Source of the DNA: Paraburkholderia sabiae
Lineage (GTDB): Bacteria; Pseudomonadota; Gammaproteobacteria; Burkholderiales; Burkholderiaceae
Assembly: GCF_030412785.1 (NCBI RefSeq)
Contig: NZ_CP125295.1
Location: forward strand, 682,001 to 746,000
Direction of reading: 5' to 3'
Length of the DNA: 64,000 nt
Shown: one piece after another, positions 1 to 64,000 of the stretch
Numbering within the stretch: position 1 is the first letter of the stretch
Layout of the letters: every line of letters starts with the position of its first letter
The notes under the pieces: generated by a model
Seen by the model: the letters and a program-made list of their open reading frames with translations, nothing else
Database searches by the model: none
Told to the model about the DNA's origin: nothing
Translations under genes and position numbers: made by a program

Positions 1-1155
1 GCGCTCTTTCCGTTGCTCGGCGGCGTGCTCGTGTGGATCGCGCGGGCGATCGCGGGGCAGTTCATCCACACGTCGCTGCTCGATCTCGCGCTGGTGCCGC
101 TGTTCGGCATCGGGCTGATCTACATCGTGTTCTATCTCGCGCGCCGCGTGTTCGGGCGCGACGGCAGCACGCATACGTGGCTGTCGCTGGTCGAGAAGGT
201 CGTGTCGCTGATCGTCTGGGTTGGCATGGTGCTGACGGTCATGGGCATCCAGAACGACGTGCTCAAATGGATGGCGAGCGTGCAGTTCCGCATCGCCAAT
301 ACGCACCTGACCTTGCTGTCGCTGCTGTCAGGGTTGCTGTGGGTGTGCGTGACGATGATCGTCGCGATGTGGCTCGGCGCGGCGCTCGAAGACCGGCTGA
401 TGCGCGCAGGCGCGCTCGACGCGAACCTGAAAGTGGTGCTGTCGCGCGTCGGCCGGGCGCTGCTGATTCTCGCGGCGATTCTGATCAGTCTGTCGCTGGT
501 CGGAATCGACATCACGGTGCTCGGCGTGTTTGGCGGCGCGCTGGGCGTGGGGCTTGGCTTCGGCTTGCAGAAGATTGCGAGCAACTACGTGTCGGGCTTC
601 ATCATCCTGATCGACCGGTCGCTGCGGATCGGCGACACGATCAACGTGAGCGGGCTGCAAGGCATGGTCACGCAGATCCGCACGCGTTATACCGTCGTGC
701 GCGGACTCGACGGGATCGAAACGCTGATTCCGAACGAAAAACTGATCACCGACGTCGTGCAGAACCAGTCGTCGTATCTGACACGCGGCAATGCGAAGGC
801 GACGGTCCAGATCGCCTATTCGACGGATGTCGAGAAGGCGATGGCGTTGCTGGTCGAGGCGACGGCGGGTGTCGAGCGTGTGTTGCGGGAACCGGCGCCG
901 ACGCCATATCTGGCGGGCTTCGGGCCGGACGGCATCAATCTGGAACTCGGTTACTGGATCGAAGACGCGGCGACGGGCACGTCGGGCGTGCGCTCGAACG
1001 TGAACCGCAACATCTGGCGGCTTTTCAAGGAAAACGGCATCGCGATTCCTTATGCGCAACGGGAAGTGCGCATTGTCGAGGGCAATAGCGACATCATGTC
1101 GCAGGCGGTAAGTGTGACTGGACGTGCCGCCAACGAACCGGGCAGCGCCGCCTGA
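1..1155 (+). CDS. Mechanosensitive ion channel, MscS family (5' end outside window)
   Basis: Inner-membrane mechanosensitive channel that would release solutes under hypo-osmotic stress. The reading frame is open to the first base, so the N-terminus lies upstream; about 384 residues are visible. Several hydrophobic helices are followed by the glycine-rich pore-lining helix typical of MscS (GVGLGFGLQKIASNYVSGF) and then the beta domain (LIDRSLRIGDTINV, IPNEKLITD). The C-terminal cytoplasmic domain is complete and ends at TGA 1153-1155. The size of the visible part suggests one of the larger MscS paralogues with extra N-terminal helices rather than the short MscS form. The paralogue cannot be named from this part. 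Confidence 0.88.
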   Translation, partial: ALFPLLGGVLVWIARAIAGQFIHTSLLDLALVPLFGIGLIYIVFYLARRVFGRDGSTHTWLSLVEKVVSLIVWVGMVLTVMGIQNDVLKWMASVQFRIANTHLTLLSLLSGLLWVCVTMIVAMWLGAALEDRLMRAGALDANLKVVLSRVGRALLILAAILISLSLVGIDITVLGVFGGALGVGLGFGLQKIASNYVSGFIILIDRSLRIGDTINVSGLQGMVTQIRTRYTVVRGLDGIETLIPNEKLITDVVQNQSSYLTRGNAKATVQIAYSTDVEKAMALLVEATAGVERVLREPAPTPYLAGFGPDGINLELGYWIEDAATGTSGVRSNVNRNIWRLFKENGIAIPYAQREVRIVEGNSDIMSQAVSVTGRAANEPGSAA

Positions 1156-1354
1156 AACGGGCGTTCCCGGGGTCGAAAATGGCCGCTTCGACCCTCAATC
1201 GGCGCGTCTGCAGTTGATGCAGCACAACAAAATCCTTTTTTGTTACAGATACTTGGAACCGTTCGCGTAGAATAACGTCCAAAATCTTCAATTGCTTTCA
1301 CTTCCTTGACATCCGCCGTTGTATCCTTGCGCGAATGTCTTCGTTTCCAGGTAA

Positions 1355-2557
1355 ATGGCCTTGTTGAATTCCCTGCTTGATTTCCTTGCCCACGGCGCAT
1401 TGCGTTTTTCGTGGTGGCAAATCGTGTTGTGGACGCTCGCCGTCACGCACGTGACGATTATCGGCGTCACGGTCTATCTCCATCGCTGCCAGGCGCACCG
1501 CGCGCTGGATCTGCACCCCATCGCAAGTCACTTCTTCCGCTTCTGGCTGTGGATGAGCACGGGCATGCTGACGGGCCAGTGGGCCGCGATTCACCGCAAG
1601 CACCACGCAAAGTGCGAAACGGAAGAAGATCCGCACAGCCCGCAGACGCGCGGTATCTGGAAGGTGCTGCTCGAAGGCGCCGAACTGTATCGCACCGAAG
1701 CGAAGAACGAAGAAACGATGCGCAAGTTCAGCCACGGCACGCCGAATGACTGGCTCGAGCGCAACGTCTATACGAAGTATCCGATTCTCGGCGTGAGCCT
1801 GATGATGGTCATCGACGTCGCGCTGTTCGGCATCGTCGGTCTGACCGTGTGGGCCGTGCAGATGATCTGGATTCCGTTCTGGGCGGCTGGCGTCGTCAAT
1901 GGTCTCGGACACTTCTGGGGTTATCGCAACTTCAACTCGTCGGATGCGAGCACGAATCTGTTCCCGTGGGGCATCATCATCGGCGGCGAAGAACTGCACA
2001 ACAACCACCATACGTATGCGACGTCCGCGAAGCTGTCGAACAAGTGGTACGAGTTCGATATCGGCTGGATGTATATCCGCATCATGTCGGCGTTCCGTCT
2101 CGCCAAGGTGAAGAAGATCGCGCCGACGCCGCGTCTGACTACCGGCAAGCTCGTGCTCGATCAGGACACGCTGCAAGCCGTGCTGGCGAACCGCTATGAA
2201 GTCATGGCGAGCTACGCGAAGGCGATCAAGCGTGCGTACCGTCAGGAACTGGCGCATCTGAAGGAAGTCGGTGCGCGCGAGAAATATCAGCTGATGCGCG
2301 GCGCGCGTAGCTGGTTCCACAAGGAAGAGGCCGGTCTCGACGAGCCGCAGCGTCTCCAGTTGCCGCAGATTTTCGCAAGCAGCCAGAAGTTGCGCACTTA
2401 CATTGAACTGCGCAACGAACTCGCGGCGATGTGGGAACGTTCGAACGCATCGCGCGAACAACTGCTGGTGCAATTGCAAGATTGGTGTCACCGCGCTGAG
2501 CAAAGCGGCATCAAGGCCCTGCAGGAATTTGCGATGCGCCTGCGGCGCTACGCCTGA
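1355..2557 (+). CDS. Membrane fatty acid (acyl-CoA type) desaturase
   Basis: 400-residue integral-membrane di-iron desaturase that would place a double bond in acyl chains of membrane lipids. All three histidine boxes are visible: HRCQAH at about residues 43-48, HRKHH at 80-84 and HNNHH at 215-219, with a further GHFWGY near 185. Hydrophobic helices lie between the boxes as in the stearoyl-CoA/delta-9 desaturase family. Beyond residue 260 there is a charged, mostly helical C-terminal extension of about 140 residues that the catalytic family does not need. It is monocistronic: a 200-bp gap precedes it and a strong terminator follows. The ATG at 1355 has only a weak Shine-Dalgarno (AGG). Position specificity of desaturation cannot be read from sequence. 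Confidence 0.9.
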   Translation: MALLNSLLDFLAHGALRFSWWQIVLWTLAVTHVTIIGVTVYLHRCQAHRALDLHPIASHFFRFWLWMSTGMLTGQWAAIHRKHHAKCETEEDPHSPQTRGIWKVLLEGAELYRTEAKNEETMRKFSHGTPNDWLERNVYTKYPILGVSLMMVIDVALFGIVGLTVWAVQMIWIPFWAAGVVNGLGHFWGYRNFNSSDASTNLFPWGIIIGGEELHNNHHTYATSAKLSNKWYEFDIGWMYIRIMSAFRLAKVKKIAPTPRLTTGKLVLDQDTLQAVLANRYEVMASYAKAIKRAYRQELAHLKEVGAREKYQLMRGARSWFHKEEAGLDEPQRLQLPQIFASSQKLRTYIELRNELAAMWERSNASREQLLVQLQDWCHRAEQSGIKALQEFAMRLRRYA

Positions 2558-2593
2558 TTCGCGACGAAATCTATTAAACTTTCGTTACGTCAC

Positions 2594-2625
2594 AAAACCC
2601 CGCGTTGGCGGGGTTTTGCTTTTTT
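2594..2625 (+). terminator. Rho-independent terminator after the desaturase
   Basis: Stem CCCCGC/GCGGGG with loop GTTG, flanked by A and T runs and followed by GCTTTTTT. It lies 37 bp after the desaturase stop and before nadA. Confidence 0.85.
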
Positions 2626-2689
2626 GGGCCGCCGAAATCGGTTCGCAGAATCGGCTGTCGGCGGCAGAATCAGCAGGGCAGAGGAGATC

Positions 2690-3820
2690 ATGAATCAGGC
2701 GATCAGGAGCGTCGAGTACGACCGTCCGCAAGGCACGGCCTGCAGCATCGGCCAGGCTTGGGCGAAAGTGCCCGATGCGCCGTCAACGCAGGGACGACTC
2801 GCGTTGAAGGAGCGTATTCGCAGCTTGCTCAAGCGCGAAAAGGCAGTGCTCGTCGCGCATTACTACGTCGACGCTGAATTGCAGGAACTGGCGGACGAAA
2901 CGGGCGGTTGCGTGGCCGATTCACTTGAAATGGCCCGCTTCGGACGCGACCACGACGCGCAGACGCTGGTGGTCGCCGGCGTGCGCTTCATGGGCGAGAC
3001 CGCGAAGATTCTCAGTCCAAACAAGCGCATTCTGATGCCGGACCTGGATGCGACCTGTTCGCTCGATCTCGGCTGCCCCGTCGACGAGTTTTCTGCCTTC
3101 TGCGATGCGCATCCGGACCGCACGGTCGTCGTGTATGCGAATACAAGCGCGGCCGTGAAGGCACGGGCCGACTGGATGGTGACGTCGTCGATCGGGCTGG
3201 AGATCGTCGCCGATCTTCATGCGCGTGGTGAAAAGATCATCTGGGCGCCGGATCGCCATCTCGGCAGCTATATCCAGAAAAAGACGGGCGCCGACATGCT
3301 GCTGTGGCAAGGCTCTTGTCTCGTTCACGATGAGTTCAAAGGCGTCGAACTCGATCTTCTGCGGGCCGAGTATCCGGACGCGAAAGTGCTCGTGCATCCT
3401 GAGTCGCCTGAAGGTGTGGTGGCGCAGGCCGACGTCGTTGGCTCTACAACGCAGTTGATCGACGCAGCGAAGAACAGCAGCGCGACGCACTTCATTGTCG
3501 CGACCGACCTCGGCATCCTGCACAAGATGCGTCTCGCTGCGCCCGGCAAGACCTTTATCGAAGCGCCCACGGCCGGCAACAGCGCAACGTGCAAGAGTTG
3601 CGCGCATTGTCCGTGGATGGCGATGAACGGGCTGCGCAATCTCGTTGAAGTGTTGGAGCGCGGCCACAACGAAATCTTCGTCGATCCGGCGATTGGCGAG
3701 CGCGCGCGTCTGCCGATCGATCGCATGCTCGATTTCGCCGCGCGTCACAAGAAGCGCGTGCAGGCGAGCGGCGATCTCGCGCGCGATACCGCGCTGTTCT
3801 CGAACATTGGAGCGGCTTGA
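2690..3820 (+). CDS. nadA: Quinolinate synthase A
   Basis: Cytosolic [4Fe-4S] enzyme that condenses iminoaspartate (from NadB) with dihydroxyacetone phosphate to give quinolinate, the second step of de novo NAD synthesis. 376 residues, the usual length of the long proteobacterial form. Signature segments include [13 protein letters not shown] near the N-terminus, the repeated-domain cysteines ([11 protein letters not shown]), and the C-terminal [13 protein letters not shown], which supplies cluster ligands. The ATG at 2690 is preceded by GAGGAGATC, a good ribosome-binding site; an upstream in-frame start at 2624 lies over the terminator and is not favoured. It overlaps nadC by one base (TGATG), so the two are translationally coupled. 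Confidence 0.96.
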
Positions 3821-4722
3821 TGGGCGCGAGTGAATCGCTGGAGTTGAAAGACGCCGTCTCGCCGCTTTTCGCGGAAGTTCAGGCGCAGTATGGCGACGCG
3901 TTCGCTGCGGCGATCGCGCGCAACGTCGCCGATGCACTCGGGGAAGACGTCGGCAGCGGCGATCTGACGGGCCTTCTCGTTCCCGCAGACGAGATGCGCG
4001 ACGCGCGCATCATCGTGCGCGAAGAGGCGGTGCTGTGCGGCGTGCCGTGGTTCGACGAAGTGATGCGTCGCGTCGATCCGCGTATTGAAGTGCAATGGCG
4101 TTATCGCGAAGGCGACCGCATGGCGGCGGATTCGGTGGTGTGCACGCTGCGCGGGCCGGCGCGCTCGCTGCTGACGGCAGAGCGTAACGGGCTCAACTTT
4201 CTGCAGATGCTGTCGGGCGTCGCGAGCGCGACGCGCAAGTTCGCCGATGCGATCGCGCATACGCGCGCCCGTGTGCTCGATACGCGCAAGACGCTGCCGG
4301 GTTTGCGACTCGCGCAAAAGTACGCGGTGCGCGTGGGCGGCGGCGCGAATCAGCGGCTCGCGCTCTACGACGGCATTCTCATCAAGGAAAATCACATCGC
4401 GGCGGCGGGCGGTGTCGGCGCGGCGATGCGGGCGGCGCTCGCGCTGAACGCGGCTGTGTCGATCCAGATCGAAGTCGAAACGCTGGAGCAGTTGGAGTCG
4501 GCGCTCGCTCACGGCGCGCAGTCCGTGCTGCTCGACAACTTCTCGTTCGACATGATGCGCGACGCGGTGCGCATCACGGCGGGGCGGGCGGTGCTGGAAG
4601 TATCCGGTGGAGTGAACTTCGACACGATCCGGCAGATCGCGGAGACGGGCGTCGACCGCGTGTCGGTAGGTTCGTTGACCAAGGACGTGCGCGCGACCGA
4701 TTTTTCGATGCGCATCGTCTAG
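3820..4722 (+). CDS. nadC: Nicotinate-nucleotide pyrophosphorylase (carboxylating)
   Basis: Quinolinate phosphoribosyltransferase: quinolinate plus PRPP gives nicotinate mononucleotide, CO2 and pyrophosphate. 300 residues. Visible family features are the EDVGSGDLT segment near residue 43, the TRKTLPGLR substrate-binding segment, KENHI, and the C-terminal LDNF and EVSGGV strands of the TIM-like barrel. The ATG at 3820 overlaps the nadA stop, so nadA-nadC form one operon. It converges on nadB, the first pathway enzyme, across a shared bidirectional terminator, so the whole quinolinate branch lies in 3.7 kb. Confidence 0.96.
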   Translation: MGASESLELKDAVSPLFAEVQAQYGDAFAAAIARNVADALGEDVGSGDLTGLLVPADEMRDARIIVREEAVLCGVPWFDEVMRRVDPRIEVQWRYREGDRMAADSVVCTLRGPARSLLTAERNGLNFLQMLSGVASATRKFADAIAHTRARVLDTRKTLPGLRLAQKYAVRVGGGANQRLALYDGILIKENHIAAAGGVGAAMRAALALNAAVSIQIEVETLEQLESALAHGAQSVLLDNFSFDMMRDAVRITAGRAVLEVSGGVNFDTIRQIAETGVDRVSVGSLTKDVRATDFSMRIV

Positions 4723-4744
4723 CCGAATAGCGTAGGCGTTCAAG

Positions 4745-4783
4745 AAAAAGGCCATCGCCAGTCTGACTGGCGATGGCCTTTTC
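4745..4783. terminator. Bidirectional terminator between nadC and nadB
   Basis: Nearly perfect palindrome (GGCCATCGCCAGTC paired with its complement) flanked by an A run on the left and TTTTC on the right. It can terminate nadAC from the left and nadB from the right. Confidence 0.88.
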
Positions 4784-4801
4784 AATGCGACGCGAGTCCC
4801 G

Positions 4802-6400
4802 CTAAACGTTCCGGTTCGGCACGCGTTCGGGCGAAAGCACGGTCGGCAGCGCCTTCGGCAACGCGTTCGGCCAGTCGCGGCTGTAGTGCAGGCCGCGACT
4901 TTCGCGCCGCGAACGTGCGCCTTCGACGATCAACGAAGCCACATCCACCAGATTCCGCAACTCAAGCAGATCGCGACTCACCTTGAAGTTCGCGTAATAC
5001 TCGTGGATTTCGTCACGCAGCAGCGCGAGCCGGTGCTTCGCGCGCGCAAGCCGCTTGTCCGTGCGCACGATGCCGACGTAATTCCACATCAGGCGCCGCA
5101 GTTCGTCCCAGTTGTGCGCGACGACCACTTCCTCGTCGGGATCGGACACGCGGCTTTCGTCCCAGTCGGGCAGCGGCGCGTGCACGGCAGCGCCGAAACC
5201 TTCCTGCTCGATCGCCTGTGCCGCCGACCGGCCGATCACCAGACATTCGAGCAGCGAATTGCTCGCGAGCCGGTTTGCACCGTGCAGACCCGTGCACGAT
5301 GTTTCGCCGACGGCGTACAGCCCGGCCAGATCTGTGCGTCCCGCGAGATCCGTTACGACGCCACCGCAGGTGTAGTGCGCGGCGGGCACGACGGGAATCG
5401 GCTCTTTCGTAATGTCGATGCCGAACTCCAGGCAACGGGCAAGAATAGTCGGAAAATGCTCGCGCAGGAATTCAGGCGATTGATGGCTGATGTCGAGATA
5501 CACGCAATCGATACCGCGCTTCTTGATCTCGAAGTCGATCGCACGGGCGACAATATCGCGCGGCGCCAGTTCGGCGCGTTCGTCGTGTGCGGGCATGAAG
5601 CGCGTGGCGTCCGGCAGCTTAAGAATGCCGCCTTCTCCTCTGACTGCTTCCGAAATCAGGAACGACTTCGCGTAGGGATGGAACAGACACGTCGGATGAA
5701 ACTGGATGAACTCCATGTTCGACACACGACATCCGGCGCGCCAGGCCATCGCGATGCCATCCCCCGTCGCGGTATCGGGGTTCGTCGTGTAGAGGTAGAC
5801 CTTGCCGGCGCCGCCCGTTGCCAGAACCGTGTGAGGCGCTTCGATCGTGACGGTGCGCCCGCTTGTCAGATCGAGCGCGTAGAGGCCATGACAGCGCCGG
5901 CCGGGCAGGCCGAGGCGGTCGGACGTGATCAGGTCGATCGCGTAGTGATCTTCGAGCAGCGTGATGTTGGGATGCTGCCGCACCCGTTCGCTCAGCGTCG
6001 CGACGACGGCGTGGCCCGTCGCGTCTGCCGCGTGAATGATGCGCCGATGGCTGTGGCCGCCTTCGCGCGTCAGGTGAAAGCCGAGCTCGGCGGCATCGTC
6101 TTTCGTGAACGGCACGCCTTGATCGATCAGCCACTGGATTGCCTCGCGGCCATGCTCGACGATGAAGCGCGTAGCGGCCTCGTCGCACAAGCCACCGCCA
6201 GCGATCAGCGTGTCATCGACGTGATTCTCGACGCTATCCGCTGAATCGAGCACAGCCGCGATGCCGCCTTGTGCCCAGTCGCTGGCGCCCTCGGTCAGCG
6301 AGCGTTTGGCGATCACGGCGACGCGCCGTGTCTCTGCGAGATTCAGCGCGACACTCAAACCGGCAAGGCCGCTGCCGACAATCGCTACATCGAAATTCAT
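4802..6400 (-). CDS. nadB: L-aspartate oxidase
   Basis: FAD-dependent oxidase (O2 or fumarate as acceptor) that converts L-aspartate to iminoaspartate for NadA. 532 residues, normal for the family. The N-terminal dinucleotide-binding fold begins [12 protein letters not shown]; the succinate dehydrogenase-type segments SDWAQGG, HxxTREGGHSxRR and the ligand region EFIQFHPT are present, as is the catalytic region HYTCGGV followed by [15 protein letters not shown]. The ATG at 6400 has a GGAGAGAGGAG Shine-Dalgarno; the frame stays open another 61 codons upstream without homology. It is convergent with nadAC. Confidence 0.96.
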
Positions 6401-6581
6401 CTCCTCTCTCCGTCGTATTGCGCGGCCGGTGCAGCGAACGCCGCCACAGCCATTCGATTGGAAACCGAAGAGCATACGCGTTGCAGCCTGCGAGGAAAAG
6501 CAGGCCGAACGGCTTAGTCTGTTGCGCGCGCCGGAAGCAGGGTAATAACGGCGGGATAGCGCAAAGCCAGAGATGAAAAAC

Positions 6582-6608
6582 AAAAAGCCCCGCAGAAGCG
6601 GGGCTTTT
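6582..6608 (-). terminator. Terminator after rpmB-rpmG
   Basis: On the minus strand the hairpin AGCCCCGC/GCGGGGCT with loop TTCT is followed by TTTTTG. It lies between the rpmG stop and the nadB start. Confidence 0.85.
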
Positions 6609-6633
6609 CATCGTCAACAGGCAGAAAACGAGA

Positions 6634-6801
6634 TTACTTGATCTTCGTTTCCTTGTACGCCACATGCTTGCGAGCGACGGGATCGAACTTCATGATCTCC
6701 ATCTTTTCCGGCATGTTGCGCTTGTTCTTCGTCGTGGTGTAGAAGTGACCCGTACCTGCGGTCGATTCCAGCTTGATCTTGTCGCGTGCGCCCTTGGCCA
6801 T
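6634..6801 (-). CDS. rpmG: 50S ribosomal protein L33
   Basis: 55-residue ribosomal protein of the large subunit. The sequence starts [13 protein letters not shown] and ends with the [10 protein letters not shown] tail typical of L33. It lacks the zinc-ribbon cysteines, so it is the C-minus type. The start ATG at 6801 has a GGAG Shine-Dalgarno eight bases upstream. It is 10 bp downstream of rpmB in the usual rpmB-rpmG operon and was found directly from the sequence because it is short. Confidence 0.95.
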
Positions 6802-6811
6802 GATTTACTCC

Positions 6812-7045
6812 TTAGGCTTCGCCACGTGCGCGCAGGTCAGCGAGCACGGAGTCGATACCGTTCTTGTCGATCAGGCGCAGGCCGGCGTTCGAAACGCGCA
6901 GGCGCACCCAACGGTTTTCGCTTTCAACCCAGAAACGGCGGTTTTGCAGATTCGGGAGAAAACGACGCTTGGTCTTGTTGTTCGCGTGGGAAACGTTGTT
7001 GCCGCTCATCGGCGCTTTCCCAGTTACTTGGCATACGCGTGCCAT
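6812..7045 (-). CDS. rpmB: 50S ribosomal protein L28
   Basis: 77-residue large-subunit ribosomal protein. It carries the L28 hallmarks [10 protein letters not shown] at the N-terminus and [18 protein letters not shown] in the middle, ending [16 protein letters not shown]. First gene of the rpmB-rpmG operon; a GGAGTG Shine-Dalgarno precedes the ATG. The upstream 257-bp gap to radC holds its promoter, but no clear elements were assigned. Confidence 0.96.
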
Positions 7046-7302
7046 GAGAGCACTCCTAATACGCTAATTCTGAGTTCGAACGCCGTGAAGTTTCCCGGGA
7101 AAACATGTGGACCGAGCCGTAGCCGACTTGAATCGCTTGCTTTCCGAGAAGGCCTTGTGGCTTCGGAACAGGGGTTGGAAGAGGCAAACCGAGATAGTAG
7201 CAGAAAAAGAGCCGAAAAATCAAACCTTATTTGCGACGATACATCAACGTGGAAGGCAGACGTCTATGGCTTCAATGCCTGCGCGGCCCGTCGCGGCGCG
7301 CT

Positions 7303-8031
7303 TCAAGGCCAGCCGGCGCGGGCGAAAGAAAACGTCTCGTTTGCGCCAATCACAAGATGATCGATCAGTTGCACGTCGATCAAAGCGAGCGTGTCGCGCA
7401 ACACACGCGTCAGCTGGCGGTCGCTGGCGCTCGGCTTGACTGCGCCGGACGGGTGATTATGCGCGACGATCAGGCTCGCTGCATTGACGGAAAGCGCACG
7501 CCGCACGATTTCGCGCGGATACACGGCCATGCGCGTGAGCGAGCCGCGCGAATTTTCCTCCGAGCGGATCAGCCGGTGCCGCGTGTCGAGAAACAGGCAG
7601 ATGAACACTTCATAAGGACGCGAGCCGATCAGCAGCCGCAAATAGTCTTCGACGGCTTCGGGCGAATCGATCAGCGGACGCTCGCGCATCTTTTCCGCCA
7701 GCGCGCGCCGCGCCATTTCCATGATCGCCAGCAATTGCGCGCGTTTGGCCGGACCGACGCCGCGCATGCCGTCGAAATCTTCCGGCGTTCCGTCGAGCAT
7801 CGCGCGCAGCGAACCGAAGCGCTGCAGCAGCGAGCGCGCGACGTCGAAAACATTATGTCCGGGCAGCCCCGAGCCGAGCACGAGCGCGACCAGTTCGGTG
7901 TCGGAGAGTGCGCCCGGACCCGCATCGAGCAGGCGTTCACGTGGCATATCGCGCGCCGGCCACGCAGGCGGGGCGCGGCGTATCGGGGATTTTTCCGCGT
8001 TGGTGAGCGGGATGACTATCGTGTCGTTCAT
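7303..8031 (-). CDS. radC: RadC family JAB1/MPN-domain protein
   Basis: 242-residue protein of the RadC family. Older work linked it to DNA repair; its true role is unsettled. An N-terminal helix-hairpin-helix-like part ([16 protein letters not shown], then [13 protein letters not shown]) is followed by the metalloprotease-like JAB fold with the HNHPSG...D zinc motif ([16 protein letters not shown]). The start is taken at the ATG at 8031 (MNDTIVIPL), since the open frame further upstream has no similarity and runs across the divergent fkpB promoter region. It is transcribed divergently from fkpB. Confidence 0.9.
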
Positions 8032-8220
8032 GGCTACGTCCTTCGAAATTCGGATGAAGCGGCGACGGCGCGCCGCACAGCAACGTTCCAGCCGGCTCGG
8101 GATATGTGGCTTACAATAGAGCCTTTGCGCACGGCATCCCCGGCCTCGCACGGGCCCGCCATGCGCGCGACCTGCGCCGCAGCGTTCAAGCGCCGCGCGC
8201 CACGACCGAACGAGTACCGC

Positions 8221-8676
8221 ATGAGCATCATCGACATCTCCGAAGTGAAACCCGGTTCGCACGTGACGCTTCACTACCGGCTTTCGCTCGCCGATGGCGC
8301 CGAAGTCGTCAGCACTTTCAACGAGAAACCCGCCACGCTGCTGCTGGGCGCCGGCCAGTTGGCGCCGCCGCTGGAAAACATTCTGCTGGGATTGAAGGTG
8401 GGTCACCACTCGACCTTTCAGCTAGAACCGGGTGAGGCATTCGGCCCGCGCAATCCAGAGCTGATCCAGCGCGTGTCGCTGGCCACGCTGCGCGAAAACA
8501 GCATGATCGGTGAGGATTTTTCTCCCGGCGATCTCGTCGAATTCAATGCGCCGGGCGGCGGACGCTACGCCGGCGTGCTGAAAGAGGTCGGCGAAACCTC
8601 GGCTCTCTTCGATTTCAACCATCCGCTCGCCGGCCAGGCGCTGACGTTCGAAGTAAAAATCATCGGGATCCTGTAA
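8221..8676 (+). CDS. fkpB: FKBP-type peptidyl-prolyl isomerase, SlpA/FkpB type
   Basis: 151-residue cytosolic prolyl isomerase/chaperone. It shows the FKBP start ([18 protein letters not shown]), the insert-in-flap region and the [15 protein letters not shown] segment typical of the SlpA group, ending with the FEVKIIGIL beta strand. The frame is open far upstream, but homology begins at the ATG at 8221. The stop is two bases before the ispH start; the fkpB-ispH pair is conserved in many proteobacteria and indicates one transcript. Confidence 0.93.
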
Positions 8677-8678
8677 AC

Positions 8679-9638
8679 ATGAGCATCACGGACACGACTC
8701 TCGCCGAAGCTGAAATCCTGCTTGCGCAACCGCGCGGATTTTGCGCCGGCGTCGATCGGGCGATCGAGATCGTCGAGCGCGCCATCAAGCTGTACGGTTC
8801 GCCGATCTACGTGCGTCACGAAATCGTTCATAACGCGTATGTCGTCGAAGATCTGCGCAAGAAGGGCGCGATCTTCATCGAACAACTCGAAGAAGTGCCG
8901 GCGGGCAGCACAGTGATCTTCAGTGCGCACGGCGTGTCCAAGGCCGTTCGCGCGGAAGCCGACGAGCGCGGCCTGCGCGTGTACGACGCAACGTGCCCGC
9001 TGGTGACGAAGGTGCACATCGAAGTCGCGAAGATGCGCGCGGAAGGCTTCGACATCGTGATGATCGGCCACAAGGGCCACCCCGAAGTGGAAGGCACGAT
9101 GGGGCAGACGGGCGAAGGCATGTATCTCGTCGAAGATATCGACGACGTGCAGGCGCTGGAGTTGGCCGACCCCGACCGCATCGCTTACGTGACGCAGACG
9201 ACGCTGTCCGTCGACGACGCCGCGCAGATCATCGCCGCGCTGAAGGCGAAGTTCCCGAACATCAAGGAACCGAAGAAGCAGGACATCTGCTACGCGACGC
9301 AAAACCGCCAGGACGCCGTCAAGTTCATGGCGCCGCAGTGCGATGTAGTGATCGTCGTCGGCAGCCCGAACAGCTCGAACTCCAACCGCCTGCGCGAACT
9401 GGCTGAAAAGCTCGGCGTTCCGTCCTATATGGTGGACTCGCCGGATCAGATCGATCCCGCATGGGTCGCGGACAAGCGCCGGATCGGCGTGACGGCGGGC
9501 GCGTCGGCGCCCGAGGCGCTGGCTCAGGCTGTCATTGGCCGTCTGCGCGAACTGGGCGTGCGCAACGTGCGTGCGCTCGAAGGTATCGAGGAAAACATCG
9601 CGTTTCCGTTGCCGCGCGGGCTCGGTTTGCCGGCCTGA
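8679..9638 (+). CDS. ispH: 4-hydroxy-3-methylbut-2-enyl diphosphate reductase
   Basis: [4Fe-4S] enzyme of the last step of the MEP isoprenoid pathway, giving IPP and DMAPP. 319 residues. The three cluster cysteines are in [22 protein letters not shown] and ICYATQNRQ. The catalytic and substrate residues are also seen: HEIVHN, the glutamate in [10 protein letters not shown], and [11 protein letters not shown]. It is translated just after fkpB with a 2-bp gap and is followed by a terminator. Confidence 0.97.
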
Positions 9639-9656
9639 CGACCTGTCCCCATCGAA

Positions 9657-9684
9657 AAAGCGCGCCGCGGGCGCGCTTTTTTAT
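9657..9684 (+). terminator. Terminator after fkpB-ispH
   Basis: Hairpin AAAGCGCGCC/GGGCGCGCTTT with a tiny loop, followed by a T run. Confidence 0.85.
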
Positions 9685-9969
9685 TGCCCCGAGACCTCCG
9701 AAATCGCTGGAAAAACGGTGCCATATCACATAAAAACTAGAAAGTGACGGTGTCGAGGCGAACATTCTTTTTGTTTTTCGAGGCGTAATTTGGGTTCAAG
9801 CAGCCGATCGCGCCCTGTTTTTCGTCTGATGATCGCAACAAAGGCCGTTCGAACGCACAAAATCGGTGCATCTGCGCCGCGACGCAATATTGGGACGGGT
9901 CGATGGGTTGAAGTCCGCAGCATCGGGCTGACGCGGGAATCACTGCAACAACTGGTGTGGCAATGCATC

Positions 9970-10015
9970 GTTGCTGGTGCAACTGATGCACAAAAAACTG
10001 GCGCAACCAGGTTGC
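9970..10015. promoter_or_regulatory. Paired inverted repeats upstream of livK (possible operator)
   Basis: Within the 538-bp gap between ispH and livK two small palindromes share the half-site GTTGC/GCAAC: GTTGC-TGGT-GCAAC at 9970-9983 and GCAAC-CAG-GTTGC at 10003-10015. They lie 70-110 bp before the likely promoter. No regulator is named; the rest of 9685-10080 shows no gene I can support. Confidence 0.35.
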
Positions 10016-10082
10016 AACGATAACGCGCTAGATGTCTCGAAATGCGGTTGCAATGCAGGAAAACCCTGCGCATTCAGCAATA

Positions 10083-10110
10083 TTGCCCGTCGCAGAATTG
10101 GAGTTACAAT
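10083..10110 (+). promoter_or_regulatory. Candidate sigma-70 promoter of livK
   Basis: TTGCCC at 10083-10088 and TACAAT at 10105-10110 with a 16-bp spacer, placing the start of transcription near 10117, about 60 bp before the livK ATG. Confidence 0.5.
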
Positions 10111-10176
10111 GCGCGCGTTCTCAAGGCTTTAGCGCCTTGGAACGCCAGATTTTGCAAGGCGCAGGAGACCTATTTA

Positions 10177-11376
10177 ATGCGAGTCAAGTTTGCTTGTGCC
10201 GTGACCATCGCGGCCGCGGTTGCGATGACCGCGTGCAGCAAAAAGAACGATGGCGAAGCGGACAAGAGCGCGTCGGCTGCAACGGCAGCCTCGGCAGCGC
10301 CCGCAAGCGAAGTGACCGTCGTGAAGATCGGTCATGCGGCCCCTTTGACGGGCGGCATTGCACATCTGGGTAAGGACAATGAAAACGGGGCGCGTCTCGC
10401 TATTGAAGAGATCAACGCGCAGGGGTTGACCATCGACGGCCGCAAAATCCAGCTGCAACTGGACGCGCAGGACGATGCGGGCGATCCGAAGACGGGCACG
10501 CAGGTCGCGCAGAAACTGGTGGACGATCACGTGGTGGCGGTCGTCGGGCATCTGAATTCGGGTGTATCGATTCCGGCCTCGAAGATATATAGCGACGCGG
10601 GCATTGTGCAGATCTCGCCGTCGTCGACGAATCCGGCCTACACGCAGCAGGGCTTCAAGACGACCTACCGGGTCGTTGCGACCGATGCGCAGCAGGGCCC
10701 GGCACTGGCGAACTACGCGACGAAAGCACTCGGCGCGAAACGGATCGCCGTCGTCGATGACGCGACTGCCTACGGCAAAGGTCTTGCCGACGAGTTCGCG
10801 AAGACGGCGGAAGCGGGCGGCGCGAAAATTGTTGCGCGCGAGGCGACCAATGATCGGGCCACGGATTTCCGGGCCATCCTCACAAAGATCAAAAGTGCCC
10901 AGCCGGACGCCATCATGTTCGGCGGCATGGATGCAACGGGCGGGCCGTTTACGAAACAGGCAGCGGCGCTCGGAATCAGGGCAAAAATCCTTGGCGGCGA
11001 CGGCGTGTGCACCGACAAGGTAGGGGAGCTGGCGGGCAGTGCCGTCCAGAACCTCGTATGTTCGGAAGCAGGCCTTGCGCTTTCGAAGATGGAAAGGGGA
11101 GCGGACTTCGAAAAGAAGTACGACGCACGCTTCCACACGCCGGTGCAGATTTACGCGCCGTTCACGTATGACGCTGTGTACGTGATCGTCGATGCAATGA
11201 AGCGCGCCAATTCGATCGAGCCGCCCAAGGTGCTCGCTGCGATGCCTTCGACCGATTACACAGGTGTGATCGGCCACATCGCATTCGACGACAAGGGCGA
11301 CCTGAAAGAAGGTGCGATTACGCTTTACGACTTCAAGGACGGCAAGAAAGCGGTCCTCGACGTCGTGAAGATGTAA
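10177..11376 (+). CDS. livK: Branched-chain amino acid ABC transporter, substrate-binding lipoprotein
   Basis: 399-residue periplasmic binding protein (type I fold, Leu/Ile/Val family). The start ATG at 10177 follows GCAGGAGACC. A signal peptide ends in a lipobox-like VAMTAC, so Cys20 is probably acylated; a low-complexity Ser/Ala linker follows. The mature domain has VVKIGHAAPLTGG, GHLNSGVSIPAS and the usual ligand-cleft strands. It precedes the membrane and ATPase genes livHMGF but is separated by 228 bp with a terminator, so it can be made in excess. The exact ligand (Leu/Ile/Val or another amino acid) cannot be read directly. Confidence 0.92.
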   Translation: MRVKFACAVTIAAAVAMTACSKKNDGEADKSASAATAASAAPASEVTVVKIGHAAPLTGGIAHLGKDNENGARLAIEEINAQGLTIDGRKIQLQLDAQDDAGDPKTGTQVAQKLVDDHVVAVVGHLNSGVSIPASKIYSDAGIVQISPSSTNPAYTQQGFKTTYRVVATDAQQGPALANYATKALGAKRIAVVDDATAYGKGLADEFAKTAEAGGAKIVAREATNDRATDFRAILTKIKSAQPDAIMFGGMDATGGPFTKQAAALGIRAKILGGDGVCTDKVGELAGSAVQNLVCSEAGLALSKMERGADFEKKYDARFHTPVQIYAPFTYDAVYVIVDAMKRANSIEPPKVLAAMPSTDYTGVIGHIAFDDKGDLKEGAITLYDFKDGKKAVLDVVKM

Positions 11377-11395
11377 TGACGGGACGTACAGCCTG

Positions 11396-11427
11396 ACGGC
11401 ACCGGACCATCCGACGGTGCCGTTTTT
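11396..11427 (+). terminator. Terminator/attenuator between livK and livHMGF
   Basis: Stem ACGGCACCG/CGGTGCCGT followed by TTTTT 20 bp after the livK stop. Partial read-through would set the ratio of binding protein to transporter. Confidence 0.8.
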
Positions 11428-11604
11428 GCATCCGCGTCGAGCGTGCGGGCCGCTGCAACCCAGCGGCCACGAACGGTCGATGAAGATAACCCTTACCGGT
11501 CTTTTATATCAGTACCCGCAGTGCCGTTGCGATTTGCGTCACTCATCAGCGCCAACCGGCAGATGAAGCGCGCGAATCCAGTCGCACGGGCCAAGGAGCA
11601 TTAA

Positions 11605-12555
11605 ATGGATATTTTCATCCAGCAGGTCATCAACGGACTGGTGCTTGGTAGTGTCTACGCCATCATCGCACTGGGCTACACGATGGTGTACGGCATTCTC
11701 GGCATCATCAACTTCGCGCACGGCGACATTCTGATGGTGGGCGCGATGGTCGCGCTCTCGTCCATCGGTGTGTTGCAGAACCACTTCCCCGGTCTCGGCA
11801 ATGTGCCGACGCTGTGTATCGCGCTGGTGATCGCCGCCATCGTATGTGCGCTCGTGGGCTACACGATCGAGCGCGTCGCCTACCGGCCGTTGCGCAAGGC
11901 ACCCCGTCTCGCCCCGCTGATCACCGCGATCGGCGTGTCGATCCTGCTGCAGACGCTCGCGATGATGATCTGGTCGCGCAACCCGCTGCCGTTCCCGCAG
12001 CTGCTGCCCACCGATCCCCTCAACGTGATCAAGGCCACGGACACCACGCCGGGCGCCGTGATCTCGATGACTGAAATCGTGATCATCGTCGTCGCGTTCC
12101 TCGTGATGGCGGGCCTGCTGCTCCTCGTGCACAAGACCAAGCTCGGCCGCGCGATGCGCGCGATCGCCGAGAACCCGGGCGTTGCGTCGCTGATGGGCGT
12201 GAATCCGAACTTCGTGATCTCGGCGACCTTCATGATCGGCTCGGCGCTGGCGGCGCTGGCGGGCGTGATGATCGCGTCGGAATACGGCAACGCGCACTTC
12301 TACATGGGCTTCATTCCCGGCCTGAAGGCGTTCACGGCGGCTGTGCTCGGCGGTATCGGCAATCTCGGCGGCGCGATGGTCGGCGGCGTGATTCTCGGTC
12401 TGATCGAACAGCTGGGCGCCGGCTACATCGGCAACCTGACGGGTGGCGTGTTCGGCAGTAACTACCAGGACGTGTTCGCATTCATCGTGCTGATCATCGT
12501 GCTGGTGTTCCGTCCGTCGGGGCTGCTCGGCGAACGTGTCGCGGATCGTGCGTAA
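11605..12555 (+). CDS. livH: Branched-chain amino acid ABC transporter permease LivH
   Basis: 316-residue inner-membrane permease with about eight hydrophobic segments. It begins FIQQVINGLVLGSVYAIIALGYTMVYGILGIINFAHGD, the hallmark of LivH. The EAA-like cytoplasmic loop region (RAIAENPGVASLMGVN) contacts the ATPases. It is the first gene of livHMGF, with a Shine-Dalgarno AAGGAG before the ATG at 11605 and an 18-bp gap to livM. Confidence 0.95.
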   Translation: MDIFIQQVINGLVLGSVYAIIALGYTMVYGILGIINFAHGDILMVGAMVALSSIGVLQNHFPGLGNVPTLCIALVIAAIVCALVGYTIERVAYRPLRKAPRLAPLITAIGVSILLQTLAMMIWSRNPLPFPQLLPTDPLNVIKATDTTPGAVISMTEIVIIVVAFLVMAGLLLLVHKTKLGRAMRAIAENPGVASLMGVNPNFVISATFMIGSALAALAGVMIASEYGNAHFYMGFIPGLKAFTAAVLGGIGNLGGAMVGGVILGLIEQLGAGYIGNLTGGVFGSNYQDVFAFIVLIIVLVFRPSGLLGERVADRA

Positions 12556-12573
12556 GGGAAAGGAGCAAACATA

Positions 12574-13743
12574 ATGACCTCAATTCAACCGATCGAGCCG
12601 TCGACGACGCTCGTCCCCGAACGCAACATGACGAAGACGCTGACGGTGGGCCTCATCACCGCTGTGTTCGTCATCGTCGCGCCGATGATCATCGGCGCGG
12701 CCGGCGGCAACTACTGGGTCCGCGTGCTCGACTTCGCGATGCTGTACGTGATGCTGGCGCTGGGTCTGAACGTGGTGGTCGGCTTCGCCGGCCTGCTGGA
12801 TTTGGGCTACATCGCGTTCTACGCGGTGGGCGCTTACACGGCGGCGTTGCTGTCGTCGCCGCACCTCTCGTCGCAATTCGAATGGATCGCGCATTTCGCA
12901 CCGAACGGACTGCACGTGCCGTTCCTGATCATCATTCCGTGCGCGATGGCGATCGCGGCGATCTGCGGCGTGATTCTCGGTGCGCCGACGCTGCGTCTGC
13001 GCGGCGACTACCTCGCGATCGTGACGTTGGGCTTCGGGGAAATCGTTCGTATTTTCCTGAACAACCTCGACCGTCCGGTGAACATCACGAACGGCCCGAA
13101 GGGCATCACGGGTATCGATCCGATCCACGTCGGCGACTTCAGCCTCGCGCAGTCGCACTCGCTGTTCGGTTTCCAGTTCCCGTCGGTGTACTCGTACTAC
13201 TACGTGTTCGTGCTGTGCGCGCTGTTCGTGATCTGGGTCTGTACGCGTCTGCAGCACTCGCGTATCGGCCGCGCATGGGCCGCGATCCGCGAAGACGAAA
13301 TCGCCGCGAAGGCAATGGGCATCAACACGCGTGACGTGAAGCTGCTGGCGTTCGCGATGGGCGCGTCGTTCGGCGGCCTGTCGGGCGCGATGTTCGGCGC
13401 GTTCCAGGGCTTCGTGTCGCCGGAATCGTTCACGCTGCCGGAATCGATCGTCGTGCTGGCCTGCGTGGTGCTGGGCGGCATGGGCCACATCCCCGGCGTG
13501 ATTCTCGGCGCGGTGCTGCTCGCCGTGCTGCCGGAATTCCTGCGCTCGACGATGGGTCCGCTGCAGCACATGATCTTCGGTCATGAAATCGTCGATACGG
13601 AAGTGATCCGCCAGCTCGTGTACGCACTCGCGATGGTGCTGATCATGCTGTACCGCTCGGAAGGCCTGTGGCCGTCGCCGAAGCACGAAGACAAGATCGC
13701 GAAGATCGCGAAGCGCAACGGCAAGAAGCCGGTGCGTGCCTAA
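12574..13743 (+). CDS. livM: Branched-chain amino acid ABC transporter permease LivM
   Basis: 389-residue partner permease, with multiple membrane helices and the LivM-type segments ALGLNVVVGFAGLLDLGYIAFYAVGAY and LRLRGDYLAIVTLGFGEIVRI. The cytoplasmic coupling loop is RAWAAIREDEIAAKAMGIN. A basic C-terminal tail follows the last helix. It is spaced 18 bp from both livH and livG, consistent with one operon. Confidence 0.95.
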   Translation: MTSIQPIEPSTTLVPERNMTKTLTVGLITAVFVIVAPMIIGAAGGNYWVRVLDFAMLYVMLALGLNVVVGFAGLLDLGYIAFYAVGAYTAALLSSPHLSSQFEWIAHFAPNGLHVPFLIIIPCAMAIAAICGVILGAPTLRLRGDYLAIVTLGFGEIVRIFLNNLDRPVNITNGPKGITGIDPIHVGDFSLAQSHSLFGFQFPSVYSYYYVFVLCALFVIWVCTRLQHSRIGRAWAAIREDEIAAKAMGINTRDVKLLAFAMGASFGGLSGAMFGAFQGFVSPESFTLPESIVVLACVVLGGMGHIPGVILGAVLLAVLPEFLRSTMGPLQHMIFGHEIVDTEVIRQLVYALAMVLIMLYRSEGLWPSPKHEDKIAKIAKRNGKKPVRA

Positions 13744-13761
13744 CGGACAGGAGTAAAAGAA

Positions 13762-14538
13762 ATGAGCGACAAACAAATCCGTCTGTCCGTGAAGGGCGTG
13801 AACAAGCGCTTCGGCGGTTTGCAGGCGCTGTCGGATGTCGGCCTGCAGATCGAGGAAGGCACGATCTACGGTCTGATCGGCCCGAACGGCGCCGGCAAGA
13901 CGACGTTCTTCAACGTGATTACCGGTCTCTACACGCCGGACTCGGGCGAATTCAAGCTCGACGGCACGCCGTACACGCCGACGGCCGTCTATCAGGTGGC
14001 GAAGGCGGGCATCGCGCGTACGTTCCAGAACATCCGTCTGTTCGGCGGCATGACGGCGCTGGAAAACGTGATGGTCGGCCGTCACGTGCGCACGAAGCAC
14101 GGCCTGCTGGGCGCCGTGTTCCAGACGCCGGCTGAGCGTCAGGAAGAGCGCGAGATCAAGGAACGCGCGCTCGAACTGCTCGAATACGTCGGCGTGCTGC
14201 AATACGCGGACTACACGTCGCGCAACCTGTCGTATGGTCACCAGCGCCGTCTGGAAATCGCACGCGCATTGGCGACCGATCCGAAGCTGCTCGCGCTCGA
14301 CGAACCGGCTGCCGGCATGAACGCGACGGAGAAGGTCGAACTGACGAAGCTGCTCGACAAGATCCGCGCGGACGGCAAGACGATCCTGCTGATCGAGCAC
14401 GACGTGAAACTGGTGATGGGTCTGTGCAACCGGATGACGGTGCTCGACTATGGCAAGGTGATCGCCGAAGGTCTGCCGCATGACGTGCAGAAGGACCCGA
14501 AGGTGATCGAGGCATATCTGGGCGCGGGGGTTCACTGA
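13762..14538 (+). CDS. livG: Branched-chain amino acid ABC transporter ATPase LivG
   Basis: 258-residue ABC ATPase. Walker A is GPNGAGKTT, the signature is LSYGHQRRLEIARAL (LivG-type LSYGxQR rather than LSGGQ), Walker B is LLALDEPAAGMN and the switch histidine is in IEHDVK. The IARTFQNIRLF and TALENVMVGRH segments are typical of the family. It overlaps livF by one base (TGATG), implying equal translation of the two ATPases. Confidence 0.96.
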   Translation: MSDKQIRLSVKGVNKRFGGLQALSDVGLQIEEGTIYGLIGPNGAGKTTFFNVITGLYTPDSGEFKLDGTPYTPTAVYQVAKAGIARTFQNIRLFGGMTALENVMVGRHVRTKHGLLGAVFQTPAERQEEREIKERALELLEYVGVLQYADYTSRNLSYGHQRRLEIARALATDPKLLALDEPAAGMNATEKVELTKLLDKIRADGKTILLIEHDVKLVMGLCNRMTVLDYGKVIAEGLPHDVQKDPKVIEAYLGAGVH

Positions 14539-15254
14539 TGGCTACGGCAATGTTGAAAATCAAGGGCCTTCAGGTCAACTACGGCGGCATTCAGGCCGTC
14601 AAGGGCGTCGACCTGGAGATCGCGCAGGGCGAACTCGTTACGCTGATCGGCGCCAATGGCGCGGGCAAGACGACCACGATGAAGGCGATCACGGGCCTGA
14701 AGCCGTACTCGGCCGGCGACATCGAGTACATGGGCCAGTCGATCAAGGGCGTGCCGCCGCATGAGCTGCTGAAGCGCGGTCTGGCGATGGTGCCGGAAGG
14801 TCGCGGGATCTTCGCGCGTATGTCGATCGTCGAGAATATGCAGATGGGTGCTTATCTGCGTAACGACGCGGACGGCATCAAGAAGGACGTCGAGCGGATG
14901 TTCGGCTTTTTCCCGCGTTTGAAGGAGCGTGCTACGCAGCTGGCCGGTACGTTGTCCGGCGGTGAACAGCAGATGCTGGCGATGGCCCGTGCCGTTATCT
15001 CGAAGCCGAAGCTGCTGCTGCTCGACGAACCGTCGATGGGCCTGTCGCCGATCATGGTCGAGAAGATCTTCGAAGTGGTGCGTGAGATTTCCAAGGAAGG
15101 CATTACGGTGATGCTCGTTGAGCAGAATGCTCGTCTGGCTCTGCAGGCCGCTGATCGTGGGTATGTGATGGATTCCGGGACTGTCACCATGTCTGGTGAC
15201 GCCAAGCAGATGCTTGATGATCCTAAGGTGCGGGCTGCATACCTCGGGGAGTAA
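14538..15254 (+). CDS. livF: Branched-chain amino acid ABC transporter ATPase LivF
   Basis: 238-residue second ATPase of the heterodimer. Walker A GANGAGKTT, signature LSGGEQQMLAMARAV, Walker B LLLLDEPSMGLSP and switch region VEQNARLAL are all present. It ends the livHMGF operon, followed by a terminator and then by a large palindromic repeat. Confidence 0.96.
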   Translation: MATAMLKIKGLQVNYGGIQAVKGVDLEIAQGELVTLIGANGAGKTTTMKAITGLKPYSAGDIEYMGQSIKGVPPHELLKRGLAMVPEGRGIFARMSIVENMQMGAYLRNDADGIKKDVERMFGFFPRLKERATQLAGTLSGGEQQMLAMARAVISKPKLLLLDEPSMGLSPIMVEKIFEVVREISKEGITVMLVEQNARLALQAADRGYVMDSGTVTMSGDAKQMLDDPKVRAAYLGE

Positions 15255-15290
15255 TTTGCCCTTGCAGGGCGAGCTCTGATCTGTGGTTCG

Positions 15291-15325
15291 AAGGCTGCAT
15301 GTGATGAACATGTGGCCTTTTTTAT
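15291..15325 (+). terminator. Terminator after livHMGF
   Basis: Imperfect hairpin AAGGC..CATGT/ACATG..GCCTT followed by TTTTT, 36 bp after the livF stop. Confidence 0.75.
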
Positions 15326-15344
15326 TTCTTCGCTGGGATCCGCG

Positions 15345-15905
15345 GTGTTTTGCTGCGCTGGCATCCGCGAATTCGTATCGGTCTATTAGTGTTGCCCCTG
15401 TGCGGGGCGGCAGTTACTTTCTTTGCAGCGGCAAAGAAAGTAACCAAAGAAAGCCGCTTTAACCCTACGGTGCCTGCCCGGATAGCGCTGCGACATATCG
15501 CAGTTGAGCTATCGCGCAGCAACGCGACACTCCGTAGGAAGCCCACAGTCAACCACGCGCAGGATGAAAACCCATCCGCATTTACAGCACATTCGGCCGA
15601 AAGAAACCCGTGGAGCAATTTGCGGAGTCGAAGCACAAGTCAACAAGCCAGCCGAATGTGCCCCAACTGGGTCGAGTCTTTCACGACGCGTGCGGTTGAC
15701 TGCGGGCTTTCTACGGAGTGTCGCGTCGCTGCGCGACAACTCAAGGACAGTGCGCCGTAGCGCTATCCCGGCAGGCACCGGAGGGTTAAAGCGGCTTTCT
15801 TTTGCCTACTTTTCTTTGCCGCTGCAAAGAAAAGTAGGTGCCGCCCCGCACAGGGGCAACGCATGAACAACGCTAACGAATCGCGGATGCCAGCAAAGCG
15901 AAAAC
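15345..15905. repeat. Large nested palindromic repeat element (long form)
   Basis: The 658-bp space between livF and the GNAT gene is almost entirely one imperfect inverted repeat with arms of about 275 bp and centre near 15,620. The outer arms read TGCTGCGCTGGCATCCGCG on the left, with the complement CGCGGATGCCAGCAAAG on the right. Further in come CCCCTGTGCGGGGCGGCA, then in each arm a self-complementary hairpin (ACTTTCTTTGC-AGCG-GCAAAGAAAGT at 15416-15441 and its cognate near 15808-15835), then AAGCCGCTTTAACCCT and CGACACTCCGTAG on both sides. No gene in it is supported; small frames are mirrored shadows. A short relative lies at 54.2 kb. Confidence 0.9.
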
Positions 15906-15912
15906 CAAACCA

Positions 15913-16371
15913 CTACCCAGCGTCGCAGACAAGATCGAGCCTCTTCCCGAGACTAACGACATCATCGACCCGATACCCGAGTGCCTCATAAAACCCACGG
16001 ATATCGGCTTTCACGCTAAGCACCTGAAGATTTACTTTAGGACAACCGCGAGCAGCAAGAGCGGCCTCGGCGTGACGCACGAGTCGAGTCCCAATCCCAT
16101 GCCGCCGGCAGGCAAAATCAACGGCAAGCGAATACATCCACCCGCGATGCCCGTCATACCCCGCCATCACAGTGCCCACAATCCGGGCACCGGCAACAGC
16201 AACAAAGAACAACTCAGGCTGCGTAGTGAGCTTGTTCTTGATTGAAAGATGCGGATTGCGCTGCGGCCTGCTCGTATCCCCATACTCCGGGAACGCTTCG
16301 AGCCACAACGCAATCACGGCATCCGTGTCGGCCGCATCGAACGCGCGGATCGACAGTGGCGCGTCTATCAC
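15913..16371 (-). CDS. GNAT family N-acetyltransferase
   Basis: 152-residue single-domain GNAT protein. The acetyl-CoA pyrophosphate loop is seen in FACRRHGIGTRLVRH, preceded by the beta-4 strand GWMYSLAVDF and followed by NLQVLSVKADIRGFYEALGYR, as in the YpeA/RimI-like group. The substrate is unknown. Translation starts at GTG (16369-16371) and overlaps the stop of the upstream aminotransferase gene (GTGA), so the two are coupled. Its last residues and stop codon (CDAG-stop) lie in the conserved outer edge motif of the palindromic repeat. Confidence 0.85.
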   Translation of the reverse strand: MIDAPLSIRAFDAADTDAVIALWLEAFPEYGDTSRPQRNPHLSIKNKLTTQPELFFVAVAGARIVGTVMAGYDGHRGWMYSLAVDFACRRHGIGTRLVRHAEAALAARGCPKVNLQVLSVKADIRGFYEALGYRVDDVVSLGKRLDLVCDAG

Positions 16372-17552
16372 AGCGTATCCAGAATCGACCGCAGCATCGA
16401 CATCATCTGATCGATCTCTTCCGTCGTCACATTGAGCGCGGGCATGAAGCGCAGCAGATTCGGACGCGCAGCGTTGAGCAACAGGCCGTCAGGCTGCATC
16501 AGCCGCGCCTTCTCGACGATCTGGTTGCCGATGTCCTTGCCGAGCAGCAACGCACGCAGCAGACCTTCGCCGCGCTCGCCCTCGAAGCCGCGCTCTGCCG
16601 ACAGTTCGAGCAGCTTCGCGCGCAGATACTCGCCGCGCGCCCGCACGCCTTCGAGAAAACCGGGCGCCGTCAGCTGCGAGATCACCGAATAGCCGGCTGC
16701 CGTCATCAGCGGATTGCCGTTATACGTGCCGCCCTGGTCGCCCGCTTCGAACACCTCGACATGCTTCTTGCACAGCAGCGCGCCGAGCGGCACGCCGCTG
16801 CCGATGCCCTTCGCCAGCGTCATCACGTCCGGCTCGATGCCCGACAGCTCGTACGCGAACAGCGTCCCCGCACGGCCACAACCGCTTTGCACTTCATCGA
16901 CGATCAGCAGCAGATTGTGCTTCGTCGTCAGCTCGCGCAGTTGCTGCATGAACTCACGAGTGGCCGGGAGCACGCCGCCTTCGCCCTGGATCGGCTCGAG
17001 CATCACGGCGATGGTCTTGTCGGTGATCAGCTTCTCGACGGAAGCGATGTCGTTCAGATCGGCCTTCGGGAAGCCCGGCACCTGCGGCGCATAAATCGTG
17101 TCCCAGCCGGGCTTGCCGCTCGCCGACATCGTCGCCAGCGTGCGGCCGTGGAAGCCGTGATCGAACGTGATGATCTCGTACGCGCCGTTCTTGAACTTCT
17201 TGCCGTACTTGCGCGCGAGCTTGATCGCGCCTTCGTTCGCTTCGGCGCCGCTGTTCGTGAAGAACACCTTGTCGAAGCAGCTGTGTTGCGTGAGCAGGCC
17301 GGCGAGCTTCGCCATCGGCTCGTTGTAGAACGCCGGCGACGGATTGATCAGCGTGCGCGCCTGCTGCGTGAGCGCTTCGATTACGCCGTCGTTGCAATGG
17401 CCCAGGCTGTTCACGGCCCAGCCCTGAATGAAATCCAGATATCGCTTGCCGGTGTTGTCATAGAGCCACGAGCCCTTGCCGTGCGTGAAAACGATTTCGG
17501 GCCGGTTCGTGATGTACATCAGCGAATCGATCGGATACTCATTGAAGTTCAT
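16368..17552 (-). CDS. argD: Acetylornithine aminotransferase-like class-III aminotransferase
   Basis: 394-residue PLP-dependent class-III aminotransferase. It has the ArgD-like start YITNRPEIVFTHGKGSWLYD, NSGAEANEGAIKLARKYG, the cofactor aspartate in LLLIVDEVQSGCGRAG and the Schiff-base lysine in MTLAKGIGSGVPLGA. The family converts N-acetylglutamate semialdehyde to N-acetylornithine in arginine synthesis and often also serves lysine synthesis. The start is taken at the ATG at 17552 rather than the longer open frame. It is followed by a coupled GNAT gene. Related transaminases with other omega-amino substrates cannot be excluded. Confidence 0.82.
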   Translation of the reverse strand: MNFNEYPIDSLMYITNRPEIVFTHGKGSWLYDNTGKRYLDFIQGWAVNSLGHCNDGVIEALTQQARTLINPSPAFYNEPMAKLAGLLTQHSCFDKVFFTNSGAEANEGAIKLARKYGKKFKNGAYEIITFDHGFHGRTLATMSASGKPGWDTIYAPQVPGFPKADLNDIASVEKLITDKTIAVMLEPIQGEGGVLPATREFMQQLRELTTKHNLLLIVDEVQSGCGRAGTLFAYELSGIEPDVMTLAKGIGSGVPLGALLCKKHVEVFEAGDQGGTYNGNPLMTAAGYSVISQLTAPGFLEGVRARGEYLRAKLLELSAERGFEGERGEGLLRALLLGKDIGNQIVEKARLMQPDGLLLNAARPNLLRFMPALNVTTEEIDQMMSMLRSILDTL

Positions 17553-17638
17553 GGCTACAGGCTCCAGGCAAACAGGGATAAGAAACCGCCTCGGACAAAA
17601 TGGCCCAGCAACGGAAAGAAAGGAAACGCCAGAAATAC

Positions 17639-17665
17639 AAAAAGCCACGGCATGCCGTGGCTTTC
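17639..17665 (-). terminator. Terminator after the flavin reductase gene
   Basis: Minus-strand hairpin AAAGCCACGG-CATG palindrome followed by TTTTTG, between the reductase stop at 17890 and the aminotransferase start. Confidence 0.75.
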
Positions 17666-17889
17666 ATGATTCGAACTGCTTGCGCGTTGTTCGCGCGAAT
17701 CCGTGACGAAGCCAGCGGCGCCCCTAAGGGAGCAGCGAGCGGCGACGTCGAAGTTCGGACAGGATGCGGTTCATGCGCGAAAGAATACGACAATGCCGGC
17801 GCCCATGTAAACCTGCAATTTGCATGTCTTCACGTTTGCCGGCCGGTTTCATCTCCGCCAATCAGTCGATGCGGATGACTGCGCAACGA

Positions 17890-18921
17890 TCAGACGGGGT
17901 TCGCGAGATCGGCTGCGCTCGTGAACGAATCCGCATAGAACTCGTCTTCCGGCAGGCGATGATGCTGCGTGAAATCGCGCTGCGCCGATTCGACCATGAC
18001 AGGTGCGCCGCACGCGTACACCTGATACGCCGACAAGTCTGGCAGATCTTCGATGACGGCGCGATGAACGAAGCCCGTGCGGCCCGTCCATGCGTCGTCC
18101 GCGTCCGGCTCGGACAGCACAGGCACGAACTTGAAGTTCGGGATCTCGCGCGCCCATTGCTCGGCGAGCTCCATCATGTACAGGTCTTTCTTGCGACGCG
18201 CGCCCCAGTAGAGCGTCATCGGGCGCGTGATGTTCTTGAACGCGGCATGCTCGACGATCGCCTTCAGCGGCGCGAAGCCCGTGCCCGAAGCGAGCAGCAC
18301 GATCGGCTTGTCCGATTCTTCGCGAAGGAAGAAGGTGCCGAGCGGCGCCTCGAAGCGCAGGATGTCGCGCTCCTTCATCGTGTTGAAGACGTGATCCGTG
18401 AACGCGCCGCCCGGCATGTGACGGATGTGCAGCTCGACGGGACCTTCCGTGTGCGGCGCATTCGCCATCGAATAGCTGCGCCGCTTGCCGTCCTTCAGGA
18501 TGAATTCGAGGTACTGGCCGGCCATGTACTGCAGACGCTCGTTTGCGGGCAGTTGCAGCTTGAGCACGACGACGTCGTCGGCCACGCGCTCGATCGCATT
18601 CACGCGGCACGGCAGCTTCTTGATCTGCACGTCGCCGAGGCCCGTGATTTCGCGGATGTCGATTTCGAGGTCGGTGCAGGCCGTCGTGCAGCACAGCAGC
18701 GCCATGCCGCGCGTCTTCTCGTCGTTCGACAGCGCCGACGACGAATGCGCGCGCTGCTCGACTTCACCGCCGACGACGGCACCCTTGCACGAGCCGCATG
18801 CGCCGTTCTTGCAGCCGTACGGCAGACCGATGCCCTGGCGAAGGGCGGCCGTCAGCACGGGTTCGTCGGGTTCCACCTGAAACTGCCGGCCGCTTTGCCG
18901 GAGCGTTACGTTAAATGCCAT
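17890..18921 (-). CDS. CDP-6-deoxy-delta-3,4-glucoseen reductase-like ferredoxin/FAD oxidoreductase
   Basis: 343-residue electron-transfer protein with three parts: an N-terminal plant-type [2Fe-2S] ferredoxin (C37, C42 and C45 in GCKNGACGSCKG, the fourth Cys at 77/78), a FAD-binding domain (RSYSMANAPH), and an NAD(P)H domain (LASGTGFAPLKAI). This is the arrangement of AscD/RfbI and of oxygenase reductases. Burkholderia genomes usually label it CDP-6-deoxy-glucoseen reductase, but no deoxysugar genes are nearby, so the partner is unknown. It may serve an unlinked oxygenase. It is divergent from the epimerase-like gene at 18995. Confidence 0.83.
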   Translation of the reverse strand: MAFNVTLRQSGRQFQVEPDEPVLTAALRQGIGLPYGCKNGACGSCKGAVVGGEVEQRAHSSSALSNDEKTRGMALLCCTTACTDLEIDIREITGLGDVQIKKLPCRVNAIERVADDVVVLKLQLPANERLQYMAGQYLEFILKDGKRRSYSMANAPHTEGPVELHIRHMPGGAFTDHVFNTMKERDILRFEAPLGTFFLREESDKPIVLLASGTGFAPLKAIVEHAAFKNITRPMTLYWGARRKKDLYMMELAEQWAREIPNFKFVPVLSEPDADDAWTGRTGFVHRAVIEDLPDLSAYQVYACGAPVMVESAQRDFTQHHRLPEDEFYADSFTSAADLANPV

Positions 18922-18994
18922 ATGCGTTCAATCTTCGAATACAGGGAGTCGGTAACCAATGCGTATCGTGGATCGCAGCTACAATGCGTCCACG

Positions 18995-20059
18995 ATGAAA
19001 GCGACACGAAATATGCGCAGGCCGCGCTTGCTGATCGTCGGTTGCGGCGATGTCGGCATGCGCTGTGTGCGGCAACTGCAACGACGCGCGCGTCTCTATG
19101 CGCTCACGAGTCACGCCGAGCGCCGCGACGAACTGCGCGCGGCGGGCGTCACGCCGATCGTCGGCGATCTCGACGTGCGTGCGAGTCTCTCGCGTATCGC
19201 GCGTCTCGCGCCGACCGTGCTGCATCTCGCGCCTCCGCAAAAAACCGGCGATGAAGACACGCGCACGCGCGCGCTGATCGCCACCTTGACTGCCACGTTA
19301 GCGGCGCCGCGCATCCGCCATGCCCGTCATGTCGCGACAGGGCGCCTGCGACGCGCGCAGCACGTCATTCGTGCACGCAAAACATCCAGTATTGTACCCG
19401 ACGGGGGTAGTCCGGCTCTCCGGGCTAGCCATGATGCGCCGAGGCGTTTGCGTGTCGTCTACGCGAGCACGACGGGCGTCTACGGCGACTGCGGCGGCGC
19501 ATGGCTCGACGAGACGCGGCCCGTCGCGCCCGCCAACGACCGCGCGAAACGCCGCGTGTCGGCGGAAACGCAATTGCGGCGCGCGGCGACGCGGCGGGTG
19601 CTGACAGCGAGCATCGCGCGTATTCCGGGCATCTATGCGGGCAACCGGCTGCCGCTCGCGCGGCTGGAAAAGCGCACGCCCGCGCTCGTCGATGAAGACG
19701 ACGTCTACACGAATCACATCCATGCCGACGATCTCGCTGCGATCCTGTTGCGCATGGCGACGCACGGACGTCCATCGCGTGTGATTCACGCATCCGACGA
19801 CACGACGCTGAAAATGGGCGATTACTTCGATCGCGTGGCGGACGCGTTCGGTGTCGAACGTGCGCCGCGCATCTCGCGTGACGAAGCCGAACGCCAGCTC
19901 GGCGAAATGATGCTGTCGTTCATGCGCGAATCGCGACGCCTGCTGAACACGCGTCTGAAGCGCGAACTGCGCGTGCAGTTGCGCTATCCGGATGTCGACG
20001 ATTTTCTGCGCACGATCGCGAGCCCGGCCCGGATTCAACCGGGCGCAGGCAAGCCGTGA
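18995..20059 (+). CDS. NAD-dependent epimerase/dehydratase-like (YeeZ-type) protein
   Basis: About 354 residues. The Rossmann motif LLIVGCGDVGMRC lies at the N-terminus, followed by an SDR-like ASTTGVYGD with the catalytic-type serine/tyrosine region, and RIPGIYAGNRLPL, NHIHADDLAAIL further on. Between the N-terminal fold and the ASTTGVYGD strand there is an unusual basic stretch of about 45 residues (from RHARHVATGR to DAPRR) that does not look like the fold. The start is uncertain: ATG 18995, ATG 19013 or an upstream in-frame start are possible, and none has a strong Shine-Dalgarno. Substrate unknown. Confidence 0.75.
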   Translation: MKATRNMRRPRLLIVGCGDVGMRCVRQLQRRARLYALTSHAERRDELRAAGVTPIVGDLDVRASLSRIARLAPTVLHLAPPQKTGDEDTRTRALIATLTATLAAPRIRHARHVATGRLRRAQHVIRARKTSSIVPDGGSPALRASHDAPRRLRVVYASTTGVYGDCGGAWLDETRPVAPANDRAKRRVSAETQLRRAATRRVLTASIARIPGIYAGNRLPLARLEKRTPALVDEDDVYTNHIHADDLAAILLRMATHGRPSRVIHASDDTTLKMGDYFDRVADAFGVERAPRISRDEAERQLGEMMLSFMRESRRLLNTRLKRELRVQLRYPDVDDFLRTIASPARIQPGAGKP

Positions 20060-20082
20060 TGGAGAGGTAAGCGATCAGACGG

Positions 20083-20271
20083 TCAGGTAAGGGCAGGTAG
20101 CGCTTCCAGCAGCAGAAAGCAGCAGAATGCGCCGATCAAGGCAGCGATCAGACTCGGCTCGTACCGGTGCCGAAGATGCATGACGGCCACTACGCCGCCT
20201 ATCAGCAGGATCGCGAGACCGATGAACGCAATCATCCCGTATGACATCGCCAGGTTGCCGTAAGTGAACAT
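20083..20271 (-). CDS. Small two-helix membrane protein
   Basis: 62 residues with two hydrophobic segments (about 12-32 and 43-60) separated by the short polar loop HLRHRYEPS. The ATG at 20271 has an excellent Shine-Dalgarno (AAGGAGG, 5-bp spacing), which supports a real gene despite its size. I do not recognise the family. It stands alone between the epimerase-like gene and rsuA. Confidence 0.65.
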   Translation of the reverse strand: MFTYGNLAMSYGMIAFIGLAILLIGGVVAVMHLRHRYEPSLIAALIGAFCCFLLLEALPALT

Positions 20272-20436
20272 GGCGCCTCCTTGCCCGCTTTGTAATCTTT
20301 GTTAATACGAGTATAGGACGGGCGTTCGACGCAAGCATGCTGCGTCGCAGCGTTTCGAAAGGATTCTGTTGCGGTTTTGTTCGGAATCCAACGTAGTCTC
20401 AAGCACTTGAGATAAGGCGAGCGGCGCGCTCGTCGT

Positions 20437-21141
20437 TTACCCGTTCCGTAATGCACCCAGGTCGGCTGCATCGAGCCATTGCCATGCGCCCTCGGCGAGC
20501 GTCGTCGGCAGCGCGAGCCCACCGATCCGCTCGCGATGCAGCGCTTCGACGCGATTGCCTGCCGCCGCAACCATCCGCTTCACCTGATGGTATTTGCCTT
20601 CGAGCACGGTCAGTTCGAGTTCGTGATCGCTGCGTGCATGAGCGGAGACCGCGGCGATCGGCTTTGCTTCGCCATGCAGCAGCACGCCTTCGCGCAACGC
20701 GGCGAGCTGCGCGTCGTCGAGCGGATGGCGGGTCGTCGCGAGATAGAGCTTCGGCACCTTGCGTTTCGGCGACGTGTACGCGTGGACGAACTGGCCATCG
20801 TCGGAGAGCAGGAGCAGGCCCGTCGTGTCCTGGTCGAGCCGTCCGACGCACTGGATACCGCGCGTCGCGAACTGCGCGGGCAGCAGATTGAAGACGCTCA
20901 GATGATGCTGCGGATCGCGCGAGCATTCATAACCCGCAGGCTTGTTAAGCAGGATGTAAGCGCGCTCATGAAAAGGCCACGCCGTGCCGTCGACTTCGAA
21001 CACGAGCGCGTTCGTGTCGATATCAGCATCGGCGTCGGTGAGCGTCGCGCCGCCGATCGAGATAAGGCCATCGGCGATCATCGCGCGGCACTGGCGGCGC
21101 GAGCCGAAGCCTTGAGAGAAGAGAACGCTTTCGAGATTCAT
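20437..21141 (-). CDS. rsuA: 16S rRNA pseudouridine synthase, RsuA family
   Basis: 234-residue enzyme that makes pseudouridine in small-subunit rRNA (position 516 in E. coli). An N-terminal S4-like RNA-binding part (LFSQGFGSRRQCRAMIADGLISI) is followed by the catalytic domain with the aspartate in GRLDQDTTGLLLLSDDG and the LNKPAGYECS and GKYHQVKRM segments. Length fits RsuA; RluE/RluB paralogues are less likely because of the N-terminal S4 domain and overall size. Confidence 0.88.
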   Translation of the reverse strand: MNLESVLFSQGFGSRRQCRAMIADGLISIGGATLTDADADIDTNALVFEVDGTAWPFHERAYILLNKPAGYECSRDPQHHLSVFNLLPAQFATRGIQCVGRLDQDTTGLLLLSDDGQFVHAYTSPKRKVPKLYLATTRHPLDDAQLAALREGVLLHGEAKPIAAVSAHARSDHELELTVLEGKYHQVKRMVAAAGNRVEALHRERIGGLALPTTLAEGAWQWLDAADLGALRNG

Positions 21142-21203
21142 GGGAGCGCAAGGTAAAGCAGATACGAAGCAGATACGAAGCAGACAAGCGGCATCAAAAC
21201 GTC

Positions 21204-21237
21204 GAAGGCGTTCTTCGAACCACCGAAGAACGCCTTC
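21204..21237 (-). terminator. Terminator after the betaine-type ABC operon
   Basis: Fourteen-base stem GAAGGCGTTCTTCG with a 6-nt loop. Read on the minus strand it is followed by GACGTTTTGA, weakly U-rich. It lies between the ABC ATPase stop at 21303 and the rsuA start. Confidence 0.65.
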
Positions 21238-21302
21238 ATCGCCAGCATTTTACCTGCCGCGCGGACTGCGCCGCCCGCGCTCAGTGCGCACTCAATGCGC
21301 AC

Positions 21303-22124
21303 TCAATGCGCGCCGGAGCGGCGCTCGACAAAACGCGCGACGTAATCGTCGGCGGGCTTCGAGAGGATTTCGTCGGGCGTGCCTTCCTGCACCAGCGTGC
21401 CGTCGCGCAGGATCGCGATGCGATTGCCGATGCGCAGCGCTTCGTCCAGATCGTGCGTGATGAACACGATGGTCTTGTTGAGCGTCGCCTGCAGTTGCAG
21501 CAACTGATCCTGCATTTCTGTTCGGATCAGCGGATCGAGCGCGGAGAACGCTTCGTCCATCAGCAACACGTCGGTGTCGGCGGCGAGCGCGCGGGCGAGA
21601 CCCACGCGCTGACGCATGCCGCCCGACAGCTCATCCGGATAGTGATCGCCGTATCCGTCGAGCCCGACCTTGCCGAGCCACGTGCGCGCCTTCTCGTTCG
21701 CTTCGGCCTTGCCTTCGCCGCGCGTGCGCAGCGCGTAGGCGGTGTTGTCGAGCACGGTCTGATGCGGCAGCAGACCGAAGTTCTGGAACACCATGCTGAC
21801 CTTGTAGCGGCGCAACTCGCGCAAGCCGTGCGGATCGAGCTTGATGACGTCGGAACCGTCGATGACGATCTCGCCCGCCGTCGGCTCGATCAGCCGGTTG
21901 AAGTGGCGCACGAGCGTCGACTTGCCCGAGCCCGACAGACCCATGATCACGTAGATTTCGCCGGAACCAATGTGCAGGCTCACGTTGTTCAGGCCGACGT
22001 TGCAACCTGTCTGCGCAAGCACTTCGGCCTTGCTCCGGCCGCTCTTGAGCAGGTCGAGCACGCGCCGATGACCGGCTTCCGGGCCGAAGAGCTTGTACAC
22101 GTTTTTGACTTCGATCGATGACAT
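21303..22124 (-). CDS. Glycine betaine/proline-type ABC transporter ATPase (ProV/OpuAA-like)
   Basis: 273-residue ABC ATPase. The ProV-type N-terminal extension ([20 protein letters not shown]) precedes Walker [10 protein letters not shown], the signature [16 protein letters not shown] and Walker [14 protein letters not shown]. It ends after [15 protein letters not shown] without the CBS pair that E. coli ProV carries, so osmotic gating through CBS domains is not expected. A GGAGG Shine-Dalgarno precedes the ATG at 22124. It is the last gene of the minus-strand unit enolase-binding protein-permease-ATPase. Confidence 0.9.
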
Positions 22125-22138
22125 GTCCGTGCCCTCCG

Positions 22139-23128
22139 TCAATCCGCCGCGCGGGTTTCGAGGCCGCTCTGCGTTGCGTTTTCGTTGCCTGCCACTGCCG
22201 GTTCTTCGTCGCGCGCCGCGCCTGCATTGCGATAAGGAATGCGCGACGCCGCCTTCGCCTTGCGCCGTTGCGCGACGAGTCGGCGCGTGCGGCGATCCTG
22301 CCCGTAGCCCTGACTGATCCGGTCGATGACGATCGCGAGAATCACGATCGCAATACCCGCCTGCATGCCCTTGCCGATATCGAGCGTCTGGATACCGGCG
22401 AGCACGTCTTCGCCGAGTCCGCGCGAGCCGATCATCGACGCGATCACGACCATCGACAGCGCCATCATCGTCGTCTGGTTGATACCTGCCATGATGCTGG
22501 GCCGCGCGAGCGGCAACTGCACGTTGACGAGCAACTGCCAGCGCGTCGTCCCGAACGCGCGCGCCGCTTCGACGACATCGGCGTCGACGTGACGGATGCC
22601 GAGATCGGTCAGGCGGATCAGCGGCGGCAGCGCGTAGATGATCGTCGCGAGAATCGCGGGCACCTTGCCGAGGCCGAACAGCATCAGCACGGGGATCAGA
22701 TACACGAAGCTCGGCAGCGTCTGCATGATGTCGAGCACGGGCAGCAGCACGCGGCGCATCCACGGACTGCGCGACGCCCAGATGCCGAGCGGCACGCCGA
22801 GCACGACGGACAGCACGGTCGCGACGAGCATCAGCGCGAGCGTCTGCATCAGCTTGTCCCACAGCCCGAAGCAGCCGATCACATACAGCAGCAGCACGAA
22901 GAACCCGGCGATGCCGATGCGCCGCGTCGCGTTCAGCGTGAGCAGCCCGACGGCGATCAGGATTGCCCACGGCGGCGTCGCGCGCAACGCGCCTTCGAGC
23001 GGCACCAGCACGTAGCGCAGCAGCGCCGTGCTCAAGTCGTGGAAGCTGTCGCCGTACGCGGCGACGAACGATTGCACATGGTCGTTCACCCAATCGGCAA
23101 TCGACAGATGCAGGAAGATCGAATTCAT
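22139..23128 (-). CDS. Betaine-type ABC transporter permease (ProW/OpuAB-like)
   Basis: 329-residue permease with several membrane helices and the ProW core: [42 protein letters not shown], and the coupling loop [23 protein letters not shown]. The N-terminal [14 protein letters not shown] segment is also of ProW type. A basic, Ala-rich C-terminal tail of about 40 residues follows the last helix. It is 14 bp upstream of the ATPase gene. Confidence 0.9.
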
Positions 23129-23167
23129 GTTGAAACCCTCCGATGCGTCATGACGCGTCGCTGCTCA

Positions 23168-24205
23168 TCAGCCTGCGAGCGCAGCCTGAACCTTCTGTGC
23201 GACGTCAGCGGGCACCCATGCCTTCCACATTTCCGGATGCTGTTGCAGGAACTGCTTCGCCATCGTCTGGCCGTCGATCTTCTTGCTCGTCATGTCGAGG
23301 ATGGTCTTGTTGAGGAAGTCCATCGGAAAGCTGACCTTCGAGTACGTGTCCATCAGTTGCGGCTCGGCCTGATAGAACGGCGTCGACACACCGACCTTCA
23401 GATGCGACACGAGATACGACGACGCGCACTGCGACGCGCTGTTATCCGCGCGCAGCGTGTCCCAGCACTTCTGGTTGAACGCAGGCATCTTCAGCTGGAC
23501 GAACTTGTACTTCGCCATCAGCGCTGCCGGTTCCCAGTAGTAGAAGAGGATCGGCTTGCCGCGCGCGTACGCCGATTCGATCGCGGCATCGAGCGCCGCG
23601 CCTGTGCCGGGGCGGAAGTCGGTATAGGAGTCGTCGAGATTGAGCGTCTTCAGCAGGCGCCGGTTCACGCGCTCGCAGTCCCAGCCCGACGGGCAGTTCA
23701 GGAAGCGGCCTTTGCCCGGTTCTTCGTCGTCTTCGAAAACGCCTTTGTACTTCGGCAGATCGTTCACGGAAACCAGGTTCGGCGCGACGGGTTTGATGTT
23801 GCGCTTCGCGTCGCCCTTGACGACGTACTCGGGCACGAACCAGCCTTCGTTGGTGCCGCCAGGCAGCGTGTCGCCGAGCAGCTTCACGTGGCCGTCCGCG
23901 ACCGCCTTCGCGATGATTTCCGAGCGGCCCGTCCACTGTTCGGACCAGACCTGCAGATCGTCACGCGACAGCGCCGTTTCCGTCGCGGCCGTGTTGCCGG
24001 GCACCGTGTCCGTCTTGCAGCCGTAGCCTTTCTCGGTGATGAAGCGCAAGACTTCCGACGTGAACGCGCCGCTTTCCCACGTGACGCCCGCGAACCTCAC
24101 GGGCTTGCCCGCCGAGCACCAGCTGCCGGCGTGGGCAGCGGCGGGCCATAAGGCGCTCGCTGCGAGCGCGACCGTGGCGGCGCGCATCAGGGATCTGATC
24201 TGCAT
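23168..24205 (-). CDS. Betaine-type ABC transporter substrate-binding protein (OpuAC/ProX-like)
   Basis: 345-residue periplasmic protein with a clear signal peptide (cleavage after AAAHA). The fold shows OpuAC segments: VRFAGVTWESGAFTSEVLRFI, LQVWSEQWTGRSE, PGTGAALDAAIESAY and FYYWEPAALMAKY, where aromatic residues usually box a quaternary ammonium group. Several cysteines (in GSWCSAGK, YGCKTD, NCPSGWDCE, KCWD, SQCASS) may form disulfides. It lies between the enolase-like enzyme gene and the permease gene. The ligand may be a betaine or a related zwitterion; it is not proven. Confidence 0.88.
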   Translation of the reverse strand: MQIRSLMRAATVALAASALWPAAAHAGSWCSAGKPVRFAGVTWESGAFTSEVLRFITEKGYGCKTDTVPGNTAATETALSRDDLQVWSEQWTGRSEIIAKAVADGHVKLLGDTLPGGTNEGWFVPEYVVKGDAKRNIKPVAPNLVSVNDLPKYKGVFEDDEEPGKGRFLNCPSGWDCERVNRRLLKTLNLDDSYTDFRPGTGAALDAAIESAYARGKPILFYYWEPAALMAKYKFVQLKMPAFNQKCWDTLRADNSASQCASSYLVSHLKVGVSTPFYQAEPQLMDTYSKVSFPMDFLNKTILDMTSKKIDGQTMAKQFLQQHPEMWKAWVPADVAQKVQAALAG

Positions 24206-24267
24206 GGTTTGTCTCCGATTGTGATTGGATGCTTCGCGCCGTCGTCGGGCGCTTTACAGGTCTTGCT

Positions 24268-25452
24268 TTAGCCGTACGTGCTGCTGGAACTGAGCGTCGC
24301 GGCGAGGATGTCTTCGTCGATGGAAAGGCCGAGGCCCGGTGCGTCCGACAACGTGATCCAGCCTTCGCTGTCGATATCGATCGGGTTCTTCAGCATGAAG
24401 TCGCGGCGCTCGATCGACCATTCGGGCGGGTCGTACGGAAATTCGATGAACGGCGCGCTCGCGGCGCCCGCCGTCAGATGCAGATTCGCGGCGACGCCGA
24501 TGCCGTTGCCCCACGTGTGCGGCGTGAAGACCTTGCCGCGCGCCTCGACGGCTTGCGCGAGCTTGCGCAGACCTTCCATGCCGAGCGAGCACGCGACGTC
24601 CGGCTGATACACGTCGAGGCATTCGTGCGCGAGCAACTGGTCGAACTCGTAGCGCTCGCGAGTCATCTCGCCGCCCGCGATGCGCAGTTCCGGCGCGACC
24701 GCCTGGCGCAGCCGCGCCATGCCGTCGTAGTCGCCGCGATGCAGCGGCTCTTCCATCCAGTAGACGCGCTGCTTTTCGAGTTCGCGCGCGACGCCGAGCG
24801 CTTCGTCGAAGGTCCACGGCGCGGCCGTGTCCCAAGGCATGCGCCAGCCCTGATTGCAGTCGACCATCAGTTCGAGTCGGTCACCGACGGCTTCGCGTAC
24901 GGCGGCGAGCACGGCGAAATCGTCTTTCAGCTGCGGACGTCCGAAGCGGATCTTGAGCGCTGGAAAGCCACGTTCGGCGACATGCAGTGCCATGCGCGCC
25001 ATCTCGTCGGGCCGGCGATGCACGCCGCTCGACGCATACGCGCGAATCCTGTGACTGCGCCCGCCCGCCATCCGCCAGCACGCCTTGCCGCGGATTTTCC
25101 CTGCGAGATCCCACAGCGCGATATCGAGCGGCCACGGACGGCCGGCGTGAAAGCCGATGTTGTCGAGCACGGCACTGTGGCGCGCGAGATCGAGCGGATC
25201 GGCGCCGATGAACAGATGCTGGTAATCCGCGAAGCCGTACATCGCGTCGCCGGAGCCGAAGCCGACGCGGCCGGCGTCGTCGTGCACGCGCACGATCGTC
25301 GCGGGAAATTTGCGGCGCGGCTGGCTATCCCAGGAGGCGGGGAAGGGCGGATCGAGCACCAGCTGGTGGTGCGTAATCTCGATCCGGGTAATCCGGGCCG
25401 CGTGTGCACTGTGTGCAGTCTGATTCACGACCTGGCTTGCTTCACGATCCAT
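24268..25452 (-). CDS. Enolase-superfamily (mandelate racemase/muconate lactonizing) enzyme
   Basis: 394-residue TIM-barrel enzyme with an N-terminal capping domain. Metal ligands are visible as Asp in LMVDCNQGW, Glu in YWMEEPL and Glu in IAGGEMT. The base at the end of strand 2 is K-x-R (ALKIRFGR) rather than K-x-K, and on the other face are the Asp of [11 protein letters not shown] and the His of [11 protein letters not shown], an Asp-His dyad as in the mandelate racemase subgroup. Such enzymes dehydrate sugar acids or racemise alpha-hydroxy acids. The reaction here is unassigned. The ATG at 25452 has GGAGGAG upstream; the gene heads the ABC transporter unit (62 bp to the binding protein). 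Confidence 0.85.
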
Positions 25453-25561
25453 CAGGCGTCTCCTCCTGTTGACCGGCGTCGGCGTTTTTTTGCCTTTGCC
25501 TGGGTCCCATGCCGATGCTTTCGCCGATTGATTGATGCGGTGCCGCATTCAATCCGCAGAC

Positions 25562-25668
25562 GATGCATCCCGGATGGGATAAGAATGACGCAATGCTATG
25601 AAGCTGCAGCAGGCAACTCAATCGCTTCAATAAAAGTAAATGACTGCATCCAATTCTGGGATATGCAG
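25562..25668. promoter_or_regulatory. Candidate operator region between enolase gene and MocR regulator
   Basis: The 268-bp divergent space has a small palindrome CATCC-C-GGATG at 25566-25576 and a related wider inverted repeat CTGCATCC (25644-25651) with GGGATATGCAG (25658-25668). Both share CATCC/GGAT half-sites and could be bound by the adjacent MocR-type regulator. No promoter elements are assigned with confidence. Confidence 0.35.
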
Positions 25669-25720
25669 TGCGTATCATCCGAATGACACAACTCAACGAA
25701 CTACCGGAGACCGTCGCATC

Positions 25721-27151
25721 ATGGCGATGAATGCCTGGCTGCCGAGAATCGAGGCGGGCAGCGAACCGAAATACCAGGTCATTGCGCGCGCGTTCGCGCA
25801 GGCCATCCTCAACGGTCAATTGCCCGCCGGCGAAAAGCTGCCGCCGCACCGTTCGCTCGCAAGCGAACTGCGGGTGACGACGGGCACGATCAGCCGCGCG
25901 TATGCCGAACTGGAGCGCCAGGGACTCGCGAACGCGCGCGTCGGCGACGGCACGTATGTCGCGCAGGCTCGCTCGCGTGAATTGCCACCCGTCGCGAACG
26001 GCTACACGATGCTGCGCCCCGGCGCGGCCAGCGCGCCGCCGCTGATCGACCTCGGCCAGAACGTCCCGCAGTCGACGGAAGAAGCGGCTGCGCTTTCCGT
26101 CACGCTCGCCGACATCGCCACCGATCAGCGCCTCACGGCCGAACTGCTGCAATACGCGCCCGAGGCGGGCTCGATGCGCCATCGTCTCGCGGGCGCCGCG
26201 TGGCTCGGTCGCGCGGGCAGTCCGGCGAGCGCGTCGCGCGTGCTCGTCACGCAGGGCGCGCAGCATGCGCTCGCGTCGGTGCTGCGTGCCGTCACGCGTC
26301 CCGGCGATACCGTGCTCGCGGAAGTGGTCAGCTATCCCGGCATCATCGCGCTCGCGCGGCAGTTGCGGCTGCATCTCGTGGGTGTCGAGATCGATCAGGA
26401 AGGGCTCGTGCCCGCCGCGCTGGAACTCGCGTGCAAGTCGCTGCATCCGCGCGCGATCTTCTGCGTGCCGACTATCCACAATCCGACTACGGCGACGATG
26501 TCGGCGGAACGGCGCGACGCCGTCGCGGAAATCCTGCAGCGCCATGGCGTGCTGCTGATCGAAGACATCGTCCCGGCGATGCTGCTCGAAACGCCGCCCG
26601 AGCCGCTCGCGGTGCGCATGCCGGAACAGGCGTTTCTGATCGCGGGGCTGTCGAAGTCGGTCGCGCCGGGGCTGCGCGTCGGCTATCTGCAGGCGCCGAG
26701 CGCGTGGTGCTCGAAGATCGCCGCTGTGATCCGCAGCGACTGCTGGATGACGGCGCCGCTGATGGCCGAGATCGTGTCGCGCTGGATCGAAAGCGGCGAG
26801 ATGGACCGGCTCAATGCGTTGCAGCGTGCGCGGATCGATGCGGAACATGCCGTCGCGAACGATGCGCTGACGGACGTCGCCTATCGGCAGGCGCCGACCA
26901 GTTCGCATCTGTGGCTGCCGCTGCCCGAACCGTGGCGCGCGGCGGAATTCGCGGCGGCGCTGCGTCAGGAGGGCGTGCTCGTGAAGACGGCGGACAGCTT
27001 CGTGATCGGCCGCAATGCCGCGCCGCACGCAATCCGCATCTGCATGAGCGGCGCGACGTCGCTCGATGCGCTCGCCCGCGGCCTTTCGCTGATTCGCACC
27101 ACGCTCGAACACGGGCTCGAAAGCGGCATGGCTTCTTCATACGCGCCTTGA
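25721..27151 (+). CDS. MocR-type transcriptional regulator (GntR winged helix plus aminotransferase domain)
   Basis: 476 residues. The N-terminal GntR winged helix-turn-helix spans about residues 12-75 (AFAQAILNGQLPAGEKLPPHRSLA, TGTISRAYAELERQGL). The rest is a class-I aminotransferase-like fold with the PLP lysine in LIAGLSKSVAPGLRVGY and the cofactor Asp in LLIEDIVP. Family members use PLP and an effector to regulate a neighbouring gene. It is divergent from the enolase/ABC unit, its most likely target. The ATG at 25721 has CCGGAGA 10 bp upstream. Confidence 0.88.
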   Translation: MAMNAWLPRIEAGSEPKYQVIARAFAQAILNGQLPAGEKLPPHRSLASELRVTTGTISRAYAELERQGLANARVGDGTYVAQARSRELPPVANGYTMLRPGAASAPPLIDLGQNVPQSTEEAAALSVTLADIATDQRLTAELLQYAPEAGSMRHRLAGAAWLGRAGSPASASRVLVTQGAQHALASVLRAVTRPGDTVLAEVVSYPGIIALARQLRLHLVGVEIDQEGLVPAALELACKSLHPRAIFCVPTIHNPTTATMSAERRDAVAEILQRHGVLLIEDIVPAMLLETPPEPLAVRMPEQAFLIAGLSKSVAPGLRVGYLQAPSAWCSKIAAVIRSDCWMTAPLMAEIVSRWIESGEMDRLNALQRARIDAEHAVANDALTDVAYRQAPTSSHLWLPLPEPWRAAEFAAALRQEGVLVKTADSFVIGRNAAPHAIRICMSGATSLDALARGLSLIRTTLEHGLESGMASSYAP

Positions 27152-27265
27152 GGGGCGCTTGCTGCACGTCGTGGTCTGACGGAATCACAGAGCAAGAAGC
27201 GGAGCGCGACGGCTGACTGAAACCGTGACGATGAGTTTTTCGTCATCGCGTCACGGAGGCAGCCG

Positions 27266-28519
27266 ATGCGCTTTCCCTTTTCTCACTCGCGCGCCGCGTT
27301 ACCCGCGCCGTTTCAGCAGCTTGCGTGGTCGAACCTGATCGCGCAGTCGGCGGAGCAGATCAGTCTCGCCGCCGCGCCGCTCGTCGCCGTGTTCACGCTC
27401 GGCGCGAGCGCCCGCGATACGGGGCTCTTGCAGACGGCGCAGACCTTGCCGTTCCTGCTGCTTTCGATTCCCTTGGGCGTCTATGCCGACCGACGTTCGC
27501 GCCGCGCGCTGATGGCCGTGTCGGAAGGTGTGCGTGCGCTGGCGATGGCAACCGTGCTGCTGCTCGTGCTCTCTCACGCGTTGACGTTGCCGCTGCTCGC
27601 CGTGCTCGGCTTTTTCGGCGCGACGGGCACGGTCGCGTACAGCGTCGCCGCGCCCGCGCTCGTGCCCGCGCTCGTCGCGCGCGATGCGCTTCCCGTCGCC
27701 AACGGACGTATCGAGCTTGCGCGCAGCGTCGCGTATTCGGCGGGGCCGGCGCTGGGCGGGCTGCTGGTCGGATGGATCGGCGCGGGCTGGGCGTATGGAT
27801 GCGCAGCGGGCTTGTCGGCACTGGCGGCGGCGCTGCTGGCCGGCTTGCGCGAGCCGCCGCGCGCGGCTGCGGTCACGCGCCACTTCATGCTCGAACTGCG
27901 CGACGGCGCGCGCTTCGTGTTCGGCGACGAGTTGCTGCGTCCGATGCTCGCGACGGCCGTATTCTTCAATATCGGCTTCTTCACGCTGCAGGCGGTGTAT
28001 GTGCCGTATGCCGTGCATCGGCTGGGGCTGGGCGCGACGGCTGTCGGCGTGACGCTCGGCGCGTACGGCGTCGGCATGGTGTGCGGCGCGCTGGCCGCGC
28101 CTTCCGTCGCGCGGCGGGTGACGTTCGGACGCACGCTGATCGTCGGGCCGTTCTGTGGACTGGCCGCTTCGCTCGCGATGGTCGCGACGCTCGCCGTGCC
28201 GTCGTTCTGGCTCGCGGCGGCGAGCTTCTTCCTGCTCGGCGCGGGGCCGATTCTGTGGACGGTCGGTTCGACGACGCTGCGTCAGGCGATTACGCCCGCC
28301 GGCATGATGGGCCGCGTGTCGGCGCTCAACAGCACGGCGACGTACGGCGCGCGGCCCGTGGGCGCGCTGCTGGGCGCGGCGATCAGCGCGCGCTTCGGCA
28401 TGGACGCCTGTCTGGTCGCGGCCGCGCTCGGCTTTGCCGTGCAGGCGTGGATCATCGTGATATCGCCGGCGGCGCGGCTCGCGCGGATTCCTGACAGCGG
28501 CGCGATGGCTTCTTCGTGA
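27266..28519 (+). CDS. MFS transporter (EntS-like)
   Basis: 417-residue major facilitator with about 12 hydrophobic segments. It has the loop 2-3 motif GVYADRRSRRALM and the second-half cognate region near ARRVTFGRTLIV. The first helix region QLAWSNLIAQSAEQISLAAAPLVAVF resembles EntS/MFS_3 exporters. The ATG at 27266 follows GGAGGCAGCC. It lies 114 bp after the MocR gene and could be in the same transcript. Substrate unknown; a role in export linked to the adjacent catabolic genes is only a guess. Confidence 0.82.
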   Translation: MRFPFSHSRAALPAPFQQLAWSNLIAQSAEQISLAAAPLVAVFTLGASARDTGLLQTAQTLPFLLLSIPLGVYADRRSRRALMAVSEGVRALAMATVLLLVLSHALTLPLLAVLGFFGATGTVAYSVAAPALVPALVARDALPVANGRIELARSVAYSAGPALGGLLVGWIGAGWAYGCAAGLSALAAALLAGLREPPRAAAVTRHFMLELRDGARFVFGDELLRPMLATAVFFNIGFFTLQAVYVPYAVHRLGLGATAVGVTLGAYGVGMVCGALAAPSVARRVTFGRTLIVGPFCGLAASLAMVATLAVPSFWLAAASFFLLGAGPILWTVGSTTLRQAITPAGMMGRVSALNSTATYGARPVGALLGAAISARFGMDACLVAAALGFAVQAWIIVISPAARLARIPDSGAMASS

Positions 28520-28557
28520 AGCCATCGTGAAGGGTTATGCGCCAGACAGCACGGCGC

Positions 28558-29493
28558 TTACTCCTTGCCGAACTCCTTCGCCGCGCGGTCGATCGCATCG
28601 GCCGCCGCGCCTGCGTGCGCGACGGGCAGCAGATGGCTCGACGGCGTTTCGACGATCGTCGCGCCGATGCGATGCGCCATCCAGCGCTGGATTTCCGGCG
28701 ACACCGCGCGGTCGCGCGTCGTCACGATGTACCACGACGGCTTGTAGCGCCACGCGGCTTGTGTCGCGCGCTCTTCGAAGGACTTGGCCGCGATCGGCTG
28801 CTGCGCGGCGACGAGCACGCGGGTCAGGTTTTCGGGGACGTCGGCGGCGAAGTCGGCGTGATAGCGCGCCGGGTCGAGCCACAGAAAGCCGCTGCTGTCC
28901 TTCGTCATCGCCGAGCCGGCGGGCATCTGCGGGCCGCGCTTGAGAATATCGACCGACGATTCGCCGATATCCGGCGCGATCGCCGCCACGTAGACGAGGC
29001 CGACGACCTTCGATGCATCCGGTCCCGAGCCCGCCTCCGTAATCACGAAGCCGCCCCACGAATGGCCGACCAGCACAGTCGGGCCGGTCAGTTGCGCGAG
29101 CACGCGTCTGGTGGCCGCGATGTCCTCGGCGGCCGAGGTCAGCGGAATCTGCACCGACGCGACGCGATACCCCTTCTTCTGCAAGCGCGCGATCACGCCG
29201 TTCCAGCTCGATCCGTCGACGAACGCGCCATGTACGAGCACGATGTTCTGCACGGGACCGCTGGGTGGCGTGGAAGCCGCGGTGGGGCGAGGCGCGGGAG
29301 CGGGAGCCGGTGCTGCGGGTGGTGCAGCTGGCGGCGTGGCTTCCGTGGCGGAAGGCGCGGGCGCAGCAGGCTCGGCATCGGGCGCCGCCGATGGCGCGGG
29401 CTGCGCCGCGGGTTGTCCCGTCTGCGCATGGACGCCGGTTGTGGCGACGAACGCGCCAAGGAGAACGGCATAGAGCAGATGTTTCGGCGACAT
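28558..29493 (-). CDS. Secreted alpha/beta hydrolase
   Basis: 311 residues. A signal peptide (cleavage probably after GVHA) is followed by a Pro/Ala-rich linker of about 55 residues, then an alpha/beta hydrolase domain. It shows the oxyanion HG dipeptide in VLVHGAFVDGSSW, the nucleophile elbow GHSWGG and a late catalytic His in ETPSSHLLPVAH. It resembles the salicylate esterase/haloperoxidase-like group of small hydrolases. Substrate unknown. The ATG at 29493 was chosen because it begins the signal peptide. It converges with the MFS gene. Confidence 0.84.
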   Translation of the reverse strand: MSPKHLLYAVLLGAFVATTGVHAQTGQPAAQPAPSAAPDAEPAAPAPSATEATPPAAPPAAPAPAPAPRPTAASTPPSGPVQNIVLVHGAFVDGSSWNGVIARLQKKGYRVASVQIPLTSAAEDIAATRRVLAQLTGPTVLVGHSWGGFVITEAGSGPDASKVVGLVYVAAIAPDIGESSVDILKRGPQMPAGSAMTKDSSGFLWLDPARYHADFAADVPENLTRVLVAAQQPIAAKSFEERATQAAWRYKPSWYIVTTRDRAVSPEIQRWMAHRIGATIVETPSSHLLPVAHAGAAADAIDRAAKEFGKE

Positions 29494-29766
29494 GGCGACT
29501 CCATCGGCTGGACGGGATTCTGGGAACATACCGAACGCAAGCCAGGGTGACAACCGCAATCGCACGGAGTTTTCGGACACGTTGCGCAACGATTTGGCGG
29601 GAGCATGGAAATCCGTGGCGCAAGTTCTGACATGGACCGTCTCGGTGGTTCGGTTGAGCAGGGCGGGCGAGCACTGAGCCGAAGGGTACAATTTATGATT
29701 TTTCCGCACGGGTACGATCGGCCCGGCGCGGATTCGGTTGAGTGCAATGCAGTGGAGTGAGACATC

Positions 29767-31164
29767 TTGAGTGACGGACTTAACGGACAGCAGCATGACG
29801 GCCTGAAGCGTGGGCTGAAGAACCGCCATATCCAGCTGATCGCGCTGGGCGGCGCGATCGGTACGGGGCTTTTTCTGGGATCGGCGGGGGTTTTGAAATC
29901 GGCGGGACCGTCGATGATTCTCGGCTACGCGATCGGCGGATTCATTGCGTTTCTGATCATGCGTCAACTCGGCGAAATGGTTGCGCAGGAACCCGTTGCG
30001 GGTTCGTTCAGCCACTTCGCGTACAAGTACTGGGGCGATTTCCCGGGCTTCCTGTCGGGCTGGAACTACTGGATGCTGTACGTGCTCGTGAGCATGGCCG
30101 AACTGACGGCTGTCGGCACTTATGTGCACTTCTGGTGGCCGGACGTGCCGGCGTGGGTGTCGGCGCTCGTGTGCTTCGTCGTGATCAACGCGATCAACCT
30201 CACGAACGTGAAGGCATACGGCGAGACTGAGTTCTGGTTCGCGATCATCAAGGTCGTGGCCGTGATCGGCATGATCCTGTTCGGCGGCTATCTGCTGCTG
30301 AGCGGCAACGGCGGTCCGCAGGCATCGATCTCGAACCTGTGGAGCCACGGCGGCTTCTTCCCGCACGGCTTCAATGGCCTGTTCATGATGCTCGCGGTGA
30401 TCATGTTCTCGTTCGGCGGGTTGGAACTGATCGGCATCACGGCCGCCGAAGCCGACGATCCGCAGAAGAGCATTCCGAAGGCCGTGAATCAGGTGATCTA
30501 CCGGATTCTGATTTTCTACATCTGCTCGCTGGTCGTGCTGCTGTCGCTGTATCCGTGGAATCAGGTCGCGGAAGGCGGCAGTCCGTTCGTGATGATCTTT
30601 TCGCAGATCGGCGCGGGTTTGACGGCGAATGTTCTTAACGTCGTCGTGCTGACGGCGGCGCTGTCGGTGTACAACAGCGGCGTCTATGCGAATAGCCGCA
30701 TGCTGTACGGTCTCGCGGAGCAGGGCAATGCGCCGCGCGCGCTGCTAAAGGTGGACAAACGCGGCGTGCCGTATATGGCGATCGGGCTGTCGGCGCTCGC
30801 GACGTTCGCTTGCGTGATCATCAATTACCTGATTCCCGCGAAGGCGCTCGACGTGCTGATGGCGCTCGTCGTCGCAGCGCTGGTGCTGAACTGGTCGCTG
30901 ATCAGCCTGACGCATCTGAAGTCGCGTCGCGCGATGCTTGCGCAGGGCGAGACGCTCGTCTTCAAGTCGCTGTGGTTCCCGCTCGGCAACTGGCTCTGCC
31001 TCGCGTTCATGGCGATGGTGCTCGTGATTCTCGCGATGACGCCGGGACTCAATGTGTCGGTGCTGCTGGTGCCTGTGTGGCTCTTCGTGATGTGGATCGG
31101 CTATGTGGTGAAGCGCCGACGCGCGGCGGCGCATCGGCTGGCGGGGGCAACGGGCGGGCGGTGA
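29767..31164 (+). CDS. aroP: Aromatic amino acid permease, AroP/PheP type
   Basis: 465-residue APC-family proton symporter with about 12 membrane helices. The N-terminus LKRGLKNRHIQLIALGGAIG and the segments MRQLGEMVAQEPVAGSFSHF and FGGLELIGITAAEADDP closely follow AroP of E. coli, including the SVYNSGVYANSRMLYGLAEQGNAP stretch. The start is TTG at 29767, with GGAG nine bases upstream and an in-frame stop at 29758; no in-frame ATG is near. It is probably monocistronic and is followed by a strong terminator. AroP and PheP cannot be separated with certainty. Confidence 0.88.
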   Translation: MSDGLNGQQHDGLKRGLKNRHIQLIALGGAIGTGLFLGSAGVLKSAGPSMILGYAIGGFIAFLIMRQLGEMVAQEPVAGSFSHFAYKYWGDFPGFLSGWNYWMLYVLVSMAELTAVGTYVHFWWPDVPAWVSALVCFVVINAINLTNVKAYGETEFWFAIIKVVAVIGMILFGGYLLLSGNGGPQASISNLWSHGGFFPHGFNGLFMMLAVIMFSFGGLELIGITAAEADDPQKSIPKAVNQVIYRILIFYICSLVVLLSLYPWNQVAEGGSPFVMIFSQIGAGLTANVLNVVVLTAALSVYNSGVYANSRMLYGLAEQGNAPRALLKVDKRGVPYMAIGLSALATFACVIINYLIPAKALDVLMALVVAALVLNWSLISLTHLKSRRAMLAQGETLVFKSLWFPLGNWLCLAFMAMVLVILAMTPGLNVSVLLVPVWLFVMWIGYVVKRRRAAAHRLAGATGGR

Positions 31165-31194
31165 ATTTTCGCTGAGCCGCATGACACATGATGC

Positions 31195-31234
31195 AAAAAA
31201 GCCGGATTCGCCGTGAGGCGATCCGGCTTTTGTC
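31195..31234 (+). terminator. Terminator after aroP
   Basis: Hairpin AAAGCCGGAT/ATCCGGCTTT extended by CGCC/GGCG with a one-base bulge, ending in TTTTG and further T runs. The left A run could also serve transcripts from the right. Confidence 0.85.
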
Positions 31235-31330
31235 TTTTTGGTTTTTTTTGGGTTTCGAAGGCGGCCAGAAAACACAAAACCCGCGGCATCCGATGGATGA
31301 ACGCGGGTTCAGTGAGATGAAGCTGAATTC

Positions 31331-31415
31331 TGGTGCCCAGGGCCGGACTCGAACCGGCACGCCTTGCGGCGGGGGATTTTGAGTCCCCTGCGTCTACCTG
31401 TTTCACCACCTGGGC
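31331..31415 (-). tRNA. tRNA-Leu (anticodon CAA)
   Basis: 85-nt class-II tRNA with an encoded CCA. The acceptor stem GCCCAGG pairs with CCTGGGC; the anticodon stem GGGGA/TCCCC encloses loop CTCAAAA, giving anticodon CAA (reads UUG). A variable arm and GGTTCGAGTCC of the T arm are visible. It lies between aroP and hemN. Confidence 0.95.
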
Positions 31416-31508
31416 ATTTCTTGCGACTGCACCGGCGCTTTGACGTCGGGCTGCCGGGCGAAGACGCAGATTATGGCCGAAAACCCGCTCGCGGGCAAGC
31501 CGACGCCG

Positions 31509-32912
31509 TTACACCGTTCGGGAAAACCGCTGCATCGACTGTTGGCCCAGATAACGGTCGAACACCATCGCGATGTTGCGCACGAGCATCCGCCCAGCCA
31601 CCTGCACATCGAGCCGTCCCGCGCCGATCTTCACGAGCCCGTCGTCCTCGAAGGCGCGCAGCCGTTCCAGTTCGGGCGCGAACGTGTCCTGAAAGCGGAT
31701 GCCGTACGCGGCCTCGAATTCGTCGAAACGCAATTCCAGGTTGCACATCAGCTGGGTGATGATGTCGCGCCGCAGCCGGTCGTCGGCGGATAGACGCACG
31801 CCGCGTGTGATCGCCAGCTCGCCTGTGTCGATGGCCGCTGCGTAGCCCGTCAGGTCTTTCGCGTTCTGCGCGTACACATCGCCGACCTTGCCGATCGACG
31901 ATGCCCCGAAGCCGATCAGATCGCACTCGGCACGCGTGCTGTAGCCCTGGAAGTTGCGATGCAGTGTGCGCTGCGCCTGCGCACGCGCGAGTTCGTCGGT
32001 GGGCAGCGCGAAATGGTCCATGCCGATATACACATAGCCCGCGTCCGTCAGTCGCTCGACGACGCGTTGCAAAATCGCGAGCCGCTCAGCGGGCGAGGGC
32101 AGCGTCGACGGATCCATCTGCCGCTGCATCTTGAAAAGTTGCGGCATGTGCGCGTAGCCGAAGACGGAGAGCCTGTCGGGCGCGAGTTCGAGCATCGTAT
32201 CGAGCGTCCTGCTGAAGCTGCTCACCGTCTGATACGGCAGGCCGTAGATGAGATCGACGCCTATCGAATGAAAACCCGTCGCGCGCGCGGCGCGGATTAC
32301 GCTCGCCGTCATTTCGAGCGGCTGGATGCGATTGATCGCGCGCTGCACGACGGGATCGAAGTCCTGCACACCGAGGCTCAAACGATTGAAGCCGAGATTG
32401 CGCAAATGCACGATGGTTTTCGGCGGCGCCTCGCGCGGATCGACTTCGATCGAGAACTCGCCTTCGGCGTCGCTGCGCAGCAGGAAGTGCTCGCGCGTGG
32501 TGGCCATCAGTTCCGACATTTCGTCGTGCGACAGAAAAGTCGGTGTGCCGCCGCCCCAATGCAACTGCGTCACAGGCCGGGACGTATCGAAGAGTTCGGC
32601 CTGCAGCGCGATTTCGCGCTTGAGCCGCGCGAGATACGGCGCCGAGCGCGCGCGGTTCTTCGTCACCACCTTGTTGCAGCCGCAATAGAAGCAGACGGTG
32701 TCGCAAAACGGAATGTGGAAGTACAGCGAGAGACCGGTTTCCGATGCGCCTTTGTCGGCGGCGGCGCGGCGGTAGTCGTCGGGCGAGAAGTCGTCGCGGA
32801 ACTGGAGGGCCGTCGGGTACGACGTGTAGCGTGGTCCGTTCGCGCTGTACTTCGCGAGCAGGTCGGGACGGAACAGCGAATCCGCCGAAGGGAAAGAAGG
32901 CGCGGTGTTCAT
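31509..32912 (-). CDS. hemN: Oxygen-independent coproporphyrinogen III oxidase
   Basis: 467-residue radical SAM enzyme that decarboxylates coproporphyrinogen III to protoporphyrinogen IX without O2. The cluster motif is in FHIPFCDTVCFYCGCNKVV. Also seen are YTSYPTALQF near the N-terminus (HemN-specific), HWGGGTPTFLS, and the GFGASSIGKVGDVYAQN region that separates true HemN from the HemW chaperone. It lies divergent from a small cysteine-cluster protein gene, with an FNR-type box in between. Confidence 0.95.
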   Translation of the reverse strand: MNTAPSFPSADSLFRPDLLAKYSANGPRYTSYPTALQFRDDFSPDDYRRAAADKGASETGLSLYFHIPFCDTVCFYCGCNKVVTKNRARSAPYLARLKREIALQAELFDTSRPVTQLHWGGGTPTFLSHDEMSELMATTREHFLLRSDAEGEFSIEVDPREAPPKTIVHLRNLGFNRLSLGVQDFDPVVQRAINRIQPLEMTASVIRAARATGFHSIGVDLIYGLPYQTVSSFSRTLDTMLELAPDRLSVFGYAHMPQLFKMQRQMDPSTLPSPAERLAILQRVVERLTDAGYVYIGMDHFALPTDELARAQAQRTLHRNFQGYSTRAECDLIGFGASSIGKVGDVYAQNAKDLTGYAAAIDTGELAITRGVRLSADDRLRRDIITQLMCNLELRFDEFEAAYGIRFQDTFAPELERLRAFEDDGLVKIGAGRLDVQVAGRMLVRNIAMVFDRYLGQQSMQRFSRTV

Positions 32913-33066
32913 CGAATCGGTCTCCAGACGCGCGCCTGATTTCGTCGGGCCAGATGATCTGGACAGGCGACGTGCGAGCGTGGGTTGAGCTCGAACGAGT
33001 GTAAGGGCGTGCGTCTATGAGACATTGAGTAAAAAGGTCGCAACGCGTCAGATGGCACAATGTCGG

Positions 33067-33080
33067 TTGATCGGCGTCAA
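33067..33080. promoter_or_regulatory. FNR/Anr-type box between hemN and the cysteine-cluster gene
   Basis: TTGAT-CGGC-GTCAA matches the FNR half-site pair TTGAT-N4-ATCAA with a single mismatch. It is about 155 bp upstream of hemN, a classic anaerobic target, and 54 bp upstream of the GTG of the divergent gene. A weak minus-strand -10 (TTTACT, 33028-33033) would put the box near -52. Confidence 0.5.
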
Positions 33081-33133
33081 GGTTTTGCGGATTTGAGCGC
33101 CGTTTCGTGTACTCGTGTATCAGGAAGTCTGTC

Positions 33134-33430
33134 GTGTCTCTCCCTTTGTCTCACACGCCGTCCGCTGCGCCGGATCACGCGTGCCGCCCGAATTGCGGCG
33201 CGTGCTGCATCGCGCCGTCGATTTCGAGCCCGATTCCCGGCATGCCGCACGGCAAGCCCGCGGGCGTACGCTGCGTGCAGCTCGGCGACGATCTGCGCTG
33301 CGCGATCTTCGGCAAGCCGGAACGTCCGGCGTGCTGTTCGGGTCTACAGCCACAGCCGGATATGTGCGGCAGTTCGCGCGACGAAGCGCTCGTCTGGCTC
33401 ACGCGTCTGGAAGCCGATACGCGCCCGTGA
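33134..33430 (+). CDS. YkgJ-family cysteine cluster protein
   Basis: 98 residues with the CxxCxxCC cluster at CRPNCGACC, followed by CVQL, CAIF and CCSGLQP and then [10 protein letters not shown]. The pattern is that of the zinc/iron-chelating UPF0153 (YkgJ) family, whose role is not known. The GTG at 33134 was chosen because it has AGGAAG upstream and begins the conserved part (SLPLSHTPS); a GTG at 33107 is the alternative. It is followed closely by a lipoprotein gene. Confidence 0.8.
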
Positions 33431-33516
33431 CCGGCGGCGTCGCGGCACGAAAGACGGAACACAATTCATCGAAAGCAATACCGGCGCGGCGCTCGCCCTG
33501 CCACAGGAGAATCTGC

Positions 33517-34110
33517 ATGACGCAATCCGCTGCGCCCGCACGGCGCCGCTTTCTGGTTTCCGCGCTGTCCGTCTGCGTGGCCGCAGGCATCACGGCGCCG
33601 CTTGTCGCATGCGCAACGTCGACGTTCCCGTTTATTCCGGATCACTACACGTTTTCGCAGAAGCAGGTTCAGGACGCCGTACAGCGCAAGTTTCCGTATC
33701 AGCGCACGGTGTCGCAGGTGTTCGATGTCGCGCTGAGCAATCCCGTTGTCGGCTTGCTGCCCGATACGAACCGCGTCTCGGTGCGGCTCGATGCGCGGCT
33801 CGCGAGTCCGTTCCTGCAGCAGCCGGTGAACGGCGTGTTCACACTGTCGAGCCAGCTCGAATACGATCCACAAAGCCGTTCCGTCGTGCTGCGCCAGCCG
33901 AATGTCGACAACGTGAGCGTCGACGGCAACGCGCAGGCCTATACGCAGCAGATCAACGCGGCCGCGGCAGTGCTCGCCACCCAGCTGCTGACCAACTATC
34001 CCGTCTACACATTCAAGCCCGAGCAGCTGCAATTTGCCGGAGTGAATTACGAACCCGGTACAATCACGGTCCTTACAAACGGCATACGCGTGCAGATCGT
34101 CGAAAAGTGA
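33517..34110 (+). CDS. DUF1439-type lipoprotein
   Basis: 197 residues. The N-terminus ARRRFLVSALSV resembles a twin-arginine-like signal and ends in a lipobox LVAC, so the protein is probably a lipid-anchored periplasmic protein. The mature part (YTFSQKQVQDAVQRKFPYQ, ...LSNPVVGLLPDTNRVSV) matches what I know of the DUF1439/YceB group, thought to be lipid-binding outer-membrane lipoproteins. CAGGAG precedes the ATG at 33517. It lies upstream of uppP by 79 bp. Confidence 0.78.
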   Translation: MTQSAAPARRRFLVSALSVCVAAGITAPLVACATSTFPFIPDHYTFSQKQVQDAVQRKFPYQRTVSQVFDVALSNPVVGLLPDTNRVSVRLDARLASPFLQQPVNGVFTLSSQLEYDPQSRSVVLRQPNVDNVSVDGNAQAYTQQINAAAAVLATQLLTNYPVYTFKPEQLQFAGVNYEPGTITVLTNGIRVQIVEK

Positions 34111-34189
34111 CACACGCGCGGCCGGGCGGCCGCGCCGACCTTGCTGACGCAGCCGTTTTGCCTACCAACTCCAAGCGAAAAGGCCACGG

Positions 34190-35026
34190 ATGGACTGGAT
34201 CATCACGTTGAAGGCGCTCATTCTCGGCGTCGTGGAAGGCTTGACCGAATTTTTGCCGGTGTCGAGCACGGGTCACCTGATCGTGGCCGGCAGTTTGCTG
34301 AACTTCGATGTCCCGCAGGAAAAAACTTTCGATGTCGTGATCCAGCTCGGCGCGATTCTCGCCGTGTGCTGGGAATTCCGGCAGCGCATCATCGACGTCG
34401 TGTCGGGACTCGCGACGCGCACCGAAGCGCGGCGCTTCACGCTCAACGTGATCATCGCGACCATTCCGGCGATCGTGCTCGGGCTGCTGTTCGAAAAAGC
34501 GATCAAGGCGGTGCTGTTTTCGCCCGTGCCTGTCGCGTTCGCGCTGGTGGTCGGCGGCGTGCTGATCCTCTGGGTCGAGGCGCGGCAGCGCAACCGGCCG
34601 GACGTTCGGGCGCGCGTCCATTCGGTCGACGACATGACGCCGCTCGACGCGCTCAAGGTCGGTCTCGCGCAATGCTTCGCGCTGATTCCGGGCATGTCGC
34701 GCTCCGGTTCGACGATCATCGGCGGCATGCTGTTCGGGCTCGACCGGCGCGTGGCGACCGAGTTCTCGTTCTTCCTCGCAATCCCCATCATCTTCGGCGC
34801 GACGGTGTACGAGCTGCACAAGGGCTGGCACGAACTGTCGACGGATGCGCTCGGGCTTTTCTCGATCGGTTTTCTGGCCGCGTTCGTCAGCGCGTTCGCT
34901 TGCGTGCGCTGGCTGCTGCGCTACATCGCCGCGCACGATTTCAGCGCGTTTGCGTGGTATCGGATCGGCTTCGGTCTGCTGATCCTGCTGATCGGCTATA
35001 GCGGCGGTTTGAGCTGGGCGGATTGA
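34190..35026 (+). CDS. uppP: Undecaprenyl-diphosphatase
   Basis: 278-residue integral-membrane phosphatase that recycles undecaprenyl pyrophosphate for peptidoglycan synthesis and can give bacitracin resistance when raised. The two signature regions are [18 protein letters not shown] near the N-terminus and [12 protein letters not shown] in the middle. About eight membrane segments are seen. The gene ends before a bidirectional terminator. Confidence 0.96.
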
Positions 35027-35049
35027 CGTCTTTTGAAACGCCGAATATG

Positions 35050-35086
35050 AAAAAGGCCTGCGGTGTGCAAACCGCAGGCCTTTTTT
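35050..35086. terminator. Bidirectional terminator between uppP and trmB
   Basis: Stem AAGGCCTGCGGT/ACCGCAGGCCTT, with A and T runs on both sides, between two convergent genes. Confidence 0.9.
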
Positions 35087-35109
35087 GTTGCCGATTAAGC
35101 CAGTGTGCT

Positions 35110-35889
35110 TCAGCTATTCGGACGACGCTTGTAGATCAGATCCCACACGCTGTGCCCAAGGCGCAGGCCGCGCTTCTCGAACTTCGTCACAGGGCGATAG
35201 TCGGGACGCGGCGCGTAATCCTTGGCGGTGTTTTCGAGTGCGGGTTCCGCGCCCAGCACTTCGAGCATCTGTTCTGCGTAGTTCTGCCAGTCGGTCGCGC
35301 AATGGATGTACGCGCCCGGCTTCAGCCGCGACACCAGCAGCGCGACGAACTTCGGCTGGATCAGGCGGCGCTTGTGATGGCGCGCCTTGTGCCACGGATC
35401 GGGAAAGAAGATATGCACGCCGTCCAGACTCTCGGGCGCGATCATGTTTTCGAGTACTTCGACGGCGTCGTGCTGGATGATGCGGATGTTCGACAGATTG
35501 TGCTCGCCCATCAGCTTGAGCAGCGCGCCGACGCCCGGCTCGTGCACTTCGACGCCGAGAAAGTCGTCGTTCGAGCGATGCGTCGCGATTTCCGCCGTCG
35601 TCGCGCCCATGCCGAAGCCGATTTCCAGAATGCGCGGCGCACGGCGGCCGAAAACGGCTTCCCAGTCAGGCTGCTCAGGCGAATAGGGCACGACGTAGCG
35701 CGGGCCGAGTTCGTCCATCGCGCGGCGCTGGCCCGTCGACACTCGGCCGGCGCGCGTCACAAAGCTGCGGATGCGGCGCAGATGCAGCGGGTTGTCCGAC
35801 GCAGCGGCGTCAGCGATTTCCGGCAGTTCGTCGTCCGTGAGTTGGGAGGGATCGCGCGGCAGACCGGCTTCGTTCGGATCGTGAATCAT
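35110..35889 (-). CDS. trmB: tRNA (guanine-N7-)-methyltransferase
   Basis: 259-residue SAM-dependent enzyme that methylates G46 of tRNA. The SAM loop [14 protein letters not shown], the [15 protein letters not shown] segment and [16 protein letters not shown] are diagnostic. An N-terminal extension of about 40 acidic residues precedes [17 protein letters not shown], as in Burkholderia homologues. The start is set at MIHDPNEAG (35889) by this resemblance; an in-frame start at 35922 is possible. Confidence 0.93.
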
Positions 35890-35990
35890 CGTGATGAAGG
35901 CAAGATTGGCGGCGGAAATCACTGAAACTGACTGGGCGTGAGGCGCGTCTTTCCGTGCTCGACAGGAGGTCGCTATAAAAGCACGCTATA

Positions 35991-36016
35991 AAAAAGCCGC
36001 CTTCAGGGAGGCGGCT
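35991..36016 (-). terminator. Terminator after tRNA-Gly
   Basis: Minus-strand hairpin AGCCGCC/GGCGGCT followed by TTTTTTATAGC, 64 bp downstream of the tRNA. Confidence 0.8.
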
Positions 36017-36079
36017 CTCACGCTGGATTTCCGCCTGCTCTCCCTATGCGCGCGTTGCGGCAGAGGGAGCGGCTGAAAG

Positions 36080-36153
36080 TGGAGCGGGCGATGGGAATCG
36101 AACCCACGGCTCTAGCTTGGGAAGCTAGGGTATTACCATTATACGACGCCCGC
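36080..36153 (-). tRNA. tRNA-Gly (anticodon CCC)
   Basis: 74 nt with an encoded CCA. The acceptor stem is GCGGGCG/CGCCCGC, and the anticodon stem CTAGC/GCTAG encloses loop TTCCCAA, giving anticodon CCC (reads GGG). The T arm has GGTTCGATTCC. Confidence 0.95.
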
Positions 36154-36251
36154 AGAGCGCGCTATTTTACGCGGATTCGCCGGCTTTGGGCAAATCGCCG
36201 GATGCGCGCGGCACCCGGCATCGAGTGGAATCAAGCGGAATCAGGCGCGTA

Positions 36252-36815
36252 TCAGATGCCGAACAGCGTCAGCGACACGGCTGCGCGCGTCACGACCATC
36301 AGCAGCACCTGGACGATCACGAACAGCAGGATCGGCGACAGATCGATGCCGCCAAAGCGCGGCATGATCTTGCGCAGCGGATCGAGAAACGGCGCCGTCA
36401 GCTGATACAAAATCGGCATGGCGGGCGAACGCGGATTGAGCCACGACAGCAGCGCCATCAGGATCGTCAGCCAGATCAGCAGGTTCAGCGCCCACTTGAC
36501 GACCGTCAGCAGCGCGACGATCAGCAGCGACGGCATCAGCCCGAGCGGATCGACGCCGACGATCGCGACCATCAGCACGACATAGACGATCGACGTGATC
36601 AGCGCGGCGACGAGGCTCGCCCAGTCGATGCTGCGCGTACTCGGAATGATCTTGCGCAGCGGCAGCACGAGCCAGTTGGTCGCCTGCATCACGGCACTCG
36701 ACACCGGGTTGTACGGCTGCATGCGGATGAACTGGAGCCAGGCGCGCAGCAGCAGCGCCGCGCCGAACAGCGTGAAGACGGTATTGAGCAGAAAACGGGC
36801 GATATCGCCGAACAT
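36252..36815 (-). CDS. YggT family membrane protein
   Basis: 187 residues with two copies of the YGGT unit. Each has a hydrophobic helix followed by a proline-rich turn (FIRMQPYNPVSSAVMQATNWLVLPLRKIIPS and LSWLNPRSPAMPILYQLTAPFLDPLRKIMP). The family is an inner-membrane protein of uncertain role, linked with osmotic tolerance and cell division in some bacteria. It is followed downstream by tRNA-Gly on the same strand and preceded by the EthD-like gene. Confidence 0.88.
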   Translation of the reverse strand: MFGDIARFLLNTVFTLFGAALLLRAWLQFIRMQPYNPVSSAVMQATNWLVLPLRKIIPSTRSIDWASLVAALITSIVYVVLMVAIVGVDPLGLMPSLLIVALLTVVKWALNLLIWLTILMALLSWLNPRSPAMPILYQLTAPFLDPLRKIMPRFGGIDLSPILLFVIVQVLLMVVTRAAVSLTLFGI

Positions 36816-36949
36816 CGTGGATCCTTTCCTTCAGAAAACGTCCCGGCAGGCGGGACGCGTGGCGCCGGCGGGCCGGCGGACGGCTGACAACATCGAACGC
36901 ACGACGAACGGCAAGGAACTCGCCAGAACGCGCGCGCGGATCGCCGGGG

Positions 36950-37270
36950 TTAGACGGCGACCTTGATTTCGCTGATCAGGATTTTGCCGTTGCCGCCGTC
37001 CGTGTAGTTGGGAATGTCGGCGAGCAATGTGTCGCTGGCGGGTTTGAAGACTTCGTAAAACGCCTCGACGGTGTCGAACAGAAAGTGCCCCGCGGCGACG
37101 AACGGCGGCGGCGAGCCCGGCGGGCCGGCGTTGATGCCGATGTCGACCGACCAGCCCTTCAGCGCTGCGCCGAACAGTTTCGCGGCGAGCGGCATGTGCG
37201 TGCCGCAGTAATAGTCGACGTCGAAACGTCCGCCTTCTCGATACGGATAGAGGATGCTGACCTTGATCAT
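36950..37270 (-). CDS. EthD-domain protein
   Basis: 106-residue small alpha/beta-barrel-like protein: MIKVSILYPYREGGRFDVDYYCGTHMPL is the typical EthD start, with YTDGGNGKILISEIKV at the C-terminus. EthD proteins are ferredoxin-like dimers; the first was needed for ETBE oxidation, but most have no known reaction. The ATG at 37270 opens the conserved part. It lies between the YggT gene and the DUF2520 gene, all on the minus strand. Confidence 0.84.
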   Translation of the reverse strand: MIKVSILYPYREGGRFDVDYYCGTHMPLAAKLFGAALKGWSVDIGINAGPPGSPPPFVAAGHFLFDTVEAFYEVFKPASDTLLADIPNYTDGGNGKILISEIKVAV

Positions 37271-37441
37271 TGTGCGTTCTCGTCGGTTGGTCACGAAGCG
37301 CAGGGCGGGCGTCGTGCGCCTGCTGCGTGTCGTTGCCCGCGTGGTGGCCGGCCTTGTCGATGGGACCGTCCGTGCCGCCGATCCCGTCGCGGGCGGTAGT
37401 CATGATGGCCCCGTTCATGCCGGACGTCACATTATCACGGC

Positions 37442-38380
37442 TTACTCCGCGCTTGCACCTTTCGCTGCGCCTTGAAGCGTGCGGCTGAGCGACTGTTCGA
37501 CAGCGGCGGCGATCGCGTCGATGGCGACGGGCGGCGTCACACGCTGGCGCGCGAGCGCGACGGCCCGCCTCGACATCAGCCCGAACAGCGCGCCGTGATC
37601 GCCGCCCAGCCCTTCCAGCAGCGACAGTTGCTTTTCCACCACGCCGACGTCGCCGCGTGAAACGGGGCCTGCCAGCGCGTTGGCGAGGCCGCGGTCGCGG
37701 GCGGTTTCGAGCGTGCGCGTCATCATCGGCAGCAGTGCGCGCAGCGCGTCGTGCTCGTCGAATCCGAGCTTGCGCCACAGGTTCACGTTTTCGGCGAGGC
37801 TGCACAGCGCGAATCCCGCCGCGTAGTGCGCTGCCGCGTGATACAGCAGGCGGCCGTCGGCGGGAATCGACAGCGGATGGCAGTGCAGCGCGCCGGCGAG
37901 CGCCACCAGCGCGTCTTTTAGCGCGCCGTCGGCCTCGATCGTCACCGAGCAGCCGGCGATCCGGTCGACGTCTGTCAAATCGCCGCTGAACAGGTAAAGT
38001 GGATGAAAACCGCCGATCGACGCGCCCTGGTCCCGAGCCGGGGCCAGCAGTTCGACGGGCGACGCGCCGCTGCAATGCACGACGGCCCAGGCTTCCTTGC
38101 CGGGCGCCGCTCGCGCTGGAAAGGCGAGTGTGTTCGCTGTCGTACCGATGCTGTCGTCCGGGACGGTTAAAAAGAGTATGTCCGCCGACTCGACGGCCCG
38201 CTGAGGGTCGTCATACGCGGCGCAGAATTCGATCTGACTGGCAAGCTGCCGCGCCGATTCCGGCGTGCGGCTCGCGATAGCCGTGACGGGATATCCGGCG
38301 CGTGCGAAGCCGAGCGCAAGACAACGCGCAATCCGGCCCGCGCCGACGAAACCCAGGCGCGGCAAGGAGGGCTGGGACAT
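37442..38380 (-). CDS. Rossmann-like plus DUF2520 domain protein
   Basis: 312 residues. The N-terminal NAD(P)-binding fold LGFVGAGRIARCLALGFARAGY is followed by a 6-phosphogluconate dehydrogenase-like helical C-terminal part (HPLYLFSG, HAAAHYAAGFALCSLAENVNLWRKLG). This is the F420-dependent-reductase-like Rossmann/DUF2520 arrangement, often annotated as oxidoreductase or ketopantoate-reductase-like. Substrate unknown. The ATG at 38380 (MSQPSL) starts the homologous part and has CAGGA upstream. Confidence 0.8.
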   Translation of the reverse strand: MSQPSLPRLGFVGAGRIARCLALGFARAGYPVTAIASRTPESARQLASQIEFCAAYDDPQRAVESADILFLTVPDDSIGTTANTLAFPARAAPGKEAWAVVHCSGASPVELLAPARDQGASIGGFHPLYLFSGDLTDVDRIAGCSVTIEADGALKDALVALAGALHCHPLSIPADGRLLYHAAAHYAAGFALCSLAENVNLWRKLGFDEHDALRALLPMMTRTLETARDRGLANALAGPVSRGDVGVVEKQLSLLEGLGGDHGALFGLMSRRAVALARQRVTPPVAIDAIAAAVEQSLSRTLQGAAKGASAE

Positions 38381-38647
38381 GGTTCCTGCTCCCGACGGGA
38401 CTGAAGAAGGAAGCAGCAGTATCGCGCTCCAATAAATCCAGGGCGCGATCTGGCGGCTTTGGCAGGTGGTTTGGGCGCACACAAACGTGCGTTTCGCGGT
38501 CAACTGACGCTTTCAGGACCGCTCGCGACGCATGTCAGCCGATGGCCGTGCGGGCAGGCGCGAAAACTGCTTTCAGGATTTTCCGTAGGAGTGGATAGGC
38601 GGTCACCGTGGTTTTCTATGTCTCGCAGTCAGATTCGGGAGGTTACG

Positions 38648-38809
38648 ATGAGCATCTTTGCTTACCGAAAGCACTTGCGGTTCCTCACGCATTCTCAACG
38701 CCGTCGCTGGTGGGATCAGAAGAAGCGGCTCAGCCCTCGGGTGAAGATTAGCGGCGCCTATGTGCCGCCGAATGTCACGCGCGAGTTCACGTATGTGAAA
38801 GTCGGTTGA
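38648..38809 (+). CDS. Small basic hypothetical protein
   Basis: 53 residues, rich in Arg and Lys (MSIFAYRKHLRFLTHSQRRRW). The ATG at 38648 has GGAGG seven bases upstream and a terminator follows 48 bp after the stop, so it is probably a real short gene. I do not recognise a family. It stands alone between the DUF2520 gene and the secreted Tyr/Pro-rich protein. Confidence 0.55.
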   Translation: MSIFAYRKHLRFLTHSQRRRWWDQKKRLSPRVKISGAYVPPNVTREFTYVKVG

Positions 38810-38856
38810 TGCTCGTTTGAAGCTCTTTTGAAGCTCTTTTGAAGCGGAACATGCAG

Positions 38857-38890
38857 AACGCCCGGCCAGTCGGCCGGGCGTTTTCCTTTT
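38857..38890 (+). terminator. Terminator after the small basic protein gene
   Basis: Hairpin AACGCCCGGCC/GGCCGGGCGTT followed by TTCCTTTT. Just before it are two tandem copies of GAAGCTCTTTT (38819-38840). The rest of the 416-bp gap to 39226 shows no gene. Confidence 0.8.
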
Positions 38891-39225
38891 GGCGGACGCG
38901 AAGCACGCAGGACGCGATGATGCGCGTCCGCAACGGCCATTCGGCGAATTTGTAATTAAAGATTACCGACGCGCCACAGATCCCTTCGAACAAGCCGGTC
39001 AGGATGCCCGATCCGCATCGAACGATCGTCCAAAGCCTTGATTTTCGATACGATGCGCGTCATCTGAAGAATGACAAAAAAGCCCCGGCTAACGAACCGC
39101 TTTCCCGCAATTGCAATTTGCAACAAATGCAGACAACGGCATGCAGGCTTTTTCGATACATTGAGTTCAGAGCATGACCGTCATGCGACCCGGTCAACAC
39201 GGCCGAGCCGCCAGGAGAAATACAA

Positions 39226-39516
39226 GTGAAGAAGATCGTTCCGTCTATCGCTGTTGCTGCTCTCGGGGTGGGAATGACCACTGCAGCGCAGGCTCATGTG
39301 TCCGTTGGTATCGGCATCGGTGTTCCGGTCGCGCCGGCATATCCGGTCTACGCGGCCCCGCCGCCCGCGTACTACGCACCGCCGCCGCCCGTCGTCTATG
39401 CGCCGCCGCCCGTGGTTTATGCACCGCCGCCGCCGGTCGTCGTAGGCGGGTACTACGGCTATCACCGGCCTTATTACCATCACGGCTACTACGGCCGTCC
39501 GTACTACCGGTATTGA
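39226..39516 (+). CDS. Small exported Pro/Tyr-rich protein
   Basis: 96 residues. A signal peptide (cleavage after AAQA) is followed by HVSVGIGIGVPVAPAYPVYA, then repeats of APPP with YY or VVY, and a Gly/Tyr/His tail (GGYYGYHRPYYHHG). Such low-complexity secreted proteins are common in Burkholderiaceae and have no known role; cell-envelope or metal-binding functions are guesses from composition. CAGGAG lies upstream of the ATG. Confidence 0.75.
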   Translation: MKKIVPSIAVAALGVGMTTAAQAHVSVGIGIGVPVAPAYPVYAAPPPAYYAPPPPVVYAPPPVVYAPPPPVVVGGYYGYHRPYYHHGYYGRPYYRY

Positions 39517-39565
39517 TGATCGGGCTGTGTAGCGCGTTGATTGGCGCTACGTCGGACTGACGACA

Positions 39566-39605
39566 AAACGGCGCAACGCCGGCTCATCGCCGCGTTGCGC
39601 CGTTT
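39566..39605. terminator. Bidirectional terminator between the exported protein and LysE genes
   Basis: Stem AAACGGCGCAACG/CGTTGCGCCGTTT between convergent genes, with A and T runs of three to four on each side. Confidence 0.8.
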
Positions 39606-39636
39606 GCATGTGGGCGTGTGAAAACCGCGAGGGCGC

Positions 39637-40314
39637 TCAGCTTGCAGCGTGAGCCGTCGGCACGATCAGATCGTGGTAGCCGTTGACGATCACGCTGTAC
39701 GAGAAATAAGCGAACAACACCGCCGACAGCACGTGACAGATGCGCAGCAGCCCCGTGCCGGCGCGCTTGCGTCCGTGGCTTGCCAGGCCGCAAATGAAGA
39801 GTGTCCAGCACAGTCCGCCGAGAAAAAAGCCGCCGAGAAACACGGGCGCTGTCGTCACCGATGTCGCGCCTGCCTTGGCGATCAGCGCGCCGCCGACGGC
39901 CGCGAACCACAGAATCGCGCTCGGCGAAGAAACGGCGAGCAGCACGCCGCGCAGAAAGCCGCGCTTCGGATCGAGATGCGGCGTCGACGGATCGGCTTCG
40001 CCTTCGACAGGCGGCGCCGATGCCGGAAACAGCGCCTCGCGCGCCATCTTCCAGGTCAGAAAGAGCAGGATCGCCGCGCCGCCGATCCACACGACCCAGC
40101 GCACCGACTCGAATTGCAGCAGCGCGGCCATGCCCGCGAGCGCGAGCGCCGCGTAGATCAGATCGCCGAAACAGGAACCGAGGCCGAGCCAGAAGCCCGG
40201 CCTGAAGCCGTGCGACAACGTCAGCGAGATGATCGCGACGTTGACGAGGCCGATATCGAGGCACAACGACAGCGAGAGAAAAAAACCGTCCGACAACATC
40301 GACAAGCTATGCAT
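39637..40314 (-). CDS. LysE-family amino acid exporter
   Basis: 225-residue inner-membrane protein with six hydrophobic segments. Seen are GHSRG-like FRPGFWLGLGSCFGDLIYA, KRGFLRGVLLAVSSPSAILWFAAVGG (the family's conserved NP/SP turn) and a C-terminal helix. RhtB/LysE proteins export amino acids such as threonine, lysine or leucine; the substrate here is unknown. It is upstream of the convergent terminator and downstream of ubiD on the same strand. Confidence 0.85.
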   Translation of the reverse strand: MHSLSMLSDGFFLSLSLCLDIGLVNVAIISLTLSHGFRPGFWLGLGSCFGDLIYAALALAGMAALLQFESVRWVVWIGGAAILLFLTWKMAREALFPASAPPVEGEADPSTPHLDPKRGFLRGVLLAVSSPSAILWFAAVGGALIAKAGATSVTTAPVFLGGFFLGGLCWTLFICGLASHGRKRAGTGLLRICHVLSAVLFAYFSYSVIVNGYHDLIVPTAHAAS

Positions 40315-40371
40315 CCGTTCGACCGCGCTGATGATTTTTTGTAGTTGAAGAAGCCTGCAAAACAGCCCGGT

Positions 40372-41949
40372 TCACAGGCCGAGTTCGTTCCACAGACCGT
40401 CGATGCGCGCCTTCACGGCATCGTCCATCACGATCGGCCGACCCCACTCGCGATCGGTTTCGCCGGGCCATTTGTTGGTCGCGTCGAGTCCCATCTTCGA
40501 GCCGAGACCGGCAACGGGCGACGCGAAATCCAGATAGTCGATCGGCGTGCGATCGACCAGCACGGTATCGCGCGTCGGGTCGATGCGTGTCGTGATCGCC
40601 CAGATGACTTCCTTCCAGTCGCGGATGTTCACGTCTTCGTCGACGACAACGATGAACTTCGTGTACATGAACTGCCGCAGGAAGCTCCACACGCCGAACA
40701 TCACGCGCTTCGCGTGGCCGGGATAGCTCTTCTTCATCTGCACGATGGCCATCCGGTAGCTGCAGCCTTCGGGCGGCAGATAGAAGTCGGTGATTTCGGT
40801 GAACTGCTTCTGCAGCAGCGGCACGAACACCTCGTTCAGCGCGACGCCGAGCACGGCGGGTTCGTCGGGCGGTTTGCCCGTGTAGGTGGAGTGATAGATC
40901 GCGTCGCGGCGCATCGTGATGCGCTCGATCGTGAAAACGGGAAACCACTCCTGTTCGTTGTAGTAGCCGGTGTGATCGCCGTACGGACCTTCGAGCGCAT
41001 GCTCATAGGACGCGCTCGCCCCTTTCGACGGACGCGGCGGCGCACCTTCGGGCGCGGGCGCCGGCTGGCCTTCCTGCGGATAGATGAAGCCTTCGAGCAC
41101 GATCTCGGCGCGCGCGGGCACCTGCAGCGTATCGACGCCCGGCGTGATGCATTTCGCGAGTTCCGTGCGGCCGCCGCGCAGCAGGCCCGCGAACTGGTAT
41201 TCGGACAGCGTATCGGGCACGGGCGTCACGGCGCCGAGGATGGTCGCCGGATCGGCGCCCAGCACGACCGCGACGGGATACGGCTTGCCGGGATTCTTCA
41301 ACGCGAACTCGCGGAAGTCGAGCGCGCCGCCGCGATGCGCAAGCCAGCGCATGATGACCTTGTTGCGCCCGATCACCTGTTGCCGGTAGATGCCGAGGTT
41401 CTGCCGCGTCTTGTTGGGCCCGCGCGTGACCGTGAGGCCCCAGGTGATCAGCGGACCCGCGTCGCCCGGCCAGCAGGTCTGAATGGGCAGCTTCGCGAGA
41501 TCGACGTCGTTGCCTTCCCAGACGATTTCCTGGCAGGGCGGGGCGCTCACCGTCTTCGGCGCCATGTCCCAGACCGCCTTCGCCAGCGACAGCAGCTTGC
41601 CGGCGTCCTTAAGGCCCTTGGGCGGCTCCGGCTCCTTCAGCGCGGACAGCAGACGCCCGACATCGCGCAGCGACTCCAGCGCCGCCTGATCGCCGCCGGC
41701 GTCGCCCGATGCGCCGTTGTCGATACCCATGCCGAGCGCGACGCGCCGCGGCGTGCCGAACAGATTGCCGAGCACAGGGAACGCATGCGTTTCCTTCGAC
41801 TCGAACAGCAGCGCGGGGCCGCCTGCGCGCAGCACGCGATCGCACAGTTCCGTCATTTCCAGGATAGGCGACACCTTTTGCGAGATACGGCGTAGCTCGC
41901 CAAGCGATTCGAGGCGGCTCGCGAAGTCACGCAGGTCTTTGTATTTCAT
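40372..41949 (-). CDS. ubiD: 3-octaprenyl-4-hydroxybenzoate carboxy-lyase (UbiD)
   Basis: 525-residue decarboxylase of the ubiquinone pathway that uses prenylated FMN made by UbiX. It has [21 protein letters not shown] at the N-terminus, [40 protein letters not shown] in the prFMN-binding region, and the E-R-E-type catalytic residues around [12 protein letters not shown] short Pro/Gly/Ser-rich insert ([20 protein letters not shown]) lies in the middle. The ATG at 41949 is chosen over an open start at 41973. Confidence 0.93.
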
Positions 41950-42157
41950 CGGTCTGTTCGGGCTGCGATACAAGGGCTACAGAAGCTGGCGGCACGGTGA
42001 CGAACAGGTGACGAACGACCGCGCCGAATGGATTGTCGATTTTACCTGCGTTGGGAAGCGCACGTTGAATACGGAAAATGTCAATCGGCTGGAAAGGCCC
42101 GTATGCAGGGCGCTTGAAGCTCCTGAACAGTGTTCATTATTACAATTGGTTATAGTT

Positions 42158-42186
42158 TTGACATTCTATAGTGTTGACGATCTATA
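42158..42186 (+). promoter_or_regulatory. Strong sigma-70 promoter upstream of the lytic transglycosylase
   Basis: A consensus TTGACA at 42158-42163 and TCTATA at 42181-42186 with an ideal 17-bp spacer. Transcription should start near 42193, leaving a leader of about 350 nt before the coding start at 42543. Confidence 0.75.
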
Positions 42187-42192
42187 AAACCC

Positions 42193-42342
42193 TGATAGAA
42201 TCCGGTCACATCGGTTGCAGGGTATTGATAGTTTTTACCACCGTCCCCCGGTCCTTCAGACGCAACGCGTCGCTCTTACCGCCCCTGCACGGTATTGACG
42301 GTCATATGTAGTCTCCACCAGCGCATTTCGACGCTGGTTTTT
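42193..42342 (+). ncRNA. Candidate structured leader RNA or small RNA (about 150 nt)
   Basis: Downstream of the strong promoter are an outer stem TGCAGGG (42216-42222) with CCCTGCA (42283-42289), an inner hairpin GACGC-AAC-GCGTC (42259-42271), and then a terminator-like hairpin ACCAGCG/CGCTGGT with TTTTT at 42317-42342. After that a second long-range stem GGGAGCCAA (42348-42356) with TTGGCTCCC (42400-42408) occupies the remaining leader. This could be a short sRNA or a regulatory 5' leader of the transglycosylase gene. I match it to no known family. Confidence 0.45.
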
Positions 42343-42542
42343 CGCGTGGGAGCCAACGAATGCGTGCTTTTTGGCATGCAGGCGGCCCTTTTCAAGATTT
42401 TGGCTCCCCAACGGTACTTTTTGCCGTTTTCCCGACGTCGTTGTCGCCTTAACCAGAGTGCGCGGCGTCTTGGCTTTTGCGAACTGCATTCCAGCCGGTC
42501 ATTTTTACGGTGTTCGCGGAGCCAGCAACATGGGAGATCTGA

Positions 42543-43742
42543 ATGAACGCCTGGTTATCGTGGCGTCCCAACGAGCGGCTCGCGCAGGTCATGCGCGGCG
42601 CAGTTCGCCAAGGGACGCGTGTGAGTCATCATCTTTTCAGCGTGGTCGGCGGATTTGCCGTCCTGTTCGCGCTTACGCTGTGGCTGATGCCCAGCTGGCG
42701 CCTGACGCTGGCAACGCGGCTGATGCCCTTCATTTCGGCTGCTGTGCAAGCCGGCCCCGCCCGTCTGCTGCAGGGCAATCCGCTGCCGTCGTTCGCGCCG
42801 CAACAGCGGAGCAACACGGCGCCGCAGGACGATACGCTGTCCAGCTCGTCGAATCCGGGCAAGGGCGACACGCCCAACACCGCAGCGGCCGCCGCTGACG
42901 CCGGCTACAGCGTCGCCAGCGACAACGGCAGCTTCACGGCGCCGGCAGGCACGGGTGTGAGCACGGGCCTTTCGTCGGCGGCGCTCAACGGCCTCGATCC
43001 GCGCACGCTGCCGAGCGTCGGCACGATCGCGTCGATGATCCCGTCGCAGCGCGTATCGCCCGATGCACGCGACGACCGCGTGCTGGTGTCCACCCGCGAG
43101 CAGGATCTCGTTGCAACGTTTATCGCGCGCCGCTATCGCGTGGCCCAGGAGCCCGTCAGCGAGCTCGTGAAAGCCGCATTCGACACCGGCCGCGAAGTCG
43201 GCCTCGACCCGCTGCTGTTGCTTGCCGTGATGGCGATCGAGTCGGGCTTCAACCCGTACGCGGAAAGCGGCGTCGGCGCGAAGGGCCTGATGCAGGTCAT
43301 GTCGACGGTTCATTCGGACAAATTCCGCTACTTCGGCGGCCAGAGCGCGGCGCTCGAGCCGCTCGCGAACATCAAGGTCGGCGCAATCGTGCTGAAGGAT
43401 TGCATCGCGCGCGGCGGTTCGCTGCCGGGCGGTTTGCGTCTGTACGTCGGTTCGACGTCGCCGGACGACGGCGGCTACGGCGCGAAGGTGATGGCAGAGC
43501 GTACGCGTCTGCGCGACGTGGCCCGTGGCCGCAAGGTGCCGATCAACTCGCCGCAAGCGCCGGCGACGGTGCAGGCTTCGACGCCGTCGTCTTCCGCGTC
43601 GTCGAATGGCGCGAACAAGCGCGTTCAGGTCACGCTCGAAGGTCATCCGCTGACGGCGGGGACGTCGGTGAAGGGCGCGGAACAGGACGATGCGAGCGCG
43701 AACACGGCGAAGCATCCGTCGCAGCCCGAGCTGGGCGCTTGA
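42543..43742 (+). CDS. Lytic transglycosylase, SLT domain
   Basis: 399 residues. One N-terminal membrane-spanning segment (about 32-50, FSVVGGFAVLFALTLWLMP) anchors the protein; a Ser/Ala/Asn-rich spacer follows to about residue 170; the SLT lysozyme-like domain spans about 200-330. The catalytic glutamate is in LLAVMAIESGFNPYAES and the GAKGLMQVM motif follows. A disordered tail ends the protein. Such enzymes cut peptidoglycan glycan strands with 1,6-anhydro products. GGGAGAT precedes the ATG. The gene is behind a long structured leader; its terminator has been split by an IS. Confidence 0.88.
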   Translation: MNAWLSWRPNERLAQVMRGAVRQGTRVSHHLFSVVGGFAVLFALTLWLMPSWRLTLATRLMPFISAAVQAGPARLLQGNPLPSFAPQQRSNTAPQDDTLSSSSNPGKGDTPNTAAAAADAGYSVASDNGSFTAPAGTGVSTGLSSAALNGLDPRTLPSVGTIASMIPSQRVSPDARDDRVLVSTREQDLVATFIARRYRVAQEPVSELVKAAFDTGREVGLDPLLLLAVMAIESGFNPYAESGVGAKGLMQVMSTVHSDKFRYFGGQSAALEPLANIKVGAIVLKDCIARGGSLPGGLRLYVGSTSPDDGGYGAKVMAERTRLRDVARGRKVPINSPQAPATVQASTPSSSASSNGANKRVQVTLEGHPLTAGTSVKGAEQDDASANTAKHPSQPELGA

Positions 43743-43779
43743 GCTAAACGCGTTCGGCTGAAAGCTGATCCGGCAAAAG

Positions 43780-43797
43780 AAAGGGCACCTTCGGGTG
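43780..43797. terminator. Left part of a terminator split by the IS (with target repeat 1)
   Basis: AAAGGGCACCTTCGGGTG ends at the IS boundary. Joined with the sequence after the IS it rebuilds GGGCACC-TTCG-GGTGCCC-TTTTT, a bidirectional terminator between the transglycosylase gene and the convergent aminotransferase gene. The 12-bp target duplication is CACCTTCGGGTG at 43786-43797. Confidence 0.85.
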
Positions 43798-45226
43798 TAA
43801 TGCCGTTCAGTTAAGGTCTCTTTTGAGGAACCGAACGGTATAGCGAAACGGTCTGGATTTGACGGCCCGAGCGCAACTGCGCCCGGGCCGTTTGTCGTTG
43901 GGAAGTTGCTTGAGCCGCTCGCGCAGGCGCCTGAGCAGCGCTGGCAGTTTGCCGTACGAGCGCGTCACGGCCGCCCACGTCATTTCGTACTGAATGGTGT
44001 GAAACGCGCGGATGAAGCTCAGCTCGTCGGGTGCGTGCCGGGCGTCGAGTGTCGCCCTGGCCATCTCCAGGCGAATCAGGTTATAGGCGATCAGAGCCCC
44101 CCAGAACTCCTGATAGACACCTTGTACGGTCTGGCTGCGAAGGGTCAGTTCCATGCCCAGCATCGACTGCTTCAGTTCATGGTAGCTGGTCTCGATCTGC
44201 CAGCGACGCTCGTAGCACGACACAATGTCAGCCGCCTTGAAACGCCTTCGATCAGTCAGGGACGTGAGCAATGTCCGTTGCCGGCCACGTGCATCGACGG
44301 CCAGCACGGCGCGCGCCTGCCAGAATTCGGGCAGCTCGGGGCATTTCGTGCGGGCCTGCGGCGACACACGCATGCGCACGATCTGGTCACCGTCGCACCC
44401 GCTCACGACCTCCCAGCGCAGGTTCGATCTGGCCGGGATGATGAAATGCCGGTTCTCGCCGCCTGAAGCCAGATTGCACAGGATCTGGGCCGACAGGAAC
44501 CCCTTATCAAAAACGGTAATGGAGTTGTCTGGCACACGAGGGATGAGCTCACGCGCCCAGATCATCTCATTGATATCGTAAGGGCCGAACCCGGCATCAC
44601 ACACCAGATGCGTCGCCAGGGCGGTGAGCGTGACCGCGCGCAGTTGGGGATAGCTGCCCACCCGACCGTGAGCGGCAGCCGAGGCGCCGAAATGCCTGCG
44701 GTTGGCGACACTGTCGGTGGTTCGCAGCGTCGTGCCATCCATCGCGAATAGCGAGAATCCCTTGAACAGGTACTTCGCCTGATCCTGCGCGATCCAGTTC
44801 CGGGCCGATTCATGAAACAGCCACGCCAGGGGGGCGGCGCCGATACGCTGCCGCGCCTGGGCGATGGCGCTCTTGCTGACAAATGACGCATCGGGTGCGG
44901 GTAGCGCAAGGTCCAGTTCATCGACGACCTCGCTGATCGACTGGTGCCGATACAACGCCAGCGCAATCACTAGCCACACGACCTGCTGTGCGGGTAGCCG
45001 ACGCCGACGCACGCTGGCACTGCCACTGGCCTGCACCGCATACTCGATCCATTTGTACGGCAGATGCTGGCCTAGCCGGTCCCAATCGAGCGGCGGCTGT
45101 GATTCAACAAGGAGGCGCAAATCATCGACCAGCATGGCGATGAAAGTTAACATCGCCACGCCGCGTTTACAACCAATTCGAGCTACCAATAAAAATGCCG
45201 TTCAGTCGCTTAACTGAACGGCATTA
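43798..45226. mobile_element. IS4-family insertion sequence, 1,429 bp, complete
   Basis: Bounded by perfect 18-bp inverted repeats TAATGCCGTTCAGTTAAG (43798-43815, and complementary at 45209-45226) and by 12-bp direct repeats CACCTTCGGGTG at 43786-43797 and 45227-45238. A target duplication of this length fits the IS4 group (10-13 bp). It holds one transposase gene on the minus strand. Just inside the right end there is an additional inverted copy of the end, AATGCCGTTCAG at 45194-45205, able to form a hairpin with the terminal repeat in front of the transposase gene. Confidence 0.95.
43807..45153 (-). CDS. IS4-family DDE transposase
   Basis: 448 residues from the ATG at 45153 (a TTG at 45189 would add 12). 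An N-terminal IS4-type domain (WDRLGQHLPYKWIEYAVQASG, with SVRRRRLPAQQVVWLVIAL) is followed by the RNase-H-like catalytic part. The first Asp is in LFAMDGTTLRTTDS, the second in TVFDKGFLSAQIL, and the Y-(2)-R-(3)-E-(6)-K signature in CYERRWQIETSYHELK is complete. The reading frame is intact and fills the IS between its ends, so the element should be active. Its stop overlaps the left inverted repeat. Confidence 0.95.
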   Translation of the reverse strand: MLTFIAMLVDDLRLLVESQPPLDWDRLGQHLPYKWIEYAVQASGSASVRRRRLPAQQVVWLVIALALYRHQSISEVVDELDLALPAPDASFVSKSAIAQARQRIGAAPLAWLFHESARNWIAQDQAKYLFKGFSLFAMDGTTLRTTDSVANRRHFGASAAAHGRVGSYPQLRAVTLTALATHLVCDAGFGPYDINEMIWARELIPRVPDNSITVFDKGFLSAQILCNLASGGENRHFIIPARSNLRWEVVSGCDGDQIVRMRVSPQARTKCPELPEFWQARAVLAVDARGRQRTLLTSLTDRRRFKAADIVSCYERRWQIETSYHELKQSMLGMELTLRSQTVQGVYQEFWGALIAYNLIRLEMARATLDARHAPDELSFIRAFHTIQYEMTWAAVTRSYGKLPALLRRLRERLKQLPNDKRPGRSCARAVKSRPFRYTVRFLKRDLN

Positions 45227-45249
45227 CACCTTCGGGTGCCCTTTTTCGT
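45227..45249. terminator. Right part of the split terminator (with target repeat 2)
   Basis: CACCTTCGGGTGCCCTTTTTCG follows the IS. The 12-bp repeat itself can fold as CACC-TTCG-GGTG on each side, so each flank keeps a shortened hairpin; the GGG/CCC base of the original stem is lost on both sides. Confidence 0.8.
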
Positions 45250-45266
45250 TGGCGTAGCGGTTACGT

Positions 45267-46460
45267 CTAGCCGCCGAACAGCTTCCGCAGACGCTCGACC
45301 GCCTCTTCCAGCTTCGAATAAGCCGTCGCATACGACAGACGGATGTACTCGCGCGGCTGATACGAGCCGAAATCCATCCCCGGCACGAGCACGATACCCG
45401 CGTCGTGCAGCATCGCTTTAGTGAGCGCAGCGCTGTCGCCGGCGGCCGGATGGGCGACGGTGCGGCAATCCGCATAGACGTAGAACGCGCCGTCCGGCAT
45501 CACGGGAACCGAAAAGCCGAGCGATTTTAGCGCGGGCGCGATGAAATCGCGGCGTCGCTTGAACTCGAGCCGGCGGCCCTCGTAGATTGCCAGGGTATCC
45601 GCCTCGAAGCAGGCGAGCGCCGCATGCTGCGCAAGCGCCGACGCGCAGATGAACAGGTTCTGCGCGAGCTTCTCGAACGCACCGACGAGGGAAGGCGGCA
45701 CCACCAGCCAGCCCAGGCGCCAGCCCGTCATGTTGAAGTACTTCGAGAAGCTGTTGACGGTGACCACGTCGTCGCCAAACGACAGCGCCGACACGGGTGG
45801 CGCGTCATAGCTCAGGCCCTGGTAGATTTCGTCGACGATCGTGAAGCCGCCGCGCGCGCGGACCGCTTCGACGATGCGCTTCAGTTCGGCCGGCTCGATC
45901 GACGTACCGGTCGGATTCGACGGCGACGCGAGCAACACGCCGCGCGTGCGCTCGTTCCACAGACGTTCGACATCGGCGGCCGTCAACTGGAAGCGCTCGG
46001 CCGGGCCGCTCGGCACCAGCACCGGCTTGCCCTCGGCGGCGGCGACGAAATGGCGGTTGCACGGGTAGCTCGGATCGGGCATCAGCACTTCGTCGTCGCG
46101 ATCGACGAGCGCCGCGCACGCCAGCAGCAGCGCCGCCGACGCACCCGCCGTCACGACGATCCGCGCCGGATCGATGTCGAGGCCATATGCATGCTTGTAA
46201 TGCCCCGCGATCGCCTCGCGCAGTGGGTGAATGCCGAGCGCGCTCGTGTACTGCGTGACGCCGCTGCGCAGCGCGCGCGTCGCCGCCTCGATGACGGGTT
46301 CGGGCGCAGTGAAATCGGGCTCGCCGATTCCCATATGGATGATGTCGCGCCCGGCGCGCTCCAGCAGCGACGCTTCCTTCGCCAGTTCCATGACGTAGAA
46401 AGGCTGGATGGCGTCGACGCGGGCGGCCAGTTTTACGAGGGGTTCGGTCACGCTGTTCAT
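45267..46460 (-). CDS. Class-I/II PLP-dependent aminotransferase
   Basis: 397 residues. The family segments are GRDIIHMGIGEPDFTAPEPV, YTSALGIHPLREAIA, LASPSNPTGTSIE, the cofactor Asp/Tyr in IVDEIYQGLSYD and the Schiff-base lysine in NSFSKYFNMTGWRLGWLV. This is the aspartate/tyrosine-type fold-I group; the amino donor cannot be told from sequence. The start at 46460 begins the conserved part. It follows the rib-nusB cluster on the same strand after a terminator and converges with the split terminator. Confidence 0.88.
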   Translation of the reverse strand: MNSVTEPLVKLAARVDAIQPFYVMELAKEASLLERAGRDIIHMGIGEPDFTAPEPVIEAATRALRSGVTQYTSALGIHPLREAIAGHYKHAYGLDIDPARIVVTAGASAALLLACAALVDRDDEVLMPDPSYPCNRHFVAAAEGKPVLVPSGPAERFQLTAADVERLWNERTRGVLLASPSNPTGTSIEPAELKRIVEAVRARGGFTIVDEIYQGLSYDAPPVSALSFGDDVVTVNSFSKYFNMTGWRLGWLVVPPSLVGAFEKLAQNLFICASALAQHAALACFEADTLAIYEGRRLEFKRRRDFIAPALKSLGFSVPVMPDGAFYVYADCRTVAHPAAGDSAALTKAMLHDAGIVLVPGMDFGSYQPREYIRLSYATAYSKLEEAVERLRKLFGG

Positions 46461-46513
46461 TCGATCAATCCGGTTCAAAGCAAGTGCGCAGATAGAGCCG
46501 CGCAAATAACAAA

Positions 46514-46545
46514 GGCGGGCCCGCGTAACGCCGGACCCGCCTGCA
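46514..46545 (-). terminator. Terminator after nusB
   Basis: Minus-strand hairpin GGCGGGTCCG/CGGGCCCGCC (one mismatch) followed by TTTGTTATTTG, in the 120-bp gap between nusB and the aminotransferase gene. Confidence 0.65.
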
Positions 46546-46580
46546 TCGCCAACAGCCGAAGGCAGCTACGCTCGTCGCGC

Positions 46581-47018
46581 TTATTGCTTGCGGGCAGCCG
46601 CCTGCGTTTCGTCGACGCGCAGCTTTGCCGACAGCTTGTCCAGCACGCCATTCACGTACTTGTAGCCATCGGCGCCGCCGAAGGTCTTCGCCAGCTCGAC
46701 AGCCTCGTTGATGACAACGCGATACGGAATGTCGATGTGGTTCTTCAGCTCGTACGCGGCCACCAGCAGCACTGCGCGTTCGACGGGCGACAGCTGGTCG
46801 ATCGGGCGGTCGAGGCAAGGCGCGAGATCGGCGGACAGTGCCTCCGAATCGCGGATCACGCCATGCAGGATCGCGTCCAGATGTTCGTGGTCGGCCTTGT
46901 CGTAGCCCTGGGCGCCACGCAACTGCGCGTCGATCTCACCTGCCGGCGAACCCGACAGCAGCCACTGATAAAGCCCCTGCGTGGCCAGTTCGCGGGAGCG
47001 TCGGCGTGCGCTCTTCAT
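46581..47018 (-). CDS. nusB: Transcription antitermination factor NusB
   Basis: 145-residue all-helical RNA-binding protein of rRNA antitermination (with NusE). Seen are [21 protein letters not shown] at the N-terminus and [31 protein letters not shown], the conserved C-terminal part. Its ATG overlaps the ribH stop (ATGA), so it is co-translated at the end of the riboflavin operon, as in many proteobacteria. Confidence 0.96.
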
Positions 47019-47533
47019 GCCCGTTCCTCTTCTTCGTCCTCGTCTTCGCCTTCGTCGTCGTCATCGCCGTCGAGCTGTTCGAGCGCGACCGCGAGATTCG
47101 CCATTTCGACCGCGGTGCGGGCCGCGTCACGGCCCTTCTCGGTCATGCGGGCGACGGCCTGTTCGTCGCTTTCCGTGGTCAGCACGGCGTTCGCGACGGG
47201 GATGCCGAAGTCGAGCGCGATGCGCGAAATGCCCGAGCCGCTTTCGTTCGACACGAGTTCGAAGTGGTACGTCTCGCCGCGAATGACCGCGCCGAGCGCG
47301 ATCAGCGCGTCGAACTGGCCGCTTTCGGCGAGCTTTTGCAGCGCGAGGGGGATTTCCAGCGCGCCCGGCACGGTGACGAGCAGCACGTCTTCGCCCGTCA
47401 CGCCGAGGCGTTCGAGTTCTTCGATGCAGGCGTCAGCGAGGCCGTTGCAGACGGGTTCGTTAAAGCGCGATTGGACGATGCCGATGCGCAGGCCGTCGCC
47501 GTCGAGATTCGGTTGGTATTGTCCGATTTCCAT
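47015..47533 (-). CDS. ribH: 6,7-dimethyl-8-ribityllumazine synthase
   Basis: 172 residues. It condenses 5-amino-6-ribitylamino-uracil with 3,4-dihydroxybutanone phosphate. Diagnostic segments: [44 protein letters not shown] and [16 protein letters not shown]. The C-terminus has an acidic tail of about 18 residues ([16 protein letters not shown]) that is not needed by the fold. Overlaps nusB; lies 78 bp after ribBX. Confidence 0.96.
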
Positions 47534-47611
47534 ATGAGGTCCGTAGTGTGTTGGTTGAGCGCAGGTGAGCGAAACTGGGCAAAAAACTGAGCGTTAGAAC
47601 GGTGAAAGCGT

Positions 47612-48748
47612 TCAGCAGTTCTGCGGCTTTTGGGCCGCGCTGCCTGGCATCGGCACGAAGCCGGTCACTTCGAGCCCGTAGCCGGACATGCTGCCCAGCT
47701 TGCGCGGGTTCGACAGCACCTGCATCTTGCCGACACCGAGTTCGCGCAGAATCTGCGCGCCGATGCCATACGTCTTGAAGTCCACCGGGCGGCGCTTGAG
47801 CGCCTCGGCCCGGCTCTTTTCGTCGAATGCCTTGAACACGTCGATCATGTGTTCCTTCGAGTCGCCGCAGTTCAGCAGCACGATCACGCCGTGATCGCGT
47901 GCGGCAATTTCCTTCATCGCGGCGTCGAGCGTCCACGAGTGCGTGGACGTGCCGACTTCCAGCAGATCCAGCACCGACAGCGGCTCGTGCACGCGCACCA
48001 TCGTTTCGTGATCCGGCGTGGGCGTGCCGCGCACCAGCGCCATGTGCGGCTGGCCGCTCGGCTGGTCCAGATACATGACCGCGCGGAACGGGCCGTGCAC
48101 GGTTTGCATCGTGCGTTCGCAGACGCGCTCGACGATCGATTCCGTGCGGCTGCGATAGTGGATCAGGTCGGCGATCGTGCCGATCTTCAGGCCGTGTTCT
48201 TCTGCGAACGTCAGCAGGTCGGGCAGACGCGCCATCGTGCCGTCGTCCTTGATGATCTCGCAGATCACGGCAGCAGGCGTGAGACCCGCGAGCGCCGTGA
48301 AATCGCAGCCCGCTTCCGTGTGGCCCGCGCGCACCAGCACGCCGCCCGGCTGCGCCATGATCGGGAACACGTGGCCCGGCTGGACGATATCTTCGGCGCG
48401 CGCGTTAGCCGCAACAGCCGTCGCGATGGTATGCGCGCGGTCCGCCGCCGAAATGCCCGTGGTCACGCCTTCCGCCGCCTCGATGCTGACGGTGAACGCC
48501 GTGCCGTACTGCGTGCCGTTGCGGTGCGTCATCAGCGGCAGGTTGAGCAGGCGGCAGCGTTCTTGCGTGAGCGTCAGGCAGATCAGGCCGCGGCCGTAGC
48601 GCGCCATGAAGTTGATCGCTTCCGGCGTGATGAATTCCGCAGCGATGACGAGGTCGCCCTCGTTTTCGCGGTCTTCTTCGTCGACAAGAATCACCATCCG
48701 GCCAGCTTTGAGCTCGGCGATGATTTCAAGGGTGGAGGCGAGGGTCAT
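47612..48748 (-). CDS. ribBX: 3,4-dihydroxy-2-butanone-4-phosphate synthase with degenerate GTP cyclohydrolase II-like domain (RibBX form)
   Basis: 378 residues. The N-terminal DHBP synthase domain (about 1-200) is intact: [13 protein letters not shown], the metal/substrate loop [18 protein letters not shown], and [12 protein letters not shown] with the acidic and histidine ligands. The C-terminal part (about 205-375) is GTP-cyclohydrolase-II-like, but the zinc cysteine cluster (C-x2-GD...RCDCG) is missing: the region reads [22 protein letters not shown]. It therefore cannot be a normal RibA; it matches the RibBX variant known in Proteobacteria. A separate ribA must lie elsewhere. Confidence 0.9.
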
Positions 48749-48806
48749 GTTGGCGAGAAGTTTGGGAAAGCGCGTATTTTACGCCACGCCGCCCGGCAAG
48801 TCGCCC

Positions 48807-48832
48807 GTCCGAACGGCATATGCCATTCGGAC
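48807..48832. promoter_or_regulatory. 26-bp palindrome between ribE and ribBX
   Basis: GTCCGAACGGCAT/ATGCCATTCGGAC is self-complementary apart from one base-pair mismatch that is a G-U wobble in RNA. It lies in the 114-bp space between the ribE stop and the ribBX start. It could be a processing hairpin, attenuator or operator; no known riboflavin regulator site is recognised. Confidence 0.5.
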
Positions 48833-48862
48833 GAATGTTCAGCCGCAAAGAGGAAGGCGAGA

Positions 48863-49477
48863 CTACTTCGGTGCGTTGAGCATGCGCTCGACGTATCGCG
48901 CGATCAGGTCGATCTCCAGATTGACCTGATCGCCTTCCTTCAGAGCCTTGAGCGTGGTGACTTCAACCGTATGCGGAATCAGATTGATCGAAAACTCGCA
49001 GCCGTCGTCGCGGTCGTTCACCGAGTTCACGGTGAGGCTCACGCCGTTCACGGTAATCGAGCCTTTGTATGCCAGATACTTGCCGATTTCACGCGGCGCA
49101 AGCACGCGCAGTTCGTGCGATTCGCCCACGCGCGCAAAGCGCGTCACTGTGCCGAGACCGTCCACATGGCCCGACACGATATGGCCGCCCAACCGATCAT
49201 GCGAGCGCAGCGCCTTTTCGAGGTTGACTTCGCCCGTGTCGCCGAGGCCCACCGTACGGTTCAGGCTCTCGCGCGACACGTCGACGTCGAACGAAGCCGG
49301 CGACTTCTCGATCACCGTCATGCACGCGCCCTGAATGGCGATGCTGTCGCCCAGTTGCACGTCTTCCATATCGAGGCCGCCCGCATCTACATGAAGCCGA
49401 ACGCCCGCGTCGGGATCATTGCCAAGCGGTTTGATCGATGCAATGCGGCCGACAGCCGCGACGATTCCCGTAAACAT
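48863..49477 (-). CDS. ribE: Riboflavin synthase, alpha subunit
   Basis: 204 residues made of two similar barrels, each with the lumazine-binding repeat: [12 protein letters not shown] near the N-terminus and [15 protein letters not shown] in the second. The C-terminal helix for trimer contacts ([11 protein letters not shown]) is present. It performs dismutation of two lumazine molecules to give riboflavin. It lies 24 bp after ribD on the same strand. Confidence 0.95.
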
Positions 49478-49501
49478 CGTGTCGTGTCCTATGTCGTTTG
49501 G

Positions 49502-50623
49502 TCAGTGCGTGGGCGTCTTTCGGATCAGGCGCGCGAGAATCCGCACGTCGTCGCCGATCCGGTCCACGGCATGAAATTCGAGTTGCGTGCGCCCATCCAG
49601 CGAGCCCGGCGCGGCGAGATTGAACATGCTCATCGAGTCATTGCCGAGCAGACTCGGCGCGAGATAGACGAGCAGTTCGTCGACGCAGCCTTCGCGCAGC
49701 AGCGATCCATTCAGCTTGTAGCCCGCTTCCACATGCAGTTCGTTGACCTCGCGCTTGCTCAGTTCTTCCAGCATGCGCGGCAGGTCGACCTTGCCGTTTT
49801 CGTTCGCGAGCGGCACGATCTCGGCGCCGCGATCGTGCAGCACGGCGGCGCGTTCTTCGAGCAGCGGCGTGAGCGTGCTGCAGAAGATCAGCGTCGGCGC
49901 GCCTGCCAGAATCTGCGCTTCGGGCGGCACTTCGAGCTGGCTGTCGATCAGCACGCGATGCGGCTGGCGCGGCGTATCGACGGCGCGCACTGTCATGCGC
50001 GGATTGTCTTCCTTCACGGTGCCGATGCCCGTCAGGATCGCCGACGCTCTGGCGCGCCACGCATGTCCGTCGTTGCGCGCAGCTTCGCTCGTGATCCACT
50101 GGCTTTCGCCCGACGGCAGTCCTGTACGGCCATCCAGCGAGGCCGCCACTTTCATCCGAACCCAAGGCCGGCCGCGCGTCATCCGCGATACGAAGCCGAT
50201 GTTCAGTTCGCGCGCGTCGTTTTCGAGCAGGCCGCAGCGCACCTCGATGCCCGCGTCGCGCAGCATCGAAAGTCCGCGTCCCGACACGCGCGGATTTGGG
50301 TCTTCCATCGCGGCGACCACGCGCGAGAGCTTCGCCTCGATCAACGCATTCGCGCAGGGCGGCGTGCGGCCGAAGTGGCTGCACGGCTCCAGCGTCACGT
50401 AGGCGGTTGCGCCCTTGGGATCGTGGCCGCGCTTGCGCGCGTCCTTGAGCGCCTGGATTTCGGCGTGGTCGTGACCGGCCGGCTGCGTATAGCCTTCGCC
50501 GATCACCTCGCCGTTCTTCACCAGCACGCAACCGACGCGCGGATTCGGGTCGGTCGTGTACAGGCCGCGCCAGGCGAGGGCCAGCGCGCGCTCCATGTGG
50601 ACGAAATCGGTCTGCGAGAACAT
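49502..50623 (-). CDS. ribD: Bifunctional riboflavin deaminase/reductase RibD
   Basis: 373 residues. The N-terminal deaminase domain has the zinc motif HAE (GHDHAEIQAL) and PCSHFGRTPPCANALIE. The C-terminal reductase domain has VRMKVAASLDGRTGL and the SEWITSxAAR-like QWITSEAARNDGH, with ELHVEAGYKLNGSLL near the end. It catalyses the second and third steps of riboflavin synthesis. It heads ribD-ribE-ribBX-ribH-nusB. I saw no FMN riboswitch in front of it. Confidence 0.95.
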   Translation of the reverse strand: MFSQTDFVHMERALALAWRGLYTTDPNPRVGCVLVKNGEVIGEGYTQPAGHDHAEIQALKDARKRGHDPKGATAYVTLEPCSHFGRTPPCANALIEAKLSRVVAAMEDPNPRVSGRGLSMLRDAGIEVRCGLLENDARELNIGFVSRMTRGRPWVRMKVAASLDGRTGLPSGESQWITSEAARNDGHAWRARASAILTGIGTVKEDNPRMTVRAVDTPRQPHRVLIDSQLEVPPEAQILAGAPTLIFCSTLTPLLEERAAVLHDRGAEIVPLANENGKVDLPRMLEELSKREVNELHVEAGYKLNGSLLREGCVDELLVYLAPSLLGNDSMSMFNLAAPGSLDGRTQLEFHAVDRIGDDVRILARLIRKTPTH

Positions 50624-50662
50624 CGGTTTCGGGTTATCCCTTTAGGGTTTCGTCGACGTGAA

Positions 50663-51943
50663 TCAGACGAGCGACTTGAACGCGCCGCGCGCGGCTTCGA
50701 TGGTCGCGTCGACGATCGCGTCGTCATGCGCGCTCGACACGAAGCCTGCTTCATACGCGGACGGCGCGAAGTACACGCCCGCGTCGAGCATCTTGTGGAA
50801 GAACTTGTTGAAGCGCGGGATATCGCAGTGCGAGATTTCCGCGAAGCTGCCCGGCACCGACTCCGAGAAATACAGGCCGAACATGCCGCCGACGGCATCC
50901 GCCGCGAACGGAATCTTCGCTTCGCGCGCCGCTTCCGTGAGCCCTTGCGCGAGGCGCGTGGTCTGACGCGACAACGCGTCGTAGAAGCCGGGCGCCTGGA
51001 TCAGTTGCAGCGTTTTCAGACCGGCCGCGACGGCGATCGGATTGCCCGAGAGCGTTCCCGCCTGATACACGCCGCCGAGCGGCGCCAGATGAGCCATGAT
51101 ATCGCGCCGTCCGCCGAAGGCCGCCGCCGGCATGCCGCCGCCGATCACCTTGCCGAGACACGTGAGATCCGGCGTGATGCCGTACAACTGTTGAGCGCCG
51201 CCGAGCGCGACGCGGAAGCCGCACATCACTTCATCGAAGATCAGCACCGAGCCGTACTCGGTGCACAGGCGGCGCAGCGCGCCGAGGAATTCGGGCGTCG
51301 CGCGCACGAGGTTCATGTTGCCCGCCACCGGCTCGACGATCACCGACGCGATCTCGTTGCCGAACGCCTTGAACGCTTCTTCGAGCGCCTCGACGTTGTT
51401 GTACTCGAGCACGGTGGTGTGTTTCGCGATGTCGACGGGCACGCCCGCCGACGTCGGGTTGCCGAACGTCAGCAGGCCCGAGCCGGCCTTCACGAGCAGG
51501 CTGTCGGCGTGGCCGTGATAGCAGCCTTCGAACTTGACGATGCGGCTGCGGTTCGTGAAGCCGCGCGCGAGACGCAGCGCGCTCATCGTGGCCTCCGTGC
51601 CGCTCGACACCATCCGCACCTGTTCCATCGACGGCACGAGCTTGCAGATTTCTTCGGCGATCTCGATCTCGGCTTCCGTCGGCGCGCCGAACGAGAAGCC
51701 ATTCGACAGCACGCGCTGCACGGCTTCAAGCACTTCGGGATGCACGTGGCCGACGATCATCGGCCCCCACGAGCCGATATAGTCGATGTAGCGCTTGCCC
51801 TCCGCGTCCCAGAAGTACGCGCCTTGTGCGCGCTCGATGAAACGCGGCGTGCCGCCGACCGAACGGAAGGCGCGCACAGGCGAGTTGACGCCGCCCGGAA
51901 TGGTTTTCTGGGCGCGGTCGAAGAGTTCTTGATTGCTGGACAT
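50663..51943 (-). CDS. hemL: Glutamate-1-semialdehyde 2,1-aminomutase
   Basis: 426-residue PLP enzyme of the C5 tetrapyrrole pathway, giving 5-aminolevulinate. Seen are [56 protein letters not shown], the PLP lysine in [19 protein letters not shown] and [13 protein letters not shown]. The ATG at 51943 is chosen as the start of homology. It is 39 bp upstream of ribD, so it may be transcribed with the rib genes. Confidence 0.95.
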
Positions 51944-52147
51944 GAGCGTTGGACCTGCTTGGGTTGGGCTCGCGCGTCGAACGGCTGGGACTTGCGCGAG
52001 TGCAGTACAAAGGCGGTATTGGTATGGCGCGGATGCTCGCGCGCTGGCGCAGAGCGGCCACACGACCGTCAGGATGACCTCGTGAAATTGTACCGGAGTC
52101 GTGTCGAATCGGCCGCGAGCGGGGCGGCCGGGCGTGGGCGATTGCGC

Positions 52148-52792
52148 TCAGGTGTCGCCGGAATCGCTACCGCCGCCCTCGCCGTCGCCGGGCGTGCCGT
52201 CCCCGCGCTTGCGCGAACTGAAGTACATCGCGACCCGCGCCGCGCGTTTGCCCGCCGCAGCCTTGTTGGCGGCGCTCCAGGCTTGCGTCGCCTGCTCTTT
52301 CGTCGAGGTCGCCGGTGTGTCGGACTGTGGCGCGAGTGCGGCGGCGGGGCGCGCCCGCTTGCCCGTCCGTTCGATCCACAGCTTTTCGAGCGCGCCTTCG
52401 GCCATCGGTTTGATCGAGATGCCGGAGGTTTGGGCGTCCCACGTTTGCACGGAGAACGGATGCTTGCGCAGTTCGTCGCGCGTGACGACCACTTCATGAT
52501 GCGCATCGACCAGATAGTCGTACACGAAGTCGACGCACAGCCGGTAGCCGCGCTTTTTGGTCGCATCGGGCACTTCGTACGGCGCGCGCGTCACATAGCC
52601 CGACGCGAACACGCCTTTGGGCTCCAGCGTCACGCGATGAACGAACACGCGATCGCCCGGCAGGATGCTGCGCGAGAAGCCGCAACCCCAGACATCGGTG
52701 ACGGCTTCTCCTGCCGCAACGCGTTTTGCCACGTCGGGCAGTTCGGGCCACGGCCATTTTTTGGGGCTCCAGATCAGCAGAAAGGCGGTCAT
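52148..52792 (-). CDS. Hypothetical protein with PUA/EVE-like N-terminal domain
   Basis: 214 residues. The N-terminus AFLLIWSPKKWPWPEL, with later ...WGCGFSRSILPGDRVFVHRV, GVFASGYVTRAPYEV and FVYDYLVDAHHEVV, looks like the small beta-barrel of the EVE/PUA-like superfamily, which can bind modified nucleotides. The C-terminal 60 residues are basic and low in complexity, ending in a Gly/Asp-rich stretch. The match is by impression only. It is alone, divergent from the MFS gene. Confidence 0.6.
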   Translation of the reverse strand: MTAFLLIWSPKKWPWPELPDVAKRVAAGEAVTDVWGCGFSRSILPGDRVFVHRVTLEPKGVFASGYVTRAPYEVPDATKKRGYRLCVDFVYDYLVDAHHEVVVTRDELRKHPFSVQTWDAQTSGISIKPMAEGALEKLWIERTGKRARPAAALAPQSDTPATSTKEQATQAWSAANKAAAGKRAARVAMYFSSRKRGDGTPGDGEGGGSDSGDT

Positions 52793-52975
52793 CTGGGTCG
52801 GATGTCGGTGTCGAAAGAATGGACGGCCAGCTTAACCGATAAGGCGGAGAAAGGCCGGTGGCGGGAAGGCCGCGATTGGGCGTCGGTTACAATCGGGGGC
52901 CGTATCCGCAGTGCTGCACGGTCCGCTGGGTCCAGCATCGGCCGTTCCTTGCGCGCTGCTTCTCAATGGAATTCC

Positions 52976-54187
52976 ATGTCTCACGACGTCAGATCCCGGC
53001 CCGACGCCCGGCTGATTCTGCTGCTCGGCGCGCTCGCCGCGTGCGGGCCGATTTCGATCGATATGTACCTGCCCAGCCTGCCGTCGATCACGCAGGCTTT
53101 CAGCGTCAGCGCGGGCGCCGCGCAGAGCACGCTGACGAGCTTCATGCTTGGCTTCTCGATCGGCATGCTGCTGTACGGGCCGATGTCGGATGCGTATGGG
53201 CGGCGGCCGGTGCTGCTCGGCGGCATCGTCATGTACACGCTCGCGACGATCGTGTGCGCTTTATCACCGACGATCGGTTCGCTCATCACATTCCGCTTCG
53301 TGCAGGCGCTCGGCGCGGGCGCGGCGTCGGTGCTGGCGCGCGCGATCGCCCGTGACGCGCACGGGCCCGCCGATGCCGCGCGTGTGCTGTCGATGCTTGC
53401 CATCGTCACGTCGATCGGGCCGTTGCTGGCGCCTTTGATCGGCGGTCAGTTGTTATTGCTTGGCGGCTGGCGCGTCGTCTTTATCGCGCTGACGATTTTC
53501 GGCGCGATCTGCGCGGTGACTGCATTCACGAAGGTGCCGGAGACCTGGCCGCGCGAAAAGCGTGCGCACGGTGCCGTGTTTCAATCGTTTGCCGCGTATG
53601 GGACGTTGCTGAAGGATCCTGTCACGTGGGGGCACATGCTGTGCGGCGGTATGGCATTCGCGTCGATGTTTGCGTACATCACGGCGACGCCGTTCGTTTA
53701 TATCGAGTACTTCCATGTGTCCGCGCAGCACTATGGCTTTCTGTTCGGGATGAACATCGTCGGGATCATGCTCGGGAATTTCATCAACACGCGGGTTGTT
53801 GGGCGGACTGGGCCGCTGCCTGTGATTTCTGCCGCTGCGACTATCAGCTTTGTCGCGTCACTGTTTGTCGCGTTGATGTGTCTGACGGGGTGGGGCGGGT
53901 TGTGGTCGATTGTGGCTGGGTTGTTTTTTGTGGTCGGTGTAGTGGGGTTGCTGTCGGCTAACTGCACGACCGATCTGATGCATCGATATCCGCACAACGC
54001 TGGTGCTGCTGCGGCTGTGTTTGGGGCTGTTCAACTTGCGCTAGGAGCGTTGTCTTCTTTTGCCGTTGGGCTTTGGCATGATGGCTCGCCTCAAGGCATG
54101 GGAGTCACTATTGCTGTTGCTGGGTGTTTGTGTTTTGTTGGAAGGGTTTTGGTTGTGCGGTGGCATTCCAGGTCGGTGTTGCAATAG
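52976..54187 (+). CDS. Bcr/CflA-type drug-resistance MFS transporter
   Basis: 403 residues with about 12 membrane segments. The N-terminus RLILLLGALAACGPISIDMYLPSLPSI is the hallmark of the Bcr/CflA group. YGPMSDAYGRRPVLLGG is loop 2-3, and the LARAIARDAHGPADAARVLSM region follows. It would export drugs or small molecules by proton antiport. The ATG at 52976 begins the homology. The same frame is open for 5 kb upstream, but that is not coding. Confidence 0.88.
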   Translation: MSHDVRSRPDARLILLLGALAACGPISIDMYLPSLPSITQAFSVSAGAAQSTLTSFMLGFSIGMLLYGPMSDAYGRRPVLLGGIVMYTLATIVCALSPTIGSLITFRFVQALGAGAASVLARAIARDAHGPADAARVLSMLAIVTSIGPLLAPLIGGQLLLLGGWRVVFIALTIFGAICAVTAFTKVPETWPREKRAHGAVFQSFAAYGTLLKDPVTWGHMLCGGMAFASMFAYITATPFVYIEYFHVSAQHYGFLFGMNIVGIMLGNFINTRVVGRTGPLPVISAAATISFVASLFVALMCLTGWGGLWSIVAGLFFVVGVVGLLSANCTTDLMHRYPHNAGAAAAVFGAVQLALGALSSFAVGLWHDGSPQGMGVTIAVAGCLCFVGRVLVVRWHSRSVLQ

Positions 54188-54188
54188 G

Positions 54189-54398
54189 CGTTTTTTGTCT
54201 GCGACGCAGTCGCTCGTTTTTTGCTGCGGTGGCATCCGCGATTTCGTATCGGTGCTTCTCGCGTTGCCCCTGTGCCGCCCCGCACAGGGGCGACGCATGA
54301 AGTACAGATACGAAATCGCGGATGCCAGCGCAGCAGCAAAAAGCAAAAAGCAAAAACCAAAAACCAAAACCAGCGACTGGCGTCGCAGACAAAAAAAC
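54189..54398. repeat. Palindromic repeat element (short form)
   Basis: The 213-bp space between the MFS stop and the glk-hexR stop is an imperfect palindrome centred near 54,275. From outside in, both arms carry GTCTGCGACGC(C)AGTCGCT, a T/A-rich stretch with TTTTTGCTGC, GGCATCCGCGATTTCGTAT, and GCCCCTGTGC meeting GCACAGGGGC. These outer units are the same as in the long element at 15,345-15,905; the inner 390 bp of the long form are absent. Confidence 0.88.
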
Positions 54399-54400
54399 CG

Positions 54401-56317
54401 CTAATCCTTCGGCGAAGCCGCCGCCCCATGACTAAGCCAGTCGAGCACGGCCGACGTATCATCATCCGCACCCTTGCGGACTTTACTCACAGTAGCGCTA
54501 ACTTCAGAAGCCGGCGCGGCACGCCGAATCGCGACCCCAACAGCCAGAATATCGATCATCAGCAGATGCAGAATCCGCGAAATCATAGAAAGCTGCGATT
54601 CGCGAATCTCGATGTGATCGGTCTCCAAAGCGACCGTCGCGCGCTTGGCCAGCGGCGTGTTACTCGACGTAATCGCGATCACCTTCGCGCCCGCCTGCAT
54701 CGCCACTTCCAGCACGCGCAGCAACTCGGGCGCACGTCCCGACTTCGACACGGCAACGATCACGTCGCCCTTGCCGAGCAGCGCTGCCGACGCCGCCTGC
54801 ATGTACAGATCGCCATAAGCAATCGTCGGAATGCCGAAGCGGAAGAACTTGTAGTGCGCATCCTGCGCGACGATATTCGAGTTGCCGAGCCCATAAAACT
54901 CGATGCGTCGCGCGCCGTTCAGCAGATCGATCGCCGCCTCGACATGCTCGAAGTTCAGATGCTCACGCAGCTGCAAGATCGCCGACACCGTGTTGTCCAG
55001 CACCTTCGCGCCGAAGTCGGTTGCCGTATCGCCGAGATGCACCTGGCTGTGCGAGACGGGAATCGTGCCCGTCAAACCCGTCGCCAGCTTCAGCTTGAAA
55101 TCGGACAGGCCCTGGCAGCCGAGTGACCGGCAGAAGCGGATCACCGTCGGCTGGCTCACGTCGGCCTTGCGCGCGATGTCGACGATCGGGTCGTTGATGA
55201 TCGAACGCGGATGGTTCAACGCGAGATCCGCGACGCGCCGCTCGGCGGGCGTCAGCGCATCGCGCATCTGACGGATACGCTCGAACACGGCCGACGAACT
55301 TCCGCCTGCGCGATTCGACAGCTGCTCCGCGAGAATCGCCGACACGCCGAGGAACGCCGGGTACTCCGCCGTGATCACGTAAGTCGGCACGTTCTTCAGA
55401 TAAGCCTCGAAGCGGCCCTTCGCCTCGAAACGCTGACGGAACGACGAACGCGCGAACACTTCGCCCAGACGCGGCACCACGCCGCCGCCAATATAGATGC
55501 CGCCCAGCGCGCCGAGCGTCACCGCGATGTTGCCCGCGAACGTGCCGAGAATGCCGCAGAACACATCGATCGTTTCGGCCGCGAGCGGATCGCCGTCGAG
55601 TCCTTTCTTGACGATCTCCGAAACTTCGATCGTCGTGGGCACGCGCTTCTTGTCGCGTCCCGCGAGCGCCCGATAGATCACTTCGATGCCGGGCCCCGCC
55701 GCCACGCGCTCGAACGACACGTGCGACCACTTCTTGCGCGCGTACTGGAGAACCAGGTCTTCGCGCTCGTCCATCGGCGCGAACGTCGCGTGGCCGCCTT
55801 CGCTGCCGAGCGCGATCCAGCGGTCGTCGGCGGGAATCAGACCCGACACGCCCATGCCCGTGCCCGGGCCGAGCAGACCGATCACGCTGTTCTGACGACG
55901 CGAGCCGCCACCGACCTGCACGCGCTGCGCATCGGTGAGACCGGGCAGCGCCATGGCCAGCGCAGTGAAGTCGTTGACGACGAGCAGCGTATCGAAGCCG
56001 AGCGCACGGCGCGTCGCTTCGATCGAGAACGTCCAGTCGTGATTGGTCATGCTGACCTGATCGCCGTCGACGGGATTCGCAATCGCAATCGCCGCATGAT
56101 TCACGCGACCGATCTTCGTGTCCTTCAGATATTTCTTGATGACATCCGCGACGCCCGGATATTCTGCGCAGGGATACACCAGAACCTGCGTGATTTCGCC
56201 TGGACCCGTCTCAAGCGCAAAGCGCGCATTGGTGCCGCCGATGTCGGCGAGCAGCCTCGGTCCGTCGGCGTGCTGGCCCGCGCCGGGGGCAGCCTTAGTT
56301 TGCACACCAGTAGACAT
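54401..56317 (-). CDS. glk: Glucokinase fused to RpiR/HexR-type transcriptional regulator
   Basis: 638 residues in two halves. Residues about 15-335 are a bacterial glucokinase ([40 protein letters not shown]). From about 347 an RpiR helix-turn-helix domain ([35 protein letters not shown]) and a SIS sugar-phosphate-binding domain (about 470-600, with [10 protein letters not shown] and [16 protein letters not shown]) follow, as in HexR. It would phosphorylate glucose in the cytosol and repress glucose genes until a sugar phosphate (probably KDPG) binds the SIS domain. It overlaps the pgl 3' end by 23 bp. Confidence 0.95.
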
Positions 56318-57002
56318 CGAGTCTCACTCCCTTGTCGTTCGCCAACGTCGAGATGGCATTTTTTTGTGGGGCGGCTGCGGCGGCATTGAGCACGTCGAGC
56401 TTTTTCTGACCGGCGATCAGCAGAAACAACCGGTCGATCTTCTTCAAGGCAGACATGGACCAGCTCACGCGCGCATGCGGCGCAGCGCCGGGATGCACGG
56501 CGACGAACGGTTCGGCCGTCGAGATGGCGTGCTCCCATTCGGGCGCGTCCGCGAAAATCGACGCCGTGTGGCCGTCTTCGCCCATGCCGAGCACGGCGAC
56601 GTCGGGCAGATGACGCGTGCCGCTCGCGACTTCGCCGTTCAAGGCGGCGACGTAGGCGTCGAGCAAGTGCGTCGTATCGACGAGCGGAAGGAAGGCGGCG
56701 TCACGCGCGGCATTCTGCAACAGCGTCTCGTGTGCGAGGCGGGCGTTGCTGGCGTCGTCAGTTTCGGGCACCCAGCGGTCGTCGACGAGCGTCACGGCAA
56801 CGCGCTTCCAGTCGAACGGTTGCGTGGATAGCGTCTGCAGAAACGGACGCGGACTCGTGCCGCCGGACACGGCAAGGGTCGTCGGGCGAGCGCGGGTCGC
56901 GCGCGCACCGGCGGCGAGCGACGCATGTAACGCGTCGCCGACCGCCTTCGCCAGCGCGTCGGATTGGGCGCGCGGGTCGTCGAAAGCGTGAAGCTCGATC
57001 AC
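56295..57002 (-). CDS. pgl: 6-phosphogluconolactonase
   Basis: 235 residues. It hydrolyses 6-phosphogluconolactone from Zwf. Seen are [33 protein letters not shown] and [16 protein letters not shown], the three family segments. Translation begins at GTG (57000-57002) with GGAGGAGAA just upstream; a longer open frame with an ATG at 57122 has no homology. It is between zwf and glk-hexR in the same unit. Confidence 0.93.
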
Positions 57003-57149
57003 TTCTCCTCCATGCTGCTTTCTTTGTTTGATCTGAGGTGCTGCGGGATCATGCTGTGCTGCACACGGCGCGCTGCGCGACCGATGCGATAAACGGAAAA
57101 GACATCGATCATCGCAGGTCAAAACAAAACGCGCCGTACTACTTCAAAT

Positions 57150-58607
57150 TCAGTTCTCTTCTTCGAGCCAGCAGGTATCGTGCTGCGCGAGCATCGCGCT
57201 TGCCGCTGCCGGACCCCACGTACCTGCCGCGTACGGCTTCGGTTTGCCCGACGCGGCCCATTCGTTGAGAATCGGCTCGACCCACTTCCATGCCGCTTCC
57301 TGTTCGTCGCGACGCACGAAGAGCGCAAGGCGTCCGTTGATCACGTCGAGCAGCAGGCGTTGATACGCCTCCATCTGGCCTTCCTTGAAGAACTGGTCGA
57401 AGGCGAGGTCGAGGTGGACGCTCGACAGGTTCATCCCTTCGCCCGGCTTCTTCGCGAGGCAATACAGACGAATGGTTTCGTTCGGCTGCAGACGGATCAC
57501 GAGCCGGTTCGCGCCCGCGCGCAACGCCGACGCGCCCAGCGCCGAATGCGGCACTGCGCGGAAGTTCACGACGATTTCCGCGACGCGATCGGCGAGCCGC
57601 TTGCCCGTACGCAGGAAGAACGGCACGCCCGCCCAGCGCCAGTTTTCGATCTCGACCTTCAACGCGACAAACGTTTCCGTTGCGCTGTCCGTTTTCACGC
57701 CGGGTTCGGTTGCATACGCGGGCACCGACGTGCCGCGAATGACGCCCGCGTGATACTGGCCGCGCACGGCGACCTTGCTGATGTCGCGCGGATCGATCGG
57801 CTTCAGCGCGCGCAGCACGCGCAGCTTTTCATCGCGGACGGAATCCGAATCCATCGAGTGCGGCGGTTCCATCGCGACGATCGAAAGCAGCTGCAGCAAA
57901 TGGTTCTGCACCATGTCGCGCAGCGCGCCCGTATTGTCGTAGAAGTCGCCGCGGGCTTCGACGCCGAGTTCTTCCGCAATCGTGATCTGGATGCTCTCGA
58001 CCCACTCGCGGCGCCACAGCGGCTCGAAGAGGGCATTGCCGAAGCGCAGCGCCAGCAGGTTCTGCACGGGCTCTTTGCCGAGGTAGTGGTCAATACGGTA
58101 GATCTGCTCTTCCGCGAAGATTTCGCCGACGGCGTCGTTGATCGCATTCGACGAACGCAGGTCATAGCCGAGCGGCTTTTCGAGCACGATGCGCGCGTGC
58201 TCGTTCAGACCGACGGAAGCCAGCGCGCGGCAGATGGGGACGAACAGCGACGGGCCCGTCGCCAGATAGAACACGCGCGTGCCGGGCAGATCCTGCAGGG
58301 CATCGCGAAGCTTCACGAAATCTTCCGCGTTGCCGAGATCGAGCTTCACGTATTCGATACGCGCGATAAAGCTCGTCCACGCGTTTTCATCGACGCCGCT
58401 CTTCGCGACGTGCGCCTTCACGTGCTCATTGACCCATCGCAGATATCCGTCACGGTCTTCCTCATGGCGCGCGACAGCCACGATCTTGCCGCTCGCCGCG
58501 AGCATGCCCGCACGGTGCGCTTCATACAGAGCGGGGAGGATCTTGCGCATCGACAGATCGCCAGTTCCGCCGAAGAGAACGAAGGTGAAGCTAGAGTCGG
58601 TTTGCAT
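57150..58607 (-). CDS. zwf: Glucose-6-phosphate dehydrogenase
   Basis: 485-residue enzyme that oxidises glucose-6-phosphate to 6-phosphogluconolactone. The dinucleotide fold FVLFGGTGDLSMRKILPALY opens the protein and the substrate site RIDHYLGKEPVQNLLALRF is clear. It is the first gene of zwf-pgl-glk/hexR. The ATG at 58607 has GGAGA six bases upstream. The preceding 529-bp space carries the HexR-type operator and divergent promoters. Confidence 0.96.
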   Translation of the reverse strand: MQTDSSFTFVLFGGTGDLSMRKILPALYEAHRAGMLAASGKIVAVARHEEDRDGYLRWVNEHVKAHVAKSGVDENAWTSFIARIEYVKLDLGNAEDFVKLRDALQDLPGTRVFYLATGPSLFVPICRALASVGLNEHARIVLEKPLGYDLRSSNAINDAVGEIFAEEQIYRIDHYLGKEPVQNLLALRFGNALFEPLWRREWVESIQITIAEELGVEARGDFYDNTGALRDMVQNHLLQLLSIVAMEPPHSMDSDSVRDEKLRVLRALKPIDPRDISKVAVRGQYHAGVIRGTSVPAYATEPGVKTDSATETFVALKVEIENWRWAGVPFFLRTGKRLADRVAEIVVNFRAVPHSALGASALRAGANRLVIRLQPNETIRLYCLAKKPGEGMNLSSVHLDLAFDQFFKEGQMEAYQRLLLDVINGRLALFVRRDEQEAAWKWVEPILNEWAASGKPKPYAAGTWGPAAASAMLAQHDTCWLEEEN

Positions 58608-58665
58608 GTGTCTCCGGGGATATCCGATGGGGCTGTAAGGCGCCCGTAGTCCGATAAAATTTTTT

Positions 58666-58694
58666 TTGACACTGAATTGTAGTTTAACTACAAT
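58666..58694 (+). promoter_or_regulatory. Forward sigma-70 promoter for the glucose ABC transporter
   Basis: TTGACA (58666-58671) and TACAAT (58689-58694) with a 17-bp spacer. Transcription would start near 58701. The HexR-type palindrome covers the spacer and -10. Confidence 0.75.
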
Positions 58695-58703
58695 CCAAAT
58701 CAA
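58676..58703 (-). promoter_or_regulatory. Reverse sigma-70 promoter for zwf-pgl-glk/hexR
   Basis: On the minus strand TTGATT (complement of 58698-58703) and TACAAT (complement of 58676-58681) with a 16-bp spacer, giving a start near 58669. The same palindrome covers its -10 and spacer. Confidence 0.7.
58677..58693. promoter_or_regulatory. hexR: HexR-type operator
   Basis: TTGTAGTTTAACTACAA is a 17-bp palindrome (central base excepted). It agrees with the known HexR site pattern TGTARTTNNAYTACA. The regulator domain is encoded by the third gene of the minus-strand unit it would control. It overlaps both divergent -10 elements. Confidence 0.85.
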
Positions 58704-58711
58704 GAGGTAAC

Positions 58712-58774
58712 GTGAATTCGATGAAAAAAGCGTGCGGGGCTTGTGAACAAGCGCCTTTTCGCGGGTGCACGTAG
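58712..58774 (+). other. Possible short leader ORF in the transporter 5' region
   Basis: GTG at 58712 or ATG at 58721 opens a short frame of 20 or 17 codons rich in Cys (MKKACGACEQAPFRGCT). AGAGGT lies shortly upstream. It would be the first frame on the forward transcript. It may be chance; the rest of 58775-59120 holds no gene I can support. Confidence 0.25.
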
Positions 58775-59136
58775 CTTCCCTGCATGTTAACGGACAACGC
58801 GTTCCGGCATGCGCCAGAGTGCCTTTCGAGCGCGGCGCAGCATGACGGAGACAGGCGTTTTCGGCGAATGACGTGCGCGGACCACCTCGAGTCTGCAACG
58901 CGCCGCAGTCAGAAGGCGGAGCAGGCAAAAATCAAAAGAGGAGACAGTTCTTGCACTGCACATCACTCATCTCTTGAGCGTCACGCGGCCGAACCTCGGC
59001 ACGCCGGCACATCCACAACATCGTGTGCCTGTCCGACGCTCGACCGTCCAGCGTATTGCCTGTTTGACCAACCATCACACCCTGGTGACATCAGGGGCCA
59101 CTCGTTTTTAGTTCAGGTGTCTGGAGGAGATAAGCA

Positions 59137-60384
59137 ATGAAATTCCGTGCGATCATGGGCGCCCTGTGCGCCGCAGGTCTGATGTGTGGCGTCGCCACGG
59201 CACAGGCGGCCGAGTCTGTCGAAGTGCTGCACTGGTGGACGTCGGGCGGCGAGTCGAAGGCCGTCGGCGTGCTGAAGGACGACCTGCAGAAGCAGGGTTA
59301 CACGTGGAAGGACTTCGCGGTGGCAGGCGGCGCGGGCGCAGCGGCCATGACGGCACTGAAGACCCAGGTGATCTCGGGCAACGCCCCGACCGCCGCTCAG
59401 ATCAAGGGTCCGCTGATTCAGGACTGGGCATCGCAAGGCGTGCTGGTGAACATCGATTCCGTCGCCGGCGACTGGAAGAAGAACCTGCCGCCCGAAATCG
59501 ACAAGATCATGCACGCGGACGGCCACTACGTCGCAGCGCCGTTCTCGGTGCACCGCGTCAACTGGCTGTACATCAACAAGGCAGCGCTCGACAAGGCAGG
59601 CGGCAAGGTGCCGACGACGTGGCCTGAGTTCTTCGCTGTCGCCGACAAGATGAAGGCAGCCGGCATCCAGCCGATCGCAATGGGCGGCCAGCCGTGGCAA
59701 GACCTGACGCTGTGGGAAGACGTCGTGCTGTCGCAAGGCGCGGACTTCTACAAGAAGGCGCTCGTCGACCTCGACCAGAAGACGCTGACGTCGGACAAGA
59801 TGCTCGGCGTGTTCGACACGGTCCGCAAGATCCAGGGTTACTTCGACAGCGGCCGTACGGGTCGCGACTGGAACCTGGCGACGGCGATGGTCATCAACGG
59901 CAAGGCCGGCATGCAGTTCATGGGTGACTGGGCGAAGGGCGAGTTCGCTAACGCGAACAAGAAGTCCGGCTCGGACTACATCTGCGCAGCTGTTCCGGGT
60001 ACGGAAAAGTCGTACACGTTCAACGTCGACTCGTTCGTGTTCTTCCAGCAGAAGGGCCAGAAGGCTGCAACGCCTGGCCAGCTGGCGCTCGCGAAGACCA
60101 TCATGAGCCCGGACTTCCAGGAACAGTTCAGCCTGTACAAGGGTTCGATTCCCGTTCGTCTCGGCGTGTCGATGGATAAATTCGACGACTGCGCGAAGAA
60201 GTCCTACGCTGATGAACAGACGGCCATCAAGTCGGGCGGCTATGTGCCGTCGCTGGCTCACGGCATGGCTCAGCCGGACGCAGCAGCAGGCGCGATTTCG
60301 GACGTCGTGACGAAGTTCATGAACTCGAATCAGGACTCGAAGAGCGCGGTTGCCGCACTCGCGAAGGCTGCGAAGACGAAGTAA
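59137..60384 (+). CDS. gtsA: Glucose-type ABC transporter substrate-binding protein
   Basis: 415 residues. A signal peptide (cleavage after TAQA) precedes a type-II periplasmic binding fold: VEVLHWWTSGGESKAV, WKDFAVAGGAGAAAMTALKTQVISG and AAQIKGPLIQDWASQG are close to GtsA of Pseudomonas, the glucose/mannose binding protein. The gene follows GGAGGAG and lies downstream of the shared HexR-type promoter. It is next to zwf, pgl and glk, which agrees with glucose as ligand, though ligand choice is inferred. Confidence 0.9.
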   Translation: MKFRAIMGALCAAGLMCGVATAQAAESVEVLHWWTSGGESKAVGVLKDDLQKQGYTWKDFAVAGGAGAAAMTALKTQVISGNAPTAAQIKGPLIQDWASQGVLVNIDSVAGDWKKNLPPEIDKIMHADGHYVAAPFSVHRVNWLYINKAALDKAGGKVPTTWPEFFAVADKMKAAGIQPIAMGGQPWQDLTLWEDVVLSQGADFYKKALVDLDQKTLTSDKMLGVFDTVRKIQGYFDSGRTGRDWNLATAMVINGKAGMQFMGDWAKGEFANANKKSGSDYICAAVPGTEKSYTFNVDSFVFFQQKGQKAATPGQLALAKTIMSPDFQEQFSLYKGSIPVRLGVSMDKFDDCAKKSYADEQTAIKSGGYVPSLAHGMAQPDAAAGAISDVVTKFMNSNQDSKSAVAALAKAAKTK

Positions 60385-60414
60385 GGCAGTCGTAGCACAG
60401 TTGTAGCAGAACGC

Positions 60415-60452
60415 CCGGCGCGCATGGTCTTTAATCAGTTCATGCGCGCCGG
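60415..60452 (+). other. Intergenic hairpin between binding-protein and permease genes
   Basis: A perfect 12-bp stem CCGGCGCGCATG/CATGCGCGCCGG with a 14-nt loop and no T run, so it is a likely RNA-stabilising or processing hairpin. It would favour more of the binding protein than the permeases from one transcript. Confidence 0.6.
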
Positions 60453-60549
60453 ACGACGATGGCGCGACGCATGATGCGATGCATCACCGCGCCTCTGCCG
60501 CTCGGCGTCTTTCATGGATGCCTGACGGTACAGTTCCAGGAGTCGAGTT

Positions 60550-61491
60550 GTGACTGCTTCTATTAGCGGAAACGCAAAAGGCACGACGCGTGCAACGCGC
60601 CCCGTGTCGCCGATGGCGGCATTGGCCGACCGCTGGATGCCGAAGCTGGTGTTGTCTCCCAGCATCGTCATCAGCCTTGTCTTTGTCTACGGTTTCATTC
60701 TCATCACCGGTTATCTGTCGCTGTCCACGTCGCGATTGATGCCGCGTTACGATTTCGCCGGTTTCGACCGGTACGCTGAACTGTTCGACAACGACGTCTG
60801 GTGGACGTCGGCGGCGAACCTTGGCTGGTTCGGCATTCCGTTCATCGCGATCTGTATCGGTCTGGGTCTGTTCCTCGCGATCCTGCTCGATCAGAAGATT
60901 CGCAACGAAGGCGCTTTGCGCGCGGTGTTCCTGTATCCGATGGCGCTGTCGTTCATCGTGACGGGCACGGCGTGGCAGTGGATTCTGAATCCGGATCTCG
61001 GCTTTCAGAAAGTGCTGAACGACTGGGGCTGGACGAGCTTTTCGTTCGGCTGGCTGGGCGACCCCGACAAGGCGATTTTCTGCGTCGTGATCGCGGCCGT
61101 GTGGCAATCGACGGGCTTCGTGATGGCGCTGTTTCTTGCCGGCTTGCGCGGCGTCGACAGCGAAATCTTCAAGGCCGCGCAAGTGGACGGCGCGACGCTG
61201 CCCACCATTTATCGCAAGATCGTGATTCCGAGCATGCGCCCCGTGTTCTTCTCGGTGCTGCTGATTCTCTGCCACATCACGATCAAGACCTTCGACCTCG
61301 TCGTCGCGTTGACGGCGGGCGGTCCGGGCACGTCGTCGTCGCTGCCCGCGATGTTCATGTACACGTTTTCGTTCAACCGTGGGCAATTGGGCGTCGGCGC
61401 TGCGTCGTCGATGATGATGCTCGCGACCGTCGTGGCCGTGCTCGTGCCGCTGATGTACCTGGAATCGAGGAGCACGCGCAATGCAGCCTAA
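60550..61491 (+). CDS. gtsB: Glucose-type ABC transporter permease 1
   Basis: 313-residue permease with about six membrane helices and the sugar-transporter EAA loop (EIFKAAQVDGATLPTIYRKIVIPSM). It starts at GTG (60550), with AGGAG upstream. It overlaps the next permease gene by 11 bp. The protein's YDFAGFDRYAELFDND and FLAGLRGVDSEI are typical of MalF/GtsB-like subunits. Confidence 0.9.
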   Translation: MTASISGNAKGTTRATRPVSPMAALADRWMPKLVLSPSIVISLVFVYGFILITGYLSLSTSRLMPRYDFAGFDRYAELFDNDVWWTSAANLGWFGIPFIAICIGLGLFLAILLDQKIRNEGALRAVFLYPMALSFIVTGTAWQWILNPDLGFQKVLNDWGWTSFSFGWLGDPDKAIFCVVIAAVWQSTGFVMALFLAGLRGVDSEIFKAAQVDGATLPTIYRKIVIPSMRPVFFSVLLILCHITIKTFDLVVALTAGGPGTSSSLPAMFMYTFSFNRGQLGVGAASSMMMLATVVAVLVPLMYLESRSTRNAA

Positions 61492-62338
61492 GATGAACTT
61501 CAGTCGCGCGGTGATTTACGCGGCGCTGATCCTGTTTGCGCTGTACTTCCTGTTCCCGCTGTACGTGATGCTGTCGACTTCGTTCAAGGACATCGACCAG
61601 CTTCGCACGGGCAACCTGCTGACGCCGCCGACACACTGGACGTTCGCGCCGTGGGTGAAGGCGTGGAGCCAGGCATGTACGGGCGTGCGCTGCGACGGCA
61701 TGGAGCCGTTCTTCATGAACTCGGTGAAGATGGTGATTCCGGCCGTGCTGATCTCGTCGATCATCGGCGCGTTCAACGGTTATGTGCTGACGCACTGGCG
61801 TTTCCGCGGCGCGGACGCGCTGTTCACGATGCTGCTGGTCGGCTGCTTCATTCCGTTCCAGGCAATTCTGCTGCCGATGGCGCGTCTGCAAGGCTTCTTC
61901 GGTCTGTCGAACACGATCGGCGGGCTGGTGCTGGTGCACGTCGTCTACGGTATCGCGTTCACGACGATGTTCTTCCGCAACTTCTACGTGAGCGTGCCGG
62001 CTGAACTCGTGAAGGCAGCGCGTATCGACGGTGCAGGGTTCTTCATGATCTTCACGAAGATCATGATGCCGATCTCGCTGCCGATTTTCATGGTCTGCCT
62101 GATCTGGCAATTCACGCAGATCTGGAATGACTTCCTGTTCGGTATCGTGTTCTCCGGCGTCGATTCGATGCCGATCACCGTGGCGCTGAACAACCTCGTG
62201 AATACGTCGACGGGCGTGAAGGAATACAACGTCGACATGGCGGGCGCGATCATCGCGGCACTGCCGACGCTGCTCGTCTACGTGATCGCCGGCCGCTACT
62301 TCGTGCGCGGTCTGACGGCGGGTGCGGTGAAGGGCTAA
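61481..62338 (+). CDS. gtsC: Glucose-type ABC transporter permease 2
   Basis: 285-residue MalG-type permease. It has LFPLYVMLSTSFKDIDQLRTGNLL in the first periplasmic part and the EAA loop ELVKAARIDGAGFFMIFTKIMMPIS. It is translated inside the end of the previous gene (ATG at 61481), indicating coupling. A stem-loop CCGCTGCT/AGCAGCGG at 62350-62377 follows in the 111-bp gap to the ATPase gene. Confidence 0.9.
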   Translation: MQPKMNFSRAVIYAALILFALYFLFPLYVMLSTSFKDIDQLRTGNLLTPPTHWTFAPWVKAWSQACTGVRCDGMEPFFMNSVKMVIPAVLISSIIGAFNGYVLTHWRFRGADALFTMLLVGCFIPFQAILLPMARLQGFFGLSNTIGGLVLVHVVYGIAFTTMFFRNFYVSVPAELVKAARIDGAGFFMIFTKIMMPISLPIFMVCLIWQFTQIWNDFLFGIVFSGVDSMPITVALNNLVNTSTGVKEYNVDMAGAIIAALPTLLVYVIAGRYFVRGLTAGAVKG

Positions 62339-62449
62339 TTTTTACGCGGCCGCTGCTTGCGTTGAGGCGAGCAGCGGTGCTCAACGGTATTCGGCTCGCG
62401 TCGCCAGCTAGCGACGCATCAGCAGTACAGAGACTAGAGGATTCACAGC

Positions 62450-63565
62450 ATGGCAAGCCTTTCCATCCGTGACGTGTACAAGACCTACCCGAACGGGGTG
62501 CCTGTCCTGAAGGGTGTCAACATCGACATCGAAGACGGTCAGTTCCTGATTCTCGTCGGCGGCTCGGGCTGCGGTAAGTCGACGCTGCTCAACATGATCG
62601 CCGGTCTCGAGACCGTGACGAAGGGCGAGATTCAGATCGGCGGCAAGACGGTGAACAACCTGTCGCCGAAAGATCGCGATATCGCGATGGTGTTTCAGTC
62701 GTACGCGCTGTATCCGTCGATGACGGTGCGCGAGAACATTTCCTTCGGTTTGAATATCCGCAAGGTCGCGAAGGGCGAGCAGGATCAGATCGTGGCTCGC
62801 GTTTCCAAGCTGCTGCAGATCGAGCATCTGCTGGATCGCAAGCCGGGTCAACTGTCGGGTGGTCAGCGGCAGCGTGTGGCGATGGGTCGTGCTTTGGCGC
62901 GCGATCCGGCGATGTTCCTGTTTGACGAGCCGCTGTCGAATCTCGACGCTAAATTGCGTATCGAGATGCGCTCGGAAATCAAGCTGCTGCATCAGCGCTT
63001 GGGTACGACGATCGTTTATGTGACGCACGATCAGATCGAAGCGATGACGCTGGGCGATCGGATTGCTGTGATGAAGGACGGTATCGTTCAGCAGTTCGGT
63101 GCGCCGCAAGAGATTTATGATTCGCCTTCGAATCTTTTCGTTGCCGGGTTTATTGGCGCGCCGCCGATGAACTTCATTCAAGGTAAGGTTGTTGAGCAAG
63201 GCTCGGGTATCGGGCTTGAGCTTGATACGGGTGTGAAGCGTTCGGTGCTGAATCTGCCGTTTAATGGCGCGGTGAAGGGCCATGTCGGCAAGGAAGTGAT
63301 TCTTGGCCTGCGCCCCGAGCGGATTACCGATACGCGGAATGCGCATAACGTCGAAGACGGTAAGCTGCAGCCGATCGAAGTTAAGGTCGATGTGATTGAG
63401 CCTACTGGTCCGGATACTCTGGTGTTTGCGCAGGTGAATGGCAAGCGGGTCGTGAGTCGTGTGCACCCGGGGGCTAATCCGCAACCCGAGCAGAATATGT
63501 CGCTGATGTTCGACGTTTCTAAGGCCGTTCTGTTTGATCCGCAGACGGAAGAGCGGATTGCTTAA
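62450..63565 (+). CDS. gtsD: Glucose-type ABC transporter ATPase (MalK/UgpC-like)
   Basis: 371 residues. Walker A GGSGCGKST, signature QLSGGQRQRVAMGRAL, Walker B MFLFDEPLSNLDA and switch VTHDQIEAMT are intact. The C-terminal OB-type regulatory domain follows (about 240-371), with GLRPERITD. It would energise GtsABC. It ends with a terminator 32 bp downstream. Confidence 0.93.
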   Translation: MASLSIRDVYKTYPNGVPVLKGVNIDIEDGQFLILVGGSGCGKSTLLNMIAGLETVTKGEIQIGGKTVNNLSPKDRDIAMVFQSYALYPSMTVRENISFGLNIRKVAKGEQDQIVARVSKLLQIEHLLDRKPGQLSGGQRQRVAMGRALARDPAMFLFDEPLSNLDAKLRIEMRSEIKLLHQRLGTTIVYVTHDQIEAMTLGDRIAVMKDGIVQQFGAPQEIYDSPSNLFVAGFIGAPPMNFIQGKVVEQGSGIGLELDTGVKRSVLNLPFNGAVKGHVGKEVILGLRPERITDTRNAHNVEDGKLQPIEVKVDVIEPTGPDTLVFAQVNGKRVVSRVHPGANPQPEQNMSLMFDVSKAVLFDPQTEERIA

Positions 63566-63596
63566 GGGTTAGTTGCTGTTGTTGAGTTGGTTTTGA

Positions 63597-63640
63597 GAAG
63601 GCCCCGAGCGGATGAGATTCGTTCGGGGCCTTCTGGTTTT
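63597..63640 (+). terminator. Terminator after the glucose transporter operon
   Basis: Hairpin GAAGGCCCCGA/TCGGGGCCTTC followed by TGGTTTTTG. Confidence 0.85.
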
Positions 63641-63720
63641 TGCGCTTCGGGTTTCGCTTGTGCGGGTGAAAGGGTGGTGAATAGGCGGTCATATACTTTG
63701 GATTGCTACCTAAACCTCAA

Positions 63721-63846
63721 ATGCTTACGTTGCTGGAGCGACTTGCGAGCGACGGCGCACATGATGCACGCCTTGACGTTGAGTTGCTTGAGGGCATGTT
63801 GTCCGGACAAATTGCAAAGCGGTTTGTTAAATCGAAACGGGCCTGA
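63721..63846 (+). CDS. Doubtful short ORF near the right edge
   Basis: 41 codons (MLTLLERLASDGAHD...) without a Shine-Dalgarno. A different frame is open from about 63843 to the window end (...LTTDKAREVLTAVADYQARV...). The two together could be one frameshifted gene, or the second could be a gene running out of the window. I recognise no family. 63641-64000 otherwise shows no clear gene. Confidence 0.25.
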   Translation: MLTLLERLASDGAHDARLDVELLEGMLSGQIAKRFVKSKRA

Positions 63847-64000
63847 TACGTGACCGCGTAGTACCAAGCCAACCGCGGCAGACTGCCTTGACTACCGACA
63901 AAGCGCGCGAAGTGCTAACCGCCGTTGCCGACTATCAGGCTCGGGTGGCAGATAAATTGCGGCCCCATCCTGTATTCGAAAGGCCATTCAAGACGAGTGC

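Follow-up and report, generated by a model that had tools for sequence, protein, structure and literature searches.

Copies of a large palindromic intergenic repeat of Paraburkholderia sabiae and its relatives evolve in concert, with conserved positions and lineage-specific cores

What is the long inverted repeat that separates livF from a GNAT gene in Paraburkholderia sabiae, and does it stand alone or belong to a family with a history of its own? It was found at 15345-15905 of the window, i.e. the whole 64,000-nucleotide stretch that was analyzed, between livF (14538-15254, plus strand) and the GNAT gene (15913-16371, minus strand), both named from the original prediction and from the translations of the open reading frames. 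A nested palindrome of about 560 bp with embedded hairpins had been predicted here, and this was confirmed, since the inverted arms and nested hairpins were all located in the sequence and every arm block described as shared was present. The arms paired in an outer segment (15348-15420 with 15831-15903, 73 nt, 77% complementary), a middle segment (15418-15439 with 15811-15832, 22 nt, 100%) and an inner segment (15446-15597 with 15651-15802, 152 nt, 78%), and each arm had a perfect hairpin of its own (15413-15426/15431-15444 on the left and 15805-15819/15824-15838 on the right). The RNA fold, which had been proposed as a check, reached -377.8 kcal/mol (z = -27.6) and the DNA fold gave z = -23.1, with 0 of 100 shuffles equally good in either case. 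Homogenisation acts on a single unit that extends from GGCATCCGCG (15360) to CGCGGATGCC (15891), and at either end of the window copy the outer hairpin looks like a terminator and faces inward. A further small hairpin, GTCTGCGACGCTAGTCGCC (consensus of 79 copies), lies outside this unit in many other copies; in the window copy it was visible as a right-hand remnant only. The features are collected in Table 1.

Table 1. Features of the palindromic element and its borders in the window
Feature	Position	Strand	Evidence
Repeat unit, GGCATCCGCG to CGCGGATGCC	15360..15891	.	Arms, 79-copy alignment, locus identity stopping at edge
Left edge block GGCATCCGCG	15360..15369	+	79-copy alignment
Left outer hairpin GCCCC-TGTGC-GGGGC followed by T-rich tract; terminator-like, inward-pointing	15394..15408	+	
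Left core hairpin GTTACTTTCTTTGC-AGCG-GCAAAGAAAGTAAC	15413..15444	+	Arm search, stem-variant tally
Left inner arm, type I	15446..15597	+	Arm search, copy alignment
Centre, 53 nt, without arm-to-arm pairing	15598..15650	.	Arm search
Right inner arm, type I	15651..15802	-	Arm search, copy alignment
Right core hairpin CCTACTTTTCTTTGC-CGCT-GCAAAGAAAAGTAGG	15805..15838	-	Arm search
Right outer hairpin	15843..15857	-	
Right edge block CGCGGATGCC	15882..15891	-	
Outermost small hairpin, remnant (GTCTGCGACGC side), within GNAT 3' end	15920..15933	-	
Terminator-like hairpin after livF, kept beside element; same spacer hairpin in relatives	15290..15320	+	
Left-end match to Rfam RF02421 (Bp1_684)	15332..15423	-	41.1 bits, cut-off 44
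Right-end match to Rfam RF02421 (Bp1_684)	15828..15945	+	39.1 bits, cut-off 44

In G000, the genome that contains the window (9.9 Mb, 4 contigs), a similarity search gave at least 82 matches on both strands, from 40 scored of 185 candidates, most of them with 72-81% identity. The 16-nt core hairpin CTTTGCNNNNGCAAAG was present in 239 exact copies (control, 0), and pairs of hairpins at the right spacing revealed at least 92 two-hairpin elements (65 and a further 27, of which 26 lay on C1 and 1 on C2). From these, 80 loci were fetched (50 of the 65, all 27, two from the similarity search and one tandem triple). In the alignment of 79 copies the end modules were near-invariant, and the extra small hairpin was seen further out in many of them. 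Among 241 distinct arm modules tallied, the outer hairpin was identical in 237, and a broken stem (10-11 bp) occurred in 17; the stem variants stayed paired (CCTAC/GTAGG, CTTAC/GTAAG and GTTAC/GTAAC). Some copies had peculiarities of their own: three core hairpins stood in tandem and in the same orientation, 428 and 425 bp apart, at L080 (G000:C1:2412827-2416327), TTTTTGC or TTTTGGC tracts occurred in variable number between the outermost hairpin and GGCATCCGCG, and the GGCATCCGCG block was repeated at some copies (flanks such as L014R, L069R, L077L, L015R and L017R).

Of the 150 genomes in the family sample, 20 carried the pattern CTTTGCNGCNGCAAAGAAA, and these fell into 3 of its 25 genera: G000 and 6 of 13 others in genus g1, 12 of 14 in g10 and 1 of 3 in g14; in the class sample it was found in G000 only (1 of 274). 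The 80 matches listed from named genomes (at least 120 stretches) all came from Paraburkholderia or unspecified "Burkholderia sp.", and 21 replicons listed as plasmids matched (Paraburkholderia 9, Burkholderia 7, Caballeronia 5). P. caribensis and P. phymatum were among the species with the repeat. These plasmid matches suggest that g10 is Caballeronia; in seven stretches fetched from g10, the same end modules surrounded other inner palindromes. Six close relatives carried 240-493 hairpins per genome, and the outer hairpin was present in 28 of 29 chosen genomes, a choice based partly on having it. No match was found among 50,697 phage records, and a phage origin was rejected. In draft genomes, copies were seen within a few hundred bases of contig ends, as if breaking assemblies (G071 C1:182, C2:360, C10:127 and C13:183; G100 C74:214, C76:221 and C95:208). 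C1 measured 6.58 Mb in G000 and 3.7 Mb in G166 and G193, so a replicon fusion is possible. With this copy number and these matches in other genomes, a single local inverted duplication without wider meaning is ruled out for practical purposes, and the repeat family that had been anticipated for the locus is real.

Is the element a gene? Open reading frames of 89-136 aa cross the palindrome, and one of 59 aa gave a weak DUF1010 match (17.1 bits, cut-off 25), but five open reading frames tested gave no Pfam family at cut-off and the hairpin spacing of 79 copies (374-398) took all three residues modulo 3 (33, 27 and 19 copies). A protein-coding gene or gene remnant has thus a negligible probability, in line with the earlier view that no plausible gene was present. 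The position relative to genes was distinctive. A simple codon-usage caller, which put the right-hand gene of the window copy in the wrong place, called both neighbors for 60 of the 80 copies (the 20 with one neighbor uncalled were dropped), and 25 of these were convergent, 33 tandem and 2 divergent, compared with 34, 139 and 49 of the 222 pairs at least 50 bp apart that served as background in a 400-kb block (Fisher P = 2.7e-5 for convergent and 2.8e-4 for divergent pairs). Element copies therefore favor gene 3' ends and avoid the regions of divergent promoters. Between the core hairpin and the end of an inward-facing gene the median distance was 137 bp; of 97 called ends, 67 lay at 76-198 bp and the remainder reached up to 1174 bp, partly through genes that the caller missed; the median distance from the stop codon to GGCATCC was 61.5 bp (68 ends).

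The original prediction knew of no named family with these blocks, and this has to be amended: the outer module of both arms resembles RF02421 (Table 1), a candidate sRNA of Burkholderia, which gives the blocks a name in part. The window copy was below the gathering cut-off at both ends, and the Rfam search at gathering level listed neither, while several other places in G000 exceeded the cut-off of 44. In the family sample, RF02421 was found in at least 32 of 120 genomes and over cut-off in at least 26, with up to 28 candidates scored per genome. At four loci read in genus g12 (L332-L335), the best RF02421 match was a single half-module at a conserved place with 126-137 bits, which may be the ancestral unit; other g12 matches stood 0.6-4 kb from each other in opposed pairs, an arrangement that points to palindromic copies in that genus too. 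According to the available part of PMC3521395, the founder candidate Bp1_Cand684 of B. pseudomallei was detected by RT-PCR, its flanking genes were unrelated, and a trans-acting sRNA was suggested; the words "repeat" and "palindrom" had 0 occurrences in that text. Unrelated flanks are no less compatible with a repeat module than with a gene for a trans-acting RNA. The window also contained Rfam matches over cut-off to two sRNA families of Burkholderia, Bp1_738 at 42140-42344 and BcKCsr7 at 17638-17788, both on the minus strand.

The comparison of loci between species covered 800 kb of the related genome G166 and 400 kb of G193. Locus pairing was tried for 18 fetched G000 copies with collinearity assumed; 17 were paired by their flanks and 1 was unpaired, and all 17 paired loci were occupied in both G000 and G166, all with type II in G166. 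In the first 400-kb block, 12 of 12 G000 loci had a counterpart in G166 (in G000 one of them is reduced to a deletion remnant, and at G166r 12401 the G166 copy is a degenerate type I), and in the part shared with G193, 10 of 10 loci corresponded. Alignments of G000 with G166, at 91-94% identity, crossed the end modules and stopped at the inner block, and the inner blocks were unrelated: type I of about 320 bp in G000 and type II of about 447 bp in G166. The type I marker occurred 163 times in G000, 4 times in G166 and 0 times in the other 27 of 29 chosen genomes, and the type II marker 175-274 times in each of six relatives, 6 times in G000 and 0 times in the other 22 of 29. Both G000 and G166 contained relics of the other type. 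The livF-GNAT site was readable in 18 genomes (two more livF-matching genomes gave no GNAT and were not counted), with the element in 7 (G000, G166, G150, G186, G185, G193 and G221) and an element-free spacer of 110-202 bp in the other 11. Because G166 was closer to G000 at 4-fold sites (0.148) than was G193 (0.208), the group probably had type II first, and G000 probably swapped to type I. For three G193 copies, the corresponding site was empty in both G000 and G166; two of these sites held a terminator-like hairpin with a T-run, in place of which G193 had the element with T/A-rich borders.

The inner blocks carried no memory of their locus. Type II blocks of G166 and G193 were 0.700 alike at the same locus (n = 8) and 0.697 at different loci (n = 73), and the likeness within a genome was higher, 0.867 in G166, 0.785 in G193 and 0.782 for type I in G000 (n = 36 each); the inner block of G000 was about 0.31 alike to that of G166 or G193. 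Copies within a genome were more similar to each other than to copies of the same locus in another species, which is the mark of concerted evolution. The relative orientation of the inner blocks was random (5 of 8 inverted). In a zone test that took both sides of 17 loci (34 same-locus and 1088 different-locus pairs), same-locus pairs were closer outside the element, with 0 of 2000 permutations equaling them at -220..-150 and at -150..-100 and 20 of 2000 at -100..-80, and from -80 inward the locus signal was gone (393 to 1380 of 2000). A version with up to ten loci in three species agreed. The copies of this palindrome thus show concerted evolution with a sharp edge, conserved positions and a lineage-specific core; the cores were overwritten in each lineage, and therefore the copies evolve together and not place by place.

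The two arms of a copy differed in a regular manner. In G000 the inner arms formed two lineages, with likeness of about 0.85 for A-A, 0.83 for B-B and 0.76-0.77 for A-B, and most copies paired one arm of each; the two arms of one copy were 0.73-0.75 alike. A/B features had been used to orient the copies (8 of 79 were ties), which builds in part of this contrast. Substitutions on one arm that are not mirrored on the other had been taken as the sign of an old element under constraint; that the arms differ was upheld, and the A and B lineages offer a more specific reading than age. The outer 50 nt of the two sides of one copy were 0.737 alike and those of different copies 0.717, a difference matched by 1 of 2000 permutations; this hints weakly at copying from arm to arm or of whole elements. 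Within lineage A, type I copies of G000 showed about 15% arm-to-arm difference, and since this matches the G000-G166 difference at 4-fold sites, a recent sweep of type I from a single donor was unsupported. Two reduced copies were also met: L302 appears to have collapsed to a single core hairpin, and the remnant at block position 316272 of G000 seems to have lost its interior between GTGC repeats that lie at the base of the palindrome.

The element belongs to a large non-coding intergenic family of palindromic repeats, very large and BIME-like, and we consider it rather probable that ectopic recombination homogenises this family. Each element is built of two opposed end modules, with two hairpins each, around a lineage-specific inner palindrome, and ectopic homologous recombination (gene conversion) among about 100 copies would do the overwriting, anchored by the near-identical end modules. 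SbcCD cleaves extruded hairpins, and breaks of this type may start the process. The two arms of a copy would be kept different, as lineages A and B, because perfect palindromes of this size would presumably be cut or deleted. For REP heterodimers, the available part of PMC3733652 suggested that unlike arms protect against SbcCD-type clearance, and by analogy such protection may apply here as well. The element may also have a side role as a two-way terminator or 3'-end stabiliser. Recombination as the cause, hairpin cleavage as the trigger and arm difference as the protection are inferred from these patterns. Against conversion as the full account, the edge is too sharp for simple gene conversion, with no residual locus signal in the outermost module, and three loci were gained or lost in one species, which implies some insertion or loss process besides conversion. 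More speculatively, the palindromes might drive their own replacement. An extruded hairpin would be cut and repaired from another copy, and a core that is cut less often would spread over about 100 loci like an enzyme-free homing element, so that cores swap (type II to type I in G000) while positions stay fixed and the A/B arm difference is a selected resistance trait; we hold this only tentatively and do not expect it to be the case.

Two other explanations had to be weighed. An element mobilised in trans could have disappeared from its favored sites, such as gene ends and terminator hairpins, and inserted there anew time after time, each species thus filling these sites with its current type. 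This would account for the sharp edge of the homogenised zone, the random orientation of the inner block and the three sites where G193 has the element and G000 and G166 lack it, including the two whose empty version carries a terminator-like hairpin. Against it, independent insertions would have to recur at every one of the paired loci, and no target duplication was seen by eye at the three empty sites in G000 and G166. Mobilisation by a RAYT was rejected, as the only Y1_Tnp gene matched in G000 had no adjoining repeat, its stretch containing neither GTCTGCGACG nor the outer hairpin. No autonomous version was seen either among the long copies examined, which proved to be elements with ordinary ISs inserted. 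Re-insertion was consequently judged unlikely, and from the original description of a non-autonomous REP/BIME-like repeat, the very large BIME-like nature stood and mobility was left without support by the three empty sites and the Y1 gene. The inserted ISs, which we take to be of IS481 type and DDE_Tnp_1 type, lay at fixed points of the element (G000 block 14445-16157 = L112; G193 104457 and 128195 = L157 and L158). All 3 block insertions of the IS481-type IS lay in the loop of the core hairpin, as did those in L298-L300, which had been picked for a broken hairpin, and the DDE_Tnp_1 IS of G166 was at the stem foot in 4 of 4 block insertions (L132-L151 and L312-L331) and in L294.

Alternatively, a functional RNA or bidirectional terminator might be under selection, a palindrome arising where both flanking genes need one. 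The RF02421 matches at both ends and across the family, the RT-PCR detection of Bp1_Cand684 in the available part of PMC3521395, the terminator-like outer hairpins pointing inward, the bias toward 3' ends and convergent genes and the stem variants that keep pairing would all be consistent with this. Yet the inner half is exchanged wholesale with no constraint between types, most livF-GNAT sites read do without the element, and a stem can be broken, as in the 17 arm modules above. Native terminator-like hairpins were equally common at element ends (12 of 68) and at other convergent ends (11 of 58), and by pairs the counts were 2 of 12 and 10 of 29; the elements therefore do not visibly replace them, take-over of terminators was rejected, and the two G193 loci are examples and not the rule. 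Selection for such a role as the origin of the palindrome appears quite improbable.

Homogenisation by ectopic recombination, if true, would make this family a replicated natural record of that process, with about 100 fixed positions per genome that have been rewritten from each other and relics of the losing type left behind. It would bear on the survival of long palindromes in bacteria and on the spreading of a non-coding repeat through existing sites without a transposase. It would also have a bearing on the long-standing idea of gene conversion in the evolution of REP-like repeats, which a review of 1988, to go by its title, is said to have proposed for REPs. Practically, such repeats can yield spurious open reading frames, and in draft genomes they are found near contig ends. 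If the reading of the end modules is right, the "sRNA" module RF02421 is in these genera mostly the end of a repeat element. Among the open-access papers listed, none dealt with this palindrome family.

Among known systems, the element resembles REP, BIME and REPIN repeats, being a high-copy intergenic palindrome, mostly downstream of genes and often in opposed pairs; heterodimers are likewise preferred in several REP families. It differs in having about 530-560 bp, four hairpins and an exchangeable inner palindrome, and it does not fit the REP unit, which is described as 20-40 bp in the available part of PMC3733652 and has one stem-loop. Burkholderia was not mentioned in the main text of PMC3733652 and PMC2267715, as far as available. 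The outermost small hairpin had the consensus TTGTCTGCGACGCTAGTCGCCA; CGTC occurred in some copies and was absent from the consensus, and, unlike GTAG-type REPs, the element had no linked RAYT in G000. As in BIMEs, the units are paired in opposition, intergenic and mostly at 3' ends. The RF02421 model covers the outer module of both arms, but G000 has opposed pairs around an inner palindrome where g12 has single half-modules. MITEs are similarly short, non-coding and present in many copies with inverted ends; here, the element is complementary over almost its whole length, no target duplication was seen at the three empty sites, and no related transposase was found in the long copies read. Finally, as in concerted evolution of the rRNA-operon type, as far as the accounts available describe it, copies within a genome are more alike than those of the same locus elsewhere, but such families consist of few, long, selected genes, whereas here about 100 short palindromes swap their core for unrelated sequence.
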